This document shows, piece by piece, positions 1 through 55,425 of a stretch of DNA of 55,425 nt (position 1 is the stretch's first letter; each line of letters opens with the position of its first letter). The translations under genes were made by a program, and so were the position numbers. Source of the stretch: an uncultured Pseudomonadota bacterium. Its GTDB lineage: Bacteria; Myxococcota_A; UBA796; SXON01. Location: assembly GCA_903844155.1 (NCBI GenBank), contig CAIMSU010000147.1, forward strand, positions 1-55,425, in the 5' to 3' direction. Under the pieces are notes generated by a model. It saw only the letters and a list, made by a program, of their open reading frames with translations. It ran no database searches and was not told the origin of the DNA.

Positions 1-136
1 CCGTCGTCTACCTGTCCGAAGCTGCCCCACGAAGACCGTTGGAAAGCCGTGTGCGGGAAAACCGCAAGCACGGTTTGAATGGGGGCTTTTTGAAACAAGC
101 CGGCAAAACGCCGGTATTGCGCTAAGAGTCTACCTA
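1..136 (+). mobile_element. 3' end of a group II intron (domains V and VI)
   Basis: Positions 43-76 form a 34-base domain V hairpin. The lower stem pairs AAAGCCGTG with CACGGTTT and carries the AGC catalytic triad. A two-base AG bulge follows, and the upper stem TGCGG/CCGCA is capped by an A-rich loop. Length, triad and bulge match bacterial group II introns. A G-rich stretch and a second hairpin (CCGGC/GCCGG, 100-114) fit domain VI, and the intron should end near the CTACCTAT at 130-137. The reverse transcriptase and the 5' part lie outside the window. The next gene starts within a base or two of the inferred 3' end, so the intron may have landed at, or inside, the 5' end of the acyltransferase gene. 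The exact boundary is uncertain. Confidence 0.75.
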
Positions 137-726
137 TGCCCGGGTCCCCCTACTACCGCCTCGCGCTTCGCGGCGAAGCCGTCCTGGATCGGCTCTGGTC
201 GGTGGAAGCCCGCCTTCACGGCGTCGAGCTTGGCGCCGGCGTGGAGTTCATCGGTCGCCCCATCCTCCAGCGGCTGGACGGCCGCATCGTCATCCACGCC
301 GGTGCCTTGATCCGGAGCCGCGAGTTCCCGAATCACGGCCACATGCATCGCACCAAGCTGCTGACGACGCGGCCAGGCGCGCTCATCGAGATCGGCGAGC
401 GCGTGCACCTCAACGGCGTCGCCATCTCCGCCGAGGCGGGCGTGACCATCGGCGACGACACGGTCATCGCTTCTGGCGTCGCCATCGCCGACTGCCACGG
501 GCATGTGCTTGACGCCGAACGCCGAGCAGCAGGCGATCGCGACGAACCTGAACCCGTCACCATCGGGCGCCGCGTCTGGATCGGCGCCAACGTCATCGTG
601 CTGAAGGGCGTGACCATCGGCGATGACACGGTCGTCGGCGCTGGATCCGTGGTCTCAAGATCCCTGCCGGCCGGGACCGTGTGCGCCGGCATCCCCGCTC
701 GCGTGATCAGGACCTATCAAAAGTGA
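136..726 (+). CDS. Hexapeptide-repeat sugar acyltransferase
   Basis: A 196-residue protein with left-handed beta-helix hexapeptide repeats. They are visible as GVTIGDDTVIASG near residues 99-111 and VTIGRRVWIGANVIVLKGV followed by TIGDDTVVGAGSVVSRSLPAG in the last third. It ends with the usual AGIPARVIR segment. The family (LbH, WcaF/CysE-like) transfers acetyl groups from acetyl-CoA to sugars. It lacks the N-terminal Rossmann-like part of PglD-type enzymes. It lies among exopolysaccharide genes, so an O- or N-acetyltransferase of the glycan is likely. The ATG touches the end of a group II intron and has no clear ribosome-binding site, so the native N-terminus may have been altered by the insertion. 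The last codons (YQK, stop) lie in a 31-base inverted repeat shared with the convergent flippase gene. Confidence 0.8.
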   Translation: MPGSPYYRLALRGEAVLDRLWSVEARLHGVELGAGVEFIGRPILQRLDGRIVIHAGALIRSREFPNHGHMHRTKLLTTRPGALIEIGERVHLNGVAISAEAGVTIGDDTVIASGVAIADCHGHVLDAERRAAGDRDEPEPVTIGRRVWIGANVIVLKGVTIGDDTVVGAGSVVSRSLPAGTVCAGIPARVIRTYQK

Positions 727-744
727 CGTCGTCACTTTTGATAG
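714..744. terminator. Perfect 15-base inverted repeat between convergent genes
   Basis: Two perfect 15-base arms (CTATCAAAAGTGACG and its complement) flank a single T. The AAAA/TTTT tracts inside the arms give a U-run on either strand, so a bidirectional terminator is the simplest reading. Both convergent stop codons lie inside it, at 724-726 (+) and 732-734 (-), and both proteins therefore end in Tyr-Gln-Lys. Confidence 0.6.
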
Positions 745-2195
745 ATCTGGCCTGAACGCTCGGTCTGGATGAGTCGGGCAAGGGCCATCGCTGAGCTGAC
801 TGAGAACGCCGCCAGCACCACCCAGGAGCTGGCGCCGAGCACCTTCGCAGCGATGATCGGCAGGCTGAACGCCACGCTCTCGATCACCGGCCGTATCGAC
901 ATGCGGCCCGCTACGCCGAGCCGGACGCCCGCGAGCCGCAGCAACCACAGCGTGTACGCCGCCCAGAGGCTCCCGCTCCCGAGCCCGAAAAGGGCAATCG
1001 CAAGGCGCGCATTGTCGTTCATTCCGCCGATCGCCAACCCGCTCACCCGCCCAACCAGGAGCGCCACCTGCCACACCATACCCGAGCGCTGCCGGTCGCA
1101 CACGCTCACCAGCGCCATGAGCGGATACGCCAGGAACACCACGCCGATCCACGGCACCATCCACTGCGTGTAGACCCCGGCCTCCCGCCATTTTTCCCCG
1201 AACACCACCGCGAACAGATCCGGCGCCGCCAGCACCAGCAGCACGGTGAAAGGCGCCGCCATCCTCACCATCCGCCCGTAGAGCGTCGCCGTCTCCTCCG
1301 CGAGCCGGCCCGCGCGCAAGGCCTCCGCCGCGGACGCAAAAAAGACCTGCCCCGCCGACCGCGCCACCAGCGAGACGGGCATGCTCAAGACCCGCATGCC
1401 GAGCGCGTAGAGCCCCGTCACCGAATTCCCGAAGAAGAATGAGAGCAGCAGCGCCGGCGCTTCCGTCCCGATCGCGCTCAGGAGCACCGCAGGTGCCGAG
1501 TACCGCGGAAAATCCTGGTGGCGAACGGCCGAATCCTGCAGGCTACGGGCGGTGAGCGCGCGGATCGCCGCCTCGTCCTCTTTCCACGCGAGGCGCAGGA
1601 GCGTGCCCGATCCGGACCACTGGCCGACGAGCTGGCCGAGGAGCAGGCCAAAAGGCGCGACGCCAACGAGCCCGAGCCCCAGCTGCGTGCCAATCTGGGC
1701 AAAGCCGCGGATCACCGTCGTGCTGGCGATGACGCGGAACGCCTTCTTGCGCACCGCCCACTGCTGCGCGACCTCGTGAGCGGAGAGCGCGAACACGCCG
1801 AGCGGCACCATCCACAGCCAGGGCCCGAGTCCGGGCGCGCCGAGCCGGATCGCCATCCATTGCCCGCAGAGCGCCATGGCTACGCCCGAGAAAAGCGCGG
1901 TTGCCACGGTGGTCAGCATGGAGACCCCGAGGAGGTTCGCGGCCTCGCCGTCGGTCTCCGGGATGGGGATGGCTTGATGGTAGGAGAAGCTGGCTTGCCC
2001 CCCGATGATCGTGATGACGGAGGTGTAGACCGCCAGCGTGCCGAAGTCGCCGGGCGCGTACAGCCGGGTGAGGAGCGGTGAGGCGACAATCGTGACGACC
2101 TGCCCGATGGCGGTGCCGCCGACGAGCATGGCGGCGGCGCGGTTGAACGCGCCCTTGGGGAGCAGGGCGGCGATGCGCTGGCGGAGGGTGGGCAC
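732..2195 (-). CDS. Polysaccharide flippase (Wzx/MOP-family)
   Basis: A 487-residue integral membrane protein with about a dozen to fourteen hydrophobic segments. The N-terminus has the family pattern of a short basic head (RQRIAALLPKGAFNRAAAML), then GGTAIGQVVTIVASPLLTRL and YAPGDFGTLAVYTSV. This opening is typical of COG2244 oligosaccharide-unit flippases of the MOP superfamily, which move undecaprenyl-linked repeat units across the inner membrane. It is divergent from the GT4 gene at 2243, with only 47 bases between the starts, and convergent with the acyltransferase. Its place in the glycan locus supports the Wzx role. Substrate cannot be read from sequence. Confidence 0.85.
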   Translation of the reverse strand: MPTLRQRIAALLPKGAFNRAAAMLVGGTAIGQVVTIVASPLLTRLYAPGDFGTLAVYTSVITIIGGQASFSYHQAIPIPETDGEAANLLGVSMLTTVATALFSGVAMALCGQWMAIRLGAPGLGPWLWMVPLGVFALSAHEVAQQWAVRKKAFRVIASTTVIRGFAQIGTQLGLGLVGVAPFGLLLGQLVGQWSGSGTLLRLAWKEDEAAIRALTARSLQDSAVRHQDFPRYSAPAVLLSAIGTEAPALLLSFFFGNSVTGLYALGMRVLSMPVSLVARSAGQVFFASAAEALRAGRLAEETATLYGRMVRMAAPFTVLLVLAAPDLFAVVFGEKWREAGVYTQWMVPWIGVVFLAYPLMALVSVCDRQRSGMVWQVALLVGRVSGLAIGGMNDNARLAIALFGLGSGSLWAAYTLWLLRLAGVRLGVAGRMSIRPVIESVAFSLPIIAAKVLGASSWVVLAAFSVSSAMALARLIQTERSGQIYQK

Positions 2196-2242
2196 GGGAG
2201 ACGCCGTGGGCGGGTAACCGCGCGGCTGGATACCCCGCCACG

Positions 2243-3421
2243 GTGCCGTTCCGTCAGCCCCGCGTCCGTGGCCGCGTCCTCTATGTGCTGGCGTGCCTGC
2301 AATTCGGGGGTGCGGAGGTGCAGGTGCTCGACCTCGCGGTCGCGATGCGGGCGAGGGGCTGGGACCCGCTCGTCCTCGGGCTGATGCCGCCGAACGGGCT
2401 GGAGGTCCGCGCTGCGGAGCTCGGCCTGGCGCACGCCGATCTCGGGATCCCGCAGGGCTCCTGGTCGCCGCGTCTGGCTCGTCGGCTTGTCCGCGTCTGC
2501 CGTGCCTTTCAGCCGGCCGTGCTCCACACCCACACGTTCCCGCCCAACCTCGCCGGCCGACTCTGTCGCCCGCTCCTCGGCGTCCCCGTGCTCATCACCT
2601 CCGCCCACAGCGTGAACGAGGGCGGCCCGGTCAAGATGGCGATGTACCGGGCCACCGACCGCCTCGCCGACTTGACGACGAACGTGAGCCGCGCCGCCGT
2701 CGACCGGTACCTCGAGATCGGCGCGGTGCCGTCGCCCGCGCGCATCCGGCAGATGACGAACGGCGTCGATTTGTCGAGGTTCTCGCTGCCATCACCGGAG
2801 TCGGCGGTCACTTCGGCAGCGGTGCGGGCGTCGTTGGGGGTCGCGCCGGGGACGTTCTTGTGGGTCGCCGTGGGGAGCCACTCGGACCCGAAGGACTACC
2901 CGAACCTGGTTGCGGCGGTCGGGAAACTACCGGCGGATGGGCAGCACAAAGTGGTTATCGTCGGGCGAGGGGAGGGGGTCGAGGCGACAATCGCGCTGCT
3001 GATCGAGCGGGGCCTGTCCGACCGCGTCATCATCGCTGGAGGACGGTCCGACGTCCCCGACATCCTGCGCGCGGCGGACGGGTACGTGATGTCGTCGCAC
3101 TTCGAGGGGTTGCCGGTGGTCCTGCTAGAGGCTGCCGCGTGCGGGCTGCCGATCGTCGCTACAGACGTCGGTGGGAACGCGCAGATCGTCGTGCCGGGCG
3201 AGACGGGCTGGCTCGTCCCGCGACGGGATCCCGACGCGCTCGCGGGCGCGATGGCGGCGTGCATGGCGTTGCCGACGGCGTCGAGGGAGGCGATGGGCCG
3301 ACGAGGACGGGCGCATGTGGCCGAGAGCTTCGAGATCGGCGCGACGGCGGACCGCTGGGACGCGCTCTACCGCGAACTGCTGGCCTGCAAAGGGGCGTCT
3401 GGGTGGGCGCCTACCGCTTGA
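2243..3421 (+). CDS. GT4-family glycosyltransferase
   Basis: A 392-residue GT-B enzyme starting at GTG. The N-terminal domain opens with VLYVLACLQFGGAEVQVLDL, the acceptor-side glycine-rich loop of GT4 enzymes. The C-terminal domain has MSSHFEGLPVVLLEAAACG (residues about 279-297), which contains the E-x7-E motif that binds the donor sugar nucleotide, followed by LPIVATDVGGNAQIVVPGETG. It would add one sugar to a lipid-linked repeat unit at the cytoplasmic face. Its 3' end overlaps the convergent aminotransferase gene by 11 bases. Confidence 0.88.
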   Translation: MPFRQPRVRGRVLYVLACLQFGGAEVQVLDLAVAMRARGWDPLVLGLMPPNGLEVRAAELGLAHADLGIPQGSWSPRLARRLVRVCRAFQPAVLHTHTFPPNLAGRLCRPLLGVPVLITSAHSVNEGGPVKMAMYRATDRLADLTTNVSRAAVDRYLEIGAVPSPARIRQMTNGVDLSRFSLPSPESAVTSAAVRASLGVAPGTFLWVAVGSHSDPKDYPNLVAAVGKLPADGQHKVVIVGRGEGVEATIALLIERGLSDRVIIAGGRSDVPDILRAADGYVMSSHFEGLPVVLLEAAACGLPIVATDVGGNAQIVVPGETGWLVPRRDPDALAGAMAACMALPTASREAMGRRGRAHVAESFEIGATADRWDALYRELLACKGASGWAPTA

Positions 3422-4568
3422 ACTTCGCGCACAGCCCGTTGACCGCCTCGACCACCCGGGCAACGTCGTCGTCCGTCATCTTCGAGTAGATCGGCAGCGA
3501 GATCGACCGCGAGAAACAGTCCATGGCGACTGGAAAATCCTCGGGCTTGTAGCCGTACAGGTCGCGGTAGTACGGGTGGATGTGCAGCGGGATGAAGTGC
3601 ACGGAGACGCCGATGCCGCGCAGCTTCAACTCGTCGATGAACCGGTTGCGGTCGATGCTCAGGTGCCCGTCGCGCAGCTTGATCACAAAAAGGTGCCGCG
3701 CGTGGGTGCTGCGGGGGCTGTCGACGAGGGTCTCCACGGCGTCGTTCCCCGCGAACGCGGCGCAGTAGCGCCTGGCGATGCTCTCCCGCTTCGCTAGCAT
3801 CTCTCCGGCCCGTCGAAGCTGGACAATCCCCATCGCCGCGGCGATGTCGGTCATGTTGTACTTGTACCCGGGGGCCATGATCTCGTAGTACCAGGAGCCC
3901 TCGGCGGTGTAGCGCTTCCACGCGTCCTTGGAGATGCCGTGCAGGCACATGATCCGCATGCGCTCGGCCCACTCGTCGTTCTCGGTCACGTTCATCCCGC
4001 CCTCGCCCGTCGTCAGCGTCTTGGTGGCGTAGAATGAAAAGCACGTGATGTCGCCGATGGAGCCGATGGGGCGACCGTCCACGCTCACCGGGAACGAGTG
4101 CGCGGCGTCCTCGACCACCCGCACGTTCGCGGCACGCGCGACGTCCACGATGCGCCGGATGTCGCACGCCTGCCCGCCGAAGTGGACGGGGATGATCGCG
4201 CGCGTCCTCGGCGTGATCGCGCGTTCCACGGCGGCCGGGTCGATCTGGTGGTCGGCCGGGAGGACGTCGACCATCACGGGCTTTGCGCCGAGGTAGCGCA
4301 CGACCTCGGCCGTCGCCGCAAAGGTGAGGGTCGGAACGATGACCTCGTCGTCGGCCCGCACGCCGAGCGCCTCCAACGCGAGGTGCAGCCCGGCGGTGCA
4401 GGAGTTCACCGCGATCCCGTGCTTGCCCTGGACCGCAGCCGAGAACGCTGTCTCAAAGGACTTTACCCGTGGACCGGTGGTGATCCAATTGGAGCGCAGG
4501 GCGTCGGTGACCTCGGCCACCTCCGCGTCGCCGATGTCGGGGAGGGCGAAGGGGATGAATTCGGTCAT
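3411..4568 (-). CDS. DegT/DnrJ/EryC1-family PLP sugar aminotransferase
   Basis: A 385-residue fold-type I aminotransferase. The PLP lysine is K183 in SFYATKTLTTGEGGM, and the PLP-nitrogen aspartate is D154 in VVEDAAHS. The ending LPIYSKMTDDDVARVV is typical of the family. These enzymes convert a keto-sugar nucleotide to the amino sugar, for example after a CapD/PglF-type dehydratase, which is also present at 8861-10780. I chose the ATG at 4568 because the protein begins there with the usual IPFALPDIGDAE, and because this ATG overlaps the upstream stop as ATGA, giving translational coupling. The open frame runs further upstream but overlaps the sugar transferase. It is the last gene of a five-gene minus-strand operon. 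Confidence 0.92.
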   Translation of the reverse strand: MTEFIPFALPDIGDAEVAEVTDALRSNWITTGPRVKSFETAFSAAVQGKHGIAVNSCTAGLHLALEALGVRADDEVIVPTLTFAATAEVVRYLGAKPVMVDVLPADHQIDPAAVERAITPRTRAIIPVHFGGQACDIRRIVDVARAANVRVVEDAAHSFPVSVDGRPIGSIGDITCFSFYATKTLTTGEGGMNVTENDEWAERMRIMCLHGISKDAWKRYTAEGSWYYEIMAPGYKYNMTDIAAAMGIVQLRRAGEMLAKRESIARRYCAAFAGNDAVETLVDSPRSTHARHLFVIKLRDGHLSIDRNRFIDELKLRGIGVSVHFIPLHIHPYYRDLYGYKPEDFPVAMDCFSRSISLPIYSKMTDDDVARVVEAVNGLCAKFKR

Positions 4569-5233
4569 GGGGCGCTCTCTGGAGGTGTGGTTGGGGCGGA
4601 GATGCTGGCAAAAAGGCGGCGCAGCACCTTGGCGCCGGTCTCGGTGAGGATGCTCACGTCTTCGCGCAGGCTGGGATTCTGCACATAGGTACGGTACAAA
4701 GCCATCTTCCTGGGCATCACCTCGGCGACGTAGAACGCCTCCGGATCGGCCGCGGCGCCGAGGATGGACTCCTCGTCGACGTAGAGGAGCGTGGCGCGGT
4801 CCGTCAGGCCGGGGCGCACGCGCAGTATCTCCTCGTACTCGGCCGGATACCGCTCCACGTAGCGGGGCGCTTCTGGTCGCGGACCGACGAGGCTCACGTC
4901 GCCAATCACGACGTTCCAGAGCTGGGGCAGCTCGTCGAGCTTGGTTCGGCGCAACCATCGACCAACGCGGGTGATGCGGGCGTCGGTGGAAGCGGTCACT
5001 TGCGGACCGGCCTGGGCTGCGGGGGCGGCGCTCATCGTGCGGAGCTTGAGCAGATCAAAGGGGCGACCATCCTGGCCGACCCGACGGCTCCGGTAGAACA
5101 TCGGGCCCGGCGAGTCCAGCTTCACGGCCGCTCCCGCGACGCCGACCAGCGGCACGACAACCGAGAGGACGCTGCCAGCAACGGCGATGTCGAGCCCGCG
5201 CTTGAGGAGGGCGTGGAGGCGCTTGGACCTCAC
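4565..5233 (-). CDS. Initiating sugar-phosphate transferase (PglC/WbaP-type)
   Basis: About 222 residues from a GTG whose GTGA overlaps the stop of the upstream gene. It has the bacterial sugar transferase layout: basic start and one hydrophobic re-entrant helix (KRGLDIAVAGSVLSVVVPL), then SPGPMFYRSRRVGQDG with FDLLKLRTM, then RRTKLDELPQLWNVVIGD with the catalytic Asp-Glu pair, and SLVGPRPE. The length without extra membrane helices resembles the small monotopic PglC type. It transfers a phospho-sugar from a UDP-sugar to undecaprenyl phosphate and so starts repeat-unit synthesis. The following aminotransferase is coupled by ATGA. A longer open frame exists upstream, but its composition is not protein-like. 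Confidence 0.9.
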   Translation of the reverse strand: MRSKRLHALLKRGLDIAVAGSVLSVVVPLVGVAGAAVKLDSPGPMFYRSRRVGQDGRPFDLLKLRTMSAAPAAQAGPQVTASTDARITRVGRWLRRTKLDELPQLWNVVIGDVSLVGPRPEAPRYVERYPAEYEEILRVRPGLTDRATLLYVDEESILGAAADPEAFYVAEVMPRKMALYRTYVQNPSLREDVSILTETGAKVLRRLFASISAPTTPPESAP

Positions 5234-6558
5234 TGGGCGCCCCGACGACGGGCGGTCGCGCCCCTGAGCGCGAGGCGAGGCGCGGTCACCAGGAGCCCGC
5301 TTGGGACGGGCGCGCTCCACAGCACCACCAGCGCCGAGTAGAACGGCACGAGCGGCATGCGGTACCGCGAGAGGGTACCAAGGTTTGTCGTGGACAAGCC
5401 GACGCCGACGCCGAGCATCAGGGTGAACGTCAGGCAGAACATCCCGACGGGCGAGGCCGTGACGGTACGCAGCATCCACAGCCAGCTTCGCGTCCAGAGC
5501 GCCCAGAGCAGCAAGCCCGTGATCGTCGTTGTCTCCACCGCGTTCACGAGCAGGAACCCGCTGCGCGCCTCAAAAGGAAGCGGCCGGAACAACGAGGTGA
5601 ACAGCGCCAGCGGCGAATACAGGAGCTGGCCGGTGATGCTGCGGTCGCTCGTGTTGCCGATGCTGTAGTTGGAGCCGCCCTCGGAGAACTGGCCGACCTC
5701 CTGGAGGTACGCCGCCTCGTCGCCAACCGAGCTCAGCGAGAACATGGGGAAGATGTACCCGAGGCCGATGACGCCGACGATGGCGAAGAGCGCGCCCGCA
5801 GCGAGGTATTGCGGCCGGATCGTCAGCTTGCCGGACTGCTGGATCGACCGCGCCCAGTAGAACCAGACCGCGCTCGCGACCACGAACGGGAAGAGGATGT
5901 AGGGCTTCACCAGCCCGATGACGATGGCGCCGAGCCCGATCATGATCGGGCCCCAGCGCTCGCGACGAACAATCCGGTGCATGCCGAGGAACATGACGCC
6001 GAGGCCCGAGAGCGCGAACGCCTCCTTGGTGACACCGGCGGACCAGAACACCACCGAGGGGATGAGCATCGAGGCGACCAGCATCCGGGCGTGATGCCGG
6101 GACGGAAGCGAGTCCCGCAGCACCTCGTAGATCGCCATCTTGCCGGCGAAGGAGATGAACCCGATCACCATGCCGAGCGCGTAGAGCGAGTTGTTCACGC
6201 AGAAGAGGATCAACCCGCAGAACCCGCACATCGTGCCGGTGGACGTTCCTGCGGAGCTGACGCGGACGGCGAGATCGATCGGCTGGTGGAAGATGAGCTT
6301 GATGATCTCGGGCGTCACGCGCACAAAATCGTCGGACATCGCCAGCGAGAGCGCATGGCCGACGTAGTAGTAGTTGGCGATGTCGCCGCCCTCGTAGAAC
6401 TCCGCGTACACCCAGATCAAAGCCCAGGCAGAGAAGACGTGGGCGAACAGGCTGAAAACGAAGAGTTGGCCTTCGCGGCGTTGGTAGCGTCGCAGCGACG
6501 TGAGGACCGGCAGCGTGCCGAACAGGACGACGAGGAGCGTGGCGACAAGCTCGTTCAT
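5230..6558 (-). CDS. Multi-pass membrane protein, probable polysaccharide polymerase (Wzy/EpsG-like)
   Basis: A 442-residue polytopic protein with roughly ten hydrophobic helices and one larger extracytoplasmic loop between the later helices. Wzy-type polymerases and EpsG-like proteins have this general shape, but their primary sequence is poorly conserved. I see no family-specific motif, so the call rests on topology and position between the two lipid-carrier transferases. Start and stop both take part in 4-base overlaps with neighbours, so it is translated as part of the operon. An O-antigen ligase-like or unrelated membrane protein is possible. Confidence 0.6.
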   Translation of the reverse strand: MNELVATLLVVLFGTLPVLTSLRRYQRREGQLFVFSLFAHVFSAWALIWVYAEFYEGGDIANYYYVGHALSLAMSDDFVRVTPEIIKLIFHQPIDLAVRVSSAGTSTGTMCGFCGLILFCVNNSLYALGMVIGFISFAGKMAIYEVLRDSLPSRHHARMLVASMLIPSVVFWSAGVTKEAFALSGLGVMFLGMHRIVRRERWGPIMIGLGAIVIGLVKPYILFPFVVASAVWFYWARSIQQSGKLTIRPQYLAAGALFAIVGVIGLGYIFPMFSLSSVGDEAAYLQEVGQFSEGGSNYSIGNTSDRSITGQLLYSPLALFTSLFRPLPFEARSGFLLVNAVETTTITGLLLWALWTRSWLWMLRTVTASPVGMFCLTFTLMLGVGVGLSTTNLGTLSRYRMPLVPFYSALVVLWSAPVPSGLLVTAPRLALRGATARRRGAQ

Positions 6559-7604
6559 TTCAATGCCCCCGCCGGAACAGGGCGACCAGCGCCGATGGCG
6601 ACAAAGCCTGCGGCGAGCGCGCCCCAGATCACCACGAGGGGCACCCAGGCGAGCGCCGGGTTCAGGTCTGCCCAGAGCGCGGCCAGTGTGAGGATACCGA
6701 GGTTGAAGGCCAGTACAGCGACGGTCACGGTACGATGCGAGCCGGTGCGCCGAACGAGCACCTGGTAGGCGTGTGAGCGGTGCGCCTGGGTCACCTTCTC
6801 ACGTCGGATCGCCCGGATCACGAGCGTGAGCGTTGCGTCGACGATGAACACGCTCATGGCGATGAGGAACGCCGGGAACTCGAAGGCGCCCACGGATGAG
6901 GCCCAGAGCCCCAGCGCGCCGAGGACGAAGCCCAGCAGGGCGCTCCCCACGTCACCCATGAAGATGCGCGCGGGAGGCCAGTTGTGGGTCAAAAAGCCGA
7001 GCGCGGAGCCGGCCACCGCCGCGGAGATCAGGGCAACGGCGGCGTTGCCCTCCGCGGCCGCGCCGATCGCGAGCGTGAGGCCCACGGTCGTCGCCTGCGC
7101 GCCGGCGATCCCGTCCACCCCGTCCATGAAGTTGTAGAGATTGGTCATCCAGGTGAGGTACAAGGCGACGAACGGGAACAGCAGGAGCGGTGGAAGCACG
7201 ACGCCCGGAAGGACGTTCAGGTGGATGCGGGTCCCGACGAGCACGAGCGCGAACGCTGCGACGGCGAACTGCGAGCAGAGCCTGAACCTCACGGAGAGCG
7301 AGCGCCGGTCGTCCATCCACCCGACCGCCGCGTTCACCCCTCCGCCCACCACGAGCGCCAGCACCCATCGCCAGGCCCAGGGGTCGAGCACGAGCGCCCC
7401 GCCGGATGCGACGAAGAGCGCTGCGGCGATCGCCAGCCCGCCACCGCGCGGCGTTGGTTGTGCATGCGAGCTCCGGTCGTTCGGGATGTCCTTGAGCCCC
7501 TCGCGGAGCGCGTACGCCCGCACCACGCCCGTGAGCGCGGACGTAGCTGCGGCGCTGCCGACAACCCCGACGAGGGTGACAATGACGTGGCCTTCAGGCG
7601 TCAT
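6555..7604 (-). CDS. WecA/MraY-type undecaprenyl-phosphate glycosyl-1-phosphate transferase
   Basis: A 349-residue polytopic PNPT-superfamily enzyme. Visible signatures are TPRGGGLAI near residue 50, GWMDDRRSLSVRFRL with the magnesium-binding DD pair, TNLYNFMDGVDGIAG with the catalytic Asp, and NWPPARIFMGDVGSALLGF. These proteins transfer HexNAc-1-phosphate from a UDP-sugar to undecaprenyl phosphate. It is odd to have this enzyme and a PglC/WbaP-type initiator in one operon. They may start two different glycans or accept different sugars. It is coupled by ATGA to the gene before and to the gene after it. Confidence 0.9.
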   Translation of the reverse strand: MTPEGHVIVTLVGVVGSAAATSALTGVVRAYALREGLKDIPNDRSSHAQPTPRGGGLAIAAALFVASGGALVLDPWAWRWVLALVVGGGVNAAVGWMDDRRSLSVRFRLCSQFAVAAFALVLVGTRIHLNVLPGVVLPPLLLFPFVALYLTWMTNLYNFMDGVDGIAGAQATTVGLTLAIGAAAEGNAAVALISAAVAGSALGFLTHNWPPARIFMGDVGSALLGFVLGALGLWASSVGAFEFPAFLIAMSVFIVDATLTLVIRAIRREKVTQAHRSHAYQVLVRRTGSHRTVTVAVLAFNLGILTLAALWADLNPALAWVPLVVIWGALAAGFVAIGAGRPVPAGALK

Positions 7605-8758
7605 CGGAGCAGACGCTCGTACAGCGCGAGCGTCTCGGCGATGACCCGTCGCTCCGAGAACTCGTCCTCGGCGCGTCGCCTGCTCTCCGCCCCCATTCGC
7701 GCGCGCAGGTCGGGATCGCGGATCAGCCGCTCAAGCGCGTCCGCGAGCGGAGCCGCCTGCCGAACGGCCACGAGGTAGCCGTTGTTCCCGTCGTCGACGA
7801 CCTCCCGGCAGCCTGGAACGTCCGTGGTGACCAGCGGGAGCCCCGCGGCGGCCGCCTCGAGCAGGAACTTCGGCAGCCCCTCCCGGTACGAGGGCAGGCA
7901 GGCGATGTGCGCTCGCCCGAGCTCCGCGGTCATGGTCGACGTCGCGCCGTTCCACTCGACCACGCCCTCGTCCCGCCAGGCCCGCAGCTCCGCCTCGGTG
8001 AAGCTGGAAGGGTTCTGCGGGTCCGGATCCCCGAGGAGGCGAACAATGCAGGCCACGCCGCGCTGCTTGAGGATCCGCGCGGCGTCGACCAGCTCGCCGA
8101 CCCCCTTGTCGCGGAGCATCCGGGCGCCGAGGACGATGACCACGGGGCCCGGGGGTGGGCTCGGCTGGGGCTGGATGCCGACGGTGTCGACGCCCGAGCC
8201 CCGGATGAGCACCGTCTTCTCGGCCCGCATCGCGTGCAAGCGTACGAGCTGGTCGCGATCGTCGGGGTTCTGGAAGAGGACGATGAAGCCCGGGTGCGAG
8301 AGGCTCAAACGGAACGCGGCGCTGAACGCCGTCTCGATCACCCGGGCGCGCGCGCCTTGCTGGGTGAACGCCCACCCGAGGCCGGTCAACGCGTTCACGC
8401 TCACGGGCACCCCCGCGAGCCGTGCGGCCACGGCGCCGTACAGCACGGGCTTGACCGCGACGTGGTGCGTTATATCGGGCTTCACACGCCGGTAAAGTGC
8501 GACAAGCTCGGCGACGCTGCGCAGCTCATCCCAGGGGTCCGTACTGCCGCGGTTGAACCGTTCGAGGCCGTGGAGCTCGAACCCCTCGGCGCGCAGTCGC
8601 TCCCCGTGCGCGTCGACGCACGTCGCCACGACCACGCGATAGCCAGCATCGCGGGCCTTGCGCGCCAGCGCCAGCCGGTGCGACCAGAAGCACCAGTCTT
8701 CCGTCACCAGAAAAAGGAGCGTTCGCGTTGGCTTGACCGTCGTCACTCGCCGCTTCAC
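7601..8758 (-). CDS. GT4-family glycosyltransferase (PglA-like), first gene of the operon
   Basis: A 385-residue GT-B glycosyltransferase. The N-terminus TLLFLVTEDWCFWSHRLALA and the HHVAVKPVLYGAVAARLAG segment resemble PglA/CapM-like transferases that act second on a PglC-primed lipid. The donor-binding motif is LPSYREGLPKFLLEAAAAG (E-x7-E), followed by LPLVTTDVPGCREVVDDG. The start is taken as the GTG at 8758; a second GTG 12 bases downstream is possible. The gene is divergent from the dehydratase at 8861, so the roughly 100 bases between them should hold both promoters. The next gene is coupled by ATGA. Confidence 0.88.
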   Translation of the reverse strand: MKRRVTTVKPTRTLLFLVTEDWCFWSHRLALARKARDAGYRVVVATCVDAHGERLRAEGFELHGLERFNRGSTDPWDELRSVAELVALYRRVKPDITHHVAVKPVLYGAVAARLAGVPVSVNALTGLGWAFTQQGARARVIETAFSAAFRLSLSHPGFIVLFQNPDDRDQLVRLHAMRAEKTVLIRGSGVDTVGIQPQPSPPPGPVVIVLGARMLRDKGVGELVDAARILKQRGVACIVRLLGDPDPQNPSSFTEAELRAWRDEGVVEWNGATSTMTAELGRAHIACLPSYREGLPKFLLEAAAAGLPLVTTDVPGCREVVDDGNNGYLVAVRQAAPLADALERLIRDPDLRARMGAESRRRAEDEFSERRVIAETLALYERLLR

Positions 8759-8860
8759 TCCGCTGCGCGGCGGCGGGTAACGCTCGCACCCCCCTCGGGC
8801 AACCGCCTCCCAGGACGACGGGTCTGCGTGTTACCCCCGCCGGGCTTGAGGAGTGGTTTG

Positions 8861-10780
8861 TTGGCAAGGTCTCCGCGCATCTCACGCTCGTCGATCGTGT
8901 TCATCCACGACGTCGTGATGACAGCGCTCTCCTTCGTCCTCTCGCTGTATCTGCGCCTCGGGGACGAGTGGTACAAGCTGTCCTATTCGTGGATCATCTT
9001 CAACACCGTGCTGTTCACCTTGTGCGCGGCCGTCGTGTTCCGGTTCATGGGGTTGTACCGGGGACTCTGGCGGTACGCCTCGCTCAACGACCTCATCGCC
9101 ATCACCAAGGCGGTGGTGCTCATCATGGTCGTGTACCTGCCGCTCACCTTCGTCGTGACGCGCCTGCAGGACGTTCCGCGGTCACTTGTGGTCATCGAGG
9201 GCCTGGTGCTGGCGGTGATGATCGGGGCGCCCCGGTTCGGATATCGGCTGTTCAAGGACGGTCGCCTCGATCTACGCCGAAACAACGCCCAGAAGATCCC
9301 GACGTTGCTCATCGGCGCGAGCGATGGGGCCGAGATGTTCGTGCGCGCGATGGACTCCGTCACCGGCACGTACAGGGTGCTCGGGATCATCGAGACCGAG
9401 AGCGCCCGCGTCGGCTACCGCATGCACGGCATCGACGTTGTCGGGCACGTTGACGACGATCTCAAGGCGCTGATCGACCGCATGTCCGATGACGGTGAGC
9501 GGCCCCAGCGCCTCGTCATCACCAGCGACGACCTCTCGGGCGACCGTGTCCGCGCCCTGCTCGACCTGTCTGAGTCGCTTGGCATCGTGCTCTCCCGCCT
9601 CCCCAAGCTGACGGAGTTCAAGAACGGCGCTGTCGACCGCCTGGAGGTGCGCCCGATCGCGATCGAGGACCTCCTCAACCGCCCGCAGGCGGCGCTCGAC
9701 CGGTTCGGCATGCGCGCGCTCGTCGAGGGGCGGACGGTGTTGGTGACGGGGGCCGGAGGCAGCATCGGCAGCGAGCTCGTCCGACAGATCGCCGACTTTG
9801 GGCCAAAGCGGTTGTTACTGCTCGATAATTCGGAGTATCAGCTCTACCTCATCGACATGGACGTCGCCGAGCGCCACCCCACCCTGGCGCGCACGCCCCT
9901 GCTCGCGGATGTCCGTGACCGCGCGAAGATCGACGGGATCATCGCCCGAGAACGACCGGATCTGGTCTTTCACGCGGCGGCGCTCAAGCACGTGCCGATG
10001 GTGGAGCTCCACCCGACCGAGGGCGTGATGACCAACGCGGGTGGCACGCGCAACGTCGCGGATGCGTGTCGGGCGCACGGCGTGCGTGCGATGGTGATGA
10101 TCTCGACGGACAAGGCAGTGAATCCCTCCAACGTGATGGGGGCGACGAAGCGGCTCGCCGAGAGCTATTGCCAGGCGTTGGACGTCCTCGGCGCACACGG
10201 CGCGGCGCACACCCGCTATGTCACGGTGCGTTTCGGGAACGTGCTGGGATCGACGGGGTCTGTTGTTCCGCTGTTTCAACGCCAGCTTGCGAAGGGCGGC
10301 CCGCTCACGGTCACGCACCCGGACGTCGAGCGCTACTTCATGACCATCAAGGAGGCCGTGGAGCTCGTGCTCCAGGCTTCGGTGCTTCGGAGCCGTGAGA
10401 TCGACGGTGAGGACGCCGGCGGGCGCCTTTTCGTGCTCGACATGGGCAAGCCGGTGCGCATCCAGGACCTCGCCCGGCAGATGGTCCGGCTCGCCGGTCT
10501 GCGACCAGGCGTCGACGTGCACATCGCCTTCACCGGCCTTCGCCCTGGCGAAAAGCTGACGGAGGAGCTCTTCCACAGCGCGGAGGATCTGGTTCCCACG
10601 TCGGTGGCCGGGATCCAGCTCGCCTCGCCCCGAACTACCGATCACGCGGAGCTGGTCCGCGGGATGGACGCGTTGCTGGCGAGCGCGGCGCGGGGCGACG
10701 TCGACCAGACCCTCTCCGGCCTGCGCGGGCTGGTCCCTGAATACGGCTCGAACCTCTCTACAACCGGGCCTTCTCGTTGA
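8861..10780 (+). CDS. Membrane-bound nucleotide-sugar 4,6-dehydratase (FlaA1/CapD/PglF/WbpM-type)
   Basis: About 639 residues from a TTG with GAGGAG seven bases upstream. The open frame continues further 5' but overlaps the divergent glycosyltransferase and reads as shadow. Four N-terminal membrane helices are followed by a Rossmann-like region and then an extended-SDR domain with TGAGGSIGSELVRQI near residue 296. The catalytic region STDKAVNPSNVMGATKRLAE has the Thr-Met-Lys arrangement of PglF/WbpM enzymes in place of Tyr-x3-Lys. These enzymes turn UDP-GlcNAc into the 4-keto-6-deoxy sugar, the substrate for a DegT aminotransferase such as the one at 3411-4568. Together they suggest a bacillosamine-like or FucNAc-like residue in the glycan. 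Confidence 0.92.
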   Translation: MARSPRISRSSIVFIHDVVMTALSFVLSLYLRLGDEWYKLSYSWIIFNTVLFTLCAAVVFRFMGLYRGLWRYASLNDLIAITKAVVLIMVVYLPLTFVVTRLQDVPRSLVVIEGLVLAVMIGAPRFGYRLFKDGRLDLRRNNAQKIPTLLIGASDGAEMFVRAMDSVTGTYRVLGIIETESARVGYRMHGIDVVGHVDDDLKALIDRMSDDGERPQRLVITSDDLSGDRVRALLDLSESLGIVLSRLPKLTEFKNGAVDRLEVRPIAIEDLLNRPQAALDRFGMRALVEGRTVLVTGAGGSIGSELVRQIADFGPKRLLLLDNSEYQLYLIDMDVAERHPTLARTPLLADVRDRAKIDGIIARERPDLVFHAAALKHVPMVELHPTEGVMTNAGGTRNVADACRAHGVRAMVMISTDKAVNPSNVMGATKRLAESYCQALDVLGAHGAAHTRYVTVRFGNVLGSTGSVVPLFQRQLAKGGPLTVTHPDVERYFMTIKEAVELVLQASVLRSREIDGEDAGGRLFVLDMGKPVRIQDLARQMVRLAGLRPGVDVHIAFTGLRPGEKLTEELFHSAEDLVPTSVAGIQLASPRTTDHAELVRGMDALLASAARGDVDQTLSGLRGLVPEYGSNLSTTGPSR

Positions 10781-10813
10781 CCCCGGCGTTCACCCACGCG
10801 CGTCGAACGAGAG

Positions 10814-10842
10814 TTGACGTCGGGGTGTGCCCGCGGTAAAAT
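10814..10842 (+). promoter_or_regulatory. Sigma-70-type promoter
   Basis: TTGACG (10814-10819), a 17-base spacer and TAAAAT (10837-10842) give a near-consensus promoter. Transcription should start near 10849, followed by CGGAG (10851-10855) and the ATG at 10862. The promoter excludes the two further upstream start codons in the same frame. Confidence 0.7.
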
Positions 10843-10861
10843 GGAAGAGTCGGAGTACTCC

Positions 10862-11416
10862 ATGTTGCGTCGCACCCTGCTCGCCCTCGCGCTCGTCCTC
10901 ACCATCGGGAACGGCGTCGGGACCGCCCGCGCGGCGGATCCTTCCGACCAGAACGTCACGGCCACGCTGGAGAAGATGGCTGGCGCGTCCTCGGCGGAGA
11001 AGTCCAAGTACGTCGCCGACGCGCTCACGGAGATGCGCGCAGCGCAGCGTACGATGCAGAAGATCGCCGAAAAGTCGCCGGAGTGCGTCGAGTCGCAGCT
11101 TCCCCTGGTCAACTCGCTCGTGGAGGTCAGCACCTTCGTTGAGTCCGAGATGCACCGGTGGGAGGCTGCAAATGACTCCGCCCGTGCCGACACCGAGTTC
11201 CGCAAGATCGTCATCGCACGATCCACCGTCCAGACCATGCTCGCGGAAGTCAACAGTTGCTCCGCCGGCAAGTCGCCGGACACCCAGCAGGCGTCGAGCA
11301 CGATCGAGTACTCAGGCCCGAACGACGGCACGGACGAGACGCAAAGCAGCACGGACGCGTTCGTCAACAGCCAGTCCGTCCAGGACTCGCCGCCGGAAGT
11401 CAGCGACTTCCAGTAG
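10862..11416 (+). CDS. Exported hypothetical protein
   Basis: 184 residues. The N-terminus MLRRTLLALALVLTIGNGVG with a following ARA-A site is a clear Sec signal peptide, cut near residue 25. The mature part is mostly helical, with two Cys (in SPECVES and NSCSAG) and a Ser/Thr/Asp-rich low-complexity tail after residue 140. I recognise no family. The start is fixed by the promoter and ribosome-binding site upstream. It follows the dehydratase gene but has its own promoter, so it need not belong to the glycan locus. Confidence 0.75.
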   Translation: MLRRTLLALALVLTIGNGVGTARAADPSDQNVTATLEKMAGASSAEKSKYVADALTEMRAAQRTMQKIAEKSPECVESQLPLVNSLVEVSTFVESEMHRWEAANDSARADTEFRKIVIARSTVQTMLAEVNSCSAGKSPDTQQASSTIEYSGPNDGTDETQSSTDAFVNSQSVQDSPPEVSDFQ

Positions 11417-11431
11417 GGGCCGACCCCCAGC

Positions 11432-11454
11432 CTGCGCTTTCGGCGCGGGCGCAG
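11432..11454. terminator. Possible hairpin terminator between convergent genes
   Basis: CTGCGC (11432-11437) pairs with GCGCAG (11449-11454) across an 11-base loop in the 50-base gap between convergent genes. There is no U-run, so it may be only a transcript-end stabilising hairpin. Confidence 0.3.
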
Positions 11455-11466
11455 CCGACCGGCGGA

Positions 11467-12327
11467 TCAGCCGCTGGTAGCGAACGTCCGCAGGTCGTCG
11501 ATGTCGCCCTTGTAGTAGCTGCCGTCCACGCCGCCCGAGATCCCGGAGACCGAGGCGGCATCGGTGTACTGCCAGAACATCCAGCTGCTCCACTCGCCGG
11601 GAATGCTTGGCGAGGAGACTCCGTAATTCGCGACCCACAGTGGCATCGTCTCCCCGAAGTTGCCGGAGCCGACGCAATCGTCCCACCAGTTGGCGGTGCT
11701 GTACACGATGGCGTGCCGCCCGGTACGCGCCACGTATTCCGCGTCAAAGTCGGCCACCCAGGTCGCCATCTGGGACTTGGAGAGGTCGTAGCAGGTCGAC
11801 CCGTAGGGGTTGTACTCGATGTCCAGCACGCCTGGGAACGTGAGCCCGTCGGCCGACCATCCGCCTCCGTTGTCGACGAAGAAGTCGGCCTGCGTCGCAC
11901 CGTCCGAATCGGAGGGGTTCGCGAAGTGGTACGCGCCGCGGATGATCCCGGCGTAGTAGGCGCCTTCGTACTGGTTGGAGAACTCACTGCTGGTGTAGTA
12001 GGTGCCCTCGGTCGCCTTCGTGAATGCGAAGCTGACGCCCGATGCGGCGACGCTGGCCCAGTCGATGCCGGGGTCGTAGCTGGAGACGTCAATGCCGACG
12101 AGGGTGGCGGAGGCGTCGCCGGTGTCGGGCGGCGGGCTGGTGTCGGTGTCCGTGTCGGTGTCCGTATCGGTGTCCGTATCGGTGTCCGTATCGGTGTCGG
12201 TGTCGGTGTCGCCCGAGCCGCTGTCGGTGCTGGTGACCGCCGTGTCGCCCGGGCGAAAGGCGTGCGCGTGGTGCACCTTGGAGACGTTGGAGTCGATGCA
12301 GCCGACGAGGACGGAGAGTAGCAACAT
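11467..12327 (-). CDS. GH25-family lysozyme lipoprotein
   Basis: 286 residues. A lipobox (LLSVLVGC, Cys at residue 10) is followed by a linker with about twelve Asp-Thr dipeptides, then a glycoside hydrolase 25 domain from about residue 75. GH25 markers are GIDVSSYDPGIDW at the start, FAFTKATEGTYY, and the catalytic Asp-x-Glu in GVLDIEYNPYG. The domain ends with MFWQYTDAASVSGISGGVDG, typical of Chalaropsis-type muramidases. It should cut the MurNAc-GlcNAc bond of peptidoglycan. Anchoring through a long acidic linker suggests action in the periplasm or on the cell surface, perhaps on foreign cell walls. No immunity gene is evident next to it. Confidence 0.9.
   Translation of the reverse strand: MLLLSVLVGCIDSNVSKVHHAHAFRPGDTAVTSTDSGSGDTDTDTDTDTDTDTDTDTDTDTDTSPPPDTGDASATLVGIDVSSYDPGIDWASVAASGVSFAFTKATEGTYYTSSEFSNQYEGAYYAGIIRGAYHFANPSDSDGATQADFFVDNGGGWSADGLTFPGVLDIEYNPYGSTCYDLSKSQMATWVADFDAEYVARTGRHAIVYSTANWWDDCVGSGNFGETMPLWVANYGVSSPSIPGEWSSWMFWQYTDAASVSGISGGVDGSYYKGDIDDLRTFATSG
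12140..12210. repeat. GTGTCC/GTATCG hexanucleotide repeat (Asp-Thr linker)
   Basis: About twelve tandem copies of a GTGTCG/GTATCC-like hexamer inside the lysozyme gene encode the (Asp-Thr)n linker. Alternation of GTG and GTA within units suggests expansion in 12-base steps. Such tracts can change length by slippage. Confidence 0.8.
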
Positions 12328-12440
12328 GGGGATGCTCGGGGAGGGGGCTGGCTAACCGGAATACACGGGATTGCGTCGGCCCGCAGCGGGTTTCTGGCGG
12401 TGGATTTTGGCCGGTTCTGGGGGGGCCATTGCCGGCGGGA

Positions 12441-13502
12441 TCACCCCGCGACCACCCCCGCCACCGCATCGTGAAACTCCCGGCGAATGGCATGGATCTT
12501 CTCGCCGCCCTTTCGCGAAGGGTGCACCCGGTTCGTCAGCAGCACCGCGAACCAGCCGCCGCCGGGGTCGATCCACAGGCTCGTTCCAGTGAAGCCCGTG
12601 TGACCAAAACCAAGCTCTGTAGCCCCGTTTCCACCGAAGGAGTCGACGCCGCGCAGCAGCCAGCCGTACCCGCGTCGCAGACCGGTGCCTTCGCTCTGGG
12701 TGGAAGTACAGGCGTCGAGGAGGTCGGGCGGGCCGAGGCGCGAGTCGCGGGTGAGCCAGGCGCGGGCGTAGCGGGCGAGGTCGTCGGCCGTGCCGAAGAG
12801 GCCGGCGTGGCCAGAAACCCCGTCGAGACGGTAGCAATTCTCGTCGTGCACCTCCCCCGACAGCACGCGGTTGCGCCAGCCGCAGTCCTCGGTCGCGGCT
12901 ACCGGGGCGGGCACGGGTCCGTAGCGGGTGTCTGTCAGCCCGAGCCGGTCGAACACCTCGCGTTGGACGTACACATCCTGGCGCTCCCTCGTCACCCGCT
13001 CGACCAGCGCGCCGAGCACGATGAAACCGAGGTCGCTGTAGACCGGCGCTCCACCACGTTGAGCCGCGGTGACGGGCTCCTGAAGCACCCGACCGAGCGC
13101 GGTGAGCCGATCACTCGCGTGGGCGTAGAACGGAATCCACGCCGCCAGGCCCGAGGTGTGGGCGAGCAGCTCCCGGACCGTCACGGTAGCGAGGGTAGGG
13201 GACTGGAACCAGCCAGCGTTGGCGATGTGCTGCCCGACTGTGTCGTCGAGGGTCAGGCGCCCGTCCGCCACCAGCCGGAGGATCGCCGGAAGCGTCGACA
13301 CCACCTTCGTAAGCGACGCCAGGTCGTAGCGGGTGTCCGCCGTCGTCGCTGGCCCGCCGACCGCCCGGACGCCGACGCAGATCGGCTCGCTGACGGCGTT
13401 TTCGGTGCCGAAGATGGCGACGGCACCGGGAAATTGGCCCTCGGCCAGCGCGCGTTCAAGGACGGCGCCGGGGAGGGTCGGGTCGCGGACACAGAGAGCC
13501 AC
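12441..13502 (-). CDS. Serine hydrolase of the beta-lactamase / penicillin-binding-protein fold
   Basis: 353 residues from GTG. The nucleophile motif is S63-L-T-K66 in DLASLTKVVS. The second motif is YSD (Y155) in place of YxN, as in many class C-like esterases. The third is HTG in GFGHTGFTGTSLWIDP near the C-terminus. No signal peptide is visible, so it is probably cytoplasmic or exported by another route. The family includes esterases, D-aminopeptidases and carboxypeptidases, and the substrate cannot be read from sequence. It is divergent from the S46 peptidase, with about 130 bases between. Confidence 0.85.
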   Translation of the reverse strand: MALCVRDPTLPGAVLERALAEGQFPGAVAIFGTENAVSEPICVGVRAVGGPATTADTRYDLASLTKVVSTLPAILRLVADGRLTLDDTVGQHIANAGWFQSPTLATVTVRELLAHTSGLAAWIPFYAHASDRLTALGRVLQEPVTAAQRGGAPVYSDLGFIVLGALVERVTRERQDVYVQREVFDRLGLTDTRYGPVPAPVAATEDCGWRNRVLSGEVHDENCYRLDGVSGHAGLFGTADDLARYARAWLTRDSRLGPPDLLDACTSTQSEGTGLRRGYGWLLRGVDSFGGNGATELGFGHTGFTGTSLWIDPGGGWFAVLLTNRVHPSRKGGEKIHAIRREFHDAVAGVVAG

Positions 13503-13526
13503 GCGGCGCAGTAATTCGGGCTGGCC

Positions 13527-13590
13527 ACCTCGCCTCCCACCTCCCGCCTCCCGCCTCGTGCCTCCCGCCTCCCGCCGCCCGCCTCATCCC
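13527..13590. repeat. CCTCCCG heptanucleotide tandem repeat
   Basis: About eight imperfect copies of CCTCCCG/CCTCCCA/CCTCGTG lie between divergent genes. All pyrimidine-rich bases are on one strand, so this is a polypurine-polypyrimidine tract that could form H-DNA or vary in length. It ends just upstream of a TATAAA at 13602-13607 that may be the -10 box of the peptidase gene. Confidence 0.65.
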
Positions 13591-13633
13591 CCGACCTGTG
13601 CTATAAACGCCGCCTTTCCCCCTTCGAGGTCCC

Positions 13634-15781
13634 ATGCTCCTGCTCGCCGTCCACTCCCTTTGCGCATCGCTCATCCCCACCGCCCTCGCCGACGAGGGCA
13701 TGTGGCTCCCCGAACAGGTCCAGGCGATGGGCCCGATGCTCCGCCAGCAGGGCCTGCAGATCGACGCCGCCCGCCTCGCGGACCCCACTGGCGATCCGCT
13801 TGGCGCCGTCGTCTCCCTCGGAAATTGCACGGCTGCGTTCATCTCCGCCGATGGTCTCATCGGCACAAACGGCCACTGCGTCTCCAGCTACCTGGAGTTC
13901 GCCAGTGATGCCCAGCACCCCTACGCGCGCGACGGTTTCGTCGCCAGGGACCGCACCAAGGAGCTCTGGGCTGGCCCCTCGGCCCGCATCTGGGTGACGG
14001 AGAAGATCGAGGATGTGACGGCGCAGATCACCTCGAAGTTCACGGCCAAGATGAAGGACAGCGACCGCCAGGGGGCGATCGACGCGGCGTCCAAGGCGCT
14101 GGTGTCCGCGTGCGAGAAGGCGGCAAAGCCGGCGGGCACCGAGAAATGCATGGTGGCGCCCTTTTACGACGGGCGGGAGTATCGGTTGATCACGCGGCTG
14201 GAGATCAAGGACGTCCGTGTCGCCTACGTGCCGGCCGACGCCGTCTACGAGTTCGGCGGCGATCAGGACAACTGGATGTGGCCGCGCCAATGCGGGGATT
14301 TCGCGTTGCTCCGGGCCTACGTCGCGCCGGACGGAACGCCGGTGGCGCACGCCGACGGCAACGTCCCGTACCATCCGCCGCGCCACCTCAGCGTCCAGCC
14401 TGCCGGCGTTCATCCGGGCGATTTTGTGATGATCGCCGGCTATCCGGGGACCACCTACCGCTATCGCACGGCGCTGGAGGCACAGCAGGCGGTCACGGTC
14501 CGCTACCCCGAGGGCATCACGTTCCTCAATGCCCTGCTCTCCACGGCGAAGGGCTTCGCACACGCCGACGCGGATGCCGCCACGCGTCTCCAACAAACCA
14601 TCGCGAACCTCGCGAACGCGCGCAAGAGCTACGAAGGGATGCTGAACAACTTCCTGGCCGCGCACATCGTCGATCGCAAGGAGGCCCTGGAGAAGGACCT
14701 GGATGCGTGGATCGCCGCCGACCCGGCACGCACGGCGAAATACGCGGCGTCGATCACCGAGCTTCGGACCGTGCTCACCGTCGACTTGTCGACGTTCCGC
14801 CGCGATCGCCTCTACAACGGGCTCTCCTACACCTCCAAGCCCCTGAACGTCGCGCTGACCAGCTACCGTTACGCGAGCGAGCACGAAAAGGCCGACTCGG
14901 CGCGCGACGTCGGCTTCCAGGATCGCGACCTCGCGGACATCCAGGACCGCTTCACGGCGATGGACAAGGGTTTTCACGCCGCAAGCGACCGGGCGATGCT
15001 CAAGGTCATCCTCGACATGACCCAGCAGTTGGCCGCCGACCAGCGAATCCCCCCGTTGGACGCCTGGATCACCAAGGCCGGCGGCGTCGACAAGGCGCTG
15101 GACGCCCTCTACGCGTCCACCAGCCTCAACGCCACGGACGGCCGGTTGAAGCTGCTTCATACGTCGAAGAAGGAGCTTGACGCCTCGACCGACCCCTGGG
15201 TCGTCCTCGCCGCTTCGCTCGAAAAATGGCAACAGGGCGTCCGCGCCACGAACAAGGCCCAGGACGGCGCCCTCGCGCGCCTGCGCCCGGTCTACATGGA
15301 CGCGCTCCGCGACTACCACGCTGGCCAGCTTTACCCCGATGCCAACGGCACACTTCGCCTGTCGTTCGGCAGGGTCCAAGGCTACTCCCCGCAGGACGGC
15401 GTCACCTACAACGCCCAGACCGTCCTCTCCGGGCTCGTCCGCAAGGCCGGCGACGCGCCGTTCGACGCTCCCGCGCGCCTGCTCGACCACGCGAAGACCG
15501 CGGCCAGCTCCCGCTACGCCGACGGCGTCCTCCACGACGTTCCCGTGGACTTCCTCACCACGCTCGACAACACCGGCGGCAGCTCCGGCTCCCCAACCCT
15601 CAACGCCCAGGGCGAGCTCGTCGGCTTCGTGTTCGACCGCAACTGGGACGCCGTCGCCGCGGACTGGATCTACGACAAGGACTCGACCCGGAGCATCCAC
15701 GCGGACGTCCGCTACCTGCTCTGGCTCCTGTCCGAGGTCGACGGGGGCGACGCGCTCGTGAAGGAGATGGTGCCGAGCTGA
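13634..15781 (+). CDS. S46-family dipeptidyl-peptidase (DPP7/DPP11-like)
   Basis: 715 residues with a Sec signal peptide (cut near ALA-D, residue 19/20). The mature start DEGMWLPEQV is the family hallmark. The catalytic triad is readable: His81 in GLIGTNGHC, Asp222 in WMWPRQCGDFALL and Ser651 in GGSSGSP. Length matches S46 enzymes (about 710-720). These periplasmic exopeptidases release dipeptides from the N-terminus of peptides and are known mainly from Bacteroidetes and Proteobacteria that feed on protein. GAGG lies four bases before the ATG, and a TATAAA lies 26 bases upstream. Its end abuts the convergent VKOR fusion gene with no spacer. Confidence 0.94.
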   Translation: MLLLAVHSLCASLIPTALADEGMWLPEQVQAMGPMLRQQGLQIDAARLADPTGDPLGAVVSLGNCTAAFISADGLIGTNGHCVSSYLEFASDAQHPYARDGFVARDRTKELWAGPSARIWVTEKIEDVTAQITSKFTAKMKDSDRQGAIDAASKALVSACEKAAKPAGTEKCMVAPFYDGREYRLITRLEIKDVRVAYVPADAVYEFGGDQDNWMWPRQCGDFALLRAYVAPDGTPVAHADGNVPYHPPRHLSVQPAGVHPGDFVMIAGYPGTTYRYRTALEAQQAVTVRYPEGITFLNALLSTAKGFAHADADAATRLQQTIANLANARKSYEGMLNNFLAAHIVDRKEALEKDLDAWIAADPARTAKYAASITELRTVLTVDLSTFRRDRLYNGLSYTSKPLNVALTSYRYASEHEKADSARDVGFQDRDLADIQDRFTAMDKGFHAASDRAMLKVILDMTQQLAADQRIPPLDAWITKAGGVDKALDALYASTSLNATDGRLKLLHTSKKELDASTDPWVVLAASLEKWQQGVRATNKAQDGALARLRPVYMDALRDYHAGQLYPDANGTLRLSFGRVQGYSPQDGVTYNAQTVLSGLVRKAGDAPFDAPARLLDHAKTAASSRYADGVLHDVPVDFLTTLDNTGGSSGSPTLNAQGELVGFVFDRNWDAVAADWIYDKDSTRSIHADVRYLLWLLSEVDGGDALVKEMVPS

Positions 15782-17653
15782 CTACGGCTCGCTACAGCAC
15801 CTGAACCCGCTGCGGGCGCTCGCATAGCCGGCCCCGAACGTGTCGTTTCTACGATAACACCGGGCGTGGTCCTCCGGCGTGTCGTAGGCGCCGCCGAGCA
15901 GGACCGCGGTCTCGGGCGAGTCACCGACCCACTCCTCGACGTTCCCGGTCATGTCGTAGACCCCGTCCCGGGTAGCGCAGCCGGGCAATTCACCCGTGTA
16001 GACGGGGCGAAATGGGTTCGCGGGATCGGGTGCGGGCCCGGCTGTGCCGTCGTGGCCGTCCCAGCAGCGACCGTCTGCGTGGTAGTCGCCGTAGGGGTAG
16101 GCGGTGCCCTCGATCTCGTCGTCCGCGAACTGCTTGTTGTGATTGTCGTCGATGGCGCGGGCGCCCTGGCAGGCGCTCACCCACTGCTCCTCGGTGCAGA
16201 GGTGCTTGCCAGCGGCCTCGCAAGCGGCTTTTGCGTCAAACCAGGAGGCGCGCATGGCCGGCACCTGGTGCTTGGCGGAGACCGCCTTGCCGGCGACGAT
16301 GGCGTCCTCGAACGTGTCGATGGAGAACTTGAGGTCGCCATAGGCGAGGGCGCGCGTTGCGGGCACGTCCGCGGGGATGGGCGTGATCGGGGCTTCGAAG
16401 CCCTGATCCGTCTTGCTCATGGCCGCGGCGGCCTTCGCGGCGTCGGCGGGAGTGGCGCCGAGGGCGATCTCGATCGCCTTCGCCATGGCGCCGGCGGAGG
16501 TGCCCGAGCGGTACAGCTTGCCGTCGATGTAGATGCGCGGTGTGCCGTGGATGTTGAGCGTCGCGCCGACGTCCGCGTCGTGGCGGACCTGGTTCATCGC
16601 GTCGTCCGTGGCCATGCAGGCGTCGAACTTCGAGCCGTCGGCTCCGGCCTGGACCGCGTAGGTGTGTAGGTACTCAGCGCCCAATCGGTGCTGGTTCTTG
16701 TAGGCCAGATCGTGGAAGGGCCAGAAGTAGCCCTGCTCCTTGGCACACACAGACGCCTTGGCCGCCTGACAGGCGTCCTTGTGTTTGCGCGTCTTGACAC
16801 CCGCGTTGCAATCCGGGTTCATCGGGTAGTGCTTGAACACGAACAGCACCCGGTCCCCGTACGTCGCCTGCAACTTGGCAAGCTCCGCGCTGGATCGTTT
16901 GCAGTACCCGCACTCCAGATCGCCGAACATCACGACCGCCACCTTCGCATGGGCGTTTCCGGTCCACGCATCGTTGGGATCGAGCGAAAAGGTGACGGTG
17001 TTCTTGTCTTCCGTCTCGACCGTGAACGACATCGCCGGGGCATCGCCCTTCGGATCGTGTGTCAGCTTCGCCCCCTCGCTCGCAACGCCTGACACACTGC
17101 CGCCCGAGAGCGTGCTGCGGTAAACGTGCTCCCCGATGAGTGACAGGATGAGCAACGTGACGTACGCCCCCGCGCTCGGCCCCAGGCTCGCGCCCGTCGG
17201 CATCGGCTGTTTTCCGCCGATGAGTGATAGAAGGAAAATAGCGAGGTTCACCCCGTACAGCCGCATGCACCACGCACACACATACCCAAGCTCTGTCTTG
17301 GACACGTAGAGCAGGAACATCGAGTACGCAAACGAGACGACGCCAGCGACGGTCAACAGCCGGTCAAACCCCGGTTTCCCGGCGAGCGCCATGCCCGCCA
17401 TCAGCGCGACGGTGAAATAGAACGGGATCGCCAGCGTCGCGATCGGCACGCCTGCTACCTCCGAGTATTCGCTGGTGTTCACGATGTCGCAGTTCACCTC
17501 CGTCGACTCCTGACACCCGAACAGCTCCCCCTTCTCGTCGTCCGTCCCGTAGAGTTGGGTGTCGTGGTGCCACGTCATCAACCCACCGACAAACACGCCA
17601 AACAGCGCGAGCAGCAGGGTGAGGATCAACGCCAGTTTACGAAGGCTGCTCAT
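15782..17653 (-). CDS. VKOR - DsbA-like thioredoxin - FGE/SUMF1-like triple fusion
   Basis: 623 residues in three parts. Residues 1-175 are a membrane VKOR domain with C47/C55 (CQESTEVNC) and the active pair C126-A-W-C129. Residues about 205-395 are a periplasmic DsbA-like domain with C248-G-Y-C251 and cis-proline GTPRIYIDG. Residues about 440-623 are a formylglycine-generating-enzyme-like domain (HLCTEEQWVSACQG, DMTGNVEEWVGD, SARSGFRCC). In the FGE part one of the two catalytic Cys appears to be lost and the other kept (ARCYRR), so a true oxidase role is doubtful. VKOR normally re-oxidises DsbA with quinone, and the fusion would make a self-contained disulfide-forming system. It is coupled by a 4-base overlap to the TlpA-like gene upstream. 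Confidence 0.92.
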   Translation of the reverse strand: MSSLRKLALILTLLLALFGVFVGGLMTWHHDTQLYGTDDEKGELFGCQESTEVNCDIVNTSEYSEVAGVPIATLAIPFYFTVALMAGMALAGKPGFDRLLTVAGVVSFAYSMFLLYVSKTELGYVCAWCMRLYGVNLAIFLLSLIGGKQPMPTGASLGPSAGAYVTLLILSLIGEHVYRSTLSGGSVSGVASEGAKLTHDPKGDAPAMSFTVETEDKNTVTFSLDPNDAWTGNAHAKVAVVMFGDLECGYCKRSSAELAKLQATYGDRVLFVFKHYPMNPDCNAGVKTRKHKDACQAAKASVCAKEQGYFWPFHDLAYKNQHRLGAEYLHTYAVQAGADGSKFDACMATDDAMNQVRHDADVGATLNIHGTPRIYIDGKLYRSGTSAGAMAKAIEIALGATPADAAKAAAAMSKTDQGFEAPITPIPADVPATRALAYGDLKFSIDTFEDAIVAGKAVSAKHQVPAMRASWFDAKAACEAAGKHLCTEEQWVSACQGARAIDDNHNKQFADDEIEGTAYPYGDYHADGRCWDGHDGTAGPAPDPANPFRPVYTGELPGCATRDGVYDMTGNVEEWVGDSPETAVLLGGAYDTPEDHARCYRRNDTFGAGYASARSGFRCCSEP

Positions 17654-18225
17654 TTGGCCGTCCCCAGCGCGGCTTCCAGCTCCGCGAAGCCCTTCTCTTC
17701 GCTGTACCCGGTGTGGCTGAACGCGAGCGCGCCCTTCTTGTCGATGACGAAGATGGTCGGCATCGCGGTGACTCCGTAGCTTCCAAGCGCTTTTGCGTCG
17801 GGGTCAAAGGCGACCGGGAGGGTGATGGAAACGGCGCCGAGGAACTTGTCAGCGGCGGATCGTTCGCGGTCCACGTTCACCGCGATGAACTTGACGTCCG
17901 GGTGGGTTGCCGCGAACGTCGAAAGCGCAGGGAGCTCCTTGCGACACGGCCCGCACCAGCTCGCCCAGAACGAGAGCACCACGGTCTTGCCCTTCTGGTC
18001 GGAGAGCTTGAATGTGCCGCCTTGCATGAGCGGAAGCTCAAAGTCCTTGACGACCGGGTTGCCCGCAGCCTGGAACGCGTCCAGCGGCACCATCTCGGGC
18101 CCGGTGTGGGTGAGGGGGGCGACGGGGATCGCGGTCGAGCCCGTTGGCGACGTGTTCGCAGGCGTGGGGGTGACCGCAAACGAGCGCCACGTGAACAGCG
18201 AAAGGGAGACGAGCAGCGGGAGCAT
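17650..18225 (-). CDS. TlpA/ResA-like membrane-anchored thioredoxin
   Basis: 191 residues with an N-terminal hydrophobic signal or anchor, then a redoxin domain from about residue 55. The active site is W-C91-G-P-C94 in FWASWCGPCRKELPAL, and the cis-proline is in YGVTAMPTIFVID. TlpA/ResA proteins act in the periplasm as reductants of disulfides, for instance for cytochrome c maturation. It is the first gene of a two-gene minus-strand operon: its stop overlaps the start of the VKOR fusion by ATGA. A reductase paired with an oxidising fusion is notable. The ribosome-binding site CGAGG lies four bases before the ATG. Confidence 0.9.
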   Translation of the reverse strand: MLPLLVSLSLFTWRSFAVTPTPANTSPTGSTAIPVAPLTHTGPEMVPLDAFQAAGNPVVKDFELPLMQGGTFKLSDQKGKTVVLSFWASWCGPCRKELPALSTFAATHPDVKFIAVNVDRERSAADKFLGAVSITLPVAFDPDAKALGSYGVTAMPTIFVIDKKGALAFSHTGYSEEKGFAELEAALGTAK

Positions 18226-18349
18226 GAAACCTCGACTGGGCGGGCGTAACCGGTGCCTACTCCCGCCGGACGGTCAGAAAACGTCCCGTTCCTCGCCCGT
18301 CCGCCGCACCTCCGTGACAGAAATTTCCCCGCGGACGACCCGGGGCGTT

Positions 18350-18355
18350 TACACT
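18350..18355 (+). promoter_or_regulatory. -10 box for a possible leaderless transcript
   Basis: TACACT lies six bases before the ATG at 18362, the spacing expected when the mRNA starts at the start codon. No good -35 hexamer is visible. Confidence 0.35.
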
Positions 18356-18361
18356 GTCTGC

Positions 18362-18517
18362 ATGACCCTCGCGCTCACCCCTCTCGACCCCGCGGCTTCC
18401 GCCGGTGCCTGGATTGTGCTCGCTGCCTTTTCGCTCGGCGCGCTCGCGTTGCGCTGGGCCGCGCTTGCCCGTGCCCAGGCGGCGTTGGTGCCGGTGAGGG
18501 TACGTCGGCGCGAGTAG
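18362..18517 (+). CDS. Small one-helix membrane protein
   Basis: A 51-residue frame: a short polar start, one hydrophobic helix (AGAWIVLAAFSLGALAL) and a basic Arg-rich end (VRVRRRE). The layout is that of a type II or III single-span protein. The only support beyond the translation is a TACACT box six bases upstream of the ATG. It could be a chance frame. Confidence 0.35.
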   Translation: MTLALTPLDPAASAGAWIVLAAFSLGALALRWAALARAQAALVPVRVRRRE

Positions 18518-18526
18518 GCTGAAGCA

Positions 18527-18617
18527 CGGGTTCTTCGGCATCTTTTGGGCGGCTCGCTGCCATCGTCGCCCGGCCAGGAATCGCTGTGGGACGCCGCTTC
18601 GGATCCCGGCCACTTCG
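18527..18617. repeat. Dispersed intergenic repeat, copy A
   Basis: About 90 bases just after a stop codon align with 35266-35356, which also follow a stop. The shared core is TGGGCGGCTCGCT, with further matches (CGGGTT, ACGCCGC, GATCC) in the same order and spacing. Copies are diverged, so this is a provisional call by eye. Confidence 0.35.
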
Positions 18618-18665
18618 CGGGGCTGTGCGGTTGCGGAGCGTAGGTTTGACGCGTAGGATCCGACG

Positions 18666-20492
18666 ATGATCCTCGTGCTCCTCGCACCGGTACTCGGCGC
18701 CGCCAACGCCGCGACCATCCACGTCGCCCAGGACGGCTCAGGCGATGCGACCACGATCATGGCGGGCCTCGCACTGTCCCGTTCCGGCGACACCGTGGAG
18801 GTCACCGGCGGCACGTACACCGAGGACGTCACGCTGCCTGCGTGGCCGGTGACGCTCGAAGGCGAGGCGGGGTCGGCGGGGACCACGATTATCGGCGTTG
18901 ACTATGGATCGACGGTCCGCGTGGCGAACCCGGAGGCGGCGGGGACGGTGATCCGCGGTTTTACGATCACCGGCGGGGACTGTAGCGGGTGCTCGTTGCC
19001 GGAGTCGGGCGGGGCGGGCGTGGGAGTGTTCGGCGTGGCGGTGGAGCTCGAGGACCTCGTGGTGACCGGGAATGTTGGCGGGGCGGCGGTCACGCTTGCG
19101 TACGCGGGCGGTTCCACGCTCATCAACTCGTCCGTCGACGAGAACGATGCGGGGATCGAGGTGCACCAGGATGACGACGAGACGGTCACGCTCACCGACG
19201 TGGACGTCGAGCGTAGCGCCGGGGACGGCCTCACGATCATAGGAGGCAGGGTCAATGGAACGTCCGTCACGTCGAGCAACAACGACGAAGACGGCATCAA
19301 CGCGTCCGAAGGCGAGCTGGCTTGCGACCATTGCGAGGCCTCGGAGAACGGGTTCTTCGGCATCGACACGAAGGAGGCTTGGTTCACGGACTTGACGGTG
19401 ACCCACAACGCGCACGAGGGAATCGTCGGAGGCGACGTGGTGATCAGCGGCGGGTTGATCTCCGAGAACTTTGATCGCTGGAGCGGGTACGGCGCGGCCG
19501 TGACCGGGGACGACGTTCGCGCGTGGGGTGTGACCTTCGCCGATAATGTGGGCGAGCGGCTGGGGGGAGCGGTCGACGCGAAGACCGGCGAGCTCGACGG
19601 GGACCTGTTTGTCGGCAACCAGGCCCTCGAAGGGGCCGCCGTCTACATGGCTGGGGACGGGTCCATGAGGATCGTCAACACGGTGTTCGAGGGAAACATC
19701 GGCTCCGATGCGGCCGTTCTCTCAATGCCCTATGGCGGAGACGTCACCGTGACCAACGTGACGGCGCTCCAGAATGCGAGCGGCGAGGTGGACTTCGATG
19801 TTGGAGGGGGAGGCGTCCTTCGTGTTGACAATACCATCGTCGCGGACTCCGCGGGTGCCGCGTTCTCGATCAACATGACTTGCACCCTCACCCTCACCTA
19901 CAGCGATCTCCACAACAACGCCGGTGGCTCCGGCCTCACGACCGACCCGACGGGCACCTCTGGAAACATCGCCATCGACCCCGTCTTCGTCGACTACGCC
20001 GCCGATGGCGCGTACACCGACGACCTGCACCTCGCCGCCGGCTCACCCCTCATCGACGCCGGCGACCCCGCGATCCTCGACCTCGACGGCACGCGCAGCG
20101 ACATCGGCGCCTACGGCGGCCCCGGCGACGTTGTCTGGGTTGACGCGGACGGCGACGGCTGGTCCGCGATCTCCGGCGACTGCGACGACGCCAACGCCGC
20201 CGTAAACCCAGCCGCCGTCGAGCTTTGCGACGGTGTCGACAACAACTGCGACGGGGTCGTCGACGAGGGCTGCGCGACCGACAGCGGCGTCGACTCGGCC
20301 ATCGACAGCGCCCCCGCGGACACCGCCGTTGACTCCGCGAGCGACACGGCGGGCGACACGCTCGGAGATCCGCGGCGCCCCGGGAAAAAATCCGGATGCA
20401 CCGGCTGTTCGACGGCCCGAACCTCTCCGCCGTTCGCGCTTTTCGCCGGCCTCGCGCTCCTCGCACAGCGGCGCAGGCGACCGGCCGGTTGA
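18666..20492 (+). CDS. Secreted parallel beta-helix protein with MopE-type motif and MYXO-CTERM-like tail
   Basis: 608 residues. A signal peptide (ILVLLAPVLGAANA) is followed by right-handed beta-helix repeats to about residue 480, opening with TIHVAQDGSGDATTIMAGL as in pectate-lyase-like coils. One MopE-like motif follows, DADGDGWSAISGDCDDANA with ELCDGVDNNCDGVVDEGC, then an Asp/Ser/Thr/Ala linker and a sorting-like tail: GCTGCS, a hydrophobic helix and an Arg-rich end. Such proteins are usually surface displayed. The Asp-rich motif is predicted to bind metal. Enzymatic activity is not evident from the beta-helix. Confidence 0.85.
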   Translation: MILVLLAPVLGAANAATIHVAQDGSGDATTIMAGLALSRSGDTVEVTGGTYTEDVTLPAWPVTLEGEAGSAGTTIIGVDYGSTVRVANPEAAGTVIRGFTITGGDCSGCSLPESGGAGVGVFGVAVELEDLVVTGNVGGAAVTLAYAGGSTLINSSVDENDAGIEVHQDDDETVTLTDVDVERSAGDGLTIIGGRVNGTSVTSSNNDEDGINASEGELACDHCEASENGFFGIDTKEAWFTDLTVTHNAHEGIVGGDVVISGGLISENFDRWSGYGAAVTGDDVRAWGVTFADNVGERLGGAVDAKTGELDGDLFVGNQALEGAAVYMAGDGSMRIVNTVFEGNIGSDAAVLSMPYGGDVTVTNVTALQNASGEVDFDVGGGGVLRVDNTIVADSAGAAFSINMTCTLTLTYSDLHNNAGGSGLTTDPTGTSGNIAIDPVFVDYAADGAYTDDLHLAAGSPLIDAGDPAILDLDGTRSDIGAYGGPGDVVWVDADGDGWSAISGDCDDANAAVNPAAVELCDGVDNNCDGVVDEGCATDSGVDSAIDSAPADTAVDSASDTAGDTLGDPRRPGKKSGCTGCSTARTSPPFALFAGLALLAQRRRRPAG

Positions 20493-20516
20493 CGGTTTGC
20501 CGTCGCCGCTTACCTT
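20489..20516 (+). promoter_or_regulatory. Sigma-70-type promoter
   Basis: TTGACG (20489-20494), 16 bases, TACCTT (20511-20516). The predicted start near 20523 is 18 bases before the ATG at 20541. The -35 box overlaps the stop of the preceding gene. Confidence 0.45.
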
Positions 20517-20540
20517 GTCGGCGCGAGGGCCCCAGGGCGA

Positions 20541-20924
20541 ATGTCCGAGACGAAGTCCATCGAGAAACGCACGAAGAAGTCGGTAAAGGTCAACGACGGC
20601 GAGGCGGACGTCCTCGCGAAGATCGGAGCGATGCCCGAACCCTACCGCGCGATGGGCGAGCGGCTCCACGCGATCATCAGGGCCAACGGCCCGACCCTGT
20701 CGCCGAAGACCTGGTACGGCATGCCCGGGTACGCGTTGGAGGGGGCCGTCGTCTGTTTCTTCCGCAGCGGGCACGGCCCCGGGGAGCGCTACTTGACGTT
20801 CGGCTTCAACCCCTCGGCGAAGCTGGACGACGGCGCGTTCTGGCCCATCGCCTACGCGCTCACCGCGCTCAACGACGCTGACGCCGAGCGGATCGGCGCC
20901 CTGGTGCGGCGGGCGGTGGGGTGA
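20541..20924 (+). CDS. DUF1801/YdhG-like protein
   Basis: 127 residues, cytoplasmic. After a Lys/Ser-rich start, the core PEPYRAMGERLHAIIRANGP, KTWYGMPGYALEGAVVCFF and GERYLTFGFNP resembles the DUF1801 (YdhG) fold, which is related to SCP-like iron-chaperone domains. No function is established for most members. It has its own promoter at 20489-20516 and ends before the 20994 start region of the next operon. Confidence 0.7.
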   Translation: MSETKSIEKRTKKSVKVNDGEADVLAKIGAMPEPYRAMGERLHAIIRANGPTLSPKTWYGMPGYALEGAVVCFFRSGHGPGERYLTFGFNPSAKLDDGAFWPIAYALTALNDADAERIGALVRRAVG

Positions 20925-20993
20925 CAGCCGAGCGCTGGGAGTCGCCGGTGAGGCGCGTGCGGTTGGCGTACGGGGCGTGCCGACGGGTTCGTT

Positions 20994-20999
20994 GATACT
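20994..20999 (+). promoter_or_regulatory. -10 box for the YbjQ operon, leaderless start
   Basis: GATACT ends seven bases before the GTG at 21007, fitting a leaderless first gene. No -35 box is evident at 16-18 bases. Confidence 0.35.
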
Positions 21000-21006
21000 C
21001 GGCGAC

Positions 21007-21468
21007 GTGACCACCGATCTGCTCTGCACAGCCCTCCCCCTTTCCGCGTTCCTCGGCAACCTGCTCTGGAGGGCGTATCGAGCGGCGAACCGCCCCAACC
21101 CCTTCGACAACCTCGATCAGCCCGATCTCGGCCCCCTCGCGCCCGGCACCGACGATCTCGACACCCGCGCCTGCGTCGCCCGCGGCATCGTCCTCTCCGT
21201 CAACCCTCGGCCCCTATCGAGCTCGGGCTCGGGCCTCACCCGAACGGAGGATCGGAGCGTGCAGATCGACATCGAGATCGACGGCCGGGACCCCGTCACC
21301 GTCAACGCCATCGCCACGATCCCCGCCCGGTTCATCGCGGACGTCCTCCCGGGTGCGACCGTCGCGCTTTTTGTGTGCCCGAACAGCCTCGGCGCGGTCA
21401 CCGTGACCGGCCCCGGGGTTGCGGTGCCAGCCTTCGGCGTCGCGCGTGCTGCGCCTCCGCCGGCTTGA
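21007..21468 (+). CDS. N-terminally anchored protein, paralog A of the YbjQ operon
   Basis: About 153 residues from GTG; an in-frame GTG at 20977 would add ten residues but lies upstream of the likely -10 box. A hydrophobic N-terminus (LLCTALPLSAFLGNLLW) is followed by a beta-rich domain. The closing part ATIPARFIADVLPGATVALFV and VTVTGPGVAVPAF is shared with the next gene (ATIPARFVQDVLPGATVAVMV, VQVIGPGMAVPAF), so the two are paralogs. I recognise no named family. It is the first of seven same-strand genes. Confidence 0.7.
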   Translation: MTTDLLCTALPLSAFLGNLLWRAYRAANRPNPFDNLDQPDLGPLAPGTDDLDTRACVARGIVLSVNPRPLSSSGSGLTRTEDRSVQIDIEIDGRDPVTVNAIATIPARFIADVLPGATVALFVCPNSLGAVTVTGPGVAVPAFGVARAAPPPA

Positions 21469-21520
21469 AGATCGTCGGCCTGCACCGCACTCTCGCGCCT
21501 GAGCGGCTACGTTCCCGGGG

Positions 21521-21928
21521 ATGGCTTCCTTTATCACCGGCCTGCTCAGCTTGCTCTGCATGGGCGCGTTCGGGGCGTTCATGCTCTATGTCATCCTGGC
21601 CGCGGTCATGCGCGCGAGCGGGACGGTGCTCGGGCGTGGCATCGTGCTGAACGTCACGGCGCAGCCCTCGTCAACGGGCGGGCAGGGGTTGAGCCGCTAC
21701 GAGGTGCGTATCGTTCGCATGGACATCGAAGTGCCGGGCCAACGCCCGTTTGAGGTCAATACCCAGGCCACCATCCCTGCGCGCTTCGTGCAGGACGTGC
21801 TGCCCGGCGCGACGGTCGCGGTGATGGTCAACCCGAAGTCGCCTGGGACGGTGCAGGTGATCGGCCCCGGGATGGCCGTACCGGCGTTCTCCATCGCGAC
21901 GACAGGCGCACAAAGGAGCGGCAAATGA
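21521..21928 (+). CDS. N-terminally anchored protein, paralog B of the YbjQ operon
   Basis: 135 residues. One N-terminal membrane helix (ITGLLSLLCMGAFGAFMLYV) is followed by a soluble beta-rich domain that is homologous to the previous gene over its whole length, with the same IPARF-DVLPGATVA segment. The soluble part is probably cytoplasmic or periplasmic on a single anchor. TACGTT ends seven bases before the ATG, hinting at an additional leaderless start. The stop overlaps the next gene as ATGA, so it is coupled to the zinc-ribbon gene. Confidence 0.75.
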   Translation: MASFITGLLSLLCMGAFGAFMLYVILAAVMRASGTVLGRGIVLNVTAQPSSTGGQGLSRYEVRIVRMDIEVPGQRPFEVNTQATIPARFVQDVLPGATVAVMVNPKSPGTVQVIGPGMAVPAFSIATTGAQRSGK

Positions 21929-22380
21929 GCGGGATCACGCGGTGTGAGTCGTGCGGGGCGCCGATGCAGACAACGACGGTCACAGCCGTCGGCTGTGTGT
22001 ACTGCGGCGCCGAGGTGCGCGTCTCCGTCGACAGCGGGCAGATCGCGAAGGGGATGGCGTTGGACCTCGCGAACGCCGAGGCGTTCATGACGAAGCTGTC
22101 CGCGGCGTTGACCCACGGGTTCGGCGACCGGGCGAAGATCCAGCGCGAGGGTAGCCGCATCGTCCTGCTGGAATTGCACCTTGATCCGGACGTCTTCATC
22201 GCCCGCCGCGAGTACGAGACCATCATCGGCCAGCACAAAAAGCTCGTCCGCGGGATCGCGCTCAAGACTGCGACACACCCCCTGGATCGGTGGGTCGAGA
22301 TGCTCACCACCGCCATCGCCGTCCACGCCAACTCCAGCGCGACCGCCGCCCAGGCCCTCGCCCAAATTCGGGTCCAATAA
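21925..22380 (+). CDS. Zinc-ribbon protein of the YbjQ operon
   Basis: 151 residues. The N-terminus RCESCGAPMQ ... GCVYCGAEV holds two Cys-x2-Cys knuckles about 16 residues apart, a clear zinc ribbon. The remaining about 120 residues are alpha/beta and unknown to me (ALTHGFGDRAKIQREGS, HKKLVRGIALKT). Start and stop both overlap neighbours (ATGA before, TAATG after), so its translation is tied to the flanking genes. Confidence 0.75.
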   Translation: MSGITRCESCGAPMQTTTVTAVGCVYCGAEVRVSVDSGQIAKGMALDLANAEAFMTKLSAALTHGFGDRAKIQREGSRIVLLELHLDPDVFIARREYETIIGQHKKLVRGIALKTATHPLDRWVEMLTTAIAVHANSSATAAQALAQIRVQ

Positions 22381-23228
22381 TGCCCACAAGTCCTCCGCCT
22401 CCGCCCCCTCCCGCCCGCGCAGGCGCGCAGCAGGCCCACGCCCGTCTGCAGCTCGACGACCTCCCGCAGCACGCGCGCGAACGTCTGCAGGAGATGCGCG
22501 AGCATCACTTCTTCACGAGCGACCTCTCCGTGAACGAGTTCCTGCTGGTGAAGGAAGCCGGCTTCCAACCTCTCGGTCTCGTGATGGGCAGCAGCATCTA
22601 CCACATCGGGATGACCGCGCTGAACTCCCAGAACCCCGAGGAGATCACCGTCCTCACGCAGGCGCTCTACACCGCGCGCGAATTGGCGATGGCGCGCATG
22701 GAGGAGGAGGCTGATGCGCTCGGCGCAGACGGCATCGTAGCGGTGCGGCTCACGCTGAACGTGCACGCGTGGGGCACGAACATCATCGAGTTCATGGCCA
22801 TCGGCACGGCAGTGAAGAGCGAGGGGCCGGAGAACTTCCGTGCGCCGGACGGGCGTCCGTTCACGAGCGACCTGTCCGGGCAGGACTTCTGGACACTGCT
22901 GACCGCCGGCTACCGCCCCGTCGGCTTCGTCATGGGCAACTGTGTGTACTACATCGGCCAGCCCACCCGCGGCCAACCGACCGAATCCAAGGAATTGCAG
23001 GGGCCGACGCAGGCGCTGTACGACGCCCGTGAGTTGGCAATGGAGCGCATGCAGGTGGAGGCCGAGGCGCTCGGCGCTGCCGGCATCGTCGGGGTGCTGA
23101 TCGATGAGAACAATCACACGTGGGGCCCGAGCGTGCTGGAATTCAGCGCGGTCGGCACGGCCGTCGTCCCGATCCGCGACGACCATCACATCCCGCGCCC
23201 GAACCTCATCCTCACCGTGGGGGACTAG
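22380..23228 (+). CDS. Double YbjQ-like domain protein 1
   Basis: 282 residues. After a Pro-rich start come two copies of a YbjQ-like (UPF0145, 'heavy-metal-binding domain') unit. Unit 1 has FFTSDLSVNEFLLVKEAGF, GLVMGSSIYHIG, ALYTARELAMARMEEEADAL and GADGIVAVRL, closing in EFMAIGTAVK. Unit 2 has FTSDLSGQDFWTLLTAGYRP, GFVMGNCVYYIG, the same helix and EFSAVGTAVVP. The LGAdgIVgV-GTAV pattern is the family core. YbjQ proteins form small beta-barrel oligomers, and their role is unknown. The ATG overlaps the upstream TAA, and the next gene starts on the base after the stop. Confidence 0.8.
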   Translation: MPTSPPPPPPPARAGAQQAHARLQLDDLPQHARERLQEMREHHFFTSDLSVNEFLLVKEAGFQPLGLVMGSSIYHIGMTALNSQNPEEITVLTQALYTARELAMARMEEEADALGADGIVAVRLTLNVHAWGTNIIEFMAIGTAVKSEGPENFRAPDGRPFTSDLSGQDFWTLLTAGYRPVGFVMGNCVYYIGQPTRGQPTESKELQGPTQALYDARELAMERMQVEAEALGAAGIVGVLIDENNHTWGPSVLEFSAVGTAVVPIRDDHHIPRPNLILTVGD

Positions 23229-24236
23229 GTGGCGACGCGTGCGCCGATCGACGTCCGCGCGAGCGTGGAGCGCGTGCGAAAGGGCGGAATTCCCCTGCGC
23301 GCGGTGGAACGGCTGCAGGATGAGATGGGCGCTGCCGGGAGCGGCCCTAGGCTTTTCACCAGCGATTTGTCGGTCAACGAGTTCCTGCTCTCGCGCGACG
23401 CGCAGTGCGAGCCGATCTCGCAGGTGATGGGATCGAGCATCTACCACGTCGGGCAGATCCCCGATTACAAAGGCAAGACGTCGGAGATCACCATCATCTC
23501 GGAGGGCCACCGAAACTCGCGAAGGGCGGCGCTGCACCGATTGTACGAGGAGGCCGCGTTGGTTGGGGCGGACGCGGTGATCGGGGTGCGGCTGCGTGAC
23601 CGGATGATCACGATGGGCTCGCGCGGAAAAGGTGGCGATGATGGAGGGGAGATCCTCGAATTCACAGTCGTCGGCACGGCCGTTCGGGCACCCTGGATCA
23701 CCCACCGGCCGGGCGAGCCGGTCATCACGGACCTGACCGGGCAGGACCTCTGGGCGCTGCATCGCGACGGTTTTGAGCCCTGCGGCTTCCTTTTTGAGTT
23801 CTGCCGCTACCACGTCTGGCACGTGACCAAGAACACCAACTTCACGACCGGGGAGCTGGACGAGGCGAGTGACGCCGCCGTCTCCGCGCGTGACATCGCC
23901 GCGAAGAAGCTCTTGAAGCAGGCGTCCGACTGCGGCGCCGAGTTCGTCGTCGGCAGCGACATGAAGCTGACGATGCGCGAGGTGCCCTGCGGCTACGGCG
24001 GCTGCCAGCTCGACGACCTCGACGTGGACGTGAGCTGGTTCGGCACCGGTGTCCGTCGCATCCCCGGCGCCGTTCCCCACGAACACCACATGCCCCCGTT
24101 GATCCTCTCGATGATGCCGCTCGGCCGGCGAAAGGGCGAGCAGATCGACGCCGAGTCGGACGAGGATGACGTGAAGGTCGCCGCCGAGGAGGCCGAAGAA
24201 GCGGCCCTCGAAGCCGACGAAGCGGCAAGCGAATGA
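23229..24236 (+). CDS. Double YbjQ-like domain protein 2, divergent second domain
   Basis: 335 residues from GTG directly after the preceding stop. Unit 1 has RLFTSDLSVNEFLLSRDAQ, QVMGSSIYHVGQI and EFTVVGTAVRAPW. Unit 2 is diverged: ITDLTGQDLWALHRDGFEP, GFLFEFCRYHVWHVTKN, then a Cys-containing insert (EVPCGYGGCQLDDLD) before WFGTGVRRI. An acidic Ala/Glu-rich tail of about 35 residues ends the protein. The changes suggest this member has a distinct role in a hetero-oligomer. It is coupled by ATGA to the next gene. Confidence 0.8.
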   Translation: MATRAPIDVRASVERVRKGGIPLRAVERLQDEMGAAGSGPRLFTSDLSVNEFLLSRDAQCEPISQVMGSSIYHVGQIPDYKGKTSEITIISEGHRNSRRAALHRLYEEAALVGADAVIGVRLRDRMITMGSRGKGGDDGGEILEFTVVGTAVRAPWITHRPGEPVITDLTGQDLWALHRDGFEPCGFLFEFCRYHVWHVTKNTNFTTGELDEASDAAVSARDIAAKKLLKQASDCGAEFVVGSDMKLTMREVPCGYGGCQLDDLDVDVSWFGTGVRRIPGAVPHEHHMPPLILSMMPLGRRKGEQIDAESDEDDVKVAAEEAEEAALEADEAASE

Positions 24237-25333
24237 GCAGGAACGACCCCGGTTCAGGCGTCGCCAGCCTCCCCACCCACGCGCGTGAGCGCCTCGCGGA
24301 CATGCGCGAGCGGAAGCTCTTCACCAGCGACCTCTCGATCTCCGAATTCCTCCTCGTCCGCGAAGCCGGTTTTGACCCCGTCGGGCTCGTGATGGGAACG
24401 TCGATCTACCAGGTCGCACCGAACATCCCGAGCCTCGGCAAGCAGGAGCCGGGCCGCGAGATCGTCGAGACGACGAAGGCGCTCAACCACGCGCGCCAGT
24501 TGGCCATGAACCGGATGGAGCAGGAGGCCGAGGAGCTTGGCGCGGACGGCATCGTCGGCGTGCGGCTGACCGTCAACCTCGCGACCAACCCCCAGCGGGT
24601 CGAGTGGCAGCAGTACCGGTGCTGGTGCAAGTGGGCGAAGCAGATCGGCTTCCGTCGCCCGGTAACGGTCGTCGCAGGCGGCTATTTTCAGGGTTGGCAG
24701 CAGGTCGCCAACACCCAGTGGCAACAGTACGGCAAGCAGCAGGGTTGGGTGCAGACGCCCATCCCGCCGTGGAGCCAGCCGCAGGGGAGTGCCAGCTACG
24801 CGTTGGGGCAGAACACCGCAGAGTTCATCGCCATCGGCACCGCAGTTCGCCACCGCGAAGGCGAACATTACCGGAACAAGCACGGGATGCCGTTCCAGTC
24901 GGACTTGTCCGGGCAGGACTTCTGGATGCTGATCCGCGCCGGGTTCCGGCCGGTCGGGTTCTGCATGGGCAACTGTGTGTACTATGTCGGGCCGCAGATG
25001 CTGAAGGTCGCGGACGGGCAGAGCTGCGAGCTTCCCGCGTACACACACGCGTTGTACGACGCCCGCGAGTTGGCTATCGAGCGCCTGCAAGACGAAGCCG
25101 AGGAGCTCGACGCTACCGGCATCGTCGGCGTCACCGTTGCGGAGCAGCAGCACTCGTGGCGGACAACGCCGTGGAACGTCGGAAACGCGGCGTTGCAGAC
25201 GGGCGAGGTGATCGAGCTGTTCGTCATCGGAACGGCGGTGGTGCCGACCGAGAAGGCGGGCGACCTGGATCGTCCGCACCTCGTACTCTCGGCGAACGAC
25301 GTGGTGAAGGTAAACGTAGGGGGTGAGGAATGA
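24233..25333 (+). CDS. Double YbjQ-like domain protein 3, with a Trp/Gln-rich insert
   Basis: 366 residues. Unit 1 carries KLFTSDLSISEFLLVREAGF, GLVMGTSIYQVA and ELGADGIVGVRLTV, then an insert of about 70 residues rich in Trp, Gln and Gly (QGWQQVANTQWQQYGKQQGW) before EFIAIGTAVRHR. Unit 2 has FQSDLSGQDFWMLIRAGFRP, GFCMGNCVYYVGP and ELFVIGTAVVPTE. The insert sits at the same loop where the other members have short turns. Both ends overlap neighbours by ATGA. Confidence 0.8.
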   Translation: MSRNDPGSGVASLPTHARERLADMRERKLFTSDLSISEFLLVREAGFDPVGLVMGTSIYQVAPNIPSLGKQEPGREIVETTKALNHARQLAMNRMEQEAEELGADGIVGVRLTVNLATNPQRVEWQQYRCWCKWAKQIGFRRPVTVVAGGYFQGWQQVANTQWQQYGKQQGWVQTPIPPWSQPQGSASYALGQNTAEFIAIGTAVRHREGEHYRNKHGMPFQSDLSGQDFWMLIRAGFRPVGFCMGNCVYYVGPQMLKVADGQSCELPAYTHALYDARELAIERLQDEAEELDATGIVGVTVAEQQHSWRTTPWNVGNAALQTGEVIELFVIGTAVVPTEKAGDLDRPHLVLSANDVVKVNVGGEE

Positions 25334-26142
25334 GCGGGCCTGCACTCAGTGAGCTCTCGGTCACCGAGTTCGTCGCCCTCGCGCGCGTGGGCTTCGTGCC
25401 GCGCGGGCTCGTCATCGGATCGTGCGTGTTCTCGGCGGGCACCCAGTACGATTGGACGGTGCAGACGCACGAGGTCGACGCGCTCTCCAACGCCATGCGC
25501 ACCGTGCGCCGACTCGCGGTCGAGCGCATGCGCAAACAGGCCGCCGGTCTGCACGCAGACGGCATCGTAGACGTGCGGCTGGAGGTCGAGCACCACGTCT
25601 GGCGCGGCGCCCGGCAGGTCGCGAAGTGCCTCGCCGTCGGCACGGCCATCGCTTTTGACGCCAGCTACGCCCCCGCCACGCTGAAGCACGCCCCAAGCTT
25701 GCGCCTCTCCAACGGCACGCCCTTCGACAGCGACCTGAGCGCGTCCGACTTCATCACGCTGCTCTCGGCCGGCTACCGGCCCGTGACCGTCGCCATGGGC
25801 AACTGTGTGTACGGCCTCGACCCGCGTGAGCAGCGCCAGTACCGTGGCAAGGACGCCGAAATCACCAGCTATACCCAGGCGTTTTTCGACGCGCGCGAGC
25901 TGGCGATGGAGCGTCTGCAGCACGACCTCTTCAAGTCCTTCCCGAAGGGCACGCCCGATTCGCCCGCCGGCATCGTCGGCATGACCGTGGAGGAGGAGAC
26001 ATACGGCGGCGGTGGCGCGTCCGGGCCGCCTATCGTCGAGTTCACCGCCCTCGGTACCGCAGTCGCCGCGTTGAAGGCGGATGATCCGCGGAGAGGCGCT
26101 GGGCCGCCGAAGCCGGCGCTCGTGGTCTCGCTGGACCGGTAG
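25330..26142 (+). CDS. Double YbjQ-like domain protein 4, last gene of the operon
   Basis: 270 residues. The first unit lacks the LFTSD header and starts at LSVTEFVALARVGFVPRGLV, with IGSCVFSAG and CLAVGTAI. The second unit is complete: FDSDLSASDFITLLSAGYRP, VAMGNCVYGLDP, AFFDARELAMERLQHDL and EFTALGTAVAAL. It has no membrane segment. It ends 52 bases before the convergent lipoprotein gene. Confidence 0.8.
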   Translation: MSGPALSELSVTEFVALARVGFVPRGLVIGSCVFSAGTQYDWTVQTHEVDALSNAMRTVRRLAVERMRKQAAGLHADGIVDVRLEVEHHVWRGARQVAKCLAVGTAIAFDASYAPATLKHAPSLRLSNGTPFDSDLSASDFITLLSAGYRPVTVAMGNCVYGLDPREQRQYRGKDAEITSYTQAFFDARELAMERLQHDLFKSFPKGTPDSPAGIVGMTVEEETYGGGGASGPPIVEFTALGTAVAALKADDPRRGAGPPKPALVVSLDR

Positions 26143-26193
26143 GGCTGGACGCGGAGGTTCGCGGCAACGCCGGGTTCTCCCGGTGCCCGATCG

Positions 26194-26781
26194 TCAATGA
26201 TGCTGCTGCTGCCCTCCCTGCTGCCCCCCTTGCTGGCCGCCTTGTTGCCCGCCCTGTTGCCCTCCCTGTTGCCCGCCCTGTTGCCCTCCCTGCTGCCCCC
26301 CTTGCTGGCCGCCCTGTTGTCCTCCCTGCTGCCCACCCTGACCCATCTGGCCGCCCTGCCCGCCCTTTCCGCCGCCCTTGGGCAGTTCAAACAACCCGGG
26401 CCCTGCCGCGCCGGGCTGGCCCTGACCGCCCTCCGGCGTCGCGATCTTCGCCTCCACCGCCATCAATCGCTGGTCGACCGACGCGAGGGTTACGGGGGGC
26501 ACGATGCCCGCTTGCGGGGTGGTTGACGACGCCCCGCTGGCGACCTGAAGCTGCGTGAGCACGGTCTCGACGTGGGTCAGGCGGTTGTCGATCTCGTTCA
26601 GGCGCTCGCCGGAGAGCTCGGCCGCGCTTGGCGTGGCGTTGTCGAGCTTTTCGAGCCTGGCGTCCATGAGCTTCAAGTGCTGGGCCATGGTCTCGCCGTC
26701 GTAGCTCACCTGATCGGCGGGGATGGTCGGCGGCGTGGAACTGCAGGCGAGGACGGCCAAGAAAGGGGAAAGGAGCAGCAT
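26194..26781 (-). CDS. Lipoprotein with coiled coil and (GGQQ)n tail
   Basis: 195 residues. The lipobox is LAVLAC (Cys at 13). A helical stretch from about 30 to 110 (MAQHLKLMDARLEKLDNA, LNEIDNRLTHVETVLTQLQV) has heptad-like spacing and may form a coiled coil. The last 55 residues are Gly-Gly-Gln-Gln repeats ending QHH. No family is recognised. Low-complexity Gly/Gln tails may act as flexible or sticky surface segments. Confidence 0.75.
   Translation of the reverse strand: MLLLSPFLAVLACSSTPPTIPADQVSYDGETMAQHLKLMDARLEKLDNATPSAAELSGERLNEIDNRLTHVETVLTQLQVASGASSTTPQAGIVPPVTLASVDQRLMAVEAKIATPEGGQGQPGAAGPGLFELPKGGGKGGQGGQMGQGGQQGGQQGGQQGGQQGGQQGGQQGGQQGGQQGGQQGGQQGGQQQHH
26203..26345. repeat. 12-base tandem repeat encoding GGQQ
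   Basis: About eleven imperfect 12-base units (CTGTTGCCCTCC-like on the plus strand) lie in the 3' end of the lipoprotein gene. Copy number is likely to vary between strains by slippage. Confidence 0.75.
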
Positions 26782-26848
26782 CCGGATCCCGTAACCACCG
26801 GAGCGGGCATTGCCTCGTGCGAGCAGCGTGCTCTGGAGCCGCGCGTTG

Positions 26849-27412
26849 TCAGTTCTTCGTCGCGTAGATCGACGCGGTGAACGAGCTGCCGCCGCCCATG
26901 TCGTAGTTGGCGTCGAGGTTCAGGTTGCCGTTGTGCAGCGTGCCCGTGAACGGGACGGAGACGTTTTGGGGGCCAAGGGCGATGTCCCAGTTGGCGGTCA
27001 CCGAGCCGCTGGCGACTGTGCCAGTCATCGGGCCCGTGATCGAGTCGTGGCCGGTCGAGCAGTCGGCGGTGCCGGCGAGGGCGCCCCCTGAGGTGACTGA
27101 GATGGTGGCGCTGCCGGAACAGGTGATCTCCTGGGTGTTGCCGCCGCCGTCGCCGCCGTGCGGGTCGGCGAGGATGAGGTCGCCCTGGACCTGGCCGGAG
27201 AAGGTGTCTGGCGCAGAGCCGGTGTCCGAATTGGCGCCCGTATCGCCGCCCTGCCCGCTGTCGTGCGACCCGCTGTCGCCGCCGTTGGTCGATGAGTCGC
27301 CGCCGTTCGTGGATGAGTCGCCGCCGTTCGCGGATGAGTCGCCGAGCTTGATCGAGGCGGTCGAGCAGGCCGGGGCGAGGGAGAGGGCGACGACGAACGG
27401 GATCAGGCGCAT
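26849..27412 (-). CDS. Lipoprotein with Gly/Asp/Ser repeats and a beta-rich domain
   Basis: 187 residues. The lipobox is LSLAPAC (Cys at 16). The linker contains three NGGDSS units and an Asp/Thr-rich stretch. The C-terminal about 110 residues are beta-rich, with alternating Gly/Ser/Thr and two Cys (EITCSG, TADCST). No known family. GGAG lies five bases before the ATG. It is divergent from the helicase gene, with 93 bases between. Confidence 0.75.
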   Translation of the reverse strand: MRLIPFVVALSLAPACSTASIKLGDSSANGGDSSTNGGDSSTNGGDSGSHDSGQGGDTGANSDTGSAPDTFSGQVQGDLILADPHGGDGGGNTQEITCSGSATISVTSGGALAGTADCSTGHDSITGPMTGTVASGSVTANWDIALGPQNVSVPFTGTLHNGNLNLDANYDMGGGSSFTASIYATKN

Positions 27413-27505
27413 GCGGGCTCCGAGTGGGCCGCATCATAGCGCAACCGACCCCCGTCGGAGGCAGAAAATGGGACCGGCCGTGGACTCGGGATAGGGGCCC
27501 GAACG

Positions 27506-29908
27506 ATGGCCCTGCGGTTCACTGTCGAGGCCGCTGCGGCGTTGAGGGCGGAGATCGCGGAGGCCGCGCGCGGGGCGACGGTTGCAGGGGCAGCGGTTGA
27601 AGTGTTCGCGGTCGGGCAGGTCGATCGCGGAAAGCCGCGGCGGGTACACGCGATCGAGGTGCACGCGCGCGGAACGGCCGACGCGGTGTTGGCCGTGCGG
27701 GGCCGGGCGCGCTCTGGCGAGGTGGTCATCCACAACCACCCGTCCGGCGACTTGCGCCCGTCGTCCGCCGATACCCACCTTGCTGGCAACTTTGGGGAGG
27801 ACGGCGTTGGGTTCGTCATCGTCGACAACGACGTGAGCCGGAGCAACTGGGTCGTCGAGCCGATGGAGCGGGCGCTCGAGCCGGTGGATCCGACCGAGAT
27901 TCGCCGGTTCTTCGAGGTGGACCTGCCCGGCACCATCCGCGGCTGGGAGCCGCGCCCCTCGCAGGCTGAGATGGCCCGGCGCATCGGGGAGACCCTGAGC
28001 GGCTCCGAGACGCTCATCGTTGAGGCGGGGACGGGGACGGGAAAATCGTTGGCGTACCTCGTGCCCGCCGCGTTGTGGGCGATGCGAAATGACTCCAAGG
28101 TCGTCGTCAGCACGTACACGCGCGGCTTGCAGTCCCAGCTCATGGGTGAGGACCTGCCGCTCGTGCACAAGGTCTACGGCAACCGCCTTCGCTCGGCCGT
28201 GCTGAAGGGGCGAGGAAACTACCTTTGTCGGCGAAAGCTCGCGCAGGCGGACGTCGATCCTGTGGACATGGAGACACTGCAGCGCGTCATGCAGTGGGCC
28301 GAGACGACGAAATCGGGCGACCGCGCCGAGCTGCCGGGCGCGGAGGCGATCTGGGAGGAGGTGGAGTCCGACAGCGACCACACCTTGCGTGCGCGATGCC
28401 CGCATTTCAACACCTGTTTTTACTACAACGCGCGCCGGGACGCCGCGGCCGCACATGTCATCGTCGTCAACCACGCGCTGTTGTTGACCGATCTCGCGCT
28501 CAAGGCGCGCAACAACGGGAACGGCATTCTCCCGGCGTTTGACCGGATCATCCTGGACGAGGCCCACCACCTGGAAGAGGCGGCCACGAGCGTTGGCGAG
28601 CAGCGCCTCTCCGAGCTGGCCATCCGACGGGCGCTATCCCGTCTTCTGCCACGGCCCGGACGCAACCGGCCCGGGGTGATTGTCCGCCTCGGAAACCGGT
28701 TTGCGGACGTCGCGCAGAACCAGGGTGCGGCGCTCGACGCCCTGCGCGGGGTGCTGGACTGCGCCCGGCTGGCTTTCTACGCCTTCGGCCAGCTCGGGCC
28801 GTTGCCGCGGGCGTTCCCCGAGCCTTTTTCAGCGAGCCACGACCTGACCGACCTGGCGGAGGAGCTGGAGCGCGCGTGCGGCCGACTCGGCGCCATCGAG
28901 GCCCAGATCACCGCGTTGGAAGAGACGAGTCCGCTCCGACCCGACGAGGCGCAGCCCTTCAAGGAGCTCCAACGCAGCCGGCGCCGGTTGCAGGAGCAGG
29001 CCGACATCGCCCGTGCGCTTCTGACCGTCGACGCCGACTGGTGCCGCTACATCGCGGCCGGCCGGAAGGGAGCTGCGGCCCTCGTTCGCGCGCCGATCGA
29101 CGTTGCCCCCTTTCTTCGCCAGCATCTCGGGCCCGATCCCGAGGGCCGACGGGCCACCGTCCTCACCAGCGCCACGCTCACGGTTCAGGGTCGCTTTGAC
29201 CACTACGTTGAGCGCACGGGGATGACGGGGGCGGAACAGGCGAATTTCCCCGGGACGTTCGACTATGCACGGCAGGCCGTCTTGCTCCTCCCGCGCGATC
29301 TCCCACCGCCCAGCGACGCCGGCTGGCTCGACCGCGTCGCGGAGGTGGTCGCTGACGCGGTCGAGGCCACGGGCGGTGGCGCTTTCGTGCTTTGCACCAG
29401 CCATGACACAGTGCAGCGGCTCGCGGCGGCTGTGCGCGAACGCGTTGCCGGGGCGCTGCCGATCCTGGAACAGCCTGCGAACGGCGTGGGGCGCGTCCTC
29501 GATCTGTTCCGGGAGAACCGGCAGTCCGTGCTGTTCGCGACGGACAGCTTCTGGGAGGGGGTCAGCGTACGAGGCGAGGGGTTGAGGCTGGTCATCATCC
29601 CCCGTCTGCCGTTCCGACCGCCCACCGAGCCCGTCGCGGCCGCGCGCTACGCCCGGCTGGAGGCGAGGGGGATCGACCCGTTCTACGGGTTCTCCCTGCC
29701 ACAAGCGGTCATCCGGCTGCGTCAGGGGTTCGGGAGACTGATCCGAAGCAGCACGGATCGGGGTGTTGTCATCATCCTCGACCGACGGCTGCATGATGCA
29801 CCTTACGGGCGGGTTTTCTTGAATTCCCTTCCGCCGGCGCGGCGGTACACAGGGCCGTGGCGCGCGGCCCTTGGGCAACTGCGGGGGTTCTTTGACGAAC
29901 AAGGTTAG
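27506..29908 (+). CDS. RadC-like JAMM domain fused to a DinG/XPD-type helicase
   Basis: 800 residues. The N-terminal about 130 residues contain HNHPSGDLRPSSADTHLA, an exact H-x-H-x7-S-x2-D JAMM motif as in RadC. The remainder is a superfamily 2 helicase: Walker A EAGTGTGKSLAYL (about residue 173), DEAH in ILDEAHHLEEAA, motif VVVNHALLLTDL, and the C-terminal QAVIRLRQGFGRLIRSSTD. Three cysteines of the Fe-S domain are visible (NYLCRRKL, RARCPHFNTCFYY), where DinG proteins usually have four; the second is replaced around DHTL. DinG proteins unwind DNA-RNA and D-loop structures. A JAMM part could cleave a peptide or isopeptide bond or be structural. Confidence 0.9.
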   Translation: MALRFTVEAAAALRAEIAEAARGATVAGAAVEVFAVGQVDRGKPRRVHAIEVHARGTADAVLAVRGRARSGEVVIHNHPSGDLRPSSADTHLAGNFGEDGVGFVIVDNDVSRSNWVVEPMERALEPVDPTEIRRFFEVDLPGTIRGWEPRPSQAEMARRIGETLSGSETLIVEAGTGTGKSLAYLVPAALWAMRNDSKVVVSTYTRGLQSQLMGEDLPLVHKVYGNRLRSAVLKGRGNYLCRRKLAQADVDPVDMETLQRVMQWAETTKSGDRAELPGAEAIWEEVESDSDHTLRARCPHFNTCFYYNARRDAAAAHVIVVNHALLLTDLALKARNNGNGILPAFDRIILDEAHHLEEAATSVGEQRLSELAIRRALSRLLPRPGRNRPGVIVRLGNRFADVAQNQGAALDALRGVLDCARLAFYAFGQLGPLPRAFPEPFSASHDLTDLAEELERACGRLGAIEAQITALEETSPLRPDEAQPFKELQRSRRRLQEQADIARALLTVDADWCRYIAAGRKGAAALVRAPIDVAPFLRQHLGPDPEGRRATVLTSATLTVQGRFDHYVERTGMTGAEQANFPGTFDYARQAVLLLPRDLPPPSDAGWLDRVAEVVADAVEATGGGAFVLCTSHDTVQRLAAAVRERVAGALPILEQPANGVGRVLDLFRENRQSVLFATDSFWEGVSVRGEGLRLVIIPRLPFRPPTEPVAAARYARLEARGIDPFYGFSLPQAVIRLRQGFGRLIRSSTDRGVVIILDRRLHDAPYGRVFLNSLPPARRYTGPWRAALGQLRGFFDEQG

Positions 29909-29921
29909 GGGAAGCGCCGAA

Positions 29922-30236
29922 ATGAACTGGAAGAACCTGGAGCTTCACGGTTGCGCGGCGATCAGTCGGCTCTGTGGCGAGTACGTCATCGAGGACACGA
30001 TCCGGCTGGCGGGAGCGCAGTTCCGCATCAAGGTCTTCGAGCGGGAGCACGACTTCGTCGCCTTTCCGAACATTCGTTTCCGAACGCCGAATGGCAGCAT
30101 CGATGGCACCTGTGGCCTTGGATCGACCGAGCTTGAGGCGCTTCAGGACGCGATCGCGCGGGTGGCCGGCGTCCTGGCGGCCAGGGCGCGATGGGAGGAG
30201 CAGGACCTTGAGTGGGTAGATCCTCGCGATTCTTGA
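29922..30236 (+). CDS. Small hypothetical protein
   Basis: 104 residues from the ATG at 29922, preceded by GGGGAAG at a suitable distance. It is a mixed alpha/beta, probably cytoplasmic protein with Cys at three sites (HGCAA, RLCGE, GTCGLG). It begins 13 bases after the helicase stop and is likely co-transcribed. I do not recognise a family. Confidence 0.6.
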   Translation: MNWKNLELHGCAAISRLCGEYVIEDTIRLAGAQFRIKVFEREHDFVAFPNIRFRTPNGSIDGTCGLGSTELEALQDAIARVAGVLAARARWEEQDLEWVDPRDS

Positions 30237-30338
30237 CGGCGTGGGCGAGTTGCGCCGGTGCCCGCCCGGAAGGGCTCCTCCGGGTCGGTGACTCCCCGCC
30301 CAGGTCCGCATGGGCGCGCGACCACGGGCAGACCGGCC

Positions 30339-30378
30339 TCAAAAGTCGCCCGGACCGGCGAGACCGGGGTCAAAAGTC
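30339..30378 (-). repeat. Minus-oriented pair of the 31-base repeat
   Basis: Two TCAAAAGTC cores at 30339-30347 and 30370-30378 are exactly 31 bases apart. Read on the minus strand they give CGACTTTTGA followed by a CCGGTCT-like segment, matching the plus-oriented array at 30515-30674. They fall in the 567-base gap 30237-30803, which has no supported gene. Confidence 0.6.
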
Positions 30379-30514
30379 GGCGGGGCGACGCTGGAGGGGC
30401 GGGACCGGCCGACGGCTGGGGTTCCGCGCCGAGGGACCAACGGACAAACGCCGATAGTTCGGGGACCCCGGCAGCGAGGGCGACAAAGTGGGTGCCGCCG
30501 CGCCCCGATTCACG

Positions 30515-30674
30515 CCGCCCACCGACATTTGACCCGTCTCTGCACCGTCGGGGCGACATTTGACCGGGGTTTGCACCCACCGGGTGACCGTCGACCCGAA
30601 TCTGCGCCCGGCCACCGACCTTTGACCCGCGCCTGTGCCCCCGCCACCGACCTTGGACCCGCGTCTCCGCCCCT
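30515..30674 (+). repeat. Five imperfect 31-32-base tandem repeats
   Basis: Cores GACATTT, GACATTT, GACCGTC, GACCTTT and GACCTTG start at 30524, 30555, 30586, 30617 and 30649, with spacing 31, 31, 31 and 32. Each is followed by GACCCG-like and TCTGCGCCC-like segments. Units abut with no spacer, so it is not a CRISPR. Together with the inverted pair at 30339-30378 they form an opposed arrangement with a centre near 30447. Confidence 0.65.
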
Positions 30675-30803
30675 CCACCGGTTCCTTCGGGCCGCGCTGC
30701 ATGGGCAGCGGGCCGGGGTGAGGTCCAAAGACCGTCAAGCCCCCGAGCGCGCAGGAACCCGCGCTCAGGCTACGCTGTCCAAGCTCCTGTTCCCCGGAAA
30801 TGC

Positions 30804-32936
30804 ATGCTCCTGTTGGCCCTGCTTCGCATCGCCGCCCCCGCCTCCGCCGCCGGTCTCCAGGTAGACACCGGCGAACCCGAGATCTCCAGCGCAGCCAGCG
30901 ATGCCGTCGCCGCCGGGCAGGAGGCGCTCGCGAAGGGCGACTTTGACGCGGCTGCGTCCGTTTACCACGCGATCTTCGAGGCAAACGGCGGAGCGCCCGC
31001 AGCGTTGGCCGAAGGCGTGGCGCGGTACGAGGGAGGAGACCTGCGAGCCGCGAAGACGGCGGCCGAGGCGGCGCTTGCGCTGGCGCCCACGGACGTTGGC
31101 AGCAAGAACCTGCTCGGGCTGATTGAGGTGGACGGCGGGTCGGTCGACGAGGGAATCGCCACGCTGAACGCCGCGGCTACGCTGGCAAAGGGCAACCCCG
31201 CGGCGTCCGCGCGAGTGACGCTGAACCTCGCGCTGGCCGCGCTGGATCAGGGGCGATTGGCAGACGCCCGGACCGGCTTTACCGCCGCCCAGAAAGCCGC
31301 GCAGGACCTCGGGGACGGCACGTTGGCCGGCGCCGCGGCGCAGGGGTTGATGGCGGCGGCGGGGCTGACCGGCTCGGACTCGGGCGTCGGCGCCATGCTC
31401 GGGAAGGGCGATGTCCACGGGGCGCTGGGCGAGGCGCAGAAGGAGGCGGCGACCGCGACGAACCGTCGGCAGAAGATCAGCGCGGAGCTGGACATCGCCG
31501 CGGTCGAACGTGCGGAGGGCAACCTGGACGGTTCCGTGATGCGGCTCCGGACCGCGATCGACGCGGCGCGCGAGGCGGGCATGATGCGCGAGGTGGCCGT
31601 CGGCCTCGGCAACCTTGGCCTCGCGTACACGTTGCTGGGCGAGCACCCGCTGGCAGCCGACTCCCTGCGCGCAGGCGTGAACGAGGCGTCCAAAGGGGGG
31701 TATCGGGTGGTCGAGATCGACCTTCGGTGCGAGCTCGGGTTTGTGCTCGTGACCATGAACGATCCCACCTCCGCGACGAGCGAGCAGCGCGCGGCAGGCG
31801 GATTGTTGGCGAAGATGGACTACCCGGCGGGTGTAGCCAGGCAGGCGGAGCTTGGCGGCGCCATCGCGTCGGCGAACGGCGACATCGCCACGGCCAACCA
31901 GGCGCTTGGGCAAGCCGCGGACTGGTATGTCGCACACCAGCGACCGCTCGACGCAGCGCGGGTGGAGACCCAACTTGCGGCCGCGTGGGAGCGCAGCGAC
32001 CCCACCAAGGCCAGCGGCTTCGCCACGAAGGCGGAGGGCTACTTTTCGGCGGCGCACGAGCCCCTCGGCCCCGCGCACGTCGCGCTCGCTCGCGCGCTCG
32101 CGGACGCCAATGCCGAGCGGTTGCCCGAGGCGCTTGCTGGCTTTTCGCGGGCGGCGACGTTGGGGGACGCGGCAAAGACCGGCGGCGGAACGGCGCTGGC
32201 GCGGGTCGCGCGCGAGGACGCCGCTGGGGCCCTTGTTGCGCTCGGCGAAGGTCAGGATCTCGCGAACCTCGCGGCCCAGAACGGGCTCGGCGATCTCGTC
32301 GAGCGCGCGAAGGGCATGCAGGCCGCCTTTGCACAATACGACGCCGGCCTCAAGCTCTACGACGCGAAGTCCTGGGATCCCGCGCACGCGCAATTCGTCG
32401 AGGCGCAGACGGCGTTTGAGAAGCTCTCCGAGACGGCGTACGCGGTCCGGGCCCATCGCGCCGCGGTGTGGAGCGAGTACAACGCGACCGTCACGCTCCC
32501 CGTCGCCCAGGCCGTTCCGATCTGGGCGAAGATCCTGCCAGAAGCAGGTGGGGTGGAGGACCCGGAGCTGTACACGCGCGCGTACGGGGCCGCGGCCGTC
32601 GCCGTTCACCAGTCCGGCGTCGGCGACCCCACGCTACGCCTGAACGAGTGCATCCGACGCGCGTCGTCGATGGGGATCGCGGACGTGGAGGCCCGCTGTC
32701 ACGGCGCGTTGGCCGAGCGGGCGGGTGACTTGGACGCCCGGGCAAAAGAGGCTCGCGCCGCCGAGAAGCTCATGCCCGCGGACACCGGGACCGTGTACGC
32801 GCTCTACAGCGTTGCCGTCGACGCCTACAACGCGGATCGTTCGGATCTCGCGCACGAATTGGCGTCCCTCGCGCGTCCGAACGCTGGGGCGCTCGCCGGG
32901 CAGTTGGACATCATCCTGAAGGGCACGGGGGGGTGA
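30804..32936 (+). CDS. Exported TPR-repeat protein
   Basis: 710 residues. A short signal peptide (MLLLALLRIAAPASAAG) is followed by Ala-rich helical hairpins throughout. They follow the TPR pattern, with readable examples AAGQEALAKGDFDAAASVYHA, NLALAALDQGRLADARTGFT and VGLGNLGLAYTLLGEHPLA. TPR arrays are binding scaffolds; no catalytic domain is present. It is likely periplasmic. The downstream metalloprotease starts inside its stop (GTGA), so the two are coupled and may act together. Confidence 0.82.
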   Translation: MLLLALLRIAAPASAAGLQVDTGEPEISSAASDAVAAGQEALAKGDFDAAASVYHAIFEANGGAPAALAEGVARYEGGDLRAAKTAAEAALALAPTDVGSKNLLGLIEVDGGSVDEGIATLNAAATLAKGNPAASARVTLNLALAALDQGRLADARTGFTAAQKAAQDLGDGTLAGAAAQGLMAAAGLTGSDSGVGAMLGKGDVHGALGEAQKEAATATNRRQKISAELDIAAVERAEGNLDGSVMRLRTAIDAAREAGMMREVAVGLGNLGLAYTLLGEHPLAADSLRAGVNEASKGGYRVVEIDLRCELGFVLVTMNDPTSATSEQRAAGGLLAKMDYPAGVARQAELGGAIASANGDIATANQALGQAADWYVAHQRPLDAARVETQLAAAWERSDPTKASGFATKAEGYFSAAHEPLGPAHVALARALADANAERLPEALAGFSRAATLGDAAKTGGGTALARVAREDAAGALVALGEGQDLANLAAQNGLGDLVERAKGMQAAFAQYDAGLKLYDAKSWDPAHAQFVEAQTAFEKLSETAYAVRAHRAAVWSEYNATVTLPVAQAVPIWAKILPEAGGVEDPELYTRAYGAAAVAVHQSGVGDPTLRLNECIRRASSMGIADVEARCHGALAERAGDLDARAKEARAAEKLMPADTGTVYALYSVAVDAYNADRSDLAHELASLARPNAGALAGQLDIILKGTGG

Positions 32937-34024
32937 CCGCGCGAGTTCTCCTCCCCCTGTTCGCCCTCGCCCTGCTCCCCGCCTGCGGCGTTCGCTACGT
33001 CATCTCCTCGGGGTACTACGAGGCGGAATTGCTGACGTCCGGGGTGCCGGCGACGAAGGTGCTCGCCGAACACCGCCTCTCCGCAGGTCAGGAACAGCGG
33101 CTCGACCTCATCCCTGAATTGAAGGCGTACGGGGCCAGGCTCGGGCTGAAGACCCAGGGAAAGTACGACACCGTCGCCGTTGGCTGGCCCCGCACGGTCT
33201 GGAACCTGACGGCGTGCGACCCGGTCGCCTTCAAACCGCAAACCTGGTGGTTCCCCATCGTCGGGCGCACGACCTACCTCGGCTACTTCACGGACACCGA
33301 CACCGACGCCATGAAGGCGAAGATGCTGGCGAAAGGGCTGGACGTCTACGTCCGGAGTGCCGGTGCGTACTCCACCCTTGGCTGGTTTCGCGACCCGGTC
33401 TTGCCAGGCATGCTCTCATGGAGCGAACCCGACCTCGCCGACACGGTCTTCCACGAGTCCGCGCACGCGACGCTGTGGATCCCCGGAAGCTCCTCCTTCA
33501 ACGAGAGCTTTGCCGAGGCCGTCGGCAACGCGGCGATGCACGACTGGATGATCGACCGATATGGCGCCGACTCGCCGGAATTCGCGGCCGTCCTGCGGGA
33601 AGAGCAGGACGATCACGTCTGGGTCGGCATCCTTCAGCAGGTCTACCGCGACCTTGACGCAGTTTTTGCGAACCCCTCGCTCGACTCGCGGTCCAAGCTC
33701 TCAGCCAAGGCCGCCATCTATGCCTCCATCCCCGACCGCGTCCTCGCTTCCAGGATGGCCGACAAGGCCTGGTGGGCCCAGCACGCCCGCAAGAAGGAAT
33801 GGAACAACGCCGTCCTCATCCAGTTCAAGACCTACGACGTGGCCGACGACGAGTTCGACGCGATCCTCCGTCGCCACGCCCTGCTCGGGCCGGATGGCCG
33901 GGATGTCGGAAAGCGTGACGTGGACGGCTTCATCCGCGAGATCGAGGCGATCACGCGACCGGGCGGGCGCTGGGTTCGCGATCCGCTTGTCGCGCTTCGC
34001 CAAGCGGCGGCGCTCGGGGCCTGA
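32933..34024 (+). CDS. COG4324-type predicted aminopeptidase lipoprotein
   Basis: 363 residues from GTG overlapping the upstream stop. The lipobox is LALLPAC. The zinc motif is HESAH in DTVFHESAHATLWIPGS, followed by FNESFAEAVG, which supplies the third ligand Glu. The surrounding pattern (VISSGYYEAELL, YLGYFTD) is that of the COG4324 family of predicted periplasmic aminopeptidases, most of which are uncharacterised. A TPR partner is encoded directly upstream. Confidence 0.85.
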   Translation: MTARVLLPLFALALLPACGVRYVISSGYYEAELLTSGVPATKVLAEHRLSAGQEQRLDLIPELKAYGARLGLKTQGKYDTVAVGWPRTVWNLTACDPVAFKPQTWWFPIVGRTTYLGYFTDTDTDAMKAKMLAKGLDVYVRSAGAYSTLGWFRDPVLPGMLSWSEPDLADTVFHESAHATLWIPGSSSFNESFAEAVGNAAMHDWMIDRYGADSPEFAAVLREEQDDHVWVGILQQVYRDLDAVFANPSLDSRSKLSAKAAIYASIPDRVLASRMADKAWWAQHARKKEWNNAVLIQFKTYDVADDEFDAILRRHALLGPDGRDVGKRDVDGFIREIEAITRPGGRWVRDPLVALRQAAALGA

Positions 34025-34050
34025 GCGTGCCCGATGCGCGGCGCCCGGTT

Positions 34051-34068
34051 TGTCCGAAAATTCGGACA
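34051..34068. promoter_or_regulatory. Perfect palindrome downstream of the metalloprotease
   Basis: TGTCCGAAAATTCGGACA has perfect 8-base arms and a two-base centre. It lies 27 bases after a stop codon, in the 356-base gap 34025-34380. No U-run follows, so an operator for a dimeric regulator is as likely as a terminator. Confidence 0.4.
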
Positions 34069-34215
34069 CGCGCCCAGGGTCTGTACGACTCTTGGAGTGT
34101 TCGGCGCCCGGCACGACCCCGGAACGGGGTCCACGGGGGCACCGCCGCGGAGTTTCTCGCGCCGCGTCAAAGCCTCGTCAATCCCGACCGTTCGATGCAA
34201 TCTGGCCCGCAGGCC

Positions 34216-34228
34216 TCACGTTTCGTGA
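34216..34228. promoter_or_regulatory. Inverted repeat upstream of the sigma-54 promoter
   Basis: TCACG-TTT-CGTGA, centred about 90 bases upstream of the -24 element. Position and symmetry suit an enhancer-binding-protein site, but no consensus was matched. Confidence 0.3.
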
Positions 34229-34309
34229 CCCGCCGTGACACCCGGCGACGCCTCTTGACGGACGGCCGAACCCGCGCTCCACGGGGGGCGAGCGTGCTCT
34301 TCTGGGCTG

Positions 34310-34325
34310 TGGCATGATGCTTGCA
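34310..34325 (+). promoter_or_regulatory. Sigma-54 (-24/-12) promoter
   Basis: TGGCATGATGCTTGCA matches TGGCACG-N4-TTGCA except for one base. The GG and GC are separated by exactly ten bases, as required. Transcription would begin near 34336, giving a leader of about 45 bases with GGAGG (34371-34375) before the ATG at 34381. Confidence 0.65.
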
Positions 34326-34380
34326 TACCTCCCTGGCGTCCGGCCGCGGTCCCCGCAGCCGGCTCACCCCGGAGGCGCTC

Positions 34381-35262
34381 ATGTCCTTTGCATCCCCCGT
34401 CCGCAAGTCCATGCCGATCGGAACTGGCAATGTGCTCCTCAACAAGTACCTGAAGACCATGGGCGAGATCCCGCTGCTCACCCGCGAGGACGAGGTCGAG
34501 GTCGCGCGCCGCATCGACGCCGGCGGGCCGGACTCGGAGATCGCAAAAACGGCGTTGGTCAACGCGAACTTGCGCCTCGTCGTCAGCATCGCCAAGCAGT
34601 ACACCTACCGCGGCATCCCCCTCTCGGACTTGATCCAGGAGGGCAACATCGGCCTCATGAAGGCGACCGAGAAGTTCGACCACACCCGCGGCTTCAAGTT
34701 CTCGACCTACGCCTCCTGGTGGATCCGCCAGAGCATCATCCGCGCTGTCGAGAGCCAGTGTCGCACCATCCGCATCCCCATCTACAAGCTTGAAGTCGTC
34801 AACAAGGTCCACCAGGTCCAGAAGGAGCTCTTCCAGGTCCTCGGCCGCGAACCCACGATGGCCGAGGTCGCCCAGCGCCTTGAGTTGGACGTCGACAAGC
34901 TCGAAGCCCTCATGAAGCTCACCCGCGAGCCCATCTCCCTCGACTCGCCGGTAAGCGACGACTCCGAGACCTCTGTCGGCGAGTTCGTCGGCGACCCCGA
35001 CGCCGCCAAGCCCTCCGACGCGCTCGAAGAGGCCGCCCTCCGCGACGAAGTCGAGGACGTCCTCGCGTCCCTCACCCCCCGCGAGGAGAAGGTCGTCCGC
35101 ATGCGCTACGGCATCGGCGAGCCCGCCCAGTACAGCCTCGAGGAGATCGGCGCCCAATTCTGCCTCACCCGCGAGCGCATCCGCCAGATCGAGATCAAGG
35201 CCCTGCGCAAGCTTCGTCACCACCGCCGTCGCTCGAGCCTGCAGAGCTTCATGGCGAGCTAG
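34381..35262 (+). CDS. RpoD-family (group 1/2) sigma-70 factor
   Basis: 293 residues. Region 1.2 (VLLNKYLKTMGEIPLLTREDE), region 2 (NANLRLVVSIAKQYTYRG, GFKFSTYASWWIRQSIIRAV), region 3 (IRIPIYKLEVVNKVHQVQKE) and region 4 (YSLEEIGAQFCLTRERIRQ) are all present. Region 1.1 is absent, and the length is that of short primary-like or group 2 sigmas. The ATG has GGAGG at six bases. A sigma-54 promoter lies upstream, so this sigma factor may be switched on in a stress or developmental response. Confidence 0.92.
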   Translation: MSFASPVRKSMPIGTGNVLLNKYLKTMGEIPLLTREDEVEVARRIDAGGPDSEIAKTALVNANLRLVVSIAKQYTYRGIPLSDLIQEGNIGLMKATEKFDHTRGFKFSTYASWWIRQSIIRAVESQCRTIRIPIYKLEVVNKVHQVQKELFQVLGREPTMAEVAQRLELDVDKLEALMKLTREPISLDSPVSDDSETSVGEFVGDPDAAKPSDALEEAALRDEVEDVLASLTPREEKVVRMRYGIGEPAQYSLEEIGAQFCLTRERIRQIEIKALRKLRHHRRRSSLQSFMAS

Positions 35263-35265
35263 GAC

Positions 35266-35356
35266 GCGGGTTTTCCGGGCTTGCTCTGGGCGGCTCGCTC
35301 GGCCTTGCGCCGATCCCGATCCTTCGCGGAACGCCGCGTTGATCCGGCGCCGTTTC
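35266..35356. repeat. Dispersed intergenic repeat, copy B
   Basis: Begins a few bases after the sigma-factor stop and matches 18527-18617: CGGGTT-TCCGG, TGGGCGGCTCGCT, ACGCCGC and GATCCGG in the same order. By-eye alignment only. Confidence 0.35.
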
Positions 35357-35376
35357 GGGGCGTCCCCGACCGCCCC

Positions 35377-37194
<1,818 letters not shown>

Positions 37195-37256
37195 CCACCG
37201 ACGGCGGCGGCACTGGTGTCCCGCTCTATTCCGGCCTCGCGGCCCCGAGAAACCCG

Positions 37257-37574
37257 ATGCCCTCGCTGTTCGAGAACCCCCTCACGCTCTTTCCGATCAT
37301 GGCCGCGATCTTCTACTTCGTGCTTTGGCGGCCCCAGCAGCAGGAGCAAAAAGAGGCGGCGAAGCTCATCGCGGGGCTTGTCCGGGGCGATCGCGTCGTG
37401 ACGGCCTCGGGCGTGCACGCGACTGTGCACGAGGCCAAGGACGCGCTCCTGATCCTTGAGATAGCACCCCACACCTTCCTCACCGTCGACCGCGAGACCG
37501 TGAAAAAGAAGCTCTCCGGCGCCGCCGCAGACGCGAGCACGGCGATGATCGCTCCGGCGAAGGCGGGCAAGTAG
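37257..37574 (+). CDS. yajC: SecDF-associated protein YajC
   Basis: 105 residues with one N-terminal helix (LTLFPIMAAIFYFVLW) followed at once by the YajC signature RPQQQEQKEAAKL and a small beta domain (LVRGDRVVTASGVHATV, ILEIAPHTFLTVDR). An upstream TTG at 37191, overlapping the tgt stop as TTGA, would add 22 residues and is possible. YajC joins SecD and SecF in the holotranslocon at the inner membrane. secD begins on the base after its stop. Confidence 0.93.
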   Translation: MPSLFENPLTLFPIMAAIFYFVLWRPQQQEQKEAAKLIAGLVRGDRVVTASGVHATVHEAKDALLILEIAPHTFLTVDRETVKKKLSGAAADASTAMIAPAKAGK

Positions 37575-39392
37575 ATGGAGCGCAGCCTGTACGCTCGGTT
37601 GAGCTTCGTCCTCCTCGCGATCCTGCTCGGCGTCTGGGTGCTGCTCCCAACGTTCATGGGCAAGGAGGTCCAGGACAACCTGGAATTGGCGGCCAAGCGC
37701 GCCCAGATGGACAACCCGCCGGACCTCGAAACGCCGCTGCCTTCCTACGTCGACTGGCTGCCGAACAAGAAGATCAACCTCGGTTTGGACCTGCAGGGCG
37801 GCATCGACCTCACGCTGGAGGTCGGCATCGAGGAGGGTGTGCTCTCCAGCGTTGGCCGTGACATTCCGGCGTTCAAGGCGGCTGCGGACAAGCTCGGCGT
37901 CAAGATCGCGGCGATCCACCGCGATCCGAAGGCACCGCGCCTCCTGATTGAGCCGGCCGACGGCACCACGCTCGACCAGGTCGAGACCGTCGAACGGACG
38001 GCGTTGAAGCGGTATACCTACAAGACGACGCTGCTTGGCGACGCGACGGCTGGCACAAAGTCCCAGCTCGTGTTCGAGATGACCGACGCGGCGCAGGATG
38101 AGATCCGCAAGCGTTCCGTCGAGCAAGCGCTTGAGACCATTCGCAACCGCATCGACCAGACCGGCGTCAAGGAGCCCCAGGTCACGCTCAAGGGCAGCGA
38201 TGGCATCGACGTGCAGCTCCCGGGCGAGACGAACGTGGAGGACGCTGTCGCGACCGTCGGGACGACCGCGCGCCTGGTCTTCATGATGCTGGACGAGGAC
38301 AGCCCACTCAAGGACGCAGACGGCGGCTACCGCGGCTTGCTTCCCCTCATTGACGAAGCGAAGGCGGCGATGACGCCGGCTGATTTCAAGAACGACCGTT
38401 CGCTGTCCCAGTGGCTGGTCGACAACGGGAAGATCCCCCCCGAACACGTGGTGCTCTGGCGCTACGCGAACGCAAAGGACGGGGTTCCCGGGAGTGGCGA
38501 GCGCGTGTTCCCGATCCTGCTGAAGGACGACGAATACATCACGGGCGACGACATCAATTCCGCGTCGGCCGGCACCGAGTCGCAGACCGGCGAATGGGGC
38601 GTTGACCTCGAGTTCAAGGCGCACGGCGCCCAGGTCAACGGGCAGGTGACGGGCGCGAACCTCAACAAGCGGTTTGCCATCATCCTCGACGACAAGATCA
38701 ACTCGACACCCATCATCCTCGGGCAAACCTTTGACCGGTGCCGCATCACGATGGGGGCCTCGGGAGACGAGGCCGACGGCGGAAAAAAGGAGGCCGGACG
38801 CCTCGCGCTGGTCCTGCGTTCGGGCGCTTTGCCGGCGCCCGTCACGCCTGGGGACGTGCGCCTCGTGAGCGCGACGCTCGGCGCCGAGGCGATCAGCGGC
38901 GGCGTCATCGGCGCGGCGCTGGGCAGCGGACTGGTCATGCTGTTCGCGGCGGTGTACTACCGGATGTCGGGGTTGATCGCGGACTTCACGCTGGTGATCA
39001 ACGTGTTCCTGGTGCTGGCGCTGCTGGCCACCGTCGGTGCGACGCTCACGCTCCCGGGCATCTGCGGCATCGCGCTCACCGTCGGAATGGCAGTTGACTG
39101 CAACATCATCATCTACGAGCGCATCCGTGAGGAGATACGCGGGGGCAAATCTCCGAAGCTGGCGCTGGAGGTCGGGTTCGACCGCGCCTTCGTCGCCGTG
39201 TTCGATTCGTACACCGCGCACTTCCTCGCGGGCGTGGTGCTCTACAGCTACGGCTCCGGCCCGCTCAAGGGCTTTGCCGTCACGCTGATGATCGGCATCT
39301 TCACGACGCTCTTCACCGGCGTCTTCGTCTCGCGCACGTTCATGTCCGTGCTCGTGGCGATCCGCAAGACCGCCACTACCCTCTCCATCTGA
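37575..39392 (+). CDS. secD: Protein translocase subunit SecD
   Basis: 605 residues. The N-terminal helix is followed by the signature KINLGLDLQGGIDLTLEV, a large periplasmic P1 region, and five C-terminal helices beginning near GAALGSGLVMLFAAVYY. The RND-type motif GMAVDCNIIIYERIREEIR is present, with the Asp used for proton transfer. It works with SecF and YajC to drive late steps of preprotein export with proton motive force. A longer insert than usual lies in P1 (residues about 240-290, DEDSPLKDADGGYRGLLPLI). Confidence 0.96.
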   Translation: MERSLYARLSFVLLAILLGVWVLLPTFMGKEVQDNLELAAKRAQMDNPPDLETPLPSYVDWLPNKKINLGLDLQGGIDLTLEVGIEEGVLSSVGRDIPAFKAAADKLGVKIAAIHRDPKAPRLLIEPADGTTLDQVETVERTALKRYTYKTTLLGDATAGTKSQLVFEMTDAAQDEIRKRSVEQALETIRNRIDQTGVKEPQVTLKGSDGIDVQLPGETNVEDAVATVGTTARLVFMMLDEDSPLKDADGGYRGLLPLIDEAKAAMTPADFKNDRSLSQWLVDNGKIPPEHVVLWRYANAKDGVPGSGERVFPILLKDDEYITGDDINSASAGTESQTGEWGVDLEFKAHGAQVNGQVTGANLNKRFAIILDDKINSTPIILGQTFDRCRITMGASGDEADGGKKEAGRLALVLRSGALPAPVTPGDVRLVSATLGAEAISGGVIGAALGSGLVMLFAAVYYRMSGLIADFTLVINVFLVLALLATVGATLTLPGICGIALTVGMAVDCNIIIYERIREEIRGGKSPKLALEVGFDRAFVAVFDSYTAHFLAGVVLYSYGSGPLKGFAVTLMIGIFTTLFTGVFVSRTFMSVLVAIRKTATTLSI

Positions 39393-39413
39393 CCGATCCC
39401 GCGGAAAGCCCCC

Positions 39414-40574
39414 ATGTACCAGCTCATCCCCCACGGGTTCTACTACGACTTCATGAAGCGCCGGCACCTGTGGGCCAACCTTTCGTGGGCCGCGGCGGGC
39501 CTCTCGCTGCTGCTGTTCGCGTTCAAAGGGCCGAACTACAGCATCGACTTTACCGGCGGCACGGAGGTGGAGGTCACGTTCGACAAGCCGACGCAGATCG
39601 AGGACGTGCGGAAGGCGCTGAAGCCCGCAGGGGTCGGCGACGACGCGATCCAGTCGATCGGCGATGGCAAGGAGAGCCGCTTCCTGTTCCGGATGCAGGG
39701 CCAGTCGAGCGCCAAGCCGGAGGACGTCGCCGCGGCAGACGCCGCGTTGCTGAAAGCATTTCCGGATGTGAGCATCAAGCCGGACGAGCAGGTGGGCACG
39801 CGGCTGCTCGTGACCTGGCCGGCACCTGCTGATGGTGGCGTGTCCAAACGGTCCGTCGACGACTTCACGCGCGCGACCGCGGGCCTGCCGGGCGTCAGCG
39901 TGCAGGGCTCGCCGGAGGACAACACCGTGTATGTGCGCTTACCCGGGTTGGCCGAGCAGATTCGCGGCGCGCTTGAAGCCTCGCTGAAGGACCACGGTCT
40001 GAACATCCAGCGCACCGACTCCGTCGGCCCGAAGGTCGGCGGCTCGCTGCGCACCGCAGCCTTGCTGTCCCTCGGCGTCACGATGCTGCTCCTCCTCGTG
40101 CTCGTCAGCATGCGTTTTGACTTCACCTTCGCGCCCGGCGCGATCTTGTGCTTGTTCCACGACAGCACGATCATCGTCGGCATCTGGGTCTTGACGCAGC
40201 AAGAGTTTGGCCTGTCGATGATCTCGGCGCTCCTCACGCTGCTCGGCTACTCCATCAACGACACCATCATCGTCTATGACCGCATCCGCGAGAACATGGG
40301 CAAGTACCGGTCGACGGACTTCTCGAAGCTCCTGAACGACTCGATCAACCAGACCCTGAACCGCACGATCATCACGTCGGGCGGCACGATGCTGTCGATG
40401 GTGCCGTTCCTGTTCTACGGCGGCCCTGTCCTCAAGCAGTTTGCCATCGCGATGCTCTGCGGCATCGTGGTGGGTACGTACTCCTCCGTATACGTGGCCG
40501 CGCCGCTCACGCTGGTGCTGCGCGAGAATCGTGCGTACCTCGCGAAGCTGTTCGGTTTGAAAGCCCCGGCCTGA
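39414..40574 (+). CDS. secF: Protein translocase subunit SecF
   Basis: 386 residues. N-terminal helix, then YSIDFTGGTEVEVTFDKPT (SecF signature), a periplasmic domain and five membrane helices with GYSINDTIIVYDRIRENMGK and LNRTIITSGGTMLSMVPFL. A periplasmic extension (residues about 85-175) is longer than in E. coli. It follows secD by 21 bases in the same operon. Confidence 0.96.
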   Translation: MYQLIPHGFYYDFMKRRHLWANLSWAAAGLSLLLFAFKGPNYSIDFTGGTEVEVTFDKPTQIEDVRKALKPAGVGDDAIQSIGDGKESRFLFRMQGQSSAKPEDVAAADAALLKAFPDVSIKPDEQVGTRLLVTWPAPADGGVSKRSVDDFTRATAGLPGVSVQGSPEDNTVYVRLPGLAEQIRGALEASLKDHGLNIQRTDSVGPKVGGSLRTAALLSLGVTMLLLLVLVSMRFDFTFAPGAILCLFHDSTIIVGIWVLTQQEFGLSMISALLTLLGYSINDTIIVYDRIRENMGKYRSTDFSKLLNDSINQTLNRTIITSGGTMLSMVPFLFYGGPVLKQFAIAMLCGIVVGTYSSVYVAAPLTLVLRENRAYLAKLFGLKAPA

Positions 40575-40592
40575 CCGGGTTACCCCCCGAGG

Positions 40593-40892
40593 ATGACCAA
40601 GAGCGAGCTTGTGGATGCCCTGGCGCGGCGTGAGGGCGTGCCCCGCGCAACGGCTGAGATCGTCGTGAACGCCATGTTCGACCAGGTGCGTCATGCCCTG
40701 GTGCGCGGAGAGCGGGTCGAGATCCGCGGCTTCGGCAGCTTTGCGGCGCGGGAGTACAAGGGCTACACAGGGCGGAACCCCCGGAGCGGCGCCGAGATCG
40801 TGGTGAAGCCCAAGGTGCTGCCGGTGTTCAAGGTCGGAAAGGTCCTCCGGATGCGCGTGAACGGCGGCGTGGACACGGGCGGTACGGACTGA
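40593..40892 (+). CDS. HU/IHF-family DNA-binding protein
   Basis: 99 residues. The family motif is complete: MTKSELVDALARREGV, the helical dimerisation part, ERVEIRGFGSFAAREYKG, and YTGRNPRSGAEIVVKPKVLP with the Pro that intercalates into DNA. Sequence around RNPRSG resembles IHF beta or HU; I cannot decide between them. It bends DNA as a dimer. It lies 18 bases after secF and its stop overlaps the next start. Confidence 0.92.
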   Translation: MTKSELVDALARREGVPRATAEIVVNAMFDQVRHALVRGERVEIRGFGSFAAREYKGYTGRNPRSGAEIVVKPKVLPVFKVGKVLRMRVNGGVDTGGTD

Positions 40893-41443
40893 TGGCGGGC
40901 TGGCCCTGGCTGTTGATGACCCGGGTGCTTGTCGGGACGGCGCTGGCGGGGTCGGTCTACATCAACAACGTGCGCGTCGACGAACTGCCAGCGATCTCTC
41001 TGCAAAATGTCAGCGTCCGCATCGACGCGCAAGGTGACATCTACATCGATGCACCGAACTACAAGGTGCAGGTGGTCGGGCAGTCCACCGCTGCAGCCGC
41101 GACGTCCTCGCCGCACGCCGTGGCGGCGGCCTCGCAGGTCTGGTACCTCGTCTCGGAGGATGATGGTTCGAGCAGCGGGATCGTGGACGTCTACGTGAAC
41201 GACCGGTACGTCCGTAGGCTTGAGAGCGGGCAGGCCCAGGTGCTCGTGGACCTCTCAAACTACGTTCAGCACGGCGCGAACAAGGTGCAGTTCGTGGTGC
41301 GGACTGCCCCGAGCGGGCGACTGGGCGCCTACGTTGGCGCTGGGGACCCGTCAGCCGGCAACCTGCACATCGACAATCCCGCCGTCTCGTGGCGCTCGAC
41401 CGGTGCCCAGATGGTGCAGGAGTACAGCTTCTCCGTGCCTTAG
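40892..41443 (+). CDS. Exported hypothetical beta-rich protein
   Basis: 183 residues. The N-terminus MAGWPWLLMTRVLVGTALAG is a signal peptide. The mature chain (SVYINNVRVDELPAISLQNV, GDIYIDAPNYKVQVVG, VDVYVNDRYVRRLESG) is beta-rich with regular Asn/Asp turns and no Cys. No known family. The ATG overlaps the HU stop (TGATGG), so it may be coupled. Confidence 0.7.
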   Translation: MAGWPWLLMTRVLVGTALAGSVYINNVRVDELPAISLQNVSVRIDAQGDIYIDAPNYKVQVVGQSTAAAATSSPHAVAAASQVWYLVSEDDGSSSGIVDVYVNDRYVRRLESGQAQVLVDLSNYVQHGANKVQFVVRTAPSGRLGAYVGAGDPSAGNLHIDNPAVSWRSTGAQMVQEYSFSVP

Positions 41444-41523
41444 CGATGCCGGGCGCCTCGCTTGCCTCGACCCCATCCGCCGAGCGCTGCTTTTCACTTG
41501 CGCGATGATGGCCGGTCGCGCGC

Positions 41524-41552
41524 TTGACGACAACGGGTGGCGCGTGTATCCT
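41524..41552 (+). promoter_or_regulatory. Sigma-70-type promoter of ccdAB
   Basis: TTGACG (41524-41529), a 17-base spacer, TATCCT (41547-41552). The ATG at 41559 is where transcription should begin, so the mRNA is probably leaderless. Confidence 0.65.
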
Positions 41553-41558
41553 ACGCGC
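41540..41558. promoter_or_regulatory. Operator-like palindrome over the ccdAB -10 box
   Basis: GCGCGT-N7-ACGCGC, with the -10 hexamer inside the 7-base centre. Binding here would block the promoter, as expected for toxin-antitoxin autorepression. Confidence 0.5.
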
Positions 41559-41816
41559 ATGACATCCGCGTATTCAGCCCCCGCATCCCCGCCCGCTGCC
41601 AAGCGCTCCCTCAACCTCACCATCGACGGTCGGCTGATCGACGAGGCCCGGGAGCTTGGGTTGCCGCTCTCCGCCTTGTTCGAGGAGACGCTCCGCGAGC
41701 GCGTCCAGATCGCGCGGGCCGGCCGCTGGCTTGCCGAAAATCGCGCGGCGATCGAGGCGTACAACGCCCGGATCGAGCGGGACGGCATGTTCGGCGACGA
41801 CCTGCGGATGTTCTGA
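41559..41816 (+). CDS. ccdA: CcdA-family antitoxin
   Basis: 85 residues. The N-terminal strand-helix (KRSLNLTIDGRLIDEARELG) is the ribbon-helix-helix DNA-binding part. The C-terminal half AENRAAIEAYNARIERDGMF matches the CcdA tail that binds and releases the toxin, with the typical GD--R end (GDDLRMF). The ATG is preceded directly by a promoter without a leader. The stop overlaps the toxin ATG (TGATG). Confidence 0.88.
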   Translation: MTSAYSAPASPPAAKRSLNLTIDGRLIDEARELGLPLSALFEETLRERVQIARAGRWLAENRAAIEAYNARIERDGMFGDDLRMF

Positions 41817-42136
41817 TGCCGGGCGGCCGCTACGCCGTCTATCGGAACCTGGCTCCCCGGAGTCGCACGGACGTGCCGTTCCTGCTCGATGTGCAGGCGG
41901 ACCTTTTCGGCAGCCTGGCCAGTCGGGTCGTGGTCCCGCTCATCCGCGCGGAGCTGGTCCCAACGCCGCTTCGTGGCCTTCAGCCTGGCTTTACGGTCGA
42001 TGGTGTACCCGTGGTCATGGACACCCCGGCGCTGGTGGGCGCACCCGCACGCGCACTCGGCATGCGCGTTGCGGATCTCGCCTCGGAGGCCACGACGATC
42101 CTCGCTGCGCTGGACCTGCTCTTCACCGGTGCGTGA
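41816..42136 (+). CDS. ccdB: CcdB-family gyrase-poisoning toxin
   Basis: 106 residues, close to the 101 of plasmid F CcdB. The pattern YAVYRNLAPRSRTDVPFLLD, VQADLFGSLASRVVVPLIR and the closing ILAALDLLFTGA match CcdB, whose C-terminal residues contact GyrA (usually W-G-I; here a Gly-Ala end, so the target contact may differ). It is coupled to ccdA. Chromosomal ccdAB may act in genome stabilisation or stress response. Confidence 0.87.
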   Translation: MPGGRYAVYRNLAPRSRTDVPFLLDVQADLFGSLASRVVVPLIRAELVPTPLRGLQPGFTVDGVPVVMDTPALVGAPARALGMRVADLASEATTILAALDLLFTGA

Positions 42137-42273
42137 TCGTCACGGCGTCGGCAAGCAATTCGCCGCCCGCGGCGGGCCTTTGCACGTGGATCGGGTTATG
42201 GAGTCGTCCCCACCGACGGCTTCCCCGCCGTCGTCCCCCAGAGCCGCCCGCCTCCTTCCCCGGAGCCCCCACT

Positions 42274-43647
42274 TTGGTCCCTTCCAGCCACGGGCATCCC
42301 CCCGGCCGTCGCACCTACCTCCTCGACACCAACGTCCTCCTCTCCGACCCGAACGCGGTCTTCGTGTTCGAGGAACACGAATTGGTGCTTCCGATCACGG
42401 TGATCGAGGAGGTCGACAAGTTCAAGCGTGAGCTGACGGAGCGCGGCCGCTGCGCGCGCACGATCAGCCGTACGCTGGACGATCTCCGCTCCAAGGGCCA
42501 TCTTGCTGAGGGCGTGGCGTTGCCGAACGGTGGCACGCTGCGCGTCGAGCTTGGAAATCCCGGCGACACCGCCGAGCTTTTTGCCGGAGCCCTCGATTCG
42601 GCTGACAACGTCATCCTCCGCATCGCGATGCGGCTTCACGAGGCGCAGATCGCCGCCGGCGGCACGCTCATCGTCGTGAGCCGCGACGTGAACATGCGGC
42701 TCAAGGCGGACGCGCTTGGCATGGTCACCGAGGACTACGAGCACGGCCACGTCGAGATCGACGAGGCCTACACCGGCGTGCTTGAGCGCGACGTGCCCAA
42801 GGACGTCGTCGACGACATCCACGCCCGCGGCGTTCTCGCCGACTCGGGCGACGGCATCTGCCCGAACCAGTTCGTCATCCTCAAGAACGAGCTCAACCCG
42901 CAGCAGACCGCGATGACCCGCTACGACGAGCGGCAGAAGCAGCTCAAGCTCGTCGGCAAGCACCGCGAGGGCATCTGGGGCATCTTCGCGCGCAACCGCG
43001 AGCAGCTCTTTGCGCTGGACCTGCTGATGGACGACAGCATCCCGCTCGTGACGTTGGATGGGCGCGCCGGGACGGGGAAGACGCTCCTCGCCATCGCCTG
43101 CGGTCTGAAATTGGTGGCGGACGACAAGCGGTATCGTCGCCTTGTCGTCGCCCGTCCGATCTTTCCGCTCGGGAAGGACATCGGCTTTCTGCCCGGCAGC
43201 CTGGACGAGAAGCTGAACCCCTGGATGAAGCCCATCTTCGACAACCTGGAGCTGCTCCTTGGCGGTGAGGAGGCCAACGACAAGCCGGGTCGCGGGCGGG
43301 GCAACGGCACACCGAACTACCAGACGTTGCTCGACCAGAAGATCGTCGAGGTCGAACCGCTGACCTACATCCGCGGCCGGTCGTTGCCCCGGCAGTTCCT
43401 CATCATCGACGAGGCCCAGAACCTGACGCCGCATGAGGTCAAGACGGTGATCACGCGCGCGGGCGAGGGTACGAAGGTGGTGCTCACCGGCGACCGCTAC
43501 CAGATCGACAACCCCTACGTGGATGCCACGTCCAACGGGCTTAGCTACGTGATCGAGCGCTTCCGCACGAGCGCGATGGGCGGGCACGTCACGCTTCGAA
43601 AGGGCGAGCGTTCGGCGCTGGCGGAGTGCGCCGCGAATGTGCTTTAG
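42274..43647 (+). CDS. PIN-PhoH domain ATPase (PhoH2/YlaK-like)
   Basis: 457 residues from a TTG with GGAG eight bases upstream. An N-terminal PIN domain (TYLLDTNVLLSDPNAVFVFE with the first acidic residue, DSADNVILRIA, VVSRDVNMRLKAD) is followed by a PhoH ATPase with Walker A LDGRAGTGKTLLAIACGL and Walker B FLIIDEAQNLTPHEVKT. PhoH2-type proteins unwind and cut RNA. No antitoxin is next to it apart from the separate ccdAB pair. It is convergent with the lipoprotein gene, overlapping by four bases. Confidence 0.92.
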   Translation: MVPSSHGHPPGRRTYLLDTNVLLSDPNAVFVFEEHELVLPITVIEEVDKFKRELTERGRCARTISRTLDDLRSKGHLAEGVALPNGGTLRVELGNPGDTAELFAGALDSADNVILRIAMRLHEAQIAAGGTLIVVSRDVNMRLKADALGMVTEDYEHGHVEIDEAYTGVLERDVPKDVVDDIHARGVLADSGDGICPNQFVILKNELNPQQTAMTRYDERQKQLKLVGKHREGIWGIFARNREQLFALDLLMDDSIPLVTLDGRAGTGKTLLAIACGLKLVADDKRYRRLVVARPIFPLGKDIGFLPGSLDEKLNPWMKPIFDNLELLLGGEEANDKPGRGRGNGTPNYQTLLDQKIVEVEPLTYIRGRSLPRQFLIIDEAQNLTPHEVKTVITRAGEGTKVVLTGDRYQIDNPYVDATSNGLSYVIERFRTSAMGGHVTLRKGERSALAECAANVL

Positions 43648-44768
43648 GGCCCGGTCGTCCAGTAGGCCTTGACGGGGTGCAATTCGAACCAGCCGTGCCC
43701 GTCGTCGTAGTGCACGGTGCCGAGGACCACGACGCTTGCGCCGGACGGCGGGTCGACGAGCGCCCCTTCCGGGCGTGAGGGGTCCTTGTACGGCGGCACG
43801 TTCTCGGTCGTTGCCCCGAAGGCACCGTATGGCGCATCTGCGACGGGGTAGGGGAGGGGTTCGTCGACGGTCAACTGCTCGTGCGTGTCGCCGTCGCTGG
43901 CGTTCGCGGAGAGCAGGACGGTGCCGGCGATGCACAGCTCCTTGCCCTCGACCCAGCGCCCGCCGACCAGATCCGCGGGGGTGCGGATGGTGCCGCAAAG
44001 GTCAGCCATCGTGAGGCCGCTCGTCGGCACGCAAAGGTGCTTGCCGCCGTCGCGATCGGCGTAGTAGTTCGGGGCGTAGTCGCCGCTGGTCTGGATGGCG
44101 TAGCCGGGGTCGCAGGTCTGGCCGAGGGGGCAGTCGTCGTCCGTCTCGCAGGCCCCGACCACGCCGTGCCAGGCGCCGCTCCATTCGTTGCCGGCGGGAG
44201 GGGCCGTGCAGGTCTGGGTCGCGCGCGCGCAGATGAGGTCGTCGTCGCAGTCGGCGTCCAGGTGGCAGCTCGCGCCGGATTGGGCAAGGGGCTCGCCAGA
44301 GACCACGTCGACGGTCGCGTTCGTCACCATCGGCATGCTGTTCCCGTTCCAGTCCTGGTGCGTGAACGTTCCTGTCACGTGGACAACGGAGCCGATCTGG
44401 GGCTGTCGGGCGCCCTCCGGTAGCGGGATGCCGAGGCCCCAGGCGGCTTGCAGGTCCGTCGCCAGCGGGCCGGTGACGCCGTCGGGGACTGTGCTGCGGA
44501 TGAGCAGGTACCGGCCGGGGAGGCGGTCAAAGCCCTGCCCGCTCGCGTCATCCGGGTTGGCCGTGTCGGTCACGCCGACGCTGTCGAAGGTGAGCGTGAA
44601 CACGGTGCCCTGCAGGTCGACGGCGTCGCCGTCCGCGGCCGTCAAGACGGTCTGCTCCGGGGTCGGCAGCGCTACGCTGCTCTCGGCGGTGCTGTCCCCG
44701 GTGTTGGTCTTGCCGTGACAGCCGAGCGAAAGAGCTGGGAGGAGGACGAGGACGGTGGTTGGTCGCAT
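43644..44768 (-). CDS. Cys-rich lipoprotein
   Basis: About 374 residues. The lipobox is LPALSLGC. The chain contains short Cys-rich segments, CHLDADCDDDLICARATQTC and CETDDDCPLGQTCDPG, resembling the 'Cys-rich' modules found in myxobacterial secreted proteins. The C-terminal part is beta-rich, and two OB-like stretches (TGTFTHQDWNGNSMP and VVLGTVHYDDGHGWFELHPV) may be an OB fold. No enzyme motif. I chose the ATG at 44768; a GTG nine bases upstream is possible. Confidence 0.75.
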   Translation of the reverse strand: MRPTTVLVLLPALSLGCHGKTNTGDSTAESSVALPTPEQTVLTAADGDAVDLQGTVFTLTFDSVGVTDTANPDDASGQGFDRLPGRYLLIRSTVPDGVTGPLATDLQAAWGLGIPLPEGARQPQIGSVVHVTGTFTHQDWNGNSMPMVTNATVDVVSGEPLAQSGASCHLDADCDDDLICARATQTCTAPPAGNEWSGAWHGVVGACETDDDCPLGQTCDPGYAIQTSGDYAPNYYADRDGGKHLCVPTSGLTMADLCGTIRTPADLVGGRWVEGKELCIAGTVLLSANASDGDTHEQLTVDEPLPYPVADAPYGAFGATTENVPPYKDPSRPEGALVDPPSGASVVVLGTVHYDDGHGWFELHPVKAYWTTGP

Positions 44769-44801
44769 GCGCGGCACGTAGCCGGCTCATCCCTCGTCGG
44801 G

Positions 44802-45737
44802 CTATCGTTTTGAACGGCGACGGGACAAGGCGAGGCCGGCGAGGCCGAACGCCACGAAGCTCGCGCCCTCCGGCGCCGTCGCACACCCGCAGCCCCCCGG
44901 CGAGATGTCGATGACGTCGGGGCCCTTGCCGCCGGTCGGTCCGGTGTCGCTCGCGGCCGTGTCGCCGTTGTTTGCCGTGTCGCCCGCGGCGCTGTCGGCG
45001 GTCATCGCCGTGTCGCCGATCGGGCCGCTGTCCGATGTGGCGCTGTCGCTGATGCCGGTGTCGCCAGTGCACGCGGTGTCGGCGCCGTTGCAGTCCTGGT
45101 CGATGCCGTCGCCGCACGTCTCGGGGGCGCCAGGGTAGACGGTTGGGTCGCTGTCGTTGCAGTCGTCCCCACCCCAGGTCGTCGCGGTGTGGCCGTCGCC
45201 ATCGGCGTCCGTGGCCTCGGACACGATCTGCATGTAGTAGTAGTAGGCAGTTTGATCGGCGTGAAAGCTCGCGGGGACGCTGCTGGAGCTGTACCGGTAC
45301 GAACCCTTCGCCGCCCCGAACCAGGGGTTGGCGGAGTGGTCGGCATACCAGTAGTACCAGTGGTCCGGCACCCACGCGCCGATCGCATAGGTGGCGCCCG
45401 CGTCCAGCACCCAATCCGGGCTCGCGGAGCCCCAGCCCGCCCCGTCGTGCGGCAAGCCGGTCGCGTCCTCGTGCCCGACGAGGTTGTAGGTGGAACCGTC
45501 CAATTTGTAGAGGACGAGGACGGGTGTGACGTCGGAGCCGTGCTGGTTGTCGAAGCCGAATTTCAGCGTCGTGATGACCGCGCCGGCCGTGACGTCGATG
45601 CGGGTGACTTTGAGCATGTCCCCGTCGCCGTTCTCGCTGTCGTTGGCGCCGATCGTGTCGGTCGTGCTGGCGAAGGCGTGGGTGCAGACGAGGCCCAGGG
45701 CCAGCGTGGTGAGGAAGGGGACAGGGGTGATCCGCAC
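44802..45737 (-). CDS. Secreted protein with MopE-type motif and MYXO-CTERM-like tail
   Basis: 311 residues from a GTG with GGAG six bases upstream. A signal peptide (FLTTLALGLVCTHAFA) is followed by a jelly-roll-like beta domain (LKFGFDNQHGSDVTPVLVLY), then DADGDGHTATTWGGDDCNDS with ETCGDGIDQDCNGADTAC, an Asp/Thr/Ser/Ala linker and a C-terminal tail GGCGCATAPEGASF, a hydrophobic helix and SRRRSKR. It would be anchored or sorted by this tail to the outer surface. It is divergent from the truncated MopE gene. Confidence 0.85.
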   Translation of the reverse strand: MRITPVPFLTTLALGLVCTHAFASTTDTIGANDSENGDGDMLKVTRIDVTAGAVITTLKFGFDNQHGSDVTPVLVLYKLDGSTYNLVGHEDATGLPHDGAGWGSASPDWVLDAGATYAIGAWVPDHWYYWYADHSANPWFGAAKGSYRYSSSSVPASFHADQTAYYYYMQIVSEATDADGDGHTATTWGGDDCNDSDPTVYPGAPETCGDGIDQDCNGADTACTGDTGISDSATSDSGPIGDTAMTADSAAGDTANNGDTAASDTGPTGGKGPDVIDISPGGCGCATAPEGASFVAFGLAGLALSRRRSKR

Positions 45738-45747
45738 GGGGGCTCCA

Positions 45748-45761
45748 ACTACGCGCGTAGT
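45748..45761. promoter_or_regulatory. 14-base perfect palindrome between divergent genes
   Basis: ACTACGCGCGTAGT lies between the GTG of the minus-strand gene and its likely -10 (TACACT or GATACA on the minus strand). It resembles the ccdAB operator in its ACGCGC half-sites. Confidence 0.4.
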
Positions 45762-45846
45762 GTATCCGCTGGAGCGGGGTTGCCGCGCGGTTCGGAGGCT
45801 CCCCCTACGCCCCGGTCTTCCGCCCGGTCCCCGGCTCGCACGCGCG

Positions 45847-45852
45847 TATACT
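45847..45852 (+). promoter_or_regulatory. -10 box TATACT before the truncated MopE gene
   Basis: TATACT is followed by GCACC and an ATG at 45858, the layout of a leaderless start. The ATG is not in the MopE reading frame. Confidence 0.35.
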
Positions 45853-45858
45853 GCACCA

Positions 45859-47022
<1,164 letters not shown>

Positions 47023-47135
47023 CCACCGCGTCATCTCGCCCACGCGGGCGGGCAAAATGACACTCTCGGCCCTTCACGCGCCGCCGCCGTTCAAACTCCC
47101 TGGCGTGCTTCCTCGATTTCTGGCCGGTCCGCGCA

Positions 47136-47151
47136 TGGCGCATCCCTTGCA
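47136..47151 (+). promoter_or_regulatory. Sigma-54 (-24/-12) promoter
   Basis: TGGCGCATCCCTTGCA has the invariant GG and GC ten bases apart and the TTGCA of the -12 element. Transcription would start at about 47161-47163, at or beside the ATG at 47163. Confidence 0.55.
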
Positions 47152-47162
47152 GCGCCCCGCGC

Positions 47163-47921
47163 ATGTACACCCTCGCCACCCGCATGTCCGACGCGCTCGC
47201 CGAGCGTCCAGAGCTGCGCACCGTACTTCCGGCGTTTCACCCCGCGTTCTCCAAGCTCAATCACCCGCTCCTGGGGAAGGTGCTCCCGCGCCTCGTCACG
47301 GTTGCGGACGCTGCGAAGGTCGCTGGCGTAGACGCCAACGCGCTCCTCGCCGTCATGAACCTGCCGGGGCCGCCTTCTCAGCCTCCAACGCCGAGCGCGA
47401 GGGTCACTGAGCCCGAGCCGGCCTGGCTCTCGGGAGCCCCGGTGACCCAGCTCGACGCCCGACCGGTGATCGAGGCGGGAGAGGAGCCGTTCGCGGCGAT
47501 CATGGGGGCTGTTCGGGGGCTGCCGACGGGCGCCGTGTTGACCGTCCTCACGCCGTTTGAGCCCGCCCCGCTCCGCCGGATCCTCGAGGATCGGGGTTGG
47601 CGCTCCCATGTCGCGTGGCACGGCGAGACGTGCCGCACGTCGTTCTGGCGCCCGCCGGAGCTCCATGCACGGACGGACGCCGCTTCCGCCTCGGAGCGCC
47701 TCGCCCACACGCCGCACGGCTGGGTGCTCGACGTCCGGGGCCTGGAGCCGCCGGAGCCGCTGCGCCTCGCGCTTGCCTGGCTTGATCGCGGTGAATTGCC
47801 GCTCACCCTGCTCCACTCGCGGGAGCCGGCGCTGCTCTACCCTCGCCTCACCGAGCGGGGCCTCTCGTGGACAGTGACCACCCGCGATGATCACGTGGAG
47901 GTGCAGATCCATGGCCCGTGA
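47163..47921 (+). CDS. DUF1858 - DUF2249 - DUF2249 protein
   Basis: 252 residues. Residues 1-65 (LNHPLLGKVLPRLVTVADAA, GVDANALLAVMN) match DUF1858, common in anaerobic and nitrogen-oxide operons. Two DUF2249-like units follow: LDARPVIEAGEEPFAAIMGA with LEDRGWRSHVAW, and VLDVRGLEPPEPLRLALAWL with LTERGLSWTV. Such proteins often sit beside hemerythrins, NnrS-like and MIP18 proteins, as here. A sigma-54 promoter lies directly upstream, and the next ATG overlaps by 11 bases. Function is not established. Confidence 0.8.
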   Translation: MYTLATRMSDALAERPELRTVLPAFHPAFSKLNHPLLGKVLPRLVTVADAAKVAGVDANALLAVMNLPGPPSQPPTPSARVTEPEPAWLSGAPVTQLDARPVIEAGEEPFAAIMGAVRGLPTGAVLTVLTPFEPAPLRRILEDRGWRSHVAWHGETCRTSFWRPPELHARTDAASASERLAHTPHGWVLDVRGLEPPEPLRLALAWLDRGELPLTLLHSREPALLYPRLTERGLSWTVTTRDDHVEVQIHGP

Positions 47922-49092
47922 GGCCGACACGCTGGTCCCGGCTGGTCCGGTGATCGTTCCGCTCGTCCTCGCGGCGGTGGTGGAGCCGTTTGCGTGGGCG
48001 TTGGCGCTCATTCCGGGCACCCTCGGGGGCGCGTGGTACGGGCGCTCGTCGCTGCTCGTTGCGGTCCATTCGCTGACGGTGGGCGTCGCCGCGATGGCGA
48101 TCCTTGGCGCGTCCTGGCAGCTCGTCCCCGTGATCACGGCGCGCGCCTGGCGCCCGCCCGCCCGAGGGCTCACGATCGCCTTCCTCGCCTCACTACCGGC
48201 GTTTCTCTATGGCTTCTCCGTGCCGGGGCTGGTCGGGACCTTGGCGGCTGCGGGGATCGTTTCCGTGCTGCTCGTTCGCTCGGTCCTGGTGCTTTGGGCG
48301 CTGGCGACGGCCGAGGGGCGCGGGGTGACGCGCGCGTGGCTGGTCGCCGCGGAGCTATCCTTGTTGACTGGGCTCTTTGTCGCGACGGCCCTCTGGGCCG
48401 GGCGGCTCGGCTACCCCTCGTTCTCGGATCCCATCGCGGCGGTCGGGCTGCACGTTCGCCTGCTCCTCGGCGGTTGGGTCGGGGGATCGATCGTTGGATA
48501 CGGGAGTGTGTTGCTCCCGATGTTCGTGATCGGTCGGGAGCCGTCCGCGCGGGCCCTGGCGCTGGCCTGGGCGCTATGGTTTGGGGCCGTGGTCAGCGGC
48601 TCCGTGTGGCTCGGCGCCGCGGCGGCCCTGCTGGTCGCCGGCGTCCTCGGCGCAACGCTGCTCACCGGCGTACGCGGGCCACTGGTGCAGCCACTGTTCG
48701 GGTTCGTGGGCCTCGGCCTCGCCGGCGTGGGACTGGTCCTGGGCCGCGGCGACGTCGTCGTCGCCTGCGCGATCTGCCTCTTCGCCCTCCCGGTGGTCCG
48801 GGGAATGACGCTCAAGATCGCACCGTACCTGCTCTGGGCGCAGATCCGTCCAGACGCGCCGGTGCCGCCCTTGCCCGTCCTCGCCACGGTCCAGGCCGGG
48901 GTCTCGGCCGTTGGAGCCGGTGCGCTGGTGGCGGGCCTCGACCTCGCCCAGCCCGTCGTCACGGCCGTCGGTGCCGCTGTCCTGCTCGTCGGCGCGTTGG
49001 TTCACGCTGCCGTCCTCGCCACCATCCTCGCCCGTGTCGGCCTCACCTCGCTGCGCACGGGCGCCATCCCCGGAACGGAGTCCACGTCATGA
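47911..49092 (+). CDS. Polytopic membrane protein, heme-copper-subunit-I-like or NnrS-like
   Basis: 393 residues with about ten to twelve hydrophobic helices. Two conserved-looking His-containing helices, AVHSLTVGVAAMAILGASWQ with LVPVI and LHVRLLLGGWVGGSIVGYGS with VLLPMF, resemble helices of single-subunit heme-copper-like proteins of NO or cytochrome operons. The HAHEM motif of true NnrS is absent. Position between DUF2249 and MIP18 genes supports a link to nitric-oxide or heme chemistry. It is coupled on both sides (11-base overlap before, ATGA after). Confidence 0.6.
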   Translation: MAREADTLVPAGPVIVPLVLAAVVEPFAWALALIPGTLGGAWYGRSSLLVAVHSLTVGVAAMAILGASWQLVPVITARAWRPPARGLTIAFLASLPAFLYGFSVPGLVGTLAAAGIVSVLLVRSVLVLWALATAEGRGVTRAWLVAAELSLLTGLFVATALWAGRLGYPSFSDPIAAVGLHVRLLLGGWVGGSIVGYGSVLLPMFVIGREPSARALALAWALWFGAVVSGSVWLGAAAALLVAGVLGATLLTGVRGPLVQPLFGFVGLGLAGVGLVLGRGDVVVACAICLFALPVVRGMTLKIAPYLLWAQIRPDAPVPPLPVLATVQAGVSAVGAGALVAGLDLAQPVVTAVGAAVLLVGALVHAAVLATILARVGLTSLRTGAIPGTESTS

Positions 49093-49448
49093 GCCTTTTT
49101 GACCGTGTCACCCACTGGTTTGCGCCGAACCCGGCGCAGCCCGAGCACCGCCCACCGCCGCCCGAAGCCGGCCCCATCCTCGACGCGCTGCACGGCGTCT
49201 ACGACCCCGAGGTGAACATCGACATCGTCTCGATGGGCCTGGTCCGCGGCATTGCGCGGGACGGGAATGACGTGGTCGTGCGGATGACGCTGTCCACGCG
49301 TGGGTGCCCGATGGGGCCGGCCATCGTCGCCGACGTCGTGGCGGCGCTCGAATCGATCGGGCTCAACGCGGAGGTGGAGCTGGAATTCGACCCGCCGTGG
49401 ACGGTGGATGACCTGACGGCGGAGGGGCGGGCAAAGCTGGGGCGGTAG
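49089..49448 (+). CDS. MIP18/DUF59-family (SufT/PaaD-like) iron-sulfur assembly protein
   Basis: 119 residues. The core ILDALHGVYDPEVNIDIVSM, GLVRGI and TLSTRGCPMGPAIVADVVAA matches MIP18/DUF59, including the Cys in TRGCPMG and the Asp-Pro-Glu. Members help mature or repair [Fe-S] proteins. It is coupled by ATGA to the membrane protein upstream. The N-terminal extension of about 28 residues is Pro-rich. Confidence 0.88.
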   Translation: MSLFDRVTHWFAPNPAQPEHRPPPPEAGPILDALHGVYDPEVNIDIVSMGLVRGIARDGNDVVVRMTLSTRGCPMGPAIVADVVAALESIGLNAEVELEFDPPWTVDDLTAEGRAKLGR

Positions 49449-49487
49449 GAGTGCTGGTCACCGCTTCCCGGGCTACATACTCCTGGA

Positions 49488-49949
49488 TTGACCCCGCCCG
49501 GCCCTCAACCCGAGCAGCGCCCGGCCGCCCGGATACCTCGTGTCTGGGTCGGCGTTGGCCTTGGCGTTCTGGTCGGCATGTTCCTGCCGTTCGGCTTCGC
49601 GATCGTCGGGCCCAGCGACATGATCCTGCCTGCGATTCCCGGGTCGGTCGTGGGTTTTGGGCTGGTGGGTGTGATCGCCAGCAGGAATGGACGGTGGCGG
49701 TGGGCCGCGCCCGTTGTCGGCGCAGGTGTGGGGCCCGTCAACGTGATCGCGACCCTGGTCCTTGGCGATCTCCTCGGCACGTTTCCGCCTGGAGACGGGC
49801 ACGGGCTGCCGTCCGGTCTCAACGGGATTTTCCTGCTTTGGTACTTCGGATTCGCGGGACTGGCGATCGCCGCGGTCCTGCTGGGTCCGCCCGGTGCCTT
49901 GATCGGCCTGGCGCTCGTAGGCGCGACCAGACGCCTCGCGCCGGATTGA
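49488..49949 (+). CDS. Hypothetical membrane protein
   Basis: 153 residues from a TTG, with TACATACT ending six bases before it (leaderless layout). About four hydrophobic helices (VWVGVGLGVLVGMFLPFGFA, MILPAIPGSVVGFGLVGVIA, WAAPVVGAGVGPVNVIATLV, GLAIAAVLLGPPGALIGLAL) rich in Gly, Val and Pro. No family is recognised. It is convergent with the hemerythrin gene. Confidence 0.6.
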   Translation: MTPPGPQPEQRPAARIPRVWVGVGLGVLVGMFLPFGFAIVGPSDMILPAIPGSVVGFGLVGVIASRNGRWRWAAPVVGAGVGPVNVIATLVLGDLLGTFPPGDGHGLPSGLNGIFLLWYFGFAGLAIAAVLLGPPGALIGLALVGATRRLAPD

Positions 49950-49954
49950 TGCGC

Positions 49955-50494
49955 CTACCGCCTCCCTCGCATCTCCGCTGCGATCGCCGATAGTTCCGCT
50001 GCCTCCAGCCCCCGCGCTGCGGGAAAGATGATGGCCTCCTCCATGGCCATGTGCGCATCCATGAGCGCCTCGAGCCAGCGATGCGAGGCGCGCAGGGCTT
50101 CGGGCGCGGGCGGGTCGCCTGCGATGACACCCTCAAGTTGTGCGAGGAGCATCGGCAGGCCGCCGTCCATCTCGCGATGATCCTGGGTCATCCTGTCCAA
50201 CGCGTCGAGGACGTCGTCGGTGGCGACGAGGCGGAGGCGGGGGGAGAGCGACTCGTCCTCGTCCTGGCCGTGCAGCGGGAGGCCGATGGAGAAGTAGCGG
50301 GCGCAGGCGCGGGCGGCGTCGGGGGCGCGCGGGTCGGCGAGATCGTCGAGGGCGGCGAGGCGGCCGAGACCGGCGAGGAAGGTGCGGATCCGGTCGTGGC
50401 ACTCGAGGAAGCTTGCGACGGGGTCGGCAGTGACCCCAGGGGTGAGTGCCGTGGCGGGCGGGGTGCGACGGAAGGATGGATGCAAGGCGGGCAT
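49955..50494 (-). CDS. Hemerythrin (HHE) domain protein
   Basis: 179 residues from the ATG at 50494 with AGAGAGG just upstream. The four-helix HHE domain has spaced His/Glu ligands: FLECHDRIRTFLAGL, GLPLHGQDEDESLSPRL, MTQDHREMDGGLPML and DAHMAMEEAIIFPAARG. Such domains bind a di-iron centre and O2 or NO. With DUF2249 and MIP18 proteins near, a role in NO sensing or Fe-S repair, as in YtfE/Ric, is a reasonable inference. Confidence 0.87.
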   Translation of the reverse strand: MPALHPSFRRTPPATALTPGVTADPVASFLECHDRIRTFLAGLGRLAALDDLADPRAPDAARACARYFSIGLPLHGQDEDESLSPRLRLVATDDVLDALDRMTQDHREMDGGLPMLLAQLEGVIAGDPPAPEALRASHRWLEALMDAHMAMEEAIIFPAARGLEAAELSAIAAEMRGRR

Positions 50495-50535
50495 GGGGAC
50501 CTCTCTGGGCCACCTCCATCGCAAGAACCATGCCT

Positions 50536-52764
50536 CTATCGCCTGGCGTCGAGCGCGGACGCCACCAGCGGCGCCAGCACCTCGCCGACCTTGTCGCTGC
50601 CCTCCCGCGTCATGTGGTTGCGGTCGATCAGGAAATGCGACCGGTCTGGACCCAGGGCGTTGCGTAGATCCACGAATTGCGTATGGGGAAGCTCGGCAGC
50701 GAGCCGTTTTTCCATGGCGAAGTAGGGGTCGAGGTTCACATCGGTGTCGGCCTGCGCGTACTCGGTGACGAGGAACAGCGTGGCACCCGCCTTTTCGCTG
50801 GCGGCCTGGACCCTCCGAAGGTTCTCCTCGGCGTCAGCGAGCGGGACTGCGACCACGAGATCCTCCTCGGTAGCGGCTGATTTTGCGCGAAGAAGGAGCG
50901 AGAGGCCAGTCAGTGTTCGGACGTGCGAGGAGAGCGTGTCGAGGCCCGCGGTCGTGGCACTACGGGTGTTCAGCGCGGTGTTTCGCTGCTTGCGGGTTAG
51001 GGGTGAGTCGCGGGTGAGCAGATCGTTGACGCCGAAGTACAGGATCACGGCGGCTGGCGGCTCCTTCGCGTAGAGCGCGTCGGCGGCAGCGGCGGCGTCG
51101 GAGCTGTCCCGGCCGCCATTCCCGAAGTTGGACGAGGCGATCGCGTAGCCCTGCGCGCAGAGGCGCTCGTGGACTCGGGCGGGGAAGAACGCTTCGGGCT
51201 CGTCCTTGAACTGGTAGGCGCCGCCCGAGGATGAGCCGCCAAACGTGTCGATCCGCTTTCTGGCGGCCTCATCGCCGCACGCGCCGGTCCAGAACGGCTC
51301 CATCACGGCGGCACGCCCGGTTCCCTCCACGCTGGCGCCTGCGAGCTGAGCGGGGTCCCAGGCGTCGACGAGGTAGCTCGAGCGGACCTCCGCTTCGAGG
51401 GCCACGGGGAGCGCGAGCAGGGTGACGAACGCGGCGTCGGCCCCGAGGCGCGGTGCCAGCCGGAGGAGCGCGGGGGTGTCGACGAGGAGGCACAGAAAAC
51501 GCCAACAAAGCGCGGGCAGGAGCCCGTCCGCCCAGCCACAGGCAGACAGCAACGCGTATACCGGCGCTTCACGGACAAGCGCGCGGATTGGCGCCTGGGA
51601 GAGGGCGAGCACCGTGCGCCACGGCAGGGCCAGGAACAGCGCCCCAGGCAGTGCCCAGGCCAATTGCCAGCCGCAGAGGTCGCGGCTGGCAGCGGCGTCC
51701 ACGGCGAGCAGGAGGGTTGCGAGGCCGAGGCGCACCGCCGGTTGCAGGGCCTGCCCCGGCCGCTCCGGATCGGCGCGGATCGGCAGCTCCAGAACGCGCT
51801 CAGCCAGCAGCGCGCTGGCGAGGACCGGGAGGATCGAGGCCAGAAAAAGGCCGGTACGCAGGTCCGCAGCCGGGGTGTGCAGCAGGTAGAGGCGCTCGCA
51901 AAGGGCGCGCCAGATCGCGTACGGCGTTGCGACGATCGCCGCAGGCAACGCCCCAAAAGCGGCGACTGTCACGATCCCACGGACCAAACGCCCGTCCCGC
52001 CGAGCCCGCCTGAGGATCAGCCCGACCGCCCCGAGCAGCACCAGAGTGAGAAGCGCGCCCGCGCCACGAACCCCCGCACCAGGCTCGGGAATCCCGAACG
52101 TCCCTTCGGCGATCGCGTTGCCGTCTGCATCGTCGATGCGAAGGGCAGTGACCCGGGCGGGGATCTCGTCGGCGTGCAGCTCCAAGGGAGACCGGACCGC
52201 CGCGCCCCCGGGGGTGCCGTCAACGACCACGCCGGCAGCGGTGAGGTCGATGATGACCGGGCCAGTCGACGCGTACGGGTGCAGGACTCCTTTCGGACGG
52301 TTTCTCCAGCCCGTCGTCGTCAGCTCCGCGATGTGCGTGACGGCACCGTTGCTGGCGTGCGCGTTGATGACCAGCGGGCCGCTGTCCGGGGCGAGGGTCA
52401 CGGTGATGCGCGTCGCGGTCGCTTCGGAGCGCGTGATGAGCACGTCCGGGCGGCCAAAGGTGCGCACGCACAGCGTGAGCGCGCCGTCGACGATCCCGGT
52501 CCCGGACGCCTCTGCTGCGTCTGCCATCGACTGATCCCGGCCTGGGACGAGGATCATCCAGACGGCAGGGTCGATCGCCACGGGCGGGCCGAGATGGGCG
52601 TAGACCCGGGGCGCCGCGAACCAGCCGAGCGAGGCCGTCAGGGCGACGACCGCGAGCCCAGGTAGCAATCGGGCGATCGAGGCTGCGGATGGCACGCGGC
52701 CCGGGAGGCGCCAGACGGGTCGCTGGCGTCGTCCGCGCCGAGATCCCCGGCCTCGCTGGCTCAC
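50536..52764 (-). CDS. Membrane protein with C-terminal SGNH/GDSL hydrolase domain
   Basis: 742 residues from a GTG that overlaps the sulfatase stop as GTGA. A basic start and one helix lead into a beta-rich external region to about residue 210, then about eight hydrophobic helices, then a C-terminal SGNH domain. SGNH blocks: DTFGGSSSGGAYQF (Ser block), SSNFGNGGRDSSDAA, YFGVNDLLT (block with Asn) and DRNHMTREGSDKV (Asp-x2-His). Polytopic plus SGNH layout recalls acyl-transfer enzymes of glycans. It likely deacylates or acylates an envelope polymer. Confidence 0.82.
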   Translation of the reverse strand: MSQRGRGSRRGRRQRPVWRLPGRVPSAASIARLLPGLAVVALTASLGWFAAPRVYAHLGPPVAIDPAVWMILVPGRDQSMADAAEASGTGIVDGALTLCVRTFGRPDVLITRSEATATRITVTLAPDSGPLVINAHASNGAVTHIAELTTTGWRNRPKGVLHPYASTGPVIIDLTAAGVVVDGTPGGAAVRSPLELHADEIPARVTALRIDDADGNAIAEGTFGIPEPGAGVRGAGALLTLVLLGAVGLILRRARRDGRLVRGIVTVAAFGALPAAIVATPYAIWRALCERLYLLHTPAADLRTGLFLASILPVLASALLAERVLELPIRADPERPGQALQPAVRLGLATLLLAVDAAASRDLCGWQLAWALPGALFLALPWRTVLALSQAPIRALVREAPVYALLSACGWADGLLPALCWRFLCLLVDTPALLRLAPRLGADAAFVTLLALPVALEAEVRSSYLVDAWDPAQLAGASVEGTGRAAVMEPFWTGACGDEAARKRIDTFGGSSSGGAYQFKDEPEAFFPARVHERLCAQGYAIASSNFGNGGRDSSDAAAAADALYAKEPPAAVILYFGVNDLLTRDSPLTRKQRNTALNTRSATTAGLDTLSSHVRTLTGLSLLLRAKSAATEEDLVVAVPLADAEENLRRVQAASEKAGATLFLVTEYAQADTDVNLDPYFAMEKRLAAELPHTQFVDLRNALGPDRSHFLIDRNHMTREGSDKVGEVLAPLVASALDARR

Positions 52765-54542
52765 TTCTCGCCCGGTCGGAAGTTGTAGCCCGTCGCCTGG
52801 AGCTGCTTGACGAAGGCGGGGTCGAGCTTGAGCGTGTCGCCCGCCCCGGCCCGGGCAGCGCGGAACTTGTCCCAGCGACCCTCCAGATCTGCGACGACGT
52901 CTGCGTGCGCCACGGCGACGTTCGTCGTCTCGCCGGGGTCGGTGTCGATGTCGAAAAGGCAGGTCGCAGGCTCGCCCGGCGCCCGGTGCGGACCGCCCGC
53001 CCCGCACTCCGGGTCCTGGCGCAGCAACGCCCACGGCGGCGCGATCACGGCACCGCGCGCCACGCCGTCGTCATGCCACGAAACGCCGCCCTCCACCAAC
53101 GTCGTCGTCCGAATACTATCCGCCTTCTTCCTGTACAGTGGCACCATCGAGGACCCATCGATCCCAGCCGGCACCACCGCGCCGACCAGCTCCAGCACGG
53201 TCGGGAGCACGTCCACCTGGCTTGTGAGCGCGGTGACCGGCGCGCCGTTGAGCCCGGGGACGCGCACGAGCATCGGGATGTGGACGACGCCGTCAAAGTA
53301 GGCGTCGCCGTGCAGCAATTCCTCGTGGTCGTTCAACGATTCGCCGTGGTCGGCCAGCACGATGACGATGGTTTTGTCGAGGCGTCCGCGGGCAGCGAGC
53401 GCGCCTGCGATCACGCCAAAGTCGATGTCCATCCGGCCGACGGCCTCCGAATAGCGCTGCTTCCACATTGCGATCCCGGCTGCACCCGCAGCGCGAACGC
53501 CGACCTGCACGGGGTCCGGGCCGCCTTGCATGACGACGCCGCGTTGTGCCGTGCCTCCAGCGGTTCCGGGCAACACGCTCGCCGCGCCCGGCGCGAGCGG
53601 AGCAGCTTGCACGCCGCCGGCTCCCCAGAGCAGGTGGGTGACGCCGGTCTTGTCCGCGGCGTCGTCGTTGAGCACGAAGGGAAAGTGGGCGGTGCGGGTG
53701 TGGAACATCGCGAAGATCGGCGTGGCGTGGTCCTGAGCGACGATCCAGGCAGCGGCGGGACGAGCGCTGGCGCCGCCGGGGCCTATGTCGCCGTCGCGGG
53801 AGCGGCCGTCGGGCGTGTCGCGCGGCGAGGGGATGATCTCCATGTGCTGAAAGCCGCGATCCAGGCCGTAATCGGGGCGAAAGCCGCTTGGCGCGTCGAT
53901 GGTGAAGGCCCCGGTGCGGTAGCCGTAGTAGCCGAGGATCTCCGGCAGGGTAGGGATGTTTTTGACCAGGCCCTTGTCCCAGCCGGTCACGCCCGTGGTC
54001 GAGCCGAAGTCGCCGGTCAGCACGGCGGTCAGCCCGGCGAGCGTGAAGTTGGAGGCCGACCACGCGTTGTCCATCCGGAACCCGCCCGCGACGAGCGCGT
54101 CCAGGCGTGGCGTGAGCGGCTTGCCGTCGGGCTCGGAGGGCGCGAGGCCGTATGCGCTGACGTGGTCGCGCCGCACCGAGCACATCGTGATGATGACGAC
54201 GTCGCAGTCCGGGCAGATCGCTGTGCTGGCGACGGGTTTGGACGAGGCGGGTGGGTCCGCGGTCCAGACGCCCGAACCGCCGCTGACGGCGCCGCCGGGG
54301 CTGTGTTGCATGGCGGGTGTGGTGCCAGGGCCCGGCATCTTCGCGGCGGTCGCGGCTGGTTTTTTGACGGATGGGGCGGCCGAGGGGGCGGGCGGTGTCG
54401 TCGCCGGTACAGAGCCAGAACGGAGGATGCCGAACGCGCCGAAGGCTACTGCACCCGCGCCGAGGGCGGCCAGCGCGCGGATCCAGCCCGTCGCCCCCGT
54501 CTCCCGACCACGACGTCTACCGGCGGGTTTGGGAGAGCGCAT
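52761..54542 (-). CDS. Sulfatase-like hydrolase / phosphotransferase, membrane-anchored
   Basis: 593 residues. One N-terminal helix (WIRALAALGAGAVAFGAFGI) and a Pro/Ala-rich linker precede an alkaline-phosphatase-superfamily domain. VVIITMCSVRRDHVSAYGLA stands where the family has DTLRADH, so the first metal-binding Asp is replaced by Cys. NFTLAGLTAVLTGDF is the nucleophile region, with Thr in place of Cys/Ser. VIVLADHGESLNDHEELLHG supplies the later Asp-His metal ligands. The enzyme is thus not a standard sulfatase. It is coupled to the SGNH gene, so the two probably edit the same polymer. Confidence 0.85.
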   Translation of the reverse strand: MRSPKPAGRRRGRETGATGWIRALAALGAGAVAFGAFGILRSGSVPATTPPAPSAAPSVKKPAATAAKMPGPGTTPAMQHSPGGAVSGGSGVWTADPPASSKPVASTAICPDCDVVIITMCSVRRDHVSAYGLAPSEPDGKPLTPRLDALVAGGFRMDNAWSASNFTLAGLTAVLTGDFGSTTGVTGWDKGLVKNIPTLPEILGYYGYRTGAFTIDAPSGFRPDYGLDRGFQHMEIIPSPRDTPDGRSRDGDIGPGGASARPAAAWIVAQDHATPIFAMFHTRTAHFPFVLNDDAADKTGVTHLLWGAGGVQAAPLAPGAASVLPGTAGGTAQRGVVMQGGPDPVQVGVRAAGAAGIAMWKQRYSEAVGRMDIDFGVIAGALAARGRLDKTIVIVLADHGESLNDHEELLHGDAYFDGVVHIPMLVRVPGLNGAPVTALTSQVDVLPTVLELVGAVVPAGIDGSSMVPLYRKKADSIRTTTLVEGGVSWHDDGVARGAVIAPPWALLRQDPECGAGGPHRAPGEPATCLFDIDTDPGETTNVAVAHADVVADLEGRWDKFRAARAGAGDTLKLDPAFVKQLQATGYNFRPGEK

Positions 54543-54566
54543 CGGGGGGATCTACCACGCTGGGTG

Positions 54567-55250
54567 TTACCAACAGCCGCTGGCGCGCGGGTCGCTGGGG
54601 GTCGTGGCCGCGCCCGCCGAGCAGGCGAGGGGCCCGAACCAGACGACGCCGCGACCGTTCTCGTTGTCTGCCACCTCGATCGCGATGTGCGGCTGGGCGA
54701 CCGTGCCGAGCAGGTCCAGGTACGCCTGGCTGACGCCGCCCCGCACTTCAAACCCGTGCGAGGCCGCGTCGAGCCAGGCGGCGCTCAGCGTCGCGTCCGT
54801 CGTGAAATCGTACCCGAACGCGATGTCTTCGGGCGAACGGCTCGCCGCCAGGATCGTCCCGGCGAACCAGCCGCGCGCTTGCCCGCTGTCGAGGTCGACG
54901 CCCACGTTGACCGGGAGGGCCAACGCCCAGGCCGGATCGCATTGCGGGTCCGGCTGACCGTCCATTCCGGTGCGCCGGACCGTGAAACCCTGCGTGGCCG
55001 GCTGCATCGTGATGTCCACGGTCGACCGGCCCTGGATGGCGGTCGGTGGCGGCGGGTTGTCCCACCTCGTCCACGTCACCGACGTCGGCCTGAGCGTGTC
55101 GAGCGTCGCCGTCACCTCCTCAACACTCACCGGTGGCGGATCATCGGCGGTGGAGGCGGTGTCTTCTCGGCACACCTGGATGCGGTCGGTGCCGTACCCG
55201 CCGATGCACCCGGCGAGGAGCAAGGGGAACGCGAGCGCGACGGGGGCCAT
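54567..55250 (-). CDS. Hypothetical lipoprotein
   Basis: 227 residues from the ATG at 55250. The lipobox is PLLLAGC (Cys at 15). The mature protein is beta-rich with two late Cys (LACSAGA, SGCW at the end) and an acidic Pro-rich linker at the start (DTASTADDPPPVSVEEV). No family is recognised. It is the first gene upstream of the sulfatase operon on the same strand, 24 bases away, and may be co-transcribed. Confidence 0.75.
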   Translation of the reverse strand: MAPVALAFPLLLAGCIGGYGTDRIQVCREDTASTADDPPPVSVEEVTATLDTLRPTSVTWTRWDNPPPPTAIQGRSTVDITMQPATQGFTVRRTGMDGQPDPQCDPAWALALPVNVGVDLDSGQARGWFAGTILAASRSPEDIAFGYDFTTDATLSAAWLDAASHGFEVRGGVSQAYLDLLGTVAQPHIAIEVADNENGRGVVWFGPLACSAGAATTPSDPRASGCW

Positions 55251-55337
55251 TGCTGGCGCTGGGCAAACATTCACCTCGTAAGTGCCTGAAAGCGCGCGAT
55301 TGGCGAGAGCAATGGCCCCCCAGCGCGCTGTTCCGCG

Positions 55338-55383
55338 CAAGATCGGGGACGGACGCCGTCTTCGGCGGCGGGACCCGATCTTG
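55338..55383. repeat. Long nested inverted repeat near the window end
   Basis: CAAGATCGGG (55338-55347) pairs with CCCGATCTTG (55374-55383), and inside it CGCCG pairs with CGGCG around a TCTT loop. This could be a terminator without U-run, a cruciform or the end of an unseen element. The sequence runs off the window at 55425. Confidence 0.45.
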
Positions 55384-55425
55384 GCCTTGGAACTGCGGGA
55401 ATTCAGCGCCGATCCTGGCGCGAGC

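What the first reader, a model, noticed from the sequence alone, without database searches (positions are those of the whole stretch)
30339..30674. Opposed arrays of a 31-32-base repeat in a 567-base gap
Two minus-oriented and five plus-oriented units with the same 31-32-base period face each other around a non-repeated centre. Cores are GACTTTTGA / GACATTTGAC-like. The period is near three helical turns, so a protein could bind all units on one face. This may be an iteron-like site, a regulatory hub or a small mobile repeat family. Similar units may be scattered through the genome.
Basis: seen in the sequence. Interest (0 to 1): 0.55.

Follow-up and report, generated by a model that had tools for sequence, protein, structure and literature searches.

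The report
Scattered DNA elements spaced by helix turns
The repeats are one copy of a scattered bacterial DNA element in which pairs of likely protein-binding sites flank a conserved central site, with gaps that change only by whole turns of the double helix, as if proteins fold each copy into a small loop.

Summary
In detail: 2 units on one strand and 5 on the other, period 31-32, in a 567-base gap. It is one copy of a dispersed non-coding family: 80 unit hits in the genome, 1 control hit. In 28 complete copies two units 31 bases apart face two inverted units around a conserved core. Both spacers vary only in ~10.5-base steps (49-50/60-61/70-71 and 44/54-55/64-66/76/86); 7 of 7 held-out elements agree. 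Spacer sequences are near-random between copies, units 78% identical. The core recurs in 29 of 67 genomes of the class (113 hits, 1 control), in part between inverted 31-base-period arms of other, genome-specific sequence (22 of 98 scored). In two relatives whole elements, spacers included, recur at unlinked loci. Best reading: non-autonomous mobile elements that fold into a looped protein-DNA complex, with a shared core and changing arms, still constrained when old. No target duplication, transposase or autonomous copy was found. Iterons, IS21 ends, RNA stems and slippage fit poorly.

The parts
30329..30349 (+). left arm, outer unit CAGACCGGCCTCAAAAGTCGC
30360..30380 (+). left arm, inner unit GAGACCGGGGTCAAAAGTCGG, 31 bases from the outer one
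30439..30459 (-). core AACTATCGGCGTTTGTCCGTT (read on -); 1 mismatch to the order-wide pattern
30522..30542 (-). right arm, inner unit CAGAGACGGGTCAAATGTCGG
30553..30573 (-). right arm, outer unit of the usual 2 + 2 element, CAAACCCCGGTCAAATGTCGC
30584..30604 (-). degenerate third right unit (placed by the 31-base spacing)
   Evidence: below threshold
30615..30635 (-). fourth right unit, partly degenerate
30647..30667 (-). fifth right unit, partly degenerate, spacing 32
30329..30573. the standard 2 + core + 2 element, about 245 bases (one search counts 244 from its own edge definition)

Best explanation
The window holds one copy of a dispersed, non-coding arm-core-arm element. Shown by sequence: two 31-base-spaced units on each side in opposite orientation; a conserved asymmetric core between them; both spacers limited to whole helical turns; dozens of copies in this genome; a core shared across the order with arms that differ by genome; copying of whole elements in two relatives. 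Inferred: a transposase-like protein, different for each arm type, occupies two sites per arm on one face of the helix; a protein conserved in the order binds (and probably bends) the core, so that ~250 bases fold into a compact complex in which the two arms pair. Inferred: the elements are non-autonomous mobile elements. In this genome the copies are old, yet arms, core and helical length class are still held, so selection acts on them in place or acted on every copying step.
For: 80 unit hits vs 1 control, 63 doublets vs 0. 28 of 28 centres hold the core, chosen identically in leave-one-out; score and phasing exceed 100 runs of the same procedure on shuffled centres. Vector strength at 10.5 bases 0.97 (left) and 0.96 (right), 0 of 20,000 jittered sets reach it. 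Seven held-out elements (one in this genome, six in G004, two pairs of them tandem duplicates) fall on the same grid. Other arm types in other genomes keep the 31-base period and a 10.5-base grid. Units 77.6%, core 60.4%, spacers 33.1%, flanks 31.5% identical between copies. No left-right covariation, as expected for separate protein sites. G021 K-type copies 80-88% and G007 short-type copies 75-94% identical at different loci, spacers included; at least 8 G021 contigs begin within 190 bases of a K unit, as young repeats cause.
Against: No target-site duplication in 27 A copies and no clear one by eye in K copies, whose shared sequence runs beyond the arms. No transposase between arms in the stretches I looked at. 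No empty site seen. In G013 (T type) the spacers are hardly more alike than flanks (0.36 vs 0.33) and in G008 (M type) 0.47 vs 0.42, so copying of whole elements is shown only for two types. 76 of 98 scored core hits elsewhere did not pass both arm tests, and the core also stands alone before genes. Neither binding protein is known.
Confidence: 0.5

Rival explanations
1. A resident architectural or regulatory site rather than a mobile element: host proteins bind arms and core at each locus and make a small loop that organises the chromosome or separates neighbouring genes; each copy is kept by selection where it stands.
For: Spacers near-random (0 of 378 pairs above the shuffled 99.9th percentile) while units, core and helical length class persist; no target duplication; mostly clear of called genes, whatever their direction.
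Against: Copy number and unit sequence change sharply between congeners: A units in 2 of 5 genomes of the genus. Whole elements are copied in G021 and G007. Mean spacer pair score is slightly above shuffles (4.1 vs 1.9, sd 5.8), a hint of common descent.
Confidence: 0.28
2. A mobile, regulated promoter: the core is a promoter (GATAAT-like -10 on the reverse strand), the arms are operator pairs phased to it, and copies bring transcription to new places.
For: The core also lies 34 bases before two IS91-family-like transposase genes and 45-222 bases before plausible ORF starts in G001, G002 and G003.
Against: In the 28 A copies the core points at the 5' end of the next gene in only about 11 of 27 (counted by eye); 9 copies lie between convergent genes. 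No -35 box is evident.
Confidence: 0.15
3. An iteron-type replication or partition site.
For: Directly repeated units near three helical turns; a plasmid-like stretch in Advenella carries similar repeats (L150).
Against: Dozens of intergenic loci per genome; inverted 2 + 2 design with a core; no replication gene among the four window proteins scanned.
Confidence: 0.02
4. A transcribed RNA stem or cruciform made by the two inverted arms.
For: The arms are inverted.
Against: Left and right units do not covary (Li-Ri z 1.2, Lo-Ro z -0.6); spacing follows B-DNA turns; no Rfam match up to E 1.
Confidence: 0.03
5. Local slippage in this gap.
For: The window's outer right units (third to fifth) could be a local extension of the array.
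Against: The same architecture stands at dozens of loci with negligible control counts.
Confidence: 0.01

Closest known systems
Bacterial MITEs (non-autonomous inverted-repeat elements)
   Same: Short, non-coding, inverted ends, many intergenic copies; whole elements copied in two relatives.
   Different: Two-unit arms at 31 bases, an internal core shared by different arm types, two helically quantised spacers; no target duplication or parent element found.
BIME-1 / RIB (inverted REPs around an IHF site)
   Same: Inverted arms around a central protein-site-like sequence, extragenic, dispersed (PMC2817692, passages).
   Different: Units are not palindromic REPs; no covariation of arms; 31-base doublets; RAYT not tested.
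Ends of IS21, Mu and Tn7-type transposons
   Same: Two or more direct repeats per end, inverted between ends, bound by a transposase tetramer; IS21 repeats 23 bases apart (PMC10122671, passages; Mu and Tn7 beyond that paper from recall).
   Different: 31- not 23-25-base period, other sequence, no transposase between the arms. A core between the ends recalls the Mu enhancer (recall, not tested).
Paramecium internal eliminated sequences
   Same: Old transposon-derived DNA with decayed interior, constrained ends and ~10.2-base length periodicity, explained by looping in an excision complex (PMC3464196, passages).
   Different: Eukaryotic, removed in development, mostly under 150 bases, no internal core; excision was not tested here.

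Membership tests
MITE | short, non-coding, multicopy, inverted ends | tested here: met
   28 complete copies, 233-286 bases, inverted arms
MITE | target-site duplication | tested here: inconclusive
   none in 27 A copies, but these are old; K copies show none by eye, and their outer boundary is unclear
MITE | autonomous parent with the same ends | tested here: inconclusive
   none among 9 rve loci, 21 IS21-model loci and 4 single-arm G021 stretches; other transposase families were not searched
IS21 ends | IS21-type terminal repeats of the same sequence and period in these genomes | tested here: not met
   IS21 loci with clear repeats show 23-25-base periods and other sequences (L281, L282, L284, L285; L287 weak, 25 and 32); a G021 K element merely lies beside a truncated istA
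BIME / REP | palindromic REP units, arms able to pair | tested here: not met
   no covariation between arms
BIME / REP | RAYT transposase in the genome | not tested
   no search made
BIME-1 / RIB | IHF binding between the arms | not testable with these tools
   core has no obvious E. coli IHF consensus (recalled consensus, by eye)
Iteron origin | single locus beside an initiator gene | tested here: not met
   dozens of loci; no initiator among the four window proteins scanned
Known RNA family | Rfam match | tested here: not met
   0 matches up to E 1 in window 30000-31000

The most novel reading that the evidence does not exclude
A new class of bacterial DNA element in which a core recognised across a whole order is combined with interchangeable, fast-diversifying pairs of arms, with geometry locked to the helical repeat on both sides of the core; old copies are held in place as looped protein-DNA complexes, a bacterial counterpart of the helically quantised Paramecium IESs.
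Probability: 0.35. Interest if true: 0.88.

Novelty: new variant of a known kind. Interest (0 to 1): 0.73.

Why it matters
Evolution appears to have run a helical-twist experiment: some thirty copies whose two spacers drifted freely in sequence but changed in length only by whole helical turns. That is sequence-only evidence for very tight DNA folding (spacers of roughly 45-90 bases) in bacteria. A shared core with diversifying arms separates a common host step from a changing element-specific step, so each can be tested. If the arm proteins are transposases, this is a natural series on how end specificity drifts; if not, it points to an unknown chromosome-organising system.

Tried and rejected
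IS21 or other rve transposons as parents: the 9 PF00665 loci in G000 hold no arm pair (one isolated one-mismatch unit in L030), and the 21 IS21-model loci in nine genomes carry other repeats (two threshold-level 31-base self-matches at G000 C155, L284 and L296, look coding). The 31-base doublet in L033 first looked like a transposon end but reads as one arm of a second arm type beside a cyaY-like gene (gene name by eye).

Synteny and empty site: the helicase gene upstream of the window copy is found in 20 of 22 family genomes, but the region after it is not alike in G002 and G003, and in G004 only 472 bases remain to the contig end. A comparison of flank proteins gave a few shared neighbours between G000 and other genomes' element loci (best 61% identity, L009 with L072 and L017 with L054); I did not check whether these are orthologous positions.

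RNA hairpin or cruciform: no covariation, no Rfam match.

Core as a general promoter motif: only 3 hits with at most 1 mismatch in G000; many weaker hits outside elements look coding or unrelated by eye.

Fixed-geometry identities in relatives, units / spacers / flanks: K 0.65/0.59/0.33, M 0.70/0.47/0.42, T 0.57/0.36/0.33. K includes an out-of-register row (L180), so its unit value is too low. I lean on the A figures only.

Rows left out: C296 holds both arms but was missed when I built the set of 28; it was used afterwards as a held-out element. Single-arm loci (C25, C93, C209, C252, C332, C344 at 418, C351, C375, one unit at C55) are not in the geometry counts. C52, C122 and C137 were pattern hits without an element.

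Genome-contig scan: 3 hits. Prevotella is probably chance; Advenella looks like plasmid iterons (by eye); the third is G004's own contig.

Papers: searches gave listings with no description of such an element; PMC3464196, PMC10122671 and PMC2817692 were seen as passages. The library holds only openly licensed papers.

Full report
Observation. The 567-base gap 30237-30803 holds two units reading on + and five reading on - of CWGACNNGGGTCAAAWGTCGC at 31-32-base spacing; the outer three on the right are degenerate. The pattern exceeds chance in the window. In the genome, GACCGGGGTCAAAAGTCGC with up to 3 mismatches gives 80 hits and the reversed control 1; the 31-base doublet gives 63 hits and its control 0.

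A dispersed element. I fetched the loci behind these hits and scanned 36 stretches (35 loci and the window) with a unit model. 27 complete elements have two units exactly 31 apart, then two inverted units exactly 31 apart; C84 makes 28. C296 was overlooked and later used as a held-out case. Single-arm loci were left out (listed under Tried and rejected). By eye, one and the same interspersed repeat abuts the single arms at C25 and C351 and the second-type arms at C203 and C327. The 28 elements measure 233-286 bases. By my own codon-bias gene calls (not a standard gene finder), 9 stand between convergent genes, 10 between same-direction genes, 4 between divergent genes, 4 have one side unknown and 1 (C286) lies inside a called gene. 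C293 overlaps a called gene by 113 bases, and C343, C125 and C319 overlap by at most 35; the rest are clear.

Core and phasing. Each of the 28 centres contains one asymmetric motif, about AATTATCGGCGTTYGWCCGTT, in either orientation. Leave-one-out selection returns the same site in 28 of 28 (scores 8.8 to 27.7). The median score of the fitted model is 25.3, against at most 12.9 in 100 runs of the same procedure on shuffled centres. From the left inner unit to the core model the distances are 49-50 (3 copies), 60-61 (13) and 70-71 (12); from the model to the right inner unit 44 (1), 54-55 (11), 64-66 (12), 76 (3) and 86 (1). Best periods are 10.65 and 10.55 bases; vector strengths at 10.5 are 0.97 and 0.96; 0 of 20,000 sets jittered by up to 5 bases reach the observed values. 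In shuffled centres the left value averages 0.17, largest 0.51. The distance between inner units in 27 elements shows the same grid without any use of the core (149, 159-160, 169-172, 180-182, 202). Seven elements not used to find the rule (C296 and six in G004; C8 and C166 there are tandem pairs, so about five independent) give core scores 13.2-20.6 and distances 59-60 or 70 and 42-43, 53-54 or 65, under a definition one base shorter on each side: all on the grid.

Constraint. Between copies units are 77.6% identical, core 60.4%, linkers within arms 40.2%, equal-length spacers 33.1%, outside flanks 31.5%. None of 378 spacer pairs exceeds the shuffled 99.9th percentile, though the mean pair score is slightly above shuffles (4.1 against 1.9, sd 5.8). 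If the copies share one ancestor, the spacers are nearly saturated and only arms, core and helical length class have been held; if they arose apart, the same parts were put together repeatedly. Either implies function. Left and right units do not covary (Li-Ri z 1.2, Lo-Ro z -0.6); neighbours within an arm agree a little more than expected (z 2.8 and 3.4). Outer units lean to GACNNGCCTC (weakly on the right), inner units to GACCGGGGTC.

Relatives. The A-type doublet occurs in 3 of 71 class genomes: G000, G004 (same genus, 11 hits) and a diverged form in G043 (other family, 2 hits). The core is far wider: 113 hits in 29 of 67 genomes, 9 of them in G000, against 1 control hit. I scored core hits in the loci fetched from that search (100 hits, 2 too short). 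Of 98, 17 passed the inverted-arm test and a 31-base test, 5 more passed the 31-base test on both sides; of the other 76, 18 passed the inverted test alone, 8 a one-sided 31-base test, 50 none (thresholds rest on 15 shuffles each and are lenient). Arms differ by genome, for example ACCTATGCCCCTTCGTTGGAGAC in G008, GGTATCCCCNNCGAATTGCGAC in G013 and GCGTAGYCRCCTCGAAAAGCA in G021. Distances cluster on a 10.5-base grid again: T type mostly 43-44 left (also 54 and 64-65) and 39 right; K type 32/63 and 27/58 in three copies, with L180 at 64 and 27; M type 62-63/93-94 and 37/68 in four copies, with L200 at 57/88 off the grid (the T pattern is loose and also gives chance matches). At five G021 loci an extra K unit lies 42 bases, four turns, beyond the arm. 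G000 itself has another arm type with the same core and period (L090, and L088 interrupted) and, by eye, a short inverted type at C228.

Mobility. The clear cases are two. In G021, K-type elements at different loci are 80-88% identical over 178-207 bases; in G007, a short type is 75-94% identical over 47-172 bases (best 60 alignments listed, from a hand-picked set of loci in seven genomes). K units number 78 in G021 with 2 control hits, and at least 8 contigs begin within 190 bases of one. G008 M-type and G013 T-type copies align at 71-77% and 66-75% over their longer alignments, but there the spacers are little better than flanks, so they resemble the A family of this window. Against mobility: no target duplication in 27 A copies, K copies share some sequence beyond the arms, no transposase between arms in the stretches seen. 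IS21 ends also have two repeats each, 23 bases apart in the studied case (PMC10122671, passages), but IS21 loci here have 23-25-base repeats of other sequence.

What the core may be. It also stands alone 45-222 bases before plausible ORF starts in G001, G002 and G003 and 34 bases before two like transposase genes in G000; one was tested and matches Zn_Tnp_IS91 (E 3.7e-16). A promoter is therefore possible. In the 28 A copies it points at the next gene's 5' end in only about 11 of 27 (by eye), so a shared host-protein site that anchors or bends the DNA is the simpler reading.

Mechanism. Shown: geometry, constraint, dispersal in two relatives. Inferred: an arm protein with two sites per arm on one face, a core protein common to the order, and folding of ~250 bases so that the arms pair. 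Precedents: Paramecium IES lengths with ~10.2-base periodicity, explained by DNA looping in an excision complex and compared by the authors with bacterial transposon-end experiments (PMC3464196, passages); BIME-1, inverted REPs around an IHF-binding sequence (PMC2817692, passages). My literature listings showed no description of this geometry.

Noticed in passing
   Followed up: partly
L150:7400-8000 (Advenella incenata contig): Tandem GCGACTTTTGAGGTACG repeats, partly 31 bases apart, beside a replication-initiator-like ORF (by eye); shares 13 bases with the right-hand arm unit.
   Followed up: partly
G000 C25, C351, C203, C327 (L027, L019, L088, L033): The same other interspersed repeat (containing ATTGGCGAGAGCAATGGCC) abuts or interrupts these elements at four loci.
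   Followed up: no
G000 C339, C341, C366 (L021, L011, L016): A further repeat of about 145 bases lies just outside the arms, 69-76% identical between copies.
   Followed up: no
L175, L212, L213 (G013): Tandem arrays carrying the core with periods of about 157, 188 and 199 bases, near multiples of 10.5.
   Followed up: partly
L298 and L299 (G000 C354, C325): IS91-like transposase genes whose shared sequence begins about 68 bases upstream of a core.
   Followed up: partly
window 18888-18899 (-): Exact AACGCCGATAAT inside an apparent coding region, without arms.
   Followed up: no
window 23229-26142: Three consecutive ORFs with recurring motifs (DLSxSEFL, MGxSIY/MGNCVY) look like tandem paralogues.
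   Followed up: no
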